Below, piece after piece: positions 1 to 34,653 of a stretch of 34,653 nt of DNA. The DNA comes from a virus, in the IMG/VR virus record IMGVR_UViG_3300032223_001401, positions 1-34,653 of that record. One strand, 5' to 3'. Below the pieces are notes generated by a model. It searched no databases. It was not told the DNA's origin and saw only the letters and a program-made list of their open reading frames with translations. The translations under genes were made by a program, and so were the position numbers. Each line of letters begins with the position of its first letter. Position 1 is the first letter of the stretch.

Positions 1-1
1 T

Positions 2-667
2 GAATTAATAAGTCCATGGTTTTATAGAAAACAATGTGTAGAAAATCAAAAGTTAAAAGACTATACTCATTTTTTATTTATTTCTAAACCTTATCAATTA
101 ACAAAAGACTGGGATCAGGTTTTAATAAACTTATTACCAGAAAATGGAGTTTTGTCTGGTCATAAAATAAAATCTATAAAAAATAAAAATCTATTTTATA
201 TAGATAAAGAATATGACAATTCGGATACCGTGTCTGAGACAGGATATATAGATCATTCTTTTATTTTTGGTAAAACAGAAGATTTATATAAAATTGATTT
301 GCCCGACAAATTAAAATATTATGGCATTGATGAATATTTGTCAATTTTATTTTTAAATATAAATAAAAATATTTACAGCGTACCATCATATGTTTATAAA
401 TTAGAGCCAGATAATTTGTTAATAAAAGACTATGTTCCTTTTTCATTAGAGCATAACTATAATGATGTATTAAACTTACTTATAAACAATAAAACAAATA
501 TTTTAAAATATATCGATCCCTCAAAATTTATTAATAAAAATAATATTAATATATTAAATTTACACCAACTCCCCTTTGATTTTAATGATATAGAATATAG
601 TAGATTCTCTGAATTAGATAATATTGGTGGCAAAAGATATATTGAAAAAAGAGATACGGTGGCATAA
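2..667 (+). CDS. Putative GlcNAc-transferase-like glycosyltransferase, 5' end outside window
   Basis: The frame is open from the first bases of the window, so this is the last 221 codons of a longer gene; the TTG at 152 is only an internal codon. Visible signatures are KDWDQVLINLLPENGVLSG at about residues 36-54 and GYIDHSFIFGKTEDLYKIDL at about 81-100, followed by YYGIDEYLSILFLNINKNIY. They resemble the 'WDe.L...vLS' and 'GFiF....evP.dP...GEEi.la.RlfT.GydiyaP' blocks of the GlcNAc-transferase family (Pfam PF11397, which includes the Skp1 GlcNAc-transferase). That is recall of the family pattern, not a search. The expected product would transfer a sugar from a nucleotide donor to a protein or glycan hydroxyl. 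The gene is extremely AT-rich, uses AGA and A/T-ending codons, and ends in a TAATG junction with an oxygenase gene. The acceptor is unknown. Another glycosyltransferase type is possible. Confidence 0.55.
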   Translation, partial: ELISPWFYRKQCVENQKLKDYTHFLFISKPYQLTKDWDQVLINLLPENGVLSGHKIKSIKNKNLFYIDKEYDNSDTVSETGYIDHSFIFGKTEDLYKIDLPDKLKYYGIDEYLSILFLNINKNIYSVPSYVYKLEPDNLLIKDYVPFSLEHNYNDVLNLLINNKTNILKYIDPSKFINKNNINILNLHQLPFDFNDIEYSRFSELDNIGGKRYIEKRDTVA

Positions 668-1326
668 TGAATACAAAAGAACATAAAATATTTGAAAGAT
701 TCTTAAATATAGATTTAAAAGAATTAACAAATTATTTAGAAATAAAATATTTTCAAATATTAGAAAATAAATTAACTGAAGAAAATGAATTAAATGATAT
801 TGTCGTTCACAAATATAATGAAAATAATAATGCATCTGCAAGGTTAAATAAAAAATATAATATATTTAAATTTGAAAATGAAAATATTAAAACTTTGTAT
901 AATGAACTTATGCTTTGTGCCAAAGATGCATGTGAATATTATGATATTGATTTTGATTTAATGAACTATCATGTTAGAGGATGGTTTAACAGAGAAATTA
1001 AAACTACATCTTTTCCACATGATCCAATAACAAATGAACGTTTGTATCATGATCATTTAGGTGGACATCCAGCACCAGATTTTCATGGTTATTTTTGTGT
1101 TAATGCAGAGCCATCTTCTACATATTATAAAATTGATGAAAATACAGTATATGAAAACATTAATAAAAACAATCGAATGATTTTATCTGAAAATGGCAGA
1201 CCACATAGTCGTGGTATTTGGAATGAAGATGATTTTAGAATTACAATTGCTTATGATGTAGTTCCATTTCAAAGATTAGTTGAACAAGGTGCAGATAAAA
1301 AACCTGTCTGGATGCCATTTAAATAA
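667..1326 (+). CDS. Putative 2-oxoglutarate/Fe(II)-dependent oxygenase
   Basis: This 219-residue protein is coupled to the glycosyltransferase by a TAATG overlap. The N-terminal 100 residues are lysine/asparagine-rich and featureless. The C-terminal half has a double-stranded beta-helix signature: HDHLGGHPAPDFHGYF at residues 128-143, then RPHSRG around His180 and FRITIAYD with Arg191. The 11-residue step from His180 to Arg191, and about 50 residues back to the HDH cluster, match the distal His / 2OG-binding Arg / proximal metal motif spacing of this superfamily. The proximal motif reads His128-Asp129-His130 rather than a clean HxD, so the exact metal ligands are uncertain. Such enzymes hydroxylate proteins, nucleobases or small molecules using O2 and 2-oxoglutarate. 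Lying beside a glycosyltransferase, it could create the hydroxyl that is glycosylated; that is inference. Very AT-rich. Confidence 0.55.
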   Translation: MNTKEHKIFERFLNIDLKELTNYLEIKYFQILENKLTEENELNDIVVHKYNENNNASARLNKKYNIFKFENENIKTLYNELMLCAKDACEYYDIDFDLMNYHVRGWFNREIKTTSFPHDPITNERLYHDHLGGHPAPDFHGYFCVNAEPSSTYYKIDENTVYENINKNNRMILSENGRPHSRGIWNEDDFRITIAYDVVPFQRLVEQGADKKPVWMPFK

Positions 1327-1333
1327 AGTATAA

Positions 1334-1374
1334 AGTTTTACTTTAGAGGAGAGTTTTACTTTTTATAAAACTCT
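1334..1374 (+). repeat. Direct repeat plus hairpin before the reductase gene
   Basis: An 11-base direct repeat, AGTTTTACTTT, occurs at 1334-1344 and 1352-1362, 18 bases apart. Overlapping the second copy is a perfect 9-bp inverted repeat, AGAGTTTTA at 1350-1358 and TAAAACTCT at 1366-1374, with a 7-base loop. The structure lies in the 91-base gap between the first oxygenase and the reductase, just before a -10 box. It could be an operator, or a weak AT-rich terminator for the upstream pair. No NrdR-box-like sequence was recognised. Confidence 0.5.
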
Positions 1375-1382
1375 GCTATACT
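1355..1382 (+). promoter_or_regulatory. Putative promoter of the reductase operon
   Basis: TTTACT (1355-1360), 16 bases, then TATACT (1377-1382) resembles a sigma-70/SigA-type promoter with a 4/6 -35 and a 5/6 -10. Transcription would begin near 1389, giving a leader of about 29 bases that contains the Shine-Dalgarno GAAAGGA ending near 1408. The -35 element lies inside the inverted repeat at 1350-1374, so a regulator bound there would interfere with the promoter. Confidence 0.5.
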
Positions 1383-1417
1383 TAACACTTAATCCGTTTT
1401 TGAAAGGACGATAATAC

Positions 1418-3448
1418 ATGTCAGATTTCTTTAGTTTTAGGCTTCCAGAAGATTTTGTTGAAAAGTATAAAAATGTTGAAAGCCCTTTTGGCTTTAAAGA
1501 TGCAGCAGAGAATTCACTTGGAGAGATCACCTTCATCAGAACATATTCTAGAATGAAAGAAGATGGAACTAAAGAGCGCTGGCACGAAGTTTGTCGTCGA
1601 GTAATCGAGGGTATGTATTCAGTTCAAAAGAATCATGCTAAAGAAAACCGTTTACCTTGGAATGACTACAAGGCTCAGAAGTCAGCACAAGAGGCTTTTG
1701 ATAGAATGTTTAATTTAAAGTGGACTCCACCAGGACGTGGGATGTGGGCTTTTGGTACTCCTATGGTTATGGAAAAGAAAAATTCAGCAGCACTTCAAAA
1801 TTGTGCAATGGTTTCAACAAAGGACCTTGACAAAAATGATCCAGGGGCTTTGTTTGCTTGGGTTATGGATGCCCTTATGCTTGGTATTGGTGTAGGATTT
1901 GATACAGTTGGACAGGATAAGAATTTCTTAATCTATGCCCCAACAGAACCTGAACAGGTGTTTGAAATTCCAGACACTCGTGAAGGCTGGGTCGAGTCAG
2001 TTAGAATTCTTATCAATTCCTATTTAAGAGCAAATCAAAGTATTCAAAAGTTTAACTACGACCTCATTAGACCCCTTGGTTCGGCCATTAAGGGCTTTGG
2101 GGGCGTAGCATCAGGTCCAGCACCTCTTATTAAGTTGCATGACCAGATAGACCGTGTAATAGGCTCCAGAGCAGGGGAAACGCTAGATTCTCGTGCCATT
2201 GTAGATTTAGTAAATCTTATTGGTACTTGCGTAGTATCAGGCAACGTTCGCAGATCCGCAACTCTTGCCTTGGGGAGTGAGGGGGATGAAACATTCATGA
2301 ACTTAAAGAATTCAGAAATGTTCCCAGAGCGTAACTCATTTGATTCAGATAATCCAGGATGGGCATGGATGTCTAATAATTCTATTTCAGCAGAAGTAGG
2401 AACAAAGTATGAAGACTATGTAGATTTAATTACAGAAAATGGAGAACCAGGTTTTATCTGGCTTGACGTTGCTCGTAATTATGGCAGACTAAAGGATGCG
2501 CCAGATGGAAAAGACTATCGTGTGATGGGCTTTAATCCATGTGCGGAGCAGCCATTAGAGTCTTACGAATTATGTACACTTGTAGAAGTGCATTTAAATC
2601 GTCATGATTCTAAGGAGGACTTCCTGCGTACCCTAAAGTTTGCATACTTATATGGAAAAACTGTAACTCTTGTTCCAACACATTGGCAACAGACAAACGG
2701 AATTATGCAACGTAATCGTCGTATTGGTACATCGCTCACAGGCATTGCATCTTTTGCAGATCTAAAGGGCTTGCCAACAGTTCGTGAATGGATGGATGAG
2801 GGATATAACAAAATTCGTCATTACGACAATCAGTATTCTGAATGGCTATGTGTTCGTGAATCAATTCGTGTAACAACAATCAAGCCATCAGGATCAGTTT
2901 CAATTCTTTCTGGTGCAACTCCTGGAGTTCACTGGGGTCCTGGAGGAGAGTTCTTCCTTCGTGCTATTCGTTTTGGAAATACAGATCCAATGGTTTATTT
3001 GTTTAAAGCAGCGGGATACAAGATTGAAGACGATGTAGTGTCAGCAAATACATCCGTAGTATATTTTCCAATTAAGTCAGGTCATCCAAGATCTGAAAAA
3101 GATGTTACTTTATTTGAGAAAATTGCTCTTGCAGCAACTGCTCAGAAGTACTGGTCTGATAATGGGGTTTCTGTAACACTTTCATTTGACAAGGAAACAG
3201 AGTCAAAACATGTTGTTCCAGCATTACATATGTACGAGGGACAATTAAAGGCAGTATCATTCCTTCCTATGGGAAATACTATTTATCCACAGCAGCCATA
3301 CACTCAGATTACTGAAGAAGAATATAATGGATATGTAGGAAAATTAAAGCATATTGATTTTGGTGCAATTTATGACGGTGTTGATAATTTAGAGGCATCA
3401 GGAGAAGCATATTGCACAACTGATTATTGCGAAATTAAGGTCGGATAA
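1418..3448 (+). CDS. nrdJ: Class II (adenosylcobalamin-dependent) ribonucleoside-triphosphate reductase
   Basis: This 676-residue enzyme reduces ribonucleoside triphosphates to deoxynucleotides for phage DNA synthesis, using coenzyme B12 to generate a cysteine thiyl radical. The ten-stranded barrel signatures are clear: LQNCAM with Cys129, GFGGVASGPAPL at 227-238, GNVRRSATLALG, the catalytic loop FNPCAEQPLESYELCT (Cys375 radical cysteine, Glu377, Cys386 as partner of Cys129), and TTIKPSGSVSILSGATPGVH at about 486-505. The tail ends in CTTDYCEIKVG, with Cys666 and Cys671 as the likely shuttle pair regenerated by thioredoxin or glutaredoxin. The length is slightly below the roughly 740 residues of the monomeric lactobacillar enzyme. 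The start is supported by GAAAGGA about 10 bases upstream and a promoter before that. Codon use (CGT arginine, many C-ending codons) is richer in GC than its neighbours. It joins the next gene by TAATG. Confidence 0.95.
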   Translation: MSDFFSFRLPEDFVEKYKNVESPFGFKDAAENSLGEITFIRTYSRMKEDGTKERWHEVCRRVIEGMYSVQKNHAKENRLPWNDYKAQKSAQEAFDRMFNLKWTPPGRGMWAFGTPMVMEKKNSAALQNCAMVSTKDLDKNDPGALFAWVMDALMLGIGVGFDTVGQDKNFLIYAPTEPEQVFEIPDTREGWVESVRILINSYLRANQSIQKFNYDLIRPLGSAIKGFGGVASGPAPLIKLHDQIDRVIGSRAGETLDSRAIVDLVNLIGTCVVSGNVRRSATLALGSEGDETFMNLKNSEMFPERNSFDSDNPGWAWMSNNSISAEVGTKYEDYVDLITENGEPGFIWLDVARNYGRLKDAPDGKDYRVMGFNPCAEQPLESYELCTLVEVHLNRHDSKEDFLRTLKFAYLYGKTVTLVPTHWQQTNGIMQRNRRIGTSLTGIASFADLKGLPTVREWMDEGYNKIRHYDNQYSEWLCVRESIRVTTIKPSGSVSILSGATPGVHWGPGGEFFLRAIRFGNTDPMVYLFKAAGYKIEDDVVSANTSVVYFPIKSGHPRSEKDVTLFEKIALAATAQKYWSDNGVSVTLSFDKETESKHVVPALHMYEGQLKAVSFLPMGNTIYPQQPYTQITEEEYNGYVGKLKHIDFGAIYDGVDNLEASGEAYCTTDYCEIKVG

Positions 3449-3978
3449 TGGAGGAATATGTGTCTCAAATACATCATATAGAAGGATTTATGAATCCTGA
3501 AGATGCTAAAACAATTTATGATCATGCTGTTAAATTTGATAGTAGTTTTAATATGCATGGAAATAATGAAAAAGAATTTAAAGTTTATACCTATCATGAG
3601 ATTGAAGCAAATGAAAAAAGTGTTTTAAATCTTATGCAAGATTATGCTTATAGGGTTTATGATCATGTATTAAAAACTTATGGTGAACCATTTGAACCAT
3701 TTAATCCGCACAAAACTCATATAGCAAGGTTTGAAGAAGGTCATGGAATGCATGATCACTTTGATTCTTCAAGACCTAATGATATAGCCACTCTTGTATA
3801 TTTAAATGAAAACTATGAAGGTGGAGAAATTTATTTTCCAGATTATAATATTTCTATTAAGCCAAAGCCAGGAGATTTGCTTTGTTTTCCAGATCAACCA
3901 AGATTTGTGCATGGTGTTAAACCAATTACTTCTGGCACAAGATATACAACTCCACGTTGGTTTACCCGTATAGTATGA
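3448..3978 (+). CDS. 2-oxoglutarate/Fe(II) oxygenase, prolyl-4-hydroxylase type
   Basis: This 176-residue protein has a complete P4Hc-type catalytic set: His104-Phe-Asp106 in MHDHFDSS, Gly-Gly at 125-126 in YEGGEIYFPDY, PGDLLCFP at 141-148, distal His155 in FVHGVKPI, and Arg165 in GTRYTTPRWF for binding the 2-oxoglutarate carboxylate. Such enzymes hydroxylate protein side chains, often proline, or small molecules. The substrate here is unknown. The start overlaps the reductase stop codon (TAATG), so the two are probably translated together. Together with the oxygenase at 667 and the glycosyltransferase at 2 it forms a possible hydroxylation/glycosylation group interrupted by the reductase. 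AT-rich codon use, unlike the reductase gene. Confidence 0.85.
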   Translation: MEEYVSQIHHIEGFMNPEDAKTIYDHAVKFDSSFNMHGNNEKEFKVYTYHEIEANEKSVLNLMQDYAYRVYDHVLKTYGEPFEPFNPHKTHIARFEEGHGMHDHFDSSRPNDIATLVYLNENYEGGEIYFPDYNISIKPKPGDLLCFPDQPRFVHGVKPITSGTRYTTPRWFTRIV

Positions 3979-3984
3979 TAAAAT
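3979..3984 (+). promoter_or_regulatory. Possible -10 box before the large lectin-like gene
   Basis: TAAAAT (3979-3984) lies 9 bases before the ATG at 3994, and no Shine-Dalgarno is present in this 15-base gap. A start site at or just before the ATG would give a leaderless or near-leaderless mRNA. The TATAAT at 3990-3995 overlaps the start codon and cannot serve this start. This is the weakest of the start-proximal boxes in the window. Confidence 0.3.
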
Positions 3985-3993
3985 AGACTTATA

Positions 3994-6900
3994 ATGTCTA
4001 TTCTATCAAATTTATATGCAGAAAAAGTGTTTTCGGAACACCCTATTTCGCTATGGGCATTAGACGATCAAGCAGACTATGTTTCATTAATTTCAGAGAC
4101 AAATAGAAGTTTTGCACACTGGCAAATAGAAAATGGTTCTTCTCAAATTGTTACTAATGTAGTGGATGAACCATTTATAACTAGCGTTATCAATAAAGTT
4201 ACTGGCTCTCCAGACTCAAATCATTTTCAAAAAATTAATTGTGTAGGTCCAGATATTTTTAATTTTACAGAATTAAATACTGATTTAGGAACTTTTTCTG
4301 TAGCGGGATATATTTATTCTTTAACTCCATATATTAATGGAATAAACATTGGATATGAATATTATGATTCTACAACTGGACAAAATATTCAAAATGTAAA
4401 ACACTACGATACATCAATATATAATCAATGGATTTTTGTTGCAGAGACTTTTCATATTCCACTTGATAATACAACAGCAAGACCTTTTATTAGTATTGAA
4501 TATATTAATAGCAATTTAGAATCAGAAACGTATGAATTTTTAATTAATGGAATTTCTGTTGGCCAGTGGTCTGAAGAATTTAATACCTTTTCTTTAGGAG
4601 TTGTTCCAACAAATATTCCTTCAGATATTAACCTTTCTTCATTAAAAGGTATTCAAGCAAAAAGTTATGGATTAGACAATACTCCAGGTTATTATATTGC
4701 AGATGAAACTTCTTTATCTGCAAGAAATTCTGGAGTACCAATGGTTTATGGTGCATCAAATACAACTACTATAATTTCAAATGATAATAATCTTCCAGGT
4801 TTAATTATTCCAGGCAAAGGATTTTTAAATGAAGTTGGAAAATTTAAAGATTACACTGTTGAGATGTGGCTAAAAGTAGATGCAGATTCTTATTCAGCAA
4901 AAAGAATTTTTGGACCAATTAGTTCGACTGATGGATTATATGTTGATGGACCATTTTTGTTATTAAAAATAAATAATCACGTTGGATCATTTTTTGTTGG
5001 TGAATGGTCTAGACCAATGCTTTTGGATATTCGAGTTACTAAAAATTCTGCAAACTTACTTATTAATGGAGAACAAGTTATATCTTTAAATTTTATAACA
5101 GATACTTTAGTTTTTCCTAACGAGTATACAAATAATAAAAGCAATGATTGGCTTGGTTTTTATGCTTATACAGATATTTTTCCTTTAGAGGTTGATTGTG
5201 TTGGAATTTATCCATATCAAGTACCAGCAGTGGTTGCTAAAAAAAGATTTATTTATGGACAAGGGGTAGAAATACCAGAAAACATTAACAGAGCCTATAG
5301 TGGCAATTCTGTGTTTATAGATTATACGTTTGCAAATTATGCTAATAATTATAATTATCCAGATATTGGTAAATGGTCAAAAGGTATTTTAAATAATTTA
5401 GTTGTAGAAAATAATGAATTATCTATACCACAATATAAACTTCCAACTTTTATTTCAAATAATAAAAGTATGGAGCAATTATATCAAGACAATAGAGAAA
5501 TTCAAAATGAAGAAAATAATTTTATTACCTTTAAACCAAATACAAATTGGAATTCATCTTCAAGTTATTTATTTTTTGATACTATAAACCCAATTAATGA
5601 TCAAGTTAAATGTATTTGGTCTACTTTTAAATATACAAATAATATTGAAACGCCACAGGTATTGATAAGAATTCAAGATCAGTTAACAAATAATTATATT
5701 TCTATTGAATTAATTGATAATTTAGTAAACTACATTGTAAGTGATGGTGCCAACATTACGACACTATATAAAACAGATGCCGTCTTAAAAGGAGATCATT
5801 TTTCTGTAGGAATTGCAATAGATCAATTTTCTAATTTTTTTGGAGGAAGCGTTGCTAAAATTTTAGGAAATAAAAATTCTTTATGTGTTTATGTTGGAGG
5901 CACAAAAGATTTTACAAAAACATTTACTGGAAAAATTTATTCTATTAATTTTGAAAACGAATTTAATTATTCAAAAATTTCTGATTTATTTGATGATAAT
6001 GGAATAACAAAAGAATACTTAAATGTTTTTAATACTTATTCAAGTTTAGTTGATTATGATGCTGGAAATAATTATTTTGGAACTTATACTTTAGATGGAG
6101 TAACACAAACACTTAGCGATAAACTTTTTTGGGATTATGTTTTAGATGGTGGAAATCCATCCAGTTTTGCAACAACCAGACTTTTTTCTCATAAAGCAAG
6201 TTATTCTGTTAAACCATCAATATACTTTAATATTTTTGAATTAGATATTGATGTGGTTGGTTATTGGGAAGATAATTTGCCATTAACATATTTTGCTAAA
6301 TATGTTACAAACTCTAAAGGTAACAAAATATATGATTTAGACTTTTTGCAATTTAATGTTAATTATCCAGCACCATTAAAATATGAAGAAGTGGGAACAT
6401 ATTCTTTGTGGAAATACTCGGATCTTGAATCTAAATATCAAATACCAATTCAAAAAACTTATAATGCTTTGGATAATCATTTATATACTGGCTATAATGA
6501 TTATTCAGATTTAGCATTAAATGCTTCTAAAGTTTATAGTTTTGATACAACTAATTCTTTTTTAAAATCATACATAACTTTTCAATATACAAAATCTGGT
6601 GCAAACCAAAATGCCAACTCTTTTAAATATGTGGTAAAGCCACAAACAAATGGTGTTGTTATTCCTGGAAGTTACCAAGTAGATATAGAAACAGATTCTA
6701 ATACAGGAAATAAAACTTTAATTTATGATAGTTTTATTAACACAAAATATGAAATTGTAGACAACACAATTATATATCCACCATCAGGAATTGATTTTAA
6801 TGATTTATCAATTGTTGTACATTGTGAACTGGATGTTGAAAAAATATCTAAAAATCCAATAAGAATAAGGTCTCTTCAATTGGCTTCGCAAGCATTAGAT

Positions 6901-7794
6901 TTTGGTCAAAATAAAATTGGAACAAGATTTGGAAATACAATTAACCCATATATTAAAAGAGGTATTTACTTTGATTATAAAAACAAAAATCCTTTTTCTA
7001 TTTATAAAGGAAGCACCCCATATCTTTATTTAACACGAAAAAGTGGTATACAAGTGCGTGGAATGATAGATCCTACAATTAATAGGGGGTTATCAATTCC
7101 TATAAATTCTTCATTATCTAGTAATTATAAGGTAATAGCCATGCAGATTGCAACCCGATATGATCAAGATTATTTTCCAGCATCACCAACAGAAATTTTT
7201 GAAATTGAAAGTAAAAATGGTATTATTAAATTTTTTATAATTGCAGACAGTCCTAAAGGCCAAAGAGGAAAAATTTATGCAATTAATGCAACTACTGGAA
7301 AATTAGAAAATGGAATTACTTTTTATTTAAATGGAAGTATTGTTAGTGATCCAGTTTTAACTGTAAAACAATGGTCAATTCTTGGAATTTCTTTTTCCAA
7401 TATTCTTAATTTTAATAATTTTGTTGGAGCGTTTAGAATTAATGGACCACTCTTAGTAAACTTAATTTCTGATTATAAATCAACAAATCTTCAAGAGGTT
7501 CAAACAGTAACAAAAAGGCCATGGTTTAAAGTTAGGTATGCTGGAGTAAATGATTTAAATTGGGATTTTTGGGATATTGCATATAAATGGCAAGGTGTTT
7601 TAGTTTTGTCTTCAACATCATATTATGGTGTAAACCCATCCGATGTTTATAAATCCTATGCTGGAACTAACAAAATTATTGTTGATGACTATAATAGTGC
7701 TGAGCAAAATCCAAAAATATTATCTTTTAAAGATTATGAGTATAATATTTATACTGATTTAAAGTGGCAAACAGTGATCCAAAATCCAGTATAA
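3994..7794 (+). CDS. Large virion protein with lectin/LamG-like regions, possible fibre or receptor-binding protein
   Basis: This 1266-residue protein has no signal peptide or membrane segment. It looks like several beta-sandwich units in series. Residues 1-240 start with SLWALDDQADYVSLI and carry a jelly-roll-like stretch. Residues about 286-410 have a LamG/concanavalin-type pattern: YTVEMWLKVDADSY, then GSFFVGEW, then SANLLINGEQVISLNF. A similar region covers about 508-660 (KCIWSTFKYTNN, then HFSVGIAIDQF), and another about 1052-1175 (GITFYLNGSIVSD, then KQWSILGISF). Repeated LamG-like folds in phages usually serve glycan binding on virion appendages, so a fibre, head appendage or receptor-binding role is likely but inferred. 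It lies before the portal rather than with the tail-tip genes. Strongly AT-rich with AGA arginines. A non-virion secreted or surface role cannot be excluded. Confidence 0.6.
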   Translation: MSILSNLYAEKVFSEHPISLWALDDQADYVSLISETNRSFAHWQIENGSSQIVTNVVDEPFITSVINKVTGSPDSNHFQKINCVGPDIFNFTELNTDLGTFSVAGYIYSLTPYINGINIGYEYYDSTTGQNIQNVKHYDTSIYNQWIFVAETFHIPLDNTTARPFISIEYINSNLESETYEFLINGISVGQWSEEFNTFSLGVVPTNIPSDINLSSLKGIQAKSYGLDNTPGYYIADETSLSARNSGVPMVYGASNTTTIISNDNNLPGLIIPGKGFLNEVGKFKDYTVEMWLKVDADSYSAKRIFGPISSTDGLYVDGPFLLLKINNHVGSFFVGEWSRPMLLDIRVTKNSANLLINGEQVISLNFITDTLVFPNEYTNNKSNDWLGFYAYTDIFPLEVDCVGIYPYQVPAVVAKKRFIYGQGVEIPENINRAYSGNSVFIDYTFANYANNYNYPDIGKWSKGILNNLVVENNELSIPQYKLPTFISNNKSMEQLYQDNREIQNEENNFITFKPNTNWNSSSSYLFFDTINPINDQVKCIWSTFKYTNNIETPQVLIRIQDQLTNNYISIELIDNLVNYIVSDGANITTLYKTDAVLKGDHFSVGIAIDQFSNFFGGSVAKILGNKNSLCVYVGGTKDFTKTFTGKIYSINFENEFNYSKISDLFDDNGITKEYLNVFNTYSSLVDYDAGNNYFGTYTLDGVTQTLSDKLFWDYVLDGGNPSSFATTRLFSHKASYSVKPSIYFNIFELDIDVVGYWEDNLPLTYFAKYVTNSKGNKIYDLDFLQFNVNYPAPLKYEEVGTYSLWKYSDLESKYQIPIQKTYNALDNHLYTGYNDYSDLALNASKVYSFDTTNSFLKSYITFQYTKSGANQNANSFKYVVKPQTNGVVIPGSYQVDIETDSNTGNKTLIYDSFINTKYEIVDNTIIYPPSGIDFNDLSIVVHCELDVEKISKNPIRIRSLQLASQALDFGQNKIGTRFGNTINPYIKRGIYFDYKNKNPFSIYKGSTPYLYLTRKSGIQVRGMIDPTINRGLSIPINSSLSSNYKVIAMQIATRYDQDYFPASPTEIFEIESKNGIIKFFIIADSPKGQRGKIYAINATTGKLENGITFYLNGSIVSDPVLTVKQWSILGISFSNILNFNNFVGAFRINGPLLVNLISDYKSTNLQEVQTVTKRPWFKVRYAGVNDLNWDFWDIAYKWQGVLVLSSTSYYGVNPSDVYKSYAGTNKIIVDDYNSAEQNPKILSFKDYEYNIYTDLKWQTVIQNPV

Positions 7795-7799
7795 TATGG

Positions 7800-7805
7800 T
7801 ATACT
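7800..7805 (+). promoter_or_regulatory. Start-proximal -10 box (TATACT)
   Basis: GGTATACT ends at 7805, one base before the ATG at 7807 and exactly seven bases before the second in-frame ATG at 7813. A transcript starting six to eight bases after the box would begin at or next to ATG 7813, with no leader. There is no Shine-Dalgarno in the 12-base gap. An additional TATAAT at 7790-7795 overlaps the preceding stop codon. Confidence 0.5.
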
Positions 7806-7806
7806 A

Positions 7807-8217
7807 ATGGTTATGAACATTGAAAATCCAAAGAAAAAGCGTAAACAGTTGCCCAAAATGAAGGGGCAAGTGGGAGAATCTCGTGCTAAAATTATTGAAA
7901 AACATTATGATTGGGGTTTGTACGTATACAAAAAAGCAAATGGTAAGTGGTTTACTGATGGGACTGGATCTGTTTTAAATATTGAATCGATGAAGGGTGA
8001 TATTTTGCAAATTGCAAAACTTAAAGAAGCAGCAAAATATTATGGCGATGAGGGTGATGGTGAATGTATTTTTGTTCCAGGATTAACTAGAATTTCAGAA
8101 GAAGAATATTCTGAGCAAAAACAAAGACTTGCAGAAGGTTACATTCCATCAATGAATGATTTAGGTGCTTGGAAAGCAGCGCAAGACACAGTTGACAAAT
8201 ATGGAAGTGATGACTAA
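7807..8217 (+). CDS. Unrecognised small protein preceding the portal
   Basis: This 136-residue protein (134 if translation starts at the second ATG, 7813, which fits the -10 box spacing better) is not recognised. The N-terminus is strongly basic (NPKKKRKQLPKMKGQ at residues 5-19), the middle has aromatic residues (HYDWGLYVYKKANGKWFTDG), and the C-terminal half is mostly helical and acidic. It joins the portal gene by TAATG, so it is probably co-expressed with it, and a role in head assembly or packaging is plausible. A small terminase subunit was considered, but no helix-turn-helix or oligomerisation pattern supports it. Confidence 0.75.
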   Translation: MVMNIENPKKKRKQLPKMKGQVGESRAKIIEKHYDWGLYVYKKANGKWFTDGTGSVLNIESMKGDILQIAKLKEAAKYYGDEGDGECIFVPGLTRISEEEYSEQKQRLAEGYIPSMNDLGAWKAAQDTVDKYGSDD

Positions 8218-9824
8218 TGTCTGAAGAAAATGAATATATAGTTCGTGCCTCAATGGATGATTTTCCACAGGAATCTGATGTATTTAAAGAACAAGATCCT
8301 TTTAATAAAACCTGGGATGAGTTAAAAAATTTAAGTGGTTTAGATAATAATTTTAAACGTCGTGCTTCAAGAATTGCCAAAGGTGAAGCAACCCCTCAAT
8401 ATATGTCTAGTGCTCTAGCAGTAAGAAGCGGTAAAGATGGAGCACAGTCTAAAGAAATTAACCCAGGAACAATTTATAGAAATGGTTATGGTTTATTTGA
8501 TGTTATCACACCGCCTTGGAATCTTTATGAGTTAGCAAGTTTTTATGACACTTCTTTTGCTAACCATGCTGCAATTGATGCTAAAGTTGAAAACATTGTT
8601 GGTTTGGGCTATGACTTTGAAATATCTCCAAGAACAATGTTAAAAATAGAAGCAGCCCAACCTAAAACTGCACAAAATGCTCGTAAAAGAATTGAACGTG
8701 CCAAGATCGAAATAACTGATTGGCTTGAAAGTTTAAACAATGAAGATTCTTTTACAACTATTATGGAAAAAATTTATACAGATGTTCAAGCAACTGGTAA
8801 TGGATATTTAGAAGTTGGTAGAACGGTCAAAGGTCAAATTGGATATATTGGGCATATACCTTCAGTAACAATGAGAGTTCGTAGACTTCGTGATGGTTTT
8901 GTTCAAGTCATCGGAAACAAGGTTGTTTATTTTAGAAACTTTGGTGCAACAAATCCAAATCCAGTAACCGCTGACACACGTCCAAATGAAATTATTCATT
9001 TTAGAGAATATTCACCACTTAATACTTTTTATGGTGTTCCAGATATTATTTCTGCAATTACTGCTTTGCAAGGTGACATGTTAGCATCACAATACAATAT
9101 TGATTATTTTAGCAATAAGGCTGTTCCAAGATATGTAGTTACTCTTAAAGGAGCAAAACTTTCTGGAGAAGCAGAAGATAAAATGTTTAGATTTTTGCAA
9201 ACTGGAATGAAAGGACAAAATCATAGAACTCTTTATATTCCACTTCCAGGAGATTCAGACACTAATAAAGTTGAATTTAAAATGGAACCAATTGAAAATG
9301 GAGTTCAAGAAGGTTCTTTTGAAAAATATCGCAAACAAAACCGTGATGATATTTTAGTAGCACACCAGGTTCCACTTTCAAAACTTGGAGGATCAGATTC
9401 GTCCGCAATCGCTGCAGCACTTGCACAAGATAGAACATTTAAAGAGCAGGTTGCACGTCCAGCACAAAGAGAACTTGAAAAGCCAATCAATAAAATTATT
9501 CGTGAACAAACAGATATTTTGCAATTTAAGTTTAACGAACTCACATTGACAGATGAAATTGCTCAATCACAAATTCTTGAAAGATATGTAAAGAATCAAA
9601 TTATGGTTCCAAATGAAGCAAGAACAGTTCTTGGAATGCCACAAAGAGATGGTGGAGATCAACCACTAGAACTTAAACCACAGCAATCTGCTGATGCAAG
9701 TACTAACAGGGCAAGAGATGGACAAAGAGCAAATAATCAATCAGATGGACCCGCAACGACTACTGGAAGAAATCCAAAGGGCGAAGGTAGAAAGTCTGAT
9801 GAACTGCCTGAATTGTCCGAATAG
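8217..9824 (+). CDS. Portal protein
   Basis: This 535-residue protein forms the dodecameric portal ring at the capsid vertex, through which DNA is packaged and to which the tail attaches. Recognisable HK97/PBSX-type features are YGLFDVITPPWNLYELASFY at the start of the core, ATGNGYLEVGRTVKGQIGYI (about residues 192-211), the clip/stem stretch PNEIIHFREYSPLNTFYGVP, then ITALQGDMLASQYNIDYFSN, KYRKQNRDDILVAHQVPLSK, and SDSSAIAAALAQDRTFKEQV with the C-terminal helix QSQILERYVKNQIMVPNEAR. The last about 55 residues are polar and probably disordered. It overlaps the upstream small gene by one base and is followed by protease/scaffold and capsid genes, as expected. No large terminase is seen beside it. 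Confidence 0.92.
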   Translation: MSEENEYIVRASMDDFPQESDVFKEQDPFNKTWDELKNLSGLDNNFKRRASRIAKGEATPQYMSSALAVRSGKDGAQSKEINPGTIYRNGYGLFDVITPPWNLYELASFYDTSFANHAAIDAKVENIVGLGYDFEISPRTMLKIEAAQPKTAQNARKRIERAKIEITDWLESLNNEDSFTTIMEKIYTDVQATGNGYLEVGRTVKGQIGYIGHIPSVTMRVRRLRDGFVQVIGNKVVYFRNFGATNPNPVTADTRPNEIIHFREYSPLNTFYGVPDIISAITALQGDMLASQYNIDYFSNKAVPRYVVTLKGAKLSGEAEDKMFRFLQTGMKGQNHRTLYIPLPGDSDTNKVEFKMEPIENGVQEGSFEKYRKQNRDDILVAHQVPLSKLGGSDSSAIAAALAQDRTFKEQVARPAQRELEKPINKIIREQTDILQFKFNELTLTDEIAQSQILERYVKNQIMVPNEARTVLGMPQRDGGDQPLELKPQQSADASTNRARDGQRANNQSDGPATTTGRNPKGEGRKSDELPELSE

Positions 9825-9847
9825 TAAGATATTGTTAAAAAAGGGTT

Positions 9848-9853
9848 TATAAT
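9848..9853 (+). promoter_or_regulatory. Start-proximal -10 box (TATAAT)
   Basis: A perfect TATAAT ends three bases before ATG 9857 and six bases before the following in-frame GTG 9860. No Shine-Dalgarno lies in the 32-base gap; GGG at 9843-9845 is the only purine run. Six bases is the usual distance from a -10 box to the transcription start, so a leaderless GTG-start mRNA is possible. A -35 element is not convincing; TTGTTA at 9832 is too close. Confidence 0.5.
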
Positions 9854-9856
9854 ATA

Positions 9857-11179
9857 ATGGTGAGCAATATAACTAAAGCCCATTGGAATTCCGATGGCGA
9901 TAATCTTCGTCTTTCTATGCCTTTTGCAAAAGTTGACAAAGAGCGACGTATTGTTTCAGGTTTTGCATCCCTTGATAATATTGATAAGCAAGATGACATT
10001 GTAACAACAGAAGCATCAATGGATGCGTTTGCAAGATTCCGTGGAAACATTCGTGAAATGCATCAGCCACTTGCAGTAGGTAAGATGGTTTCATTTAAAG
10101 AAGATAAATATTTTGATCCAGAGTCCAAGAAATTTTACTCTGGTGTTTTTGTATCTGCATATGTTTCAAAGGGTGCACAAGATACATGGGAAAAGGTTCT
10201 TGACGGAACACTGACTGGTTTTTCAATTGGCGGAAGAATGAATAAATGGGATGACGCTTATGATGAAAAATCAGATAAAGCAATTAGAGTTATTAAGCAA
10301 TATGATCTTGTTGAGTTGAGTCTTGTAGATTCCCCAGCAAATCAATTTGCAAATATTGTTTCAGTAGAAAAAGTAGATGGCGTTAATATTATAAAAGCAG
10401 ATGAGACTATTCTTGAAAATGTTTTTTATGATAAAGAAGCAGGTCTAGTTTTGGTTTCTGAAAACGAGTCTGAAGTAAATCCGCTCACAGGTTTACAGAT
10501 GGAAAATATTGGTTTCGTTGAAAAAACGGATAATGAAAAAACAAATATGATAAAGTTCTTAGTTGATAGTGCTAAAGGCATTAATACTTCTAAGATTAAC
10601 AAGGAGGCAAATCCTATGAAAGAAACAACAAATGAAGTAGTAGAAGAAATCGTTGAGAAGTCTAATGCTACAGTTGTAGAACCACAGGTCGCAACCGAGG
10701 CTATTGTCGAAGAATCAACAGATGCTGAAAAGGCTATGAAGCCAGAAGCAGATGAAGAAGAATCAGCAGCAGAAGCAGCATCAGAAACTCAAGCAGATGA
10801 AGATGCAGAAGCAGCAAAAGACAAAGCAAAGAAGTCAGATGAAATTGTTGCAGCAGTTGCAACAATCAATGACAATCTTACAACAGCCTTTAGCGATCTA
10901 TTATCAACAGTAAAATCTTTGCAGGCAGAAGTAGAACTTCTTAAGTCTACCAAGGTTGATGTTGATGCAGTACGGTCTTCATTCGAAGAAGTTGCAAAAG
11001 ATATTGCAGCAGCAAAAGGTGAAGTAAATGAATTTGGTAAGCGTGTAGACGCAGTAGAAGCAGATACGGCTTTCCGAAAGTCTGGTGATCTCGGAGAGAT
11101 TATCCAGGATCAACCTGAAATGGTTGAAAAATCCCTATGGGGCGGACGTTTCCTCAAAACAGCCGATCTATTTATTTAG
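9857..11179 (+). CDS. HK97-type prohead protease fused to scaffold domain
   Basis: This 440-residue protein matures the capsid. Residues 15-175 are a herpesvirus/HK97-type (U35-like) serine protease: RIVSGFASLDNIDKQDDIV, catalytic His69 in REMHQP, nucleophile Ser123 in TGFSIGG, and the strand YDLVELSLVDSPAN at 149-162. Residues about 254-440 are different: an acidic low-complexity stretch rich in E and A, then helices DEIVAAVATINDNLTTAFSD and VKSLQAEVELLKSTKVDVD, which look like a coiled-coil scaffold. Protease-scaffold fusion just before the capsid gene is a known arrangement. Translation starts at ATG 9857 or GTG 9860, both without a Shine-Dalgarno. An internal start at 10616 can produce the scaffold part alone. 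Confidence 0.88.
   Translation: MVSNITKAHWNSDGDNLRLSMPFAKVDKERRIVSGFASLDNIDKQDDIVTTEASMDAFARFRGNIREMHQPLAVGKMVSFKEDKYFDPESKKFYSGVFVSAYVSKGAQDTWEKVLDGTLTGFSIGGRMNKWDDAYDEKSDKAIRVIKQYDLVELSLVDSPANQFANIVSVEKVDGVNIIKADETILENVFYDKEAGLVLVSENESEVNPLTGLQMENIGFVEKTDNEKTNMIKFLVDSAKGINTSKINKEANPMKETTNEVVEEIVEKSNATVVEPQVATEAIVEESTDAEKAMKPEADEEESAAEAASETQADEDAEAAKDKAKKSDEIVAAVATINDNLTTAFSDLLSTVKSLQAEVELLKSTKVDVDAVRSSFEEVAKDIAAAKGEVNEFGKRVDAVEADTAFRKSGDLGEIIQDQPEMVEKSLWGGRFLKTADLFI
10601..10607 (+). promoter_or_regulatory. Internal Shine-Dalgarno for a nested scaffold
   Basis: AAGGAGG lies inside the protease-scaffold gene, eight bases before an in-frame ATG at 10616. It is among the best ribosome binding sites in the window, whereas the full-length start has none. 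The position falls just after the protease domain and just before the acidic, coiled-coil scaffold region. Confidence 0.75.
10616..11179 (+). CDS. Nested in-frame scaffold protein, internal start of the protease gene
   Basis: ATG 10616 is codon 254 of the protease-scaffold gene, in the same frame, preceded by AAGGAGG with an eight-base spacer. Translation from it yields a 187-residue protein beginning MKETTNEVVEEIVEKS. The product is acidic and alanine-rich in its first 70 residues, then helical with a likely coiled coil, and ends DQPEMVEKSLWGGRFLKTAD. Lambda makes its scaffold Nu3 in the same way from within protease gene C, so the arrangement has a precedent. The likely result is many scaffold molecules and few protease fusions per procapsid. 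The internal start is seen in the sequence; its use is inferred. Confidence 0.65.
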   Translation: MKETTNEVVEEIVEKSNATVVEPQVATEAIVEESTDAEKAMKPEADEEESAAEAASETQADEDAEAAKDKAKKSDEIVAAVATINDNLTTAFSDLLSTVKSLQAEVELLKSTKVDVDAVRSSFEEVAKDIAAAKGEVNEFGKRVDAVEADTAFRKSGDLGEIIQDQPEMVEKSLWGGRFLKTADLFI

Positions 11180-11203
11180 AAAATCACTTGGAGGTGAACA
11201 AAT

Positions 11204-12355
11204 ATGTCAGAAGAAATTAAGAAGAACCAACCAGGTACTACAGGTACAGGGCATGTGGGCGGAACAGCACCAGGACTCTATCAGGGTCAAGGCGCATTCG
11301 CTTCGGGTTCAGATGCAGCAAATAATATTCCAGGTAACTACCTAAACGGTGGAGTATTGGGAAACATCCCAGTAGCAAACCTAGGAGTAACAGACGGCCC
11401 TAACGCCGTAAATCCTTCAGGTGACGCTGGAAGCGGAATCCTTCGCCCTGAACAAGCACGTCAGTTTATTGACTACGTGTGGGATGCAACAATACTTGCT
11501 CAAGATGGACGTAGAGTCACAATGAGAGCAAACACAATGGAACTCGAGAAGGTAAATGTTGGAGAGCGTGTAATTCGTTCAGCAACACAAGCAATCGGAG
11601 ACTACACAAACGCAGGAGCAACCTTCTCAAAGGTTGAACTTACCACAAAGAAGATTCGTCTTGACTGGGAAGTAACTGCAGAAGCACTTGAAGATAATAT
11701 CGAAGGTGCAGCACTTGAAGATCATATCGTTCGTCTTATGACAAACGCATTCGGTAATGATATCGAAGATCTTGCAATTAATGGTGATGGATCAACAGGA
11801 GACTTTTTGTCAATCATGGACGGTTTCGTACATCGTGCGAAGAACGGTGATGCACATGAGTCTGTTGTAACTGTTACTAATGGAGGATGGACTCCAGAAG
11901 TTATGCAAAACATCATCCTTGCTATGCCACGTAAGTATCGTGCACTTAAGAACAACCTAAAGTTCTATGCAGGTACAGATGTGTTCCAAGGTATCGTTAA
12001 GAATAACGGTACACTTGCTGATGCAATCGCAGAAGCATTTGGATCACACGCAGGCGCTGCTGGCACACCAGCAATGCGTCAAAATTACCTTGACGGACAA
12101 GCACAGACATTCGGAGCAGCACGTACAACTCGTGTTCTCGGAATCGATGTTCAAGAAGTTCCTTACTACCCTGCAGGATATGTCGACTTGACATTCCCAC
12201 AGAACCGTGTATGGGGCTTCCAGCGTGACATCACTGTTAACCGTGAATATAAGCCAAAGAAGGACACAATTGAATACACAGTATTCGTCCGCTTTGGTAT
12301 TCAATGGGAAGAACAAGATGCAATCGCATACGCAGATGCTGCTGCAGATTCCTAA
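11204..12355 (+). CDS. Major capsid protein, HK97 fold
   Basis: This 383-residue protein is the shell subunit. The first about 80 residues are glycine/asparagine-rich (NQPGTTGTGHVGGTAPG) and may be removed or flexible. The core starts near GILRPEQARQFIDYVWD, followed by the long helix and loop ATFSKVELTTKKIRLDWEVT, then DHIVRLMTNAFGNDIEDLAI with NGDGSTGDFLSIMDGF, a typical HK97-fold spine helix and A-domain entry. It ends NREYKPKKDTIEYTVFVRFG. A strong Shine-Dalgarno, GGAGGTGA (11190-11197), sits six bases before the ATG. Codon use is markedly host-like (CGT arginine, AAC, GAC and ATC common), as expected for the most abundant virion protein. A stable hairpin follows the gene. Note that its location directly after the protease/scaffold supports the call as much as the fold pattern does. 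Confidence 0.92.
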   Translation: MSEEIKKNQPGTTGTGHVGGTAPGLYQGQGAFASGSDAANNIPGNYLNGGVLGNIPVANLGVTDGPNAVNPSGDAGSGILRPEQARQFIDYVWDATILAQDGRRVTMRANTMELEKVNVGERVIRSATQAIGDYTNAGATFSKVELTTKKIRLDWEVTAEALEDNIEGAALEDHIVRLMTNAFGNDIEDLAINGDGSTGDFLSIMDGFVHRAKNGDAHESVVTVTNGGWTPEVMQNIILAMPRKYRALKNNLKFYAGTDVFQGIVKNNGTLADAIAEAFGSHAGAAGTPAMRQNYLDGQAQTFGAARTTRVLGIDVQEVPYYPAGYVDLTFPQNRVWGFQRDITVNREYKPKKDTIEYTVFVRFGIQWEEQDAIAYADAAADS

Positions 12356-12376
12356 TCTGTAAACAGTAAAGATTTT

Positions 12377-12406
12377 GGGGAGTAGGAGTTAACGCTCCTG
12401 CTCCCC
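12377..12406 (+). terminator. Stable hairpin after the capsid gene, possible partial terminator
   Basis: GGGGAGTAGGAG (12377-12388) pairs with CTCCTGCTCCCC (12395-12406) over 12 bp with one G-U pair and a TTAACG loop, 21 bases after the capsid stop codon. The downstream tract (TTATCAATTTAATG) is only loosely T-rich, so termination may be incomplete. It could equally protect the 3' end of capsid mRNA. Confidence 0.65.
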
Positions 12407-12421
12407 TTATCAATTTAATGA

Positions 12422-12440
12422 TATAATACTATTAAGGAGG
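12422..12440 (+). promoter_or_regulatory. -10 box followed by Shine-Dalgarno
   Basis: TATAAT at 12422-12427 is followed by AAGGAGG at 12434-12440, seven bases before ATG 12448. Transcription about seven bases after the box would place the Shine-Dalgarno at the very 5' end of a 14-base leader. The -35 region falls within the preceding hairpin and shows no consensus. Placing a promoter directly behind a terminator restarts transcription for the connector genes. Confidence 0.45.
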
Positions 12441-12447
12441 AATTAAA

Positions 12448-12879
12448 ATGTTTAATAATTTACAAGAAGAACCAAAAACTGAAAATACAACAGAAGAAGT
12501 TAAGCCTTCAATTGTTGAAAATACAGTTGTGGAAGAAGCACCTAAAGCAGAAGAACCAGCAAAAGAAGAACCAGTAGTAGTTGGTACTGATTCATTTGCA
12601 CGTTCAACAGCAGAAAAACAAGAAGTTGGAGCCGTAGCAGACGGAGCAATCGGAGTTGCTACTGCTAAGCCAGCACCAGTAAAGAAGGCTGCTGCACCTA
12701 AAAAGGCAGAAGTTGAAAAGGTTGCAATTCATTCTACAAAAAATGTTACATGGTCTGGAGTAGGTAAGGTATATATTGGGCACAACCTAGTAACGCCTGC
12801 TGAAGCAGAAAAGTGGCTTACAAGATCACATATTCGCACAGCAACACCAGAAGAAGTTGCAAAGGAATTTGGCAAGTAA
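12448..12879 (+). CDS. Low-complexity virion-associated protein of unknown function
   Basis: This 143-residue protein has three zones. Residues 1-45 are acidic and rich in E, P and V (EEAPKAEEPAKEEPVVVG). Residues about 70-92 are an alanine/proline/lysine linker (KPAPVKKAAAPKKAEVEK). The C-terminal 45 residues look folded (VTWSGVGKVYIGHNLVTPAE, then EKWLTRSHIRTATPEEVAKE). Its own -10 box and strong Shine-Dalgarno suggest good expression. Its place between capsid and adaptor suggests a decoration, head-fibre or head-completion protein, but nothing in the sequence proves this. Confidence 0.75.
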   Translation: MFNNLQEEPKTENTTEEVKPSIVENTVVEEAPKAEEPAKEEPVVVGTDSFARSTAEKQEVGAVADGAIGVATAKPAPVKKAAAPKKAEVEKVAIHSTKNVTWSGVGKVYIGHNLVTPAEAEKWLTRSHIRTATPEEVAKEFGK

Positions 12880-12882
12880 GCA

Positions 12883-13794
12883 ATGGAAGTATTGAGAGTT
12901 CCACCTTATCCTTTAACAACTAAATGGACCTTACCCATACCAAATTATGAGTATATTGTCTATGTTGAGGATTTGGTGGACCACTCAGTAGAAGAAACAA
13001 ATATATTTTCTGATTCAAATGGAATTTTAACTTATGAAATTCCTTTGGCAAAAGTACAATATGATAGAAAGTTTTTTATTAAATTTTACGATACAGAACA
13101 TGTGAATACTCTATATGAAGAAAATCTTGATATTGTAAGGCCATATGTAAATCCAACAAAACTTGGAACAACAGCATCTGAGATTGAACAATATAAACAA
13201 CTTGAAATGATAGCAAGATCTATAATTGATACCATTATTGTTGATGGATTTTATAACTCCAAGCATATTGTACAACGCAATGGTGATGGATCAGATTATT
13301 TTGCAATATGGGAAGATATAAATAAAGTACTTAAAGTTTATGAAAATAATGAGTTAGTTTACGATGTTGATCAACCAGGACTTACCCCCTTTGAATTCAA
13401 AGTGACTTTTGATAACTCTGCAGTTGAAAGAGTGATTAATGAAAGATATAATAGAGAAGAGCAAGGTGCACAACAATATCCAAGATCTTATGGTGACCTT
13501 GGTTATGTTTCTGGTGTAAATTCTGTTGGATTTCCCAAAGGTTGGGATTATACATTTGTTTTAGATATTGGTTATAGAGCAATTCCGCCAGATGTTGAAT
13601 ATGCAACCCAATTATTAATTGAAGATCTTAAATGTGGAAAGTTAGATTATTACACAAGATATGTATCTTCATATAATTCAGATCAATTTAAAATTCAGTT
13701 CGATAAAAAATTATTTGAAGGAACTGGCAATATGATTGTTGATAAGATTTTAAATAAATATACGATAACAATCGCTAAGCCAGGATTAATCTAA
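12883..13794 (+). CDS. Head-to-tail adaptor (connector)
   Basis: This 303-residue protein begins with about 90 residues of beta-rich sequence (VPPYPLTTKWTLPIPNYEYI) and then carries a helical block typical of HK97 gp6/SPP1 gp15-type adaptors: TKLGTTASEIEQYKQLEMIA, SIIDTIIVDGFYNSKHIVQR and, near the end, RAIPPDVEYATQLLIEDLKC. Adaptors form a ring under the portal and start the connector. Its position, second after the capsid gene and before head closure, agrees. The start is three bases after the preceding stop, with AAAGGA about 18 bases upstream as the only Shine-Dalgarno-like run, so translation may depend on coupling. The end overlaps the next gene (TAATG). Confidence 0.72.
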   Translation: MEVLRVPPYPLTTKWTLPIPNYEYIVYVEDLVDHSVEETNIFSDSNGILTYEIPLAKVQYDRKFFIKFYDTEHVNTLYEENLDIVRPYVNPTKLGTTASEIEQYKQLEMIARSIIDTIIVDGFYNSKHIVQRNGDGSDYFAIWEDINKVLKVYENNELVYDVDQPGLTPFEFKVTFDNSAVERVINERYNREEQGAQQYPRSYGDLGYVSGVNSVGFPKGWDYTFVLDIGYRAIPPDVEYATQLLIEDLKCGKLDYYTRYVSSYNSDQFKIQFDKKLFEGTGNMIVDKILNKYTITIAKPGLI

Positions 13795-14243
13795 TGCAGT
13801 GCGAGGGAAAAGATTTTATGTTCCCTATGCAAGTAGATGTTTATTATCCACTTGTACAGCAAGGTGCTTACGGTGATATTCAAAAACAATGGATGATTAA
13901 TAAAACTGTTGCTTGCCATTTTACTACTGCTGGCTTAAAAGCAAAACAAGAGTCACAGCCAAATACAGTTAACATTACAAATGATACATTGTTAATCGGA
14001 AGAGTAAAATTTGATGTAAGAATTTCAGATAAAGATAATCAAACATCTATGACAAATGTTATTTTAACTAATATTCAAGATAGGCAATGCAATGTGGTTT
14101 ATTTGGAGACATCTGGACCAAGAGCAGGAAAACCCACATTATTTGAAGTTGCATCGCAAGAACCTCTTGTTGGACCTTTTGGATCTATTGAATACTATAA
14201 ACTTGTTTTACGTAGATCAGAAAATCAGGCGGTAGATATATGA
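13794..14243 (+). CDS. Head closure protein
   Basis: This 149-residue, mostly beta protein has the pattern FPMQVDVYYPLVQQGAYGDI, then QKQWMINKTVACHFT, and ends FGSIEYYKLVLRR. This agrees with the small beta-barrel head-closure/stopper proteins (SPP1 gp16 or HK97 gp7-like) that plug the connector after packaging. Placement between adaptor and neck protein is the strongest argument. It overlaps the adaptor stop by one base and shares ATGA with the next gene. An alternative start at the internal Met9 (FMFPM) would remove only the first eight residues. Confidence 0.65.
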   Translation: MQCEGKDFMFPMQVDVYYPLVQQGAYGDIQKQWMINKTVACHFTTAGLKAKQESQPNTVNITNDTLLIGRVKFDVRISDKDNQTSMTNVILTNIQDRQCNVVYLETSGPRAGKPTLFEVASQEPLVGPFGSIEYYKLVLRRSENQAVDI

Positions 14244-14914
14244 CAAATGTTAAGTTTGATTCAAAACAATTTGCTCAAGAAATGAATAATATAGTGGAGT
14301 ATTCTATGGGATTTTTAGATGGCATACAATTAGGTAAAAACGAATTTTTACATAATGTTGGCGGATCAGTTATTGATACTATGAAAAACTATATTGATGC
14401 AAGCGCAAGAGTAAACCCACAAATTTTACATCACGTATATGAGTGGTCTAGGGTTGGGTTTCCAGATTCAAGATTATATGATATTCACTATACTGTTAGT
14501 AACTTAGGTTTATCTTTTAAATCAACATTTTCTCAATCACGTTCTATAAAAAGTGGTTCAAAAGTTCCTTTTTATAATAAAGCAAGAATTATGGAAGAAG
14601 GAATACCAGTTACTATTAAACCAGTAAAATCAGATGTTCTTGTATTTGATATAAATGGTGAAACAATATTTACAAAAAACTCAGTTACGGTTGAAAATCC
14701 AGGTGGAAATACAAGAGGTCAATTTGAAAAAGTTTTTGATGAGTTTTTTTCCAGATATTTTACTCAAGCATTTTTAAAAGCAAGTGGTGTAGCACAACAA
14801 CTTGAAAATCCAACAGTATATAAAAGTAATATGGCTTCTGGTAAAATTGCTGGTAAATCAAAAGGTATTGAAACAGGATACAAATGGATAACAAATATTA
14901 AGGTGGTTGCATAA
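14240..14914 (+). CDS. Neck / HK97 gp10-like tail-joining protein
   Basis: This 224-residue protein starts at ATGA, overlapping the head closure gene by four bases. It has an N-terminal helix (SKQFAQEMNNIVEYSMGFLD), the segment ILHHVYEWSRVGFPDSRLYD near residues 80-100, and a C-terminal helix (GQFEKVFDEFFSRYFTQAFL). Helix-rich proteins of this size with this central motif lie between head closure and tail terminator in many actinobacterial siphoviruses and are annotated as neck or minor tail-joining proteins. The assignment depends partly on gene order. AT-rich, ending in TAATG. Confidence 0.6.
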   Translation: MTNVKFDSKQFAQEMNNIVEYSMGFLDGIQLGKNEFLHNVGGSVIDTMKNYIDASARVNPQILHHVYEWSRVGFPDSRLYDIHYTVSNLGLSFKSTFSQSRSIKSGSKVPFYNKARIMEEGIPVTIKPVKSDVLVFDINGETIFTKNSVTVENPGGNTRGQFEKVFDEFFSRYFTQAFLKASGVAQQLENPTVYKSNMASGKIAGKSKGIETGYKWITNIKVVA

Positions 14915-15471
14915 TGGATACTCCAAAATATCAATACCCTCCAGTGTTTATTAATAACTATTTGCAGCAAAAATTAGGAGTTGCTGGTTTTGGTGCTGTT
15001 CCAATGTTTCCAACCGCTCCTACAGATATTCTTGCTGTAACTGAAAATTTTTCAATTAACGATTTAACAGCAGATACTGGAAATAATAAATTTTCTTTTC
15101 AAGGTCAAGCAGCAATTTTTGATAGAATAATGAGAATGCGTAGAACTCCATTTCCTCACATTAAAGCAGAAGAGTTAATGTATTACTTTTTTGCTTTGAC
15201 AGATACTGCAGCACAAAATGTTATAAAAATGACACAACATGCACAATATTGGCTTGATCGTGAAGATGAATCTGCAGAAGAGTTGAATGAATGGATTAAA
15301 TCTCAACTTAATTCTGATGGAAAGTATGAATATCTTGGAGAAATTTTTGAACCTGTATATTTTCATAGAATTAGGGTCTATCAAATTCAAGAAACCAGGG
15401 ATGTAATCAGTTTTGGTACAGCAAGAACTTATGCTGGTAATAAGATGATTATTGATTATGAGTGGCATTAA
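14914..15471 (+). CDS. Tail terminator protein
   Basis: This 185-residue protein precedes the tail tube gene, as tail terminators do. It starts PKYQYPPVFINNYLQQKLGV and includes TADTGNNKFSFQGQAAIFDR, RRTPFPHIKAEELMYYFFAL and RDVISFGTARTYAGNKMIID. The terminator ring caps the finished tube and joins it to the neck. AAGGTGG lies upstream of its TAATG start. The closing YAGNKMIIDYEWH strand and the order adaptor - closure - neck - terminator - tube support the call; the domain itself is divergent. Confidence 0.6.
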   Translation: MDTPKYQYPPVFINNYLQQKLGVAGFGAVPMFPTAPTDILAVTENFSINDLTADTGNNKFSFQGQAAIFDRIMRMRRTPFPHIKAEELMYYFFALTDTAAQNVIKMTQHAQYWLDREDESAEELNEWIKSQLNSDGKYEYLGEIFEPVYFHRIRVYQIQETRDVISFGTARTYAGNKMIIDYEWH

Positions 15472-15496
15472 TAATCTTAATAAAGGCTGTTATAAT
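15468..15496 (+). promoter_or_regulatory. Putative promoter of the tail tube gene
   Basis: TTAATA (15468-15473), 17 bases, then a perfect TATAAT (15491-15496). Transcription would begin near 15503 and give a 45-base leader ending in the Shine-Dalgarno AGAGGTGG (15535-15542). This supports separate, strong expression of the tube protein. Confidence 0.6.
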
Positions 15497-15524
15497 TAAT
15501 ACTGAGGAAACAAACGCCTTTATT
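15479..15524 (+). repeat. Inverted repeat flanking the tail tube -10 box
   Basis: AATAAAGGC at 15479-15487 is a perfect inverted match to GCCTTTATT at 15516-15524, 28 bases apart. The left arm lies between the -35 and -10 elements, the right arm about 14-22 bases after the predicted start site. It looks like a two-site operator, or a long-loop hairpin formed only in read-through RNA from the upstream connector operon. Confidence 0.5.
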
Positions 15525-15547
15525 CTATAGAAAAAGAGGTGGAACAA

Positions 15548-16174
15548 ATGGCAAATTATACTAGAGGTTCTAGTAACAACATCATCGTAGGTGCAGCAGC
15601 GCTGTTTACATACGAAGGTGGAACACTTGCAGATACAGATCTTCCAGCATACGTAAGTGGAACATCATACAAGGATACCCTTGAAAATGATGAAGATTTT
15701 CGTAACGTTGGATACACATCAAATGGTTTAGAACTAATGTTCCAACCTGACTTCGCAGAAGTTAAGGTTGACCAAGTACTTGATGCTGCTAAGTTGTTCA
15801 AGCAGGGAATGAAAGTTAATCTTAAGACATCATTCGCTGAAGCAACACTTGAAAATCTTCTCTTTGCTCTCGCAGGCAAGGATTCAGATTTAACAACTGT
15901 TTCAAACAACCCAACACTTAAGATGTCTGCAGGAGACATTGGCGAATGCCCAGTCGAACGTGGTCTTATTGCAGTTGGTCCTGGTACAGGTGACTGTGCA
16001 GAAGGATCTAACTTGGAAAGAATTTATGCAGCATACCGTGCACTATCAATCGATAGCGTAACAGTATCAGCAAAGAGAGATGCAGCAACAATGTTTGACG
16101 TATCTTTCCGTCTTCTTCCAAACGATAGTGCTTCTTATGGTAAGATCGTTGATCGCACCGTAACACCTGCATAA
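15548..16174 (+). CDS. Major tail tube protein
   Basis: This 208-residue protein starts at ATG 15548, five bases after AGAGGTGG; the in-frame GTG at 15539 is part of that binding site and is rejected as a start. The sequence is beta-rich: NNIIVGAAALFTYEGG, then FRNVGYTSNGLELMFQPDFA, KTSFAEATLENLLFALAGKD, and a closing VTVSAKRDAATMFDVSFRLL, a pattern of the tail-tube/gpV-like fold that stacks in hexamers. It sits between tail terminator and tail chaperones, has its own promoter, host-like codons (C-ending, CGT) and a strong terminator right behind it. All this fits a highly expressed structural protein. Confidence 0.85.
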   Translation: MANYTRGSSNNIIVGAAALFTYEGGTLADTDLPAYVSGTSYKDTLENDEDFRNVGYTSNGLELMFQPDFAEVKVDQVLDAAKLFKQGMKVNLKTSFAEATLENLLFALAGKDSDLTTVSNNPTLKMSAGDIGECPVERGLIAVGPGTGDCAEGSNLERIYAAYRALSIDSVTVSAKRDAATMFDVSFRLLPNDSASYGKIVDRTVTPA

Positions 16175-16194
16175 TATAACTTAATATATAGAAG

Positions 16195-16224
16195 CCCAAC
16201 CCTTCGGGGTTGGGTTTTCTTTTT
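16195..16224 (+). terminator. Strong intrinsic terminator after the tail tube gene
   Basis: CCCAACCC (16195-16202), loop TTCG, GGGTTGGG (16207-16214), followed by TTTTCTTTTT (16215-16224). This is a perfect 8-bp stem with a UUCG tetraloop and a strong U tract, 20 bases after the tube stop codon. Confidence 0.93.
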
Positions 16225-16226
16225 GG

Positions 16227-16232
16227 TATACT
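16227..16232 (+). promoter_or_regulatory. Start-proximal -10 box, leaderless-type promoter
   Basis: GGTATACT ends at 16232, exactly six bases (TATATA) before ATG 16239, and only two bases after the terminator U tract. The normal -10 to start distance puts +1 on the A of the ATG. There is no Shine-Dalgarno and no recognisable -35, which would fall within the terminator stem. This is the clearest leaderless-type start in the window. Confidence 0.65.
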
Positions 16233-16238
16233 TATATA

Positions 16239-16919
16239 ATGGCTACAAAAATATATGAAGAACATGAATTGTTTTTAATTGATGGTACAAAAATAATAGT
16301 TTCGCCTTTAAAAATTAAATATCTACATGAACTAATGGAGACATTTGCTGCTATTAATAAATCTACCCAAGATTTTGAGGCCGTAGCAATTTTAGTTGAA
16401 TGCACTAGAATTGCAATGAAACAATTTAGGCCAGAACTATCAGAGTCAATTGAAAAAATAGAAGATTCATTTGACCTTCCAACTATTTATAACATATTAG
16501 ATTATTGTGCTGGTATTAAAATTAATGCAAAAAAAGAAGAGCCAGTAAAACAGCAAGCGGTTGAATCTGGTCAAACATGGGCTGATCTAGATTTAGTAAA
16601 ATTAGAAACAGAAGTATTTTTAATGGGGTCATGGAAAAATTATTATGAGTTAGAAGTGTCAATGTCTATGCCAGAAATATTACAAACCATTTCAACAAAA
16701 AGAGAATTAGACCATATGGAAAAAAAGTTTTTGGCAGCCATGCAGGGTGTGGATATTGACAAGGACACTCAAGAATCAAATAAATGGGAAGAAATGAAAG
16801 AAAGAATTTTGTACAAAGGAAAAAGTGCAAAAGATATTACTTCACTTACTGGACAAAGGGCTGTAGATGCTGGTTTTGGAATTGGCAATGGTCTAGATTA
16901 TGAAGTAATAAATGACTAA
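16239..16919 (+). CDS. Tail assembly chaperone, long form (gpGT-like)
   Basis: This 226-residue protein has two parts. Residues 1-95 (YEEHELFLIDGTKIIVSPLK, then VECTRIAMKQFRPEL and FDLPTIYNIL) match the whole of the 106-residue protein encoded next, at about 40% identity by hand alignment. Residues about 105-226 are an extra domain (GQTWADLDLVKLETEVFLMG, then KNYYELEVSMSMPEILQTIS, and a charged C-terminus). Siphoviruses usually make a short chaperone and a frameshifted long form from one locus; here the long form is a continuous gene of its own. It would bind the tape measure protein and recruit tube subunits during tail assembly. It starts without a Shine-Dalgarno directly after a -10 box and uses AT-rich codons. 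Confidence 0.75.
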   Translation: MATKIYEEHELFLIDGTKIIVSPLKIKYLHELMETFAAINKSTQDFEAVAILVECTRIAMKQFRPELSESIEKIEDSFDLPTIYNILDYCAGIKINAKKEEPVKQQAVESGQTWADLDLVKLETEVFLMGSWKNYYELEVSMSMPEILQTISTKRELDHMEKKFLAAMQGVDIDKDTQESNKWEEMKERILYKGKSAKDITSLTGQRAVDAGFGIGNGLDYEVIND

Positions 16920-16934
16920 AAAAAGCATTTTTTA

Positions 16935-16965
16935 TGCTATAATTAACATAACCTTTAAAGGAGGA
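16935..16965 (+). promoter_or_regulatory. Extended -10 promoter and Shine-Dalgarno of the short chaperone
   Basis: TGCTATAAT (16935-16943) is an extended -10 box. AAAGGAGG (16958-16965) follows, about four bases before ATG 16970. The leader would be about 20 bases. A short hairpin, AGCAT-TTTTT-ATGCT (16924-16938), overlaps the box and is too weak to be a convincing terminator. Confidence 0.6.
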
Positions 16966-16969
16966 ACAA

Positions 16970-17290
16970 ATGGCAACAACTGTTCATGAAGAAAAGACAG
17001 TTACATTAATAGACGGAACTAAGGTCTCTATTAGACCTTTAAAAATTTCATTACTTCGTTCTTTTATGAAGAAGTTTGAAGGCGTACAAGCAGTAGCAGA
17101 AGATAACGAAAAGTCAATTAACATTCTTATGGAATGCGTTCAAATTGCAATGAAGCAGTACAAGCCAGAGATTGCAGAAGATTTGGCAACGTTAGAAGAC
17201 AATATGGATCTTCCAACGGTTTATAAGATCATTGAGGAAGCCTCTGGAGTTAATCTTGCAGAGACATCAATTCTTAATGCTCAACCATAA
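16970..17290 (+). CDS. Tail assembly chaperone, short form (gpG-like)
   Basis: This 106-residue protein begins MATTVHEEKTVTLIDGTKVS and shares LIDGTK, PLKI, ILMEC/ILVEC, IAMKQ and DLPT.Y with the first 95 residues of the preceding gene, so the two are paralogs. It corresponds to the short chaperone that coats the tape measure in excess. It has its own extended -10 promoter, a strong AAAGGAGG and more host-like codons (AAG, GAG, CGT), consistent with higher output than the long form. Only 25 bases separate its stop from the tape measure start, and no slippery heptamer is seen near its end, so it cannot be extended by frameshifting into a long form. Confidence 0.78.
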   Translation: MATTVHEEKTVTLIDGTKVSIRPLKISLLRSFMKKFEGVQAVAEDNEKSINILMECVQIAMKQYKPEIAEDLATLEDNMDLPTVYKIIEEASGVNLAETSILNAQP

Positions 17291-17315
17291 ATAAAATCTA
17301 AAGAGGTACTAATGA

Positions 17316-20300
17316 ATGGCTGATGTTCAGTCCAACATCAAGGTCAGTATTGACACCAGTGAGGCACTTGCTCAACTTAAATTGTTGCAGCGAGAAATAT
17401 CAGCCTTTCATTCCTCAATGGCAAAAACAGGTGCAGCAGGCACCGCAGTTTCTGCCAACATGCAACAAAATCTTTTAAATTCAATTAATAGTAGTGGCAA
17501 ATTTTATGCTGAGATGACTCGCATAAAAACTACAACAGAAGCATTTAGTACAGCACTTGCAAAAAATCAATTTTCAATGAAAGAATACTTCCGTTATGCG
17601 GGAGCAGCAACACAAACATTTGGAAAATTGTTTGCACAAGAACATGAAACAATAAATAAAGTTGCAAGAGAAAATGTAAAAACTTTACAAACACAATACA
17701 TTAAACTCGGACGTGATGCCAACGGTGCCCTTCAGGGAATCTCTGTAAGACCTCTATCTCTTGATATGAATAATCTGCAAACACAGACTGCACTTGCTGC
17801 ACAAAAGCAAGCACTTTTAAATCAGTTACTTCGTCAAGGATCTACTAATCTTTTAAACTTTGGTAAAAATACACAATGGGCTGGTCGTCAGTTGATGGTA
17901 GGCTTTACTGTTCCACTTATGTATTTTGGATCAGTTGCTGGTAAAACATTTATGCAACTTGAAGAGCAAGCAATTAGGTTTAAGCGTGTTTATGGAGACA
18001 TGTTTACTTCTAATGCAGATACAAATAAAGCATTAAAAGATGTACAAAATATTGCTAATCAATTTACTCAATATGGAGTAGCCGTAGCAGATACCATGAG
18101 TATGGCAGCCGATGTTGCAGCAACAGGCAAAATGGGTGCAGATCTTATGGCTCAAGTTACCAATGCAAATAAACTCGCAGTGCTTGGCGGTATCGATCAA
18201 AAGAAATCTTTAGATACTATTATTTCTTTAACATCTACTTTTGGTATTGCTACTAATGATTTATCTAAAAATATTGACTTTTTAAATGCTGTAGAAAACC
18301 AAACAATTTTAAATATTGATGACCTAACAACAGCAATTCCAAAGGCTGCACCAGTTGTAAAACAATTAGGTGGAAATGTTCAAGATCTTGCATTCTTTAT
18401 GACAGCAATGCGTGAAGGTGGAATTGATGCAGCCCAAGGTGCAAACGCAATTAAATCAGCATTAGCATCAATGATTAATCCAACTAAAGCAGCAAAAGAC
18501 ATGCTTGGTGGTTTTGGCATTGATGTAGTTGGACTTGTAAATGCTGATAAGGGTAATGTTAAAAAGATGGTGCTTGATTTAGCATCTGCATTTAATACAT
18601 TAGACCCTATGAATCGTGCTAAAGCAATTGAAGCAATGTTTGGTAAATTCCAGTTTGCTCGTGTATCTACATTAATGCAAAATGTAATTAAAGAAGGATC
18701 TCAAGCACAAACTGTTTTAGGATTAACAAAAGCAACTACTGAAGAACTTGCAATCTTATCTGAAAGAGAATTAAAGAAAGTTTCAGATTCTCCAATGTAT
18801 AAATTTAAAAAACAGGTACAAGATTTAAAAACAGCCATTGCCCCAATTGGTGGAGAATTTATTAAAGCACTTACACCAGTATTAAAGTTTTTTGGTGGAA
18901 TATTTGAAAAATTTAATAACCTAAGTGATGGCTCAAAACACTTTATTGTTATGCTTACAACCATTCTTGCAGGTATTGGTCCATTAGTTCTTATGTCTTT
19001 TGGTTTGCTTGCTAACGGTGTAGCAAATATTATTAAACTTTTTGTTGGAGTAAAATCATTATTTAATGGTGTTGGTAAATCTTCTGCTGGTCTTGGTGAA
19101 CAGACTAACTATTTAACTCAACAACAAATGGAAAATGCTGCATCAGCAGCGTCACTTGATCAAGCACATCAAAGATTAGAACAAAGATTTACTGCAGAAG
19201 CAGAAGCAATTAAATTATTAGTTTTATCTTATGAGCAAGCAATTGCAGCACAAAGAATGTTTGCAATGTCACCTATGCCAACAGGAATGCGACCAGGAAT
19301 TAAACTTGCAACTGGCGGAATCATTTCAGGACCAGGAACTGGTACATCAGACTCAATACCAGCAATGCTTTCAAATGGTGAAGCAGTTGTTCCAGCAGAA
19401 AATGTAAAAAAGTTTCCAGAGTTAACATCTGGTTTGGTGTCTGGCAATATTCCTGGTTTTGCTGAAGGCTATTCTCCAGGAGGATATCCACAGTATAGAG
19501 CAATAGCAAATCGTGGTGTTATGCAAGAAGTCATTAGAAGAAATCAAGAGTTTGCAGCATCACAGGCTGCTGCTGCCTCCGCTGCTGCTGCTAAAATGTC
19601 TGCTGAAACTGCAATGATAGCAGTAAAAACTTCTTCAGTAGGAAGACAACTTGGTAATATTGGTGTTGGATCAAATTCTTTTGCTTTTTCAAATCTTGCA
19701 AATAAAAATACTAGCGTTAAGATTCAAGAGTTAATTAATAAAACTACAGGACAAATTGATGAAAGCATAGTAGCAGCATTAACTAAACTTCAATCTGAAA
19801 CAAAAGTTACTGTTGTAAAATTTAAAGAAGAAGTTGCTGCTCAAGCAAAGGCTCTTGGTCAATCTGTTCCAGCAGATCTCATGCTTTCAAGAAGCCAATC
19901 TAGAGTAAGAACAACAAGATATAGTGCACCATCTGGGTTAGGAAGCGTAAGAGATCAACTTATTATTGAGCGTGGTTTTGTTGCAGCAAATGCAGAACTT
20001 GAAAGGGCTGAAACATCTGCAAGAGCAATGGCAACAACTTTATCTGATCTAGGTTTTTCATCAAAACAAATTGATGCTGCAATACAACTAGATCGTTCTC
20101 ATATGGTTGCAATGTCAAATAATGCTAAGAAATTATCAGAAGCATGGCATTCAAGTTTATGGATGACTCAAACTTCTGGAGAAAATAATGGTATTGCAAA
20201 CTCTTTAGCAATGTCTGCAAAAAATAGAAAAATTTATGAAAATGCATTAAAAGAGTTAGGTGTTGATACAGAAACACAAGCAGCATTAATGTCAAAAATA

Positions 20301-23300
20301 AATCAAAACATTGGTTTAACAGAAAAAGAATTATTTATACAAGGAAATGTTTTAAGAAAGATTGCTGATGATGCTGCTATTGGACTAATTTCTGCAAAAG
20401 AAATATCTCCTAAATTTGCAGCATATGCTAAAGCAGTTGCCGATGGTGCAGATGCTAGATTGATAATGGCACAAGAACAAGGAATAGCCTTAGAAAATGC
20501 AACCATTAGAACAACTGAAGAAGTTTCAGCAAGAGTCGCTAAATTAGCAGCAGCGCTACCTGAAGGTGCAGCAGAATCTCTTGCAGTAGCATCACCATCT
20601 AGAAAAATGCGAACAATTGGTGAGCAGGGTGGAGAAGGATTAATTGTTGGAGCAAAAGAAGCACTTGCAAACTCTCAAGCAGTTGGAAGACAACTTGGTG
20701 CATCTGCAGTACCAATGCCAGCGGGATCGCAAGCAAGAAATGCAGTAGCACTTTATGGAACAGGTCCAGTAGATGCTGAAGCAAAATCTGTACGTAGACA
20801 ACTTGAAACTGTGGCAAAGCGTCAACTTGCCGAATCAAAAATACAATTAGCATTAGATGAAAAAATTTCTCAATCAAAACAGCAATTATATGGAACCACT
20901 GGTCAAATTACGCAAGATATGCGTACACAAAGAAGATTGGCTGAATCACAAGCAAAAGCCCTACTTGTTGCACAACGTGAAAGAATGTTAGCAGAAGAAG
21001 AGTTAGCAACACAAACCAAGAGTAATGGCTTTATTTCTAATATGCTTGAAAAATTAAAACAAAAAGCATTACGAGATAGAGCAGTTGCAGAAGAAGGTGC
21101 AGCAAGAGGTGGCATGGGTGGCAAACTTATGGGTGTTTCTATGCTTGCTATGGCTGGCTCAATGCTTCCTGGAGCACTTGGACAATTATCTCAAAAAATT
21201 ATGATGGCAACAATGGCTATGGCAGCCTTTGAACAAATAATGCCAATGATGACTACGCCAGTAGGTGCTGCTGTAACTGCTTTTGTTGCAATAGGTGCTG
21301 CTGTATGGAAATTAAGATCAGAATTTGATTCTACTCGTGCATCAGTAATGAAGTTGCATGAATCAATAGGTGCTTCAACTAATTCATTAAGACAACTATC
21401 TGTTGGCGCTGGCAAAGTAACTGCAGGTGAAGCAATGGACAGAGCAAGAGCAAATGCTTTACAGCCTTATAATGTTCAAAGCGGAAAATCTACATATGGT
21501 GAATCGTTTGTTCAGTCTGAAAATGGAAAAGCAACATTAAAAAATCTTCAAGGATTAATGGTACAAAATGGAAAGGTTATTGCAGGAGGATCTGATGCTG
21601 CAGCACAATCTTTAACAAGTCAATTAATGGCAGCAGTAACATCTGGTGCACTTACAAAAGCACAGGCAGACTCTATTGCTGCAAATATGGCTGTAAAACT
21701 TGGAGATGCTGGATTAGGAATTAAGATTCGTGCAAAACTAGATAGCGTTCTTGGACCAAATGGGGAAAACCTTCTTACTGATCCTCTTGAAATAAGACTA
21801 AAAGTTATGCAAAATCAACAAAATTCTGCTAACCAAGCAACAAGAACTTTAAATAATAATAAAATTGGTGGCTTCATGTCTACCAAAATTGCAACAACTG
21901 GATCAATTGCTGCAAGTGCTGGAGCAGGTGCACTTACTGGTGCAATTATTGGAGGATCGATTCCAATACTTGGAGAGACTGGAGTTGGTGAAGCAATCGG
22001 TGCAGTTGTAGGAACAATTGTTGGTAGCATTGGTGGATATTTTAAAAATCGTGCAAATAATAAAAAGATGGCTGCACTTGCTGGTGCTGCAGTTGCAGAG
22101 CAAACCATGGCTTTGCAACAAAATAAAGAACAGTTAGATTCTTTAGATTTGTACTATCAAAAAAAGGTAGATGAACTTAAGATTCAAGGACAACTTGTAA
22201 AAGCAGAAGAAGCACAAACACGTTGGACAACAGAAAGAAATAAGTTAGTTAAAGAGGCTGCTGGCTATAATAAAACCATCATTGATCAATACAATCAAGC
22301 GGGTGGCAATCAAGAGGCACTTCTTAATGGTGCAAAAAATGCAGTAAAGGATAAATGGAAAGGCACAAACTCTGCAGCCTTTGTTGATGCTGCACAAAAC
22401 ATGCTTGGAGACGCAAGATCAAATGGTGGTCTTAATAGCGGTCAAGAATATCTTCTCACATTAAAAATGTCTACAGGAGAACTTGATCCACAACAGGTTC
22501 TGAATCTTATTGATCCAAATAATAACGAACAAACAACTAAGGTAATGGAAATTGTTACAAAGTTTGGATCTACAACAGCAAATCAAATGTCTCAAATTGC
22601 TGGAATGTTTGTTGATATAAATGGAAAGCCAATCGATTCTTTAAAAACTAAATTTATTGCAACAATAGCAGGAGCAAAAACTGATAAAGAAGCACAAGAT
22701 ATAATGAACCTTTATGCAGATGTAGCAAAGGGTGGCGGAGTATATTCTGCAGATGTAGCAATTTCATTTATTGATGGAAACAACACTCTTCGTGATCAAT
22801 TAATAAAAGACTTTAAGAGTTTAGAAGATGCTGTTGATAAAGGTGTAAATATTGATGTCATATATAATATTGATCAAAAACTTAAAGGAAATATTGATGA
22901 AACATATTTTAAGAATTTATCTAAAGATGATAAAAAGAAGTATCTTAAAACTGTTGAAACATTGGTTAATATTCCAGCAGCAAAAATTACAGGTTCTGCT
23001 TCATATATAAAATGGTTAGGTGAATCTGGTAAGTATGGAGGAAAAGATTTTAAAGGTAAAGAATCTGATGTTAAATTAATTTCAAGATATATAGAAGATA
23101 TGGCATATGATGTTACTAAGACTGGAGATCAGTCTACTGCTCTTCCACCAGGAGCATCTGGTTCAGGATCTACAAATACACCAACCGCATCCCCATTAGA
23201 TGATCTTATTAAAAAAGTAAGGGATTTAAGAAAAGATCAACAAGGATTAACAGTTGGTTGGGATGCTTCAATGAAGGCTATGAATGCTTTATTTACAAAT

Positions 23301-25478
23301 GCAAAGGGCAAAGTTCAAAACTTAGTACCAACCAAAGGACAAAGTCCATTTAATGGAATGGAAAATCAATTAAGAAAACAAGGTCTTGCACAGGGTGGCA
23401 TTGATTTCCTAACTGGATTGAGTCCAGATGATTATGCCAAAGTTGGTTCAAAGTTTATTGAAATTGATAAAAAGACTGGAGCAATTAGATTAAAAAATGC
23501 ACAACAACTTAATGCTTTAATTAATAATATTGCTGTTGGAGAATTTGTTAATGCAAATGAAAAAATAATTACAAGTACAAGAAATCAAGATGTTGCCATT
23601 AAAAAATTAATTGGTGCTGGTATGTCTCTTGATAATGCTTATGCTGCAGTTTCTGATGAGGCTTTCGCTGCTGCAATTGCTACTGGAAAATTTGATGCAG
23701 CAACAATTAAAGCCATGGTATCTACAAAAAATCAAGCAGATTCTGCTGCAAAATTAGCGGAGCAATTAAAGGCTGCAAGAACATATTTTAATAATTTTAG
23801 CATTGAATTAACTGATCAAAAAACATATTCCCAACTTGCTGGGCAACTTAAAACAATGGGTATGGATGCCGATATGATTTCAAATATTCTATCTGATCCA
23901 AATGTTGCTAAAGGATTAATTGAAGAATTTAAAAATGGAGAAGTGACCGCACAAACCATTTTGGAAACTGTTCAAAAGATTAAAGACTTAACATTACAAA
24001 AAGCAATTACCGATATGCAGGCTGGAAATTATTCTGCTGCATTTCAGCCTGGATATGATGCTGCACAAAAAATGTTTGATATTCAACAAAGGTTATTAGA
24101 GCAGTCATATAGGCCTCTTTTAAAGATAGATCAGGATAGAATAGATGCTGCACAAAAATTAGCAGATGCCAAGCAAAAAGAAATTGATGCACAACAAAAA
24201 AATGTAGATATTGCTCAAGCCGAAGTAGATGCTGCAAATAAACTTATAGAAACACAAAATACTAGAAATGATAAATTAAATCACGATTTAACATTAATTG
24301 ATCATGCAACACAAGCAATTAACGATAAATATGATGCTCAAAAACAAGCATTACAAGAAATCGCATCAGTTAATGATTATATTATTGGTCAACAAGGAAA
24401 ACAATTAACCCTTGCAGATTCATTAACTCAGGGAGACATTGGTGCAGCAGCAAAGGCTGTACAAGATATGCGATCTGCATCTGCTACAAATGCTATTTCA
24501 GTTCAACAAAAAGCATTAGATGCAGCACAAGCAAATCAAATTGCAAACTTAAAAAATGATGAAGGTAAAACAAAACTTCAAATAGAACAAGAGCAATGGA
24601 CTATCTCAGAAACAATTTATGGAATTCAACAAAATCAATTAAAGGTTGCACAGTCTCATTTAGATGCAGCAAATGCACTCTTAACTACAAAACAAAATGA
24701 ACTTAAAGTCTTACAAGATAGCGTTACAAGTGCACAGGCAACCCTTGATGCTGACAAAGCAAGACTAGATACTGAAACACAAGCATTGACTGTTCTTGGT
24801 CAAACAAAACAGCAATGGGATGATATGAAATTAAAAATTGATGCAGCCCAATTAGCACAGGATGAACTTGCAACAACACAAATGGCAGCAGCATTAGCAA
24901 CTGCAAAACTTGTTGATAGCAAGTGGTCTGGAATTTTAGATTATTACAAACAATATAAAGATAAAACTGTAACTATTACAACATTAGTTCAAACTATATA
25001 CTCTGCAGTAAGTGCACCAGCACCTACCTCAACACCTGCACCATCTCCAATGGTTTCTTATAATCCAACTACTGGACTTTCTTACAACCCTAATGGTACT
25101 CCACCACCAGCAGCACCTGCTGCACCAACAGTTACTTCTGCAGATATAATTGCAGCAAGAAAAGCACAATATGGATATTTATCAAAAGGCGGAATTGTTC
25201 CAAAATATTTTGCTGTTGGTGGATATGCAAAGGGTACAGATACAGTCCCAGCAATGCTTACCCCAGGTGAATTTGTTATGAGTAAGTATGCGGTTAATAC
25301 TCATGGAGTAGATACTCTTAGCGCTATGAATAAGGGAGATTCTCCTGCCAACGCAGTGTATACTTATAACCTAAGTGTAAATGTTAAGTCTGATGCTAAT
25401 CCAAACGATATTGCTAGAGTAGTAATGACACAAATTAAACAAATAGATTCTCAAAGAGTTAGAGGGGTTGGTAAATAA
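17316..25478 (+). CDS. Tape measure protein
   Basis: This 2720-residue protein is by far the longest gene and follows the chaperones, as tape measures do. It sets tail length and runs through the tube. Residues about 188-480 match the phage-tail minor-protein/TP901 core (GRQLMVGFTVPLMYFGSVAG, then FFMTAMREGGIDAAQGANAI, MFGKFQFARVSTLM). Hydrophobic segments lie at about 540-580, 1266-1332 and 1521-1575 (glycine-rich), possible membrane-inserting parts. The tape-measure motifs GTSDSIPAMLSNGEAVVP (about residue 675), SPSRKMRTIGEQGGEGLIVG (about 1093) and GTDTVPAMLTPGEFVMS (about 2640) are present. Residues about 2250-2530 are a long heptad-like helix rich in Q, A, K and D. No peptidase or lysozyme motif was seen. 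The start follows AAAGAGGT by eight bases. Confidence 0.95.
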   Translation: MADVQSNIKVSIDTSEALAQLKLLQREISAFHSSMAKTGAAGTAVSANMQQNLLNSINSSGKFYAEMTRIKTTTEAFSTALAKNQFSMKEYFRYAGAATQTFGKLFAQEHETINKVARENVKTLQTQYIKLGRDANGALQGISVRPLSLDMNNLQTQTALAAQKQALLNQLLRQGSTNLLNFGKNTQWAGRQLMVGFTVPLMYFGSVAGKTFMQLEEQAIRFKRVYGDMFTSNADTNKALKDVQNIANQFTQYGVAVADTMSMAADVAATGKMGADLMAQVTNANKLAVLGGIDQKKSLDTIISLTSTFGIATNDLSKNIDFLNAVENQTILNIDDLTTAIPKAAPVVKQLGGNVQDLAFFMTAMREGGIDAAQGANAIKSALASMINPTKAAKDMLGGFGIDVVGLVNADKGNVKKMVLDLASAFNTLDPMNRAKAIEAMFGKFQFARVSTLMQNVIKEGSQAQTVLGLTKATTEELAILSERELKKVSDSPMYKFKKQVQDLKTAIAPIGGEFIKALTPVLKFFGGIFEKFNNLSDGSKHFIVMLTTILAGIGPLVLMSFGLLANGVANIIKLFVGVKSLFNGVGKSSAGLGEQTNYLTQQQMENAASAASLDQAHQRLEQRFTAEAEAIKLLVLSYEQAIAAQRMFAMSPMPTGMRPGIKLATGGIISGPGTGTSDSIPAMLSNGEAVVPAENVKKFPELTSGLVSGNIPGFAEGYSPGGYPQYRAIANRGVMQEVIRRNQEFAASQAAAASAAAAKMSAETAMIAVKTSSVGRQLGNIGVGSNSFAFSNLANKNTSVKIQELINKTTGQIDESIVAALTKLQSETKVTVVKFKEEVAAQAKALGQSVPADLMLSRSQSRVRTTRYSAPSGLGSVRDQLIIERGFVAANAELERAETSARAMATTLSDLGFSSKQIDAAIQLDRSHMVAMSNNAKKLSEAWHSSLWMTQTSGENNGIANSLAMSAKNRKIYENALKELGVDTETQAALMSKINQNIGLTEKELFIQGNVLRKIADDAAIGLISAKEISPKFAAYAKAVADGADARLIMAQEQGIALENATIRTTEEVSARVAKLAAALPEGAAESLAVASPSRKMRTIGEQGGEGLIVGAKEALANSQAVGRQLGASAVPMPAGSQARNAVALYGTGPVDAEAKSVRRQLETVAKRQLAESKIQLALDEKISQSKQQLYGTTGQITQDMRTQRRLAESQAKALLVAQRERMLAEEELATQTKSNGFISNMLEKLKQKALRDRAVAEEGAARGGMGGKLMGVSMLAMAGSMLPGALGQLSQKIMMATMAMAAFEQIMPMMTTPVGAAVTAFVAIGAAVWKLRSEFDSTRASVMKLHESIGASTNSLRQLSVGAGKVTAGEAMDRARANALQPYNVQSGKSTYGESFVQSENGKATLKNLQGLMVQNGKVIAGGSDAAAQSLTSQLMAAVTSGALTKAQADSIAANMAVKLGDAGLGIKIRAKLDSVLGPNGENLLTDPLEIRLKVMQNQQNSANQATRTLNNNKIGGFMSTKIATTGSIAASAGAGALTGAIIGGSIPILGETGVGEAIGAVVGTIVGSIGGYFKNRANNKKMAALAGAAVAEQTMALQQNKEQLDSLDLYYQKKVDELKIQGQLVKAEEAQTRWTTERNKLVKEAAGYNKTIIDQYNQAGGNQEALLNGAKNAVKDKWKGTNSAAFVDAAQNMLGDARSNGGLNSGQEYLLTLKMSTGELDPQQVLNLIDPNNNEQTTKVMEIVTKFGSTTANQMSQIAGMFVDINGKPIDSLKTKFIATIAGAKTDKEAQDIMNLYADVAKGGGVYSADVAISFIDGNNTLRDQLIKDFKSLEDAVDKGVNIDVIYNIDQKLKGNIDETYFKNLSKDDKKKYLKTVETLVNIPAAKITGSASYIKWLGESGKYGGKDFKGKESDVKLISRYIEDMAYDVTKTGDQSTALPPGASGSGSTNTPTASPLDDLIKKVRDLRKDQQGLTVGWDASMKAMNALFTNAKGKVQNLVPTKGQSPFNGMENQLRKQGLAQGGIDFLTGLSPDDYAKVGSKFIEIDKKTGAIRLKNAQQLNALINNIAVGEFVNANEKIITSTRNQDVAIKKLIGAGMSLDNAYAAVSDEAFAAAIATGKFDAATIKAMVSTKNQADSAAKLAEQLKAARTYFNNFSIELTDQKTYSQLAGQLKTMGMDADMISNILSDPNVAKGLIEEFKNGEVTAQTILETVQKIKDLTLQKAITDMQAGNYSAAFQPGYDAAQKMFDIQQRLLEQSYRPLLKIDQDRIDAAQKLADAKQKEIDAQQKNVDIAQAEVDAANKLIETQNTRNDKLNHDLTLIDHATQAINDKYDAQKQALQEIASVNDYIIGQQGKQLTLADSLTQGDIGAAAKAVQDMRSASATNAISVQQKALDAAQANQIANLKNDEGKTKLQIEQEQWTISETIYGIQQNQLKVAQSHLDAANALLTTKQNELKVLQDSVTSAQATLDADKARLDTETQALTVLGQTKQQWDDMKLKIDAAQLAQDELATTQMAAALATAKLVDSKWSGILDYYKQYKDKTVTITTLVQTIYSAVSAPAPTSTPAPSPMVSYNPTTGLSYNPNGTPPPAAPAAPTVTSADIIAARKAQYGYLSKGGIVPKYFAVGGYAKGTDTVPAMLTPGEFVMSKYAVNTHGVDTLSAMNKGDSPANAVYTYNLSVNVKSDANPNDIARVVMTQIKQIDSQRVRGVGK

Positions 25479-26104
25479 TGTCATCTTCAAATTATATGAC
25501 TGGAAGAAAAAAATATAGCAGACCACAAGCCATGCTATGGGCAGATAACCCTGGAACTTTAGTAGATGGACTCTATATACCAAATGGCTATGAAATAGGC
25601 TCAAATACGGGTTCAGAGACAGATACGACCCTTTTTGACCAGTTCTTAATACTTTCAGATGATAACAGGGCACCAATTTCATTTACTCAAAATAGAATTG
25701 AAAAAAGAGAGCGAATGATAAATGGCAGAATGAGGTCTTATCATATTGCAGATAAATTACACCTTTCAACTAATTGGACATTGTTGCCATCTAGATCAGC
25801 ATCTTCAAATCCAGATTTTAATTTATCTACGGGAAAAACAACAAGTTCTGCATATACTAGTGATAATGGAGCGGGTGGAGTAGAACTTTTAGATTGGTAC
25901 GAAAACCATCAAGGTCCATTTTGGGTATATTTAGCGTATGATAAATATTCTACATTTGGCAAAGAAGATTCTGATTATCAAAAATTAGGACAATATAATC
26001 AAATTGTTGAAATGTTTTTTGCAGATTTTTCTTATTCTGTTGAAAAACGTGGTGGATCAAATTATGATCTTTGGAATATTTCTGTAACACTGGAAGAGGC
26101 ATAA
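25478..26104 (+). CDS. Distal tail protein (Dit-like)
   Basis: This 208-residue protein sits between tape measure and hub, the usual place of the distal tail protein, which forms the ring at the tube tip. It contains PQAMLWADNPGTLVDGLYIP, RMRSYHIADKLHLSTNWTLL and ELLDWYENHQGPFWVYLAYD, and ends YSVEKRGGSNYDLWNISVTL, a beta-rich closing typical of Dit N-domains. It is short, with no added carbohydrate-binding domain. AGAGGGG precedes its TAATG start. The function is inferred mainly from order and size. Confidence 0.62.
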   Translation: MSSSNYMTGRKKYSRPQAMLWADNPGTLVDGLYIPNGYEIGSNTGSETDTTLFDQFLILSDDNRAPISFTQNRIEKRERMINGRMRSYHIADKLHLSTNWTLLPSRSASSNPDFNLSTGKTTSSAYTSDNGAGGVELLDWYENHQGPFWVYLAYDKYSTFGKEDSDYQKLGQYNQIVEMFFADFSYSVEKRGGSNYDLWNISVTLEEA

Positions 26105-29100
26105 TGTTTTTTAATGAAGAACTGAAAACATTTTTAAAATCTTCTTCAACCATAAGAAGTCAATCTGCTGTTATTGCAGAATGGAATATGAATATTGCTT
26201 CCAATATAAGTCAGATTGGAAACTATAGATATCGACCACTTGATGCAGTTGGAAGTAAATATAAGAACATAATATCAACTTTTGACGAAAATGATTCAGG
26301 AAACTATTATACAAATGCAACAGATTCAGACATTATTGTGGATGGAGGATTTGATAATTTGGATGTTCCGATGTCTTTTGTTGCAAAAAAAGATAAAATA
26401 AAAATGCTTTATTCTTTAGAAGATTGTTTTAAAAGATTTAGACCAAGATCTGGAATTAATAAAGCAACTTTTTTAAATTCAAGATTTTTACATAATACTA
26501 ATATTGATATGGCACAAAGACCAAGATATTATATGTCTGATAAAAATGATCAATTTAAATATTGGACTTCTTATAGGGTAGATGCAAATACAGAAAGAGG
26601 TATTGCTAATATTTTAAATAATGCACAAAACTATATTGAAGATGCTGCTCCATATGTAGTTTATAAAAATTCTGTACCAGCAAATAGAGTTATTGTTAAG
26701 ATGCAAACAAATGTTGGAAGTATAGATTTAGGTCCTTTTTCTGGCGCTTCGGGTACAAAAAATGATCCATTATATGGATATGAAAATCAAACCACTCCCG
26801 TTAAATGGAAAATACAAAAACTATTAAACAAAAATTGGATAGATATAATATCGTTTGATGCAAATTCACGTAGAGAAGATGGCAGTTCTGTAATTAAAGA
26901 AGATGGATATGTGGAATTATCTTATGGACTTATAGTGCCAAAACAATATAGAGATAGATTTGTTAAAGCAGAAGAATATTCAAGTCCAGATTTGTTACCA
27001 GAAAAATCAATTTTGGGATACGCTTATTTAATTAAATCAAATAGTAATGATGTTGGTCAGTATTATATTTATACCGATAATGGCTATGAAACTTTTATTC
27101 CGCATTACGGATGGTCTCTTCAAGAAGAAACGGTAGATAGACTTACTAATTTTGCAACAGACCTTACTTCGCCTACTAAATATATAAATCCTTCAAATGG
27201 TCAGTATTCTTATAGAGAGTTTGAGTTTTTGGATGGGTTAAGAATTGTTGTTGATACTATGAATAAGGTTGATTCTACATTTGATTTAATTGAACTTTCT
27301 CCTAGACTAACTGTAGATCTATCAGACAAAATAATTGATTTTAACATTAAAAAAACTTCTGGTGATTTAGGAAGTGATGGTTTGCCAGTTGGTCAATTAT
27401 TAGCATCAACGGGAACAATTAAATTATTTGATTATGATCAAACCTTTAATGAAAATAACACTGATAGCATTATTTTAAATTATATTAATAATAATATTCA
27501 ATTAAAATTTTATGAAATTATTGTTAATGTTGATGGATATGATTATTTTATACCAATTAAAACTTTATATTCTGAAGGTTTTCCAAAAACAACATCAGTA
27601 GATAGAACTGTTGAGTTAACACTAAGAGATATGTTCTTTTATTTAGAGTCTCTCACTGCTCCACAATTGCTTGCAACAAGTGCATCTTTAAGTTATGCAG
27701 TATCTTTATTATTAGATTCAGTTGGTTTTTCTAATTATGTATTTAAAAGATTAGCATCTGAATCAGAGTTGATAATTCCTTACTTTTATATTTCACCAGA
27801 TAAAACAATTGCACAAGTTTTAAATGACTTGGCAATATCGACACAAACCTCCATGTTTTTTGATGAATACAATAATTTTGTAATGATGAGCAAAAACTAC
27901 ATAATGCCATCAAGCACAGATAGAGAGACTGATTTTGTTTTGTCTGGATCGGATAGCGAAAACTTATCTAATATTATTGAAGTTTCATCACAAGATAAAG
28001 CAGTATATAATGATGGAAAAATAATATATAATACAAGATATATTCAAAAAACTTATGGTTCTATTAAACAAGCCAGCCTGGTTGATTCTGACAAAACTTG
28101 GATTTATAAACCAGTTTTACTTTGGGAAGTTGCAGCATCAGACAATACTAAATCTACTAATGATCAAGTATCAACTCAGTCTAGTTATGTTCTTGGTGCA
28201 ATTCCATTAAATTCATCACTAACAGCAAATCTTCCAACAGTTATAAATCATGAAGTTGTTAATAATTTAATGGATTTGGGAGAAGGTGTTTATTGGCTAA
28301 CAAGAAATGCTGGTTATTTTTATGCAAATTCAGAAATAATTAAATATGATGCAGTTCAGTATAATGTCGCTGGTATAGGAAACGTGTGGATATCAAGTGC
28401 ACAAGAGTATCAAGATTATTTTTCTAAAATAAGTTTTAATGGCAAAATTTATCCCACTGGATTAATTAGAATTTATTCTGAACCAAACTATGAAGTAGTT
28501 GACGGTGTCTTTAGATTTAAAGATGGAGATGTTGCAAAACATGGAAGAGGTCAATTTGGAACAACTGTGGTATCACATGAGGCTGGAATTAATTCTTATT
28601 GGTCTGATAATGCAAATGTAAGAGGATGTGAGATGAATTCAGATTATTTATTTACTTTAACCGATCAATCTGACCAAACAGTATCTTATCAAGTTGCATC
28701 TGCTGGAGTAAATAATTCTTTGGCACAAAAATCTACAAGAAATGGAATAATAAAAAACTTTTTATCAAGTACTTATTTAACAGAATCAAATGTAAATAAG
28801 ATGCAATCAACGCAAACAGGAACAGTTCAATCATCTGCTTTAATTTTAAATGGTCCAGATTTTGGTACAACTGATAATCCATTAGGATTTATATCATATG
28901 TGTATAAGCCATTAACTAATAAATTTAAGCATTTTGGAACAAGAATGAGAATTGTTGGAAAAATTGAAAACAATGATGTTCGTGGTCAATCTCCAATTGG
29001 AACAAATACATACTACGTTGTTACTGGACTAACACCAGATCAAAATATTAATGTTGGGGGTGGATCTGGTGGTTTGGGAATAATGCTTAACCCAGAAACA

Positions 29101-30363
29101 AATAATGGATATTATTTTGAAATTATTGCTCTTGCTGCTAATAATATAAATAATTACAGCAACACTTATGATAACTTACATAATATAATTTTTTATAAAA
29201 TTGGTAAAGACCCATCTTCATCTAAAGCAGTTCCAATTAAACTTTGGGGTGGATTATCAAATATTATAGTAGACGATGGAAAATTTACTGGTCAATATAG
29301 AATGGTTGGTGAACAAAATCCAACAGTCTATGATCTTGCAGTAGAATATCAAGATATAGGTTCAGTTAGAAGATTCTTTTTGTACTTAAATAACAAACTT
29401 ATTGCAACTGTAGACGATGTTAACCCATTGCCAGTTTATAATAATATGGCAATTTTTACTCGTGGAGCATCTAGGTGTATGTTTGAAAATGTTTATGCAT
29501 TGACAAATAATTATAGTCAAAATACATCTTTTTCTTTAGATACTCCAACATTATCAGCAATAGATGATCCAGAAATAAATGCAAATGAATCATTTAGTAA
29601 ATATGCCATGAGTGGAATAGTTCAATCAACATTTTTATCAGGAATTAGTCCTAGCGAACCACCTAAATATAATATGTATTTTGATGAATTTGGAACTATT
29701 ATGCGAGAGGCATCATATTTTAATATTAGATATGATAAAGCCTATCCAGCACTTTATGCTAAATTATCACCAACTTTTAATAGAATAAAAGGATATACCG
29801 TTTCTGGATTTAGAGCAGGCTCATATGGTGCAGAATTTTTAATTTTTAATGCTACAGATACTGCTTTAAGTTTAGATGAAACTACTGGAAATTATTTAAG
29901 AATTCAAGGTATTACGTTTACGCAGCAATCACAGCATGAACTTAGCGTAGATACTTATTATGGAAAGCATAGTGATTTTAGCAATAGTACTTTTACAAAT
30001 ATACCATTGATAAAGTCACCACTCAAATCTTCAAACAATTACGAAGACATTAAAATAAGCAGGATGTCTTACGGCAGAAAAGAATTTTCTTTAGATACTC
30101 CATATGTACAAACTTCAGAGGATGCAGATTTGTTAATGGAATGGTTATTATCTAAAATATCAAAACCAAGAAAATCTGTTGGTTTAAAAATTTTTAGTAT
30201 TCCAACAATTCAATTAGGTGACATTGTAACCATCGACTACAAAGATTCTGATGGAATAGATCAAATTGTTCCAGATTCCACAAGATTTTTAGTATATAAT
30301 ATTGATTATTCAAAAGATTCTTCTGGACCCAACATGACAGTATATTTAAGTGAGGTAATATAA
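26104..30363 (+). CDS. Tail hub / tail-associated protein with an inserted lectin-like domain
   Basis: The start is taken at ATG 26104 (TAATG junction, GGAAGAGG upstream), giving 1419 residues; an in-frame ATG at 26071 would reach into the preceding gene. Hub features are LSPRLTVDLSDKIIDFNIKK, the block YFYISPDKTIAQVLNDLAIS with FFDEYNNFVMMSKNY, and a C-terminus with EDADLLMEWLLSKISKPRKS and IPTIQLGDIVTIDYKDSDG, typical of tail hubs of actinobacterial siphoviruses. Between them, around residues 935-1150, lies a concanavalin-like stretch (SAYPIG-type loops are absent, but HFGTRMRIVGKIEN, GLGIMLNPETNNGYYFEIIA and FFLYLNNKLIATVDDVN are typical strands). The hub links Dit to receptor-binding parts and may open the cell surface. 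No cell-wall hydrolase motif was recognised. Confidence 0.72.
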   Translation: MFFNEELKTFLKSSSTIRSQSAVIAEWNMNIASNISQIGNYRYRPLDAVGSKYKNIISTFDENDSGNYYTNATDSDIIVDGGFDNLDVPMSFVAKKDKIKMLYSLEDCFKRFRPRSGINKATFLNSRFLHNTNIDMAQRPRYYMSDKNDQFKYWTSYRVDANTERGIANILNNAQNYIEDAAPYVVYKNSVPANRVIVKMQTNVGSIDLGPFSGASGTKNDPLYGYENQTTPVKWKIQKLLNKNWIDIISFDANSRREDGSSVIKEDGYVELSYGLIVPKQYRDRFVKAEEYSSPDLLPEKSILGYAYLIKSNSNDVGQYYIYTDNGYETFIPHYGWSLQEETVDRLTNFATDLTSPTKYINPSNGQYSYREFEFLDGLRIVVDTMNKVDSTFDLIELSPRLTVDLSDKIIDFNIKKTSGDLGSDGLPVGQLLASTGTIKLFDYDQTFNENNTDSIILNYINNNIQLKFYEIIVNVDGYDYFIPIKTLYSEGFPKTTSVDRTVELTLRDMFFYLESLTAPQLLATSASLSYAVSLLLDSVGFSNYVFKRLASESELIIPYFYISPDKTIAQVLNDLAISTQTSMFFDEYNNFVMMSKNYIMPSSTDRETDFVLSGSDSENLSNIIEVSSQDKAVYNDGKIIYNTRYIQKTYGSIKQASLVDSDKTWIYKPVLLWEVAASDNTKSTNDQVSTQSSYVLGAIPLNSSLTANLPTVINHEVVNNLMDLGEGVYWLTRNAGYFYANSEIIKYDAVQYNVAGIGNVWISSAQEYQDYFSKISFNGKIYPTGLIRIYSEPNYEVVDGVFRFKDGDVAKHGRGQFGTTVVSHEAGINSYWSDNANVRGCEMNSDYLFTLTDQSDQTVSYQVASAGVNNSLAQKSTRNGIIKNFLSSTYLTESNVNKMQSTQTGTVQSSALILNGPDFGTTDNPLGFISYVYKPLTNKFKHFGTRMRIVGKIENNDVRGQSPIGTNTYYVVTGLTPDQNINVGGGSGGLGIMLNPETNNGYYFEIIALAANNINNYSNTYDNLHNIIFYKIGKDPSSSKAVPIKLWGGLSNIIVDDGKFTGQYRMVGEQNPTVYDLAVEYQDIGSVRRFFLYLNNKLIATVDDVNPLPVYNNMAIFTRGASRCMFENVYALTNNYSQNTSFSLDTPTLSAIDDPEINANESFSKYAMSGIVQSTFLSGISPSEPPKYNMYFDEFGTIMREASYFNIRYDKAYPALYAKLSPTFNRIKGYTVSGFRAGSYGAEFLIFNATDTALSLDETTGNYLRIQGITFTQQSQHELSVDTYYGKHSDFSNSTFTNIPLIKSPLKSSNNYEDIKISRMSYGRKEFSLDTPYVQTSEDADLLMEWLLSKISKPRKSVGLKIFSIPTIQLGDIVTIDYKDSDGIDQIVPDSTRFLVYNIDYSKDSSGPNMTVYLSEVI

Positions 30364-30851
30364 TGACAAATGCAGTTCCAAATGTGCCGATAATAACTCA
30401 ATCTACTTCTGCCAGTGGAGTAAAGATTGCAACTAAAGATATTATATTGTATCCAGACGAAACAGTTCCAGTTGAGGTAATGACTGATTTAATTTTTGAA
30501 GATATTGGTGGACAAGAGATTATAAATATAGCACGTAATGACATTATTAACGGACAAAATGTAATTTATCAACCTATTAAAAATATTACAAGTTTGTATT
30601 TTCAATATAACCCTCAAAATATTTTATCTTTACAAGATACATCAGAGGAATTTTTTAAAAAATTTCCTATTAAATTAGAAAATACTATTCCAAGTGTAGG
30701 TAATGGCCCCGACGGAGCAACAGTTTATATTGATCAAACAACTGGAAATATAGTTATTAATGTAATTAATCTTGCTTCTGATGAACAGGTTGAAGTAGAA
30801 ATATTAAAACAGGGAGAAGTGTTTAATGATACAATATATGGGGTGGAATAA
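30363..30851 (+). CDS. Small tail-tip protein, unrecognised
   Basis: This 162-residue, beta-rich protein starts inside the hub stop (TAATG) and ends directly against the next ATG. It contains ATKDIILYPDETVPVEVMTD, IYQPIKNITSLYFQYNPQNI and, near the end, GATVYIDQTTGNIVINVINL, which look like alternating strands. Position within the hub-fibre operon suggests a minor tail or baseplate component. No domain is recognised. Confidence 0.7.
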   Translation: MTNAVPNVPIITQSTSASGVKIATKDIILYPDETVPVEVMTDLIFEDIGGQEIINIARNDIINGQNVIYQPIKNITSLYFQYNPQNILSLQDTSEEFFKKFPIKLENTIPSVGNGPDGATVYIDQTTGNIVINVINLASDEQVEVEILKQGEVFNDTIYGVE

Positions 30852-31970
30852 ATGATAACTAATACTGGTAAAAATATACTTGCAAAATATTTAATTGGAC
30901 AAGCACCTGCTTACGCCTCTTATGTTGCTTTGGGCTGCGGACCAACCCCAGTAAGTTTAGACGCAACACTTGGAGATTATTCTGCAAAACAATCATTAGA
31001 TTTTGAAATGTTTAGAGTTCCAATTACATCCAGGGGATACGTAAATGAAGATGGAATATCAAAGGTAGTATTAACAGCAGAATTACCAACAGATGAAAGA
31101 TATGAGATTTCAGAAGTAGGAGTTTACTCTGCAGGATCTAATCCCTTGGCTGGAGCATATGATAGCAAGTCTATCTATGCTTTTACAAAAGATGAAAACT
31201 GGGAATATCATCAAACATCTTCTGCAATAGCAATTCCAATAGTTTATGATCCACTTGATGGCAGCGACAATGATAATATTATTAATCAAACTAGCAAAGT
31301 TTTTCAAACAAATGCTGACAATAGAATTTTTACAGATCAGAATAGAATTAATAGATATGAAACTTGTAGATTTTTTAATAACACCGTAATGATGGCAGGC
31401 AATACATCTAATCTTACAGTAAATGCAGGACATCTTGTTGTTAATTCTGGATCCGAACATGTTCATATTCAAGGAGTTAATTTAGATTTTAACAAGAATG
31501 CACCAACAGATGTTTTAAAGTTAGCATTTTCTGTTGCAAATAAAAATGGCACAGATACAGATATTCCAGATTCAGTTAGAGTTCTTTTAGAATTTAGTTC
31601 GGCTGATACCCATAACACTGGAGAGTGGGCAAGATTTGAAGCAATTTTAAATAAAGAAGATTATGATTTTGAAACAAATAGATATTTTGTTGTTACTAAG
31701 CAGTTACAACAACTTTATAAAAGTTCTGGATTTACTTGGAGTCTAGTTGACGTTGTTTCAATATATTCATCTGTTATTCAAAATAATCAAACTACAAATA
31801 GGTTTTATGTTTGTTTAGATGCAATAAGATTTGAAAATACTAATTCAACAAATCCTCTTTATGGATTAACTGGATATTCAGTTATTAAAAATAAAAATGC
31901 ACAAACTATTATTAAAGCAGCAAATACAACTAACTATATCGAATTTAGGTTTGCAATGGATGTGCAATAA
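30852..31970 (+). CDS. Putative tail fibre or baseplate-attached protein
   Basis: This 372-residue protein starts with ITNTGKNILAKYLIGQAPAY followed by ASYVALGCGP, then VVLTAELPTDERYEISEVGV. This resembles N-terminal attachment domains of phage fibre/collar proteins, where an 'ia.yl.g.....y.alG' opening is followed by 'i.EvGly'. The C-terminal part from about residue 190 is a separate beta-rich domain (AGHLVVNSGSEHVHIQGVNL, then VLLEFSSADTHNTGEWARFE) likely to be exposed. Receptor binding is possible but inferred. Confidence 0.6.
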   Translation: MITNTGKNILAKYLIGQAPAYASYVALGCGPTPVSLDATLGDYSAKQSLDFEMFRVPITSRGYVNEDGISKVVLTAELPTDERYEISEVGVYSAGSNPLAGAYDSKSIYAFTKDENWEYHQTSSAIAIPIVYDPLDGSDNDNIINQTSKVFQTNADNRIFTDQNRINRYETCRFFNNTVMMAGNTSNLTVNAGHLVVNSGSEHVHIQGVNLDFNKNAPTDVLKLAFSVANKNGTDTDIPDSVRVLLEFSSADTHNTGEWARFEAILNKEDYDFETNRYFVVTKQLQQLYKSSGFTWSLVDVVSIYSSVIQNNQTTNRFYVCLDAIRFENTNSTNPLYGLTGYSVIKNKNAQTIIKAANTTNYIEFRFAMDVQ

Positions 31971-32401
31971 TGTCAGATGCTGGAATTAAAAATATAATAA
32001 TTGAAAAAAATGATTTGCCAGAAATTTATGGAACACACCAAGAATATCTTTTAAGATATAGAATCATCTCGGATGATAGAAATAGATCATCTCATTGGTC
32101 ACCACAATACAAGTTGGCTATTTCAAATATTTCTACAATAAATTACTCAATATCTGTAAATCAAGATTCAAAAGTTATTAGTCTAGTTTGGGATAGCGTA
32201 AAAGATATTTCTGAATATTACATTTATGTAAAATGGGATAATCAAAATTGGGAATATTTAACTTCTTCTAATTCTAATTCTTATTCTACATTAATTAAAA
32301 CTGGGTCTTCTCATGTAAAATTTGCTATCCAGCCCCCTACGTTTCCAAAAGAAAGATTTTCTGGTTTAACTTTTTTTGAAACAGTGAGTACTAACCTTTA
32401 A
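31970..32401 (+). CDS. Minor tail protein with fibronectin-III-like fold
   Basis: This 143-residue protein overlaps the preceding fibre gene by one base. Residues 60-125 (YSISVNQDSKVISLVWDSVK, then EYYIYVKWDNQNWEYL) have the strand pattern and paired tryptophans of a fibronectin type III module. Before it is HQEYLLRYRIISDDRNRSSH, a segment often found in actinophage tail proteins. Such modules decorate virion surfaces and aid weak binding to carbohydrate. The exact role is not clear. Confidence 0.6.
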   Translation: MSDAGIKNIIIEKNDLPEIYGTHQEYLLRYRIISDDRNRSSHWSPQYKLAISNISTINYSISVNQDSKVISLVWDSVKDISEYYIYVKWDNQNWEYLTSSNSNSYSTLIKTGSSHVKFAIQPPTFPKERFSGLTFFETVSTNL

Positions 32402-32404
32402 TGG

Positions 32405-32410
32405 TATAAT
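32405..32410 (+). promoter_or_regulatory. Start-proximal -10 box (TATAAT)
   Basis: GGTATAAT ends at 32410, five bases before ATG 32416, directly behind the stop codon at 32399-32401. There is no Shine-Dalgarno. The placement matches the other leaderless-type starts of the window. Confidence 0.5.
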
Positions 32411-32415
32411 ATAAT

Positions 32416-32859
32416 ATGGCAAAATTACCTTTACCAGAACGAGGACAACCACTAGATGTGTCTTATGTATACCAAATGGCTAATGCAATTAATGATTTAT
32501 CAAATCAAGTATCTCCAGCAACCTATAAATATGTAACAGTAGACACAGCAGGTGTGGGAAAACAAAGTGTAAAGGCTTCAGAGGCTAGAATCATTGGTGG
32601 TTATATAGATGTTGTTTCTAGTTCTACAAAAAGCGCTGGTAACGAAGTTGCTTTTAGTTATGATTTTCCAACAGATTTTAAATATGCACCTATTGCAACT
32701 GCTACACCAATTAATACTGGAGGAACAGATGCTGGGAAAAATGTTTCTGTTGTTTTAAAAACAATTACAACATCTAAGGTAGAAGGAATAGTAAGATTTA
32801 ACTCAACTGGAGATCTTTCTGTTGCGGTTAATATTATTGTTATAGGTATACCAAATTAA
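32416..32859 (+). CDS. Minor tail or fibre-tip protein, unrecognised
   Basis: This 147-residue protein begins LPLPERGQPLDVSYVYQMAN, an N-terminal pattern common in tail-tip proteins of actinobacterial phages, with a short helix (NAINDLSNQV) that might trimerise. The rest is beta-rich (ARIIGGYIDVVSSS, then FKYAPIATATPINTGG and EGIVRFNSTGDLSVAVNIIV), similar in style to H-type-lectin-like fibre tips. It is the last structural gene. A start-proximal -10 box suggests independent transcription. Confidence 0.55.
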   Translation: MAKLPLPERGQPLDVSYVYQMANAINDLSNQVSPATYKYVTVDTAGVGKQSVKASEARIIGGYIDVVSSSTKSAGNEVAFSYDFPTDFKYAPIATATPINTGGTDAGKNVSVVLKTITTSKVEGIVRFNSTGDLSVAVNIIVIGIPN

Positions 32860-33050
32860 TGCTTGTTTGTTATAAATGTAAGCGCAGCATGTTTGTTGAT
32901 AGGCAATATACTGTGATTGGACATTTAGAAACATATTGCTTATATTGTGGGGCTAGAAAATTTTTTCACCCACCAGAGGATTCAGAAGAGGGAAGATGGC
33001 TACTAAAAAAGGAACAACTGAGAGCGAAGGTTACAATCTCAAGCCTATAA
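32859..33050 (+). CDS. Small zinc-ribbon protein
   Basis: This 63-residue protein has two CxxC knuckles: Cys4-x2-Cys7 (LVCYKCKR) and Cys27-x2-Cys30 (YCLYCGARKFF), a four-cysteine zinc ribbon. It may bind DNA, RNA or a protein partner. It starts in a TAATG junction with the last tail gene and its end overlaps the next gene by 55 bases, longer than any other overlap here. It marks the passage from structural to regulatory/replication genes. Confidence 0.75.
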   Translation: MLVCYKCKRSMFVDRQYTVIGHLETYCLYCGARKFFHPPEDSEEGRWLLKKEQLRAKVTISSL

Positions 33051-33538
33051 TTCCTGGCAATAAAAAAGTCTGGTTTTTAAATGGAAGCCTAGTAAGAATT
33101 CATCATTTTAATAAATCAAATGGAATTATGTCTGTTTATAATATTACAAAAGATCAGATAGAGAGTTGTTTAATTAGTGATTTTAAAACTAAAAGAGAAA
33201 GAGCCTATACTGTTGGACAAACGGCTGAACTAGTAAATCGTCATAAAAAATATATGCCTTCTTTAATGAAGCGTGGAGTTATTCCTTTTCCAATCGGATC
33301 ACAAAAAGGGGGAGCCAGAGGATTTCAGGTACGTTCATATTATTCAGAATCTCAGGTAAGAGAGATTCGTGATATACTGGCATCTCATCATATTGGAAGA
33401 CCTAGAAAAGATAATTTAATAACTAATGATATTACGCCTACTAAACAAGAGTTGACACGAAGAATGGGCGATGGTATACTTACATATACGAAGACTGAAG
33501 ATGGACGATTTGTTCCAATTTGGAATGAATCTATTTAA
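32996..33538 (+). CDS. Helix-turn-helix DNA-binding protein
   Basis: This 180-residue protein has a probable winged helix-turn-helix at residues 70-115 (AYTVGQTAELVNRHKKYMPS, then KRGVIPFPIGSQKGGARGFQ), in the style of MerR/excisionase folds: the 'GQTAEL' helix, a recognition helix and a basic wing, then YYSESQVREIRDILASHHIG. A basic GRPRKDN follows. It may be a transcription regulator or an accessory replication protein. The start at 32996 lies inside the zinc-ribbon gene, preceded by GAGGGAAG. A later start is possible, but the N-terminal 60 residues look coding. Confidence 0.68.
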   Translation: MATKKGTTESEGYNLKPIIPGNKKVWFLNGSLVRIHHFNKSNGIMSVYNITKDQIESCLISDFKTKRERAYTVGQTAELVNRHKKYMPSLMKRGVIPFPIGSQKGGARGFQVRSYYSESQVREIRDILASHHIGRPRKDNLITNDITPTKQELTRRMGDGILTYTKTEDGRFVPIWNESI

Positions 33539-33552
33539 CAAAGGGGTATAAA

Positions 33553-33756
33553 ATGGAAGAAACTAAGGTATCAGTTACTTTAGGTTACACGCTTAATCTT
33601 GGAAATTTTCAATCCCTAAGACTTGATCTTGGGATTATTGATAACAAGCGTGATGGCGAGAATACAGATCAAGCGTTTGAACGTGTTTATAAGTTTGTTG
33701 AAGATAAGTTAACAGAAAAGATTAAGGAAGCACAGTCAGAGGCTGCTGAAGAATAA
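33553..33756 (+). CDS. Small acidic protein of unknown function
   Basis: This 67-residue protein begins VSVTLGYTLNLGNFQSLRLD with two beta strands and continues as a helix (NTDQAFERVYKFVEDKLTEK) with an acidic tail. AAAGGGG lies six bases before the ATG. It is coupled by TAATG to the next gene in front of the helicase, so a replication-related function is plausible. No family is recognised with confidence. Confidence 0.7.
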   Translation: MEETKVSVTLGYTLNLGNFQSLRLDLGIIDNKRDGENTDQAFERVYKFVEDKLTEKIKEAQSEAAEE

Positions 33757-34064
33757 TGGCCGAACGCAAAGACCGAATGGCTTTGCTTTCTAGATATAGC
33801 AAATATCACACTATGAGGTATGAGCAAAAGCCATCATTAAATTTAAATGTTGAACAATGGTCATCAGACGCTTTGATAGAGTCATATGGGATTGCTCAAT
33901 GTTACGATTTGTTGGAACATTATTTTAGTGTTGCCCAAAATCCATCTTGGAATTATTTTGCTTATAATACGGAAAAAATTTTGCAGGCTAAAAAAGATAA
34001 AGAACAAGATGATAAAGAAAGACTAGAAAGACGACGCAGGGCTAAGGAGTGGTTAAGTGAATAA
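33756..34064 (+). CDS. Small helical protein upstream of the helicase
   Basis: This 102-residue, mainly helical protein contains EQWSSDALIESYGIAQCYDL and FAYNTEKILQAKKDKEQDDK, ending in a highly charged helix (ERLERRRRAKEWLSE). The gene overlaps the helicase start by eight bases, so the two products are made together. Size, charge and position would fit a helicase loader or primosome factor, but no loader motif is visible, so this is only inference. Confidence 0.7.
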   Translation: MAERKDRMALLSRYSKYHTMRYEQKPSLNLNVEQWSSDALIESYGIAQCYDLLEHYFSVAQNPSWNYFAYNTEKILQAKKDKEQDDKERLERRRRAKEWLSE

Positions 34065-34653
34065 TACAGAAGCAAAGTTGATTACTGCAGTATTAGAGGA
34101 TAAACAGGTTCATGTATTATTACAAGCAAATATTGATAATTTGCTAAGAACCCACAATGATGTATGGAACTTTATTAGAAATTATTTTGAACATAACTCT
34201 TCTGTCCCTCCAGTATCTTTAGTTGTTGAAAAGTTTAGAGATTTTGATCCAATTGTTGGTGTGGGTGCAACTAAGCATCATCTAGAAGAATTACAAACAG
34301 AATATTTAAATGATAGCCTAAAAGATATTTTGAGGTCTGCTGCTGGAGATGTACAGCAAGGAGAAGGTTCAAAGGCGTTAGATAATTTAATTACTCAGAC
34401 TTCAGAACTTAAAAAGAATACATCTGCTATTCGTGATATTGATGTAACAGATCTTGAGTCAGCAGTTGCTTACTTTGAAAATCTTAAAGTTCAGCAGGCA
34501 GCAGGGCACATTGGTATAAAAACAAATCTTCCAGGTTTTGATAATTATTTGCCATCAGGAATCATGCCAGGACAATTGGGGGTATTTCTTGCTTATCCAG
34601 GTATTGGAAAGTCTTGGATGGCACTATACTTTGCTGTACAGGCCTGGAAACAA
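34057..34653 (+). CDS. dnaB-like: DnaB-type replicative helicase, 3' end outside window
   Basis: The gene starts at GTG 34057, seven bases after AAGGAG (34044-34049), inside the end of the previous gene, and stays open to the last base, giving 199 codons. Residues 1-150 form a helical N-terminal domain (EAKLITAVLEDKQVHVLLQA, then HLEELQTEYLNDSLKDILRS). The RecA-like domain begins at about 158 (IKTNLPGFDNYLPSGIMPGQ), with Walker A YPGIGKSW, Lys185 and Ser186, where ATP binds. Such helicases unwind DNA at the phage fork as hexamers. The Walker B and arginine finger are outside the window, so a recombinase-like RecA/RadA-family ATPase is a weaker alternative. Confidence 0.82.
   Translation, partial: MNNTEAKLITAVLEDKQVHVLLQANIDNLLRTHNDVWNFIRNYFEHNSSVPPVSLVVEKFRDFDPIVGVGATKHHLEELQTEYLNDSLKDILRSAAGDVQQGEGSKALDNLITQTSELKKNTSAIRDIDVTDLESAVAYFENLKVQQAAGHIGIKTNLPGFDNYLPSGIMPGQLGVFLAYPGIGKSWMALYFAVQAWKQ

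Follow-up and report, generated by a model that had tools for sequence, protein, structure and literature searches.

The locus described here is quite probably the tail assembly chaperone locus of a long-tailed phage, with one gene for each of two chaperones, and its sequence suggests that gene duplication and separate expression have replaced programmed frameshifting as the source of the two proteins. Frameshifting in tail chaperone genes is among the most widely conserved recoding events of tailed phages, and it is thought to have been retained because the ratio between the short form (G) and the long form (GT) is critical. Chaperones of the lambda type, gpG and gpGT, are reportedly made in this way through a programmed -1 frameshift (Xu, Hendrix, Duda 2004; reviewed in PMC5009743). 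On balance, we favour the view that the present phage lineage swapped programmed frameshifting for a duplication, which probably occurred once, and that the ratio would be kept by a leaderless, terminator-insulated and codon-poor long gene together with a Shine-Dalgarno-driven and codon-rich short gene.

The chaperone locus and its neighbours

The window, that is the whole stretch of DNA analysed, is a virus contig of 34.7 kb (34,653 nucleotides) with a GC content of 33%. Its virion genes follow the order portal, protease, capsid, major tail protein, chaperones and tape measure, and they resemble those of Streptomyces phages of the Stanwilliamsviridae. In the window as in its relatives, the chaperone genes sit between the gene for the major tail protein and that for the tape measure protein, the expected client of the chaperones (Table 1). 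The major tail protein, for which an alternative start would be the ATG at 15548 preceded by AGAGGTGG, is 45-47% identical to major tail proteins of Streptomyces phages (tblastn) and matches two PHROGs families, phrog_885 (major tail protein, E = 7.5e-6) and phrog_2175 (E = 1.1e-31). Elsewhere, the window carries a gene for a B12-dependent (class II) ribonucleotide reductase (1418-3448), with an extended -10 box (TGCTATACT) 5' of its start. Rfam and tRNA scans of the window gave no matches, and a scan of bacterial and archaeal genomes found no relative.

Table 1. Features of the chaperone locus (positions in the window)
Feature	Position	Strand	Remarks
Major tail protein gene	15539..16174	+	Upstream neighbour of GT
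Terminator-like hairpin (CCCAACCC/GGGTTGGG stem) and T run	16192..16224	+	Between major tail protein gene and GT
Extended -10 box TGGTATACT, predicted leaderless-type promoter of GT	16224..16232	+	6 nt 5' of the GT ATG
Long tail assembly chaperone GT, 226 aa	16239..16919	+	In-frame fusion of a G and a T domain
Extended -10 box TGCTATAAT, promoter-like element of short G	16935..16943	+	About 25 nt upstream
Shine-Dalgarno sequence AAAGGAGG of short G	16957..16964	+	
Short tail assembly chaperone G, 106 aa	16970..17290	+	Paralogue of the G domain of GT; stop at 17290
Tape measure protein gene	17316..25478	+	TIGR01760, E = 3.6e-20; starts 25 nt 3' of G; in-frame TGA just 5' of the ATG at 17316

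A previous reading of the sequence alone (hereafter the sequence-only reading) had proposed that the long and short chaperones are encoded by separate tandem genes and that the short protein is about 40% identical to the N-terminus of the long one. Coordinates, lengths and sequence features all agreed with this description, and BLASTP aligned the two proteins with 41 of 96 residues identical (43%) and 66 of 96 positive; the E-value of 1e-29 means that the resemblance is not due to chance. In GT, the G domain covers about residues 1-96 and the T domain extends from W114 onward. Among the PHROGs, phrog_10504 corresponds to the N-termini of both proteins (9e-21 and 6.9e-20) and phrog_10474 to the C-terminal part of GT; these are kept as separate families because the G and T of the isolates are annotated as separate ORFs. 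Annotated tail assembly chaperones of Streptomyces phages were recovered by tblastn with best E-values of about 1e-29 (GT) and 2e-15 (G). No Pfam or NCBIfam chaperone model scored above cut-off for GT or G, and PDB sequence searches with both profiles gave no relevant match.

A chaperone fold is possible for both proteins, with moderate support from structure models. The G domains of the two models (pLDDT of 73 for GT and 63 for G) have the same order of elements, two strands and then helices at matching positions. The sequence-only reading had considered that the two N-termini might turn out to have unrelated folds, which is at odds with both the sequence homology and this shared order of predicted secondary structure. 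The GT model matches the predicted GT of phage N15 (E = 1.7e-3, probability 0.99) and a frameshift chaperone of an Enterococcus phage. The best Foldseek match in the PDB had an E-value of 0.7, and the HK97 chaperone 2ob9 aligns over the whole domain with a Z score of 4.1, level with unrelated helical chains.

Two architectures among the relatives

Records of 127 Streptomyces and three Rhodococcus phages in INPHARED match the long protein, and several hundred stretches of IMG/VR were matched in scans that used the two proteins as well as alignments of G and of T. Profile classification of 316 loci, which are related sequences and hence not independent samples, separated two architectures: GT as one ORF followed by a second G (225 loci), and a change of frame between G and T (84 loci). 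The latter comprise 81 plain cases and three (L167, L168 and L186) that appeared exceptional at first sight, their G domain match being interrupted by an extra 30 residues or so. Seven other exceptions (L046, L095, L111, L154, L178, L184 and L249) are explained as loci cut at contig ends. As several loci stem from one contig, distinct sequences were counted as well. A scan with the T domain only, which carries no bias towards the extra G, gave 48 two-gene loci, 26 frameshift loci and two fused loci at a contig end (distinct loci).

Wherever the contig was long enough, neither a fused GT alone nor a frameshift locus with an extra G was ever seen. The homologue search suggested by the sequence-only reading has thus a simple outcome: relatives have either one frameshifted locus or two genes, never both. 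The frameshift architecture is exemplified by the Streptomyces phages Sham, Coruscant, Bartholomune and Beuffert, in whose records the stretch from the major tail gene to the tape measure gene holds G and T in different frames; in the Sham record, the chaperone is annotated as a joined frameshift CDS.

Slippery sites

T is in the -1 frame in all 63 distinct frameshift loci measured, with an overlap of 25-94 nt. An in-frame slippery heptamer of the type X XXY YYZ is present in 45 of 56 distinct frameshift ends (CCCAAAC in 28, CCCAAAT in 13 and GGGAAAC in four), and the 11 ends without one belong to Streptomyces phages of the Coruscant/Bartholomune kind and their near relatives. Two loci of this type (L099:2788-2845 and L100:2785-2845) show the -1 relation with no standard heptamer in the overlap, and have CCCGGAA at the corresponding place.

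The lambda-type signature, a T in the -1 frame together with a slippery heptamer, is not found in the two-gene loci, where the long gene reads from G into T without a change of frame. The sequence-only reading had held that the short gene cannot be extended by frameshifting, and this stands: its stop is followed by the tape measure ATG with the preceding in-frame TGA, there is no T frame downstream, and no T domain beyond the one in the long gene was found at the locus. A conserved slippery site in the short gene, which would have pointed the other way, is not apparent either, as the heptamer is absent from 133 of 142 distinct short-gene ends. We therefore rejected a frameshift out of the short gene.

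Frameshifting could in principle persist inside the long gene, if slippage on an A run at the G/T junction yielded additional short form, as in dnaX. The window junction does contain an A7 run (GCA AAA AAA GAA, near 16524-16532), from which the -1 frame reaches a TGA within about ten codons. However, the run lacks conservation: no heptamer stands at 129 of 145 distinct fused junctions and AAAAAAA occurs in three only, the linker between G and T is among the most variable parts of GT, and every such locus has a separate gene for the short form. Slippage within GT is accordingly a very improbable source of the short form, and a separate gene for it remains the preferred reading.

Start signals of the two genes

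The two chaperone genes are preceded by signals of different kinds. A hairpin similar to that of the window occurs 5' of GT in 120 of 132 distinct upstream sequences (0.5% of shuffles) and 5' of frameshift G in 48 of 55, and was never found 5' of short G among the distinct upstream sequences. GT starts with ATG in all 132 sequences, and a -10-like box lies close 5' of every GT start inspected. The best extended -10 is located 5-9 nt before the ATG in 123 of the 132 (exactly 6 nt in 68), and a Shine-Dalgarno match of at least 4 nt precedes GT in only 12% of them. A -10 box at this distance combined with a rare Shine-Dalgarno sequence is the sequence mark of leaderless genes, and GT is predicted to be a gene of this type.

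Short G has an extended -10 in 132 of 132 distinct sequences, mostly 23-37 nt from the start, and a Shine-Dalgarno match of at least 4 nt in 98.5% of 132 distinct loci. The single G of the frameshift relatives resembles it in this respect (Shine-Dalgarno in 96%). Among 24 representatives sharing less than 85% identity, a Shine-Dalgarno sequence was present before G in all 24 and before GT in none. The different starts noted in the sequence-only reading, a leaderless-type -10 for GT and an extended -10 with AAAGGAGG for G, are therefore present in the window, and their types are conserved across 132 distinct upstream sequences each.

Alternatively, the box before GT could be nothing but AT-rich sequence, GT being translated from a transcript that reads through from the major tail protein gene. 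The low GC content of the window would favour such an explanation, and so would the count of TGNTATANT over the whole window, which is not above chance (13 vs 11.8 expected); the case for a promoter consequently rests on position and on conservation across loci. Read-through appears unlikely, since the chance expectation for TANNNT is about 3% per position, far from the 123 of 132 sequences with the box at 5-9 nt, the terminator-like hairpin intervenes in 120 of 132, and a read-through transcript would offer no Shine-Dalgarno sequence at GT. We thus retain a leaderless-type promoter as the preferred interpretation of the box.

Three other gene starts in the window (3994, 7807 and 32416) have a -10-like box at most 10 nt from the ATG and no clear Shine-Dalgarno sequence, so this phage may often use leaderless starts. 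In one two-gene locus (L077:2222-3000), GT and G are separated by an inserted ORF that resembles a methyltransferase gene (motif VLELGCGSGYDT). The short G of this locus retains its own promoter box and Shine-Dalgarno sequence despite the insert, and GT and G accordingly look like separable units. In three frameshift relatives (L176, L180 and L197), a TATAAT-type box (TGCTATAAT, TGGTATAAT and TGTATAAT) is found just 5' of the tape measure gene, at the place occupied by short G in two-gene phages.

Codon usage

Codon usage also distinguishes the two genes. Scored against the phage's own capsid and major tail genes, codon adaptation in the window is 0.405 for GT, the lowest of 18 genes, vs 0.589 for G, and the fraction of lysine codons that are AAG is 0.09 in GT vs 0.89 in G; the codon contrast described in the sequence-only reading is thus real. 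It extends to the relatives: in 124 of 143 loci, each referred to its own major tail gene, short G is better adapted than the G domain of GT. Mean adaptation in two-gene loci is 0.62 for short G and 0.53 for the G domain of GT, and in frameshift relatives 0.62 for G and 0.52 for T. The G domain locked into GT has thus dropped to the codon level of T, which would be expected of a GT made in the smaller amount.

Origin and maintenance of the two genes

In the G tree, a single clade with a long branch unites the G domains of GT (support of 96, two poorly placed loci being left out), while the short-gene G domains adjoin those of frameshift loci. Many forks of the chaperone trees lack resolution. 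The first T and G trees hinted at extra changes, which we rejected because constrained trees had better likelihoods: holding the short-gene G together improved on the free search (p-AU 0.86), and so did holding the fused T together (p-AU 0.82). The trees fit one duplication followed by vertical descent. Two frameshift loci with the slippery sequence GGGAAAC (L176:2681-3351 and L180:2678-3342) had their T domains among the fused T in the first tree; this could possibly reflect recombination or reversion, but their placement is not firm and L176 is a long branch. As the root of the trees is inferred, so is the direction of change: in the T tree, the fused group is surrounded by frameshift loci on several branches, and chaperone frameshifting is widespread in tailed phages (PMC5009743), both of which point from frameshift to two genes.

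The long branch of the GT clade raises the alternative that the two proteins have divided their labour, the G domain of GT having diverged towards another client, with amounts not tuned as in lambda. This G domain is also less conserved than short G, relatives sharing 50-66% identity with the window protein vs 69-84% for short G. Nevertheless, faster change is likewise expected of a low-abundance protein. GT contains both domains at every locus, its G domain keeps the conserved G motifs in the alignment of relatives, and the median dN/dS of pairs 80-97% identical is 0.08 (GT) and 0.06 (G), so that both genes are under strong purifying selection. The opposite start and codon signals are, moreover, what a minor/major pair needs. 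We consider divided labour to be improbable, and continue to regard GT and G as the minor and major forms of one chaperone system.

The history would then be as follows. In the frameshifting ancestors, one gene would have given G and, via a -1 slip, GT. The chaperone gene was duplicated in this lineage, probably once; the upstream copy would have become a permanent in-frame GT, and the copy beside the tape measure gene would have kept G only. With its strong Shine-Dalgarno sequence and adapted codons, G would be made in excess and coat the tape measure protein, whereas GT, with its upstream terminator, leaderless start and poor codons, would be the less abundant form and would use its T domain to recruit the major tail protein. 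Transcription and translation initiation, aided by codon usage, would now determine the ratio that frameshift efficiency used to give. The suggestion of the sequence-only reading that promoter and ribosome-binding strength may set the G:GT ratio fits three separate sequence signatures.

A mutant of phage TP901-1 with a permanent G-T fusion produces non-infectious particles (PMC4493119). Fused GT alone should therefore fail, and the added G, present in every fused locus with enough flank, is the expected complement. Mycobacteria are able to translate leaderless mRNAs robustly (PMC8485053, PMC4633059), so a leaderless start alone does not mean low output, and transcription may matter more than initiation for the ratio. 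As no terminator was found between GT and G, the GT transcript could feed G too.

Comparison with known systems

In lambda, the tape measure protein is bound by many copies of G, the major tail protein is brought in through the T part of GT, and the ratio is about 30:1 (PMC5009743). The present locus has the same position between major tail protein and tape measure and the same combination of a short G with a long G-T form, and its chaperone family itself has frameshifting relatives. It differs from the lambda type in its in-frame G-T fusion and in having a second, paralogous gene, equipped with start signals of its own, for the short form. Phages Sham, Coruscant, Bartholomune and Beuffert of the Stanwilliamsviridae have the same gene order as the window and homologues of its G, T, major tail protein and portal, but a single chaperone locus with G and T in different frames.

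Separate genes for the two forms have been reported before. T4-like phages have a short gene and a long fusion gene, consisting of the short form and a downstream part, with no frameshift (Vladimirov, Gautam, Davidson 2022, Virology 566:9, as described in PMC10885494). As far as that description goes, the likeness with the GT and G of our 225 loci is one of arrangement. They are a different phage group, and here close relatives still frameshift, so that the exchange is visible; in the present clade, the two genes also carry opposite, conserved expression signals. The Microbacterium phages of cluster EA are described as having two chaperone ORFs with no evident frameshift and separate expression (PMC7302621); the passage on these ORFs does not mention a G domain of its own in the long ORF.

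Judging from these accounts, the principle of two genes was already known. Our literature search for leaderless starts or duplicated genes among tail chaperones turned up no description of the present arrangement. The novelty lies in its wide distribution, over a large clade akin to Streptomyces siphophages, in the direct contrast to relatives that frameshift, and in the paired, conserved expression signals that are opposite in the two genes. With a large clade devoid of frameshifting beside relatives that frameshift, sequence comparison can reveal how the exchange proceeded and what it required. For annotation, this cautions against assuming a frameshift whenever two chaperone genes are present. 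It also leads to a testable claim, namely that the ratio of the two forms can move from frameshift efficiency to separate transcription and initiation; if this is true, then a ratio that lambda-type phages obtain by recoding would here have been converted into one of promoters and initiation.
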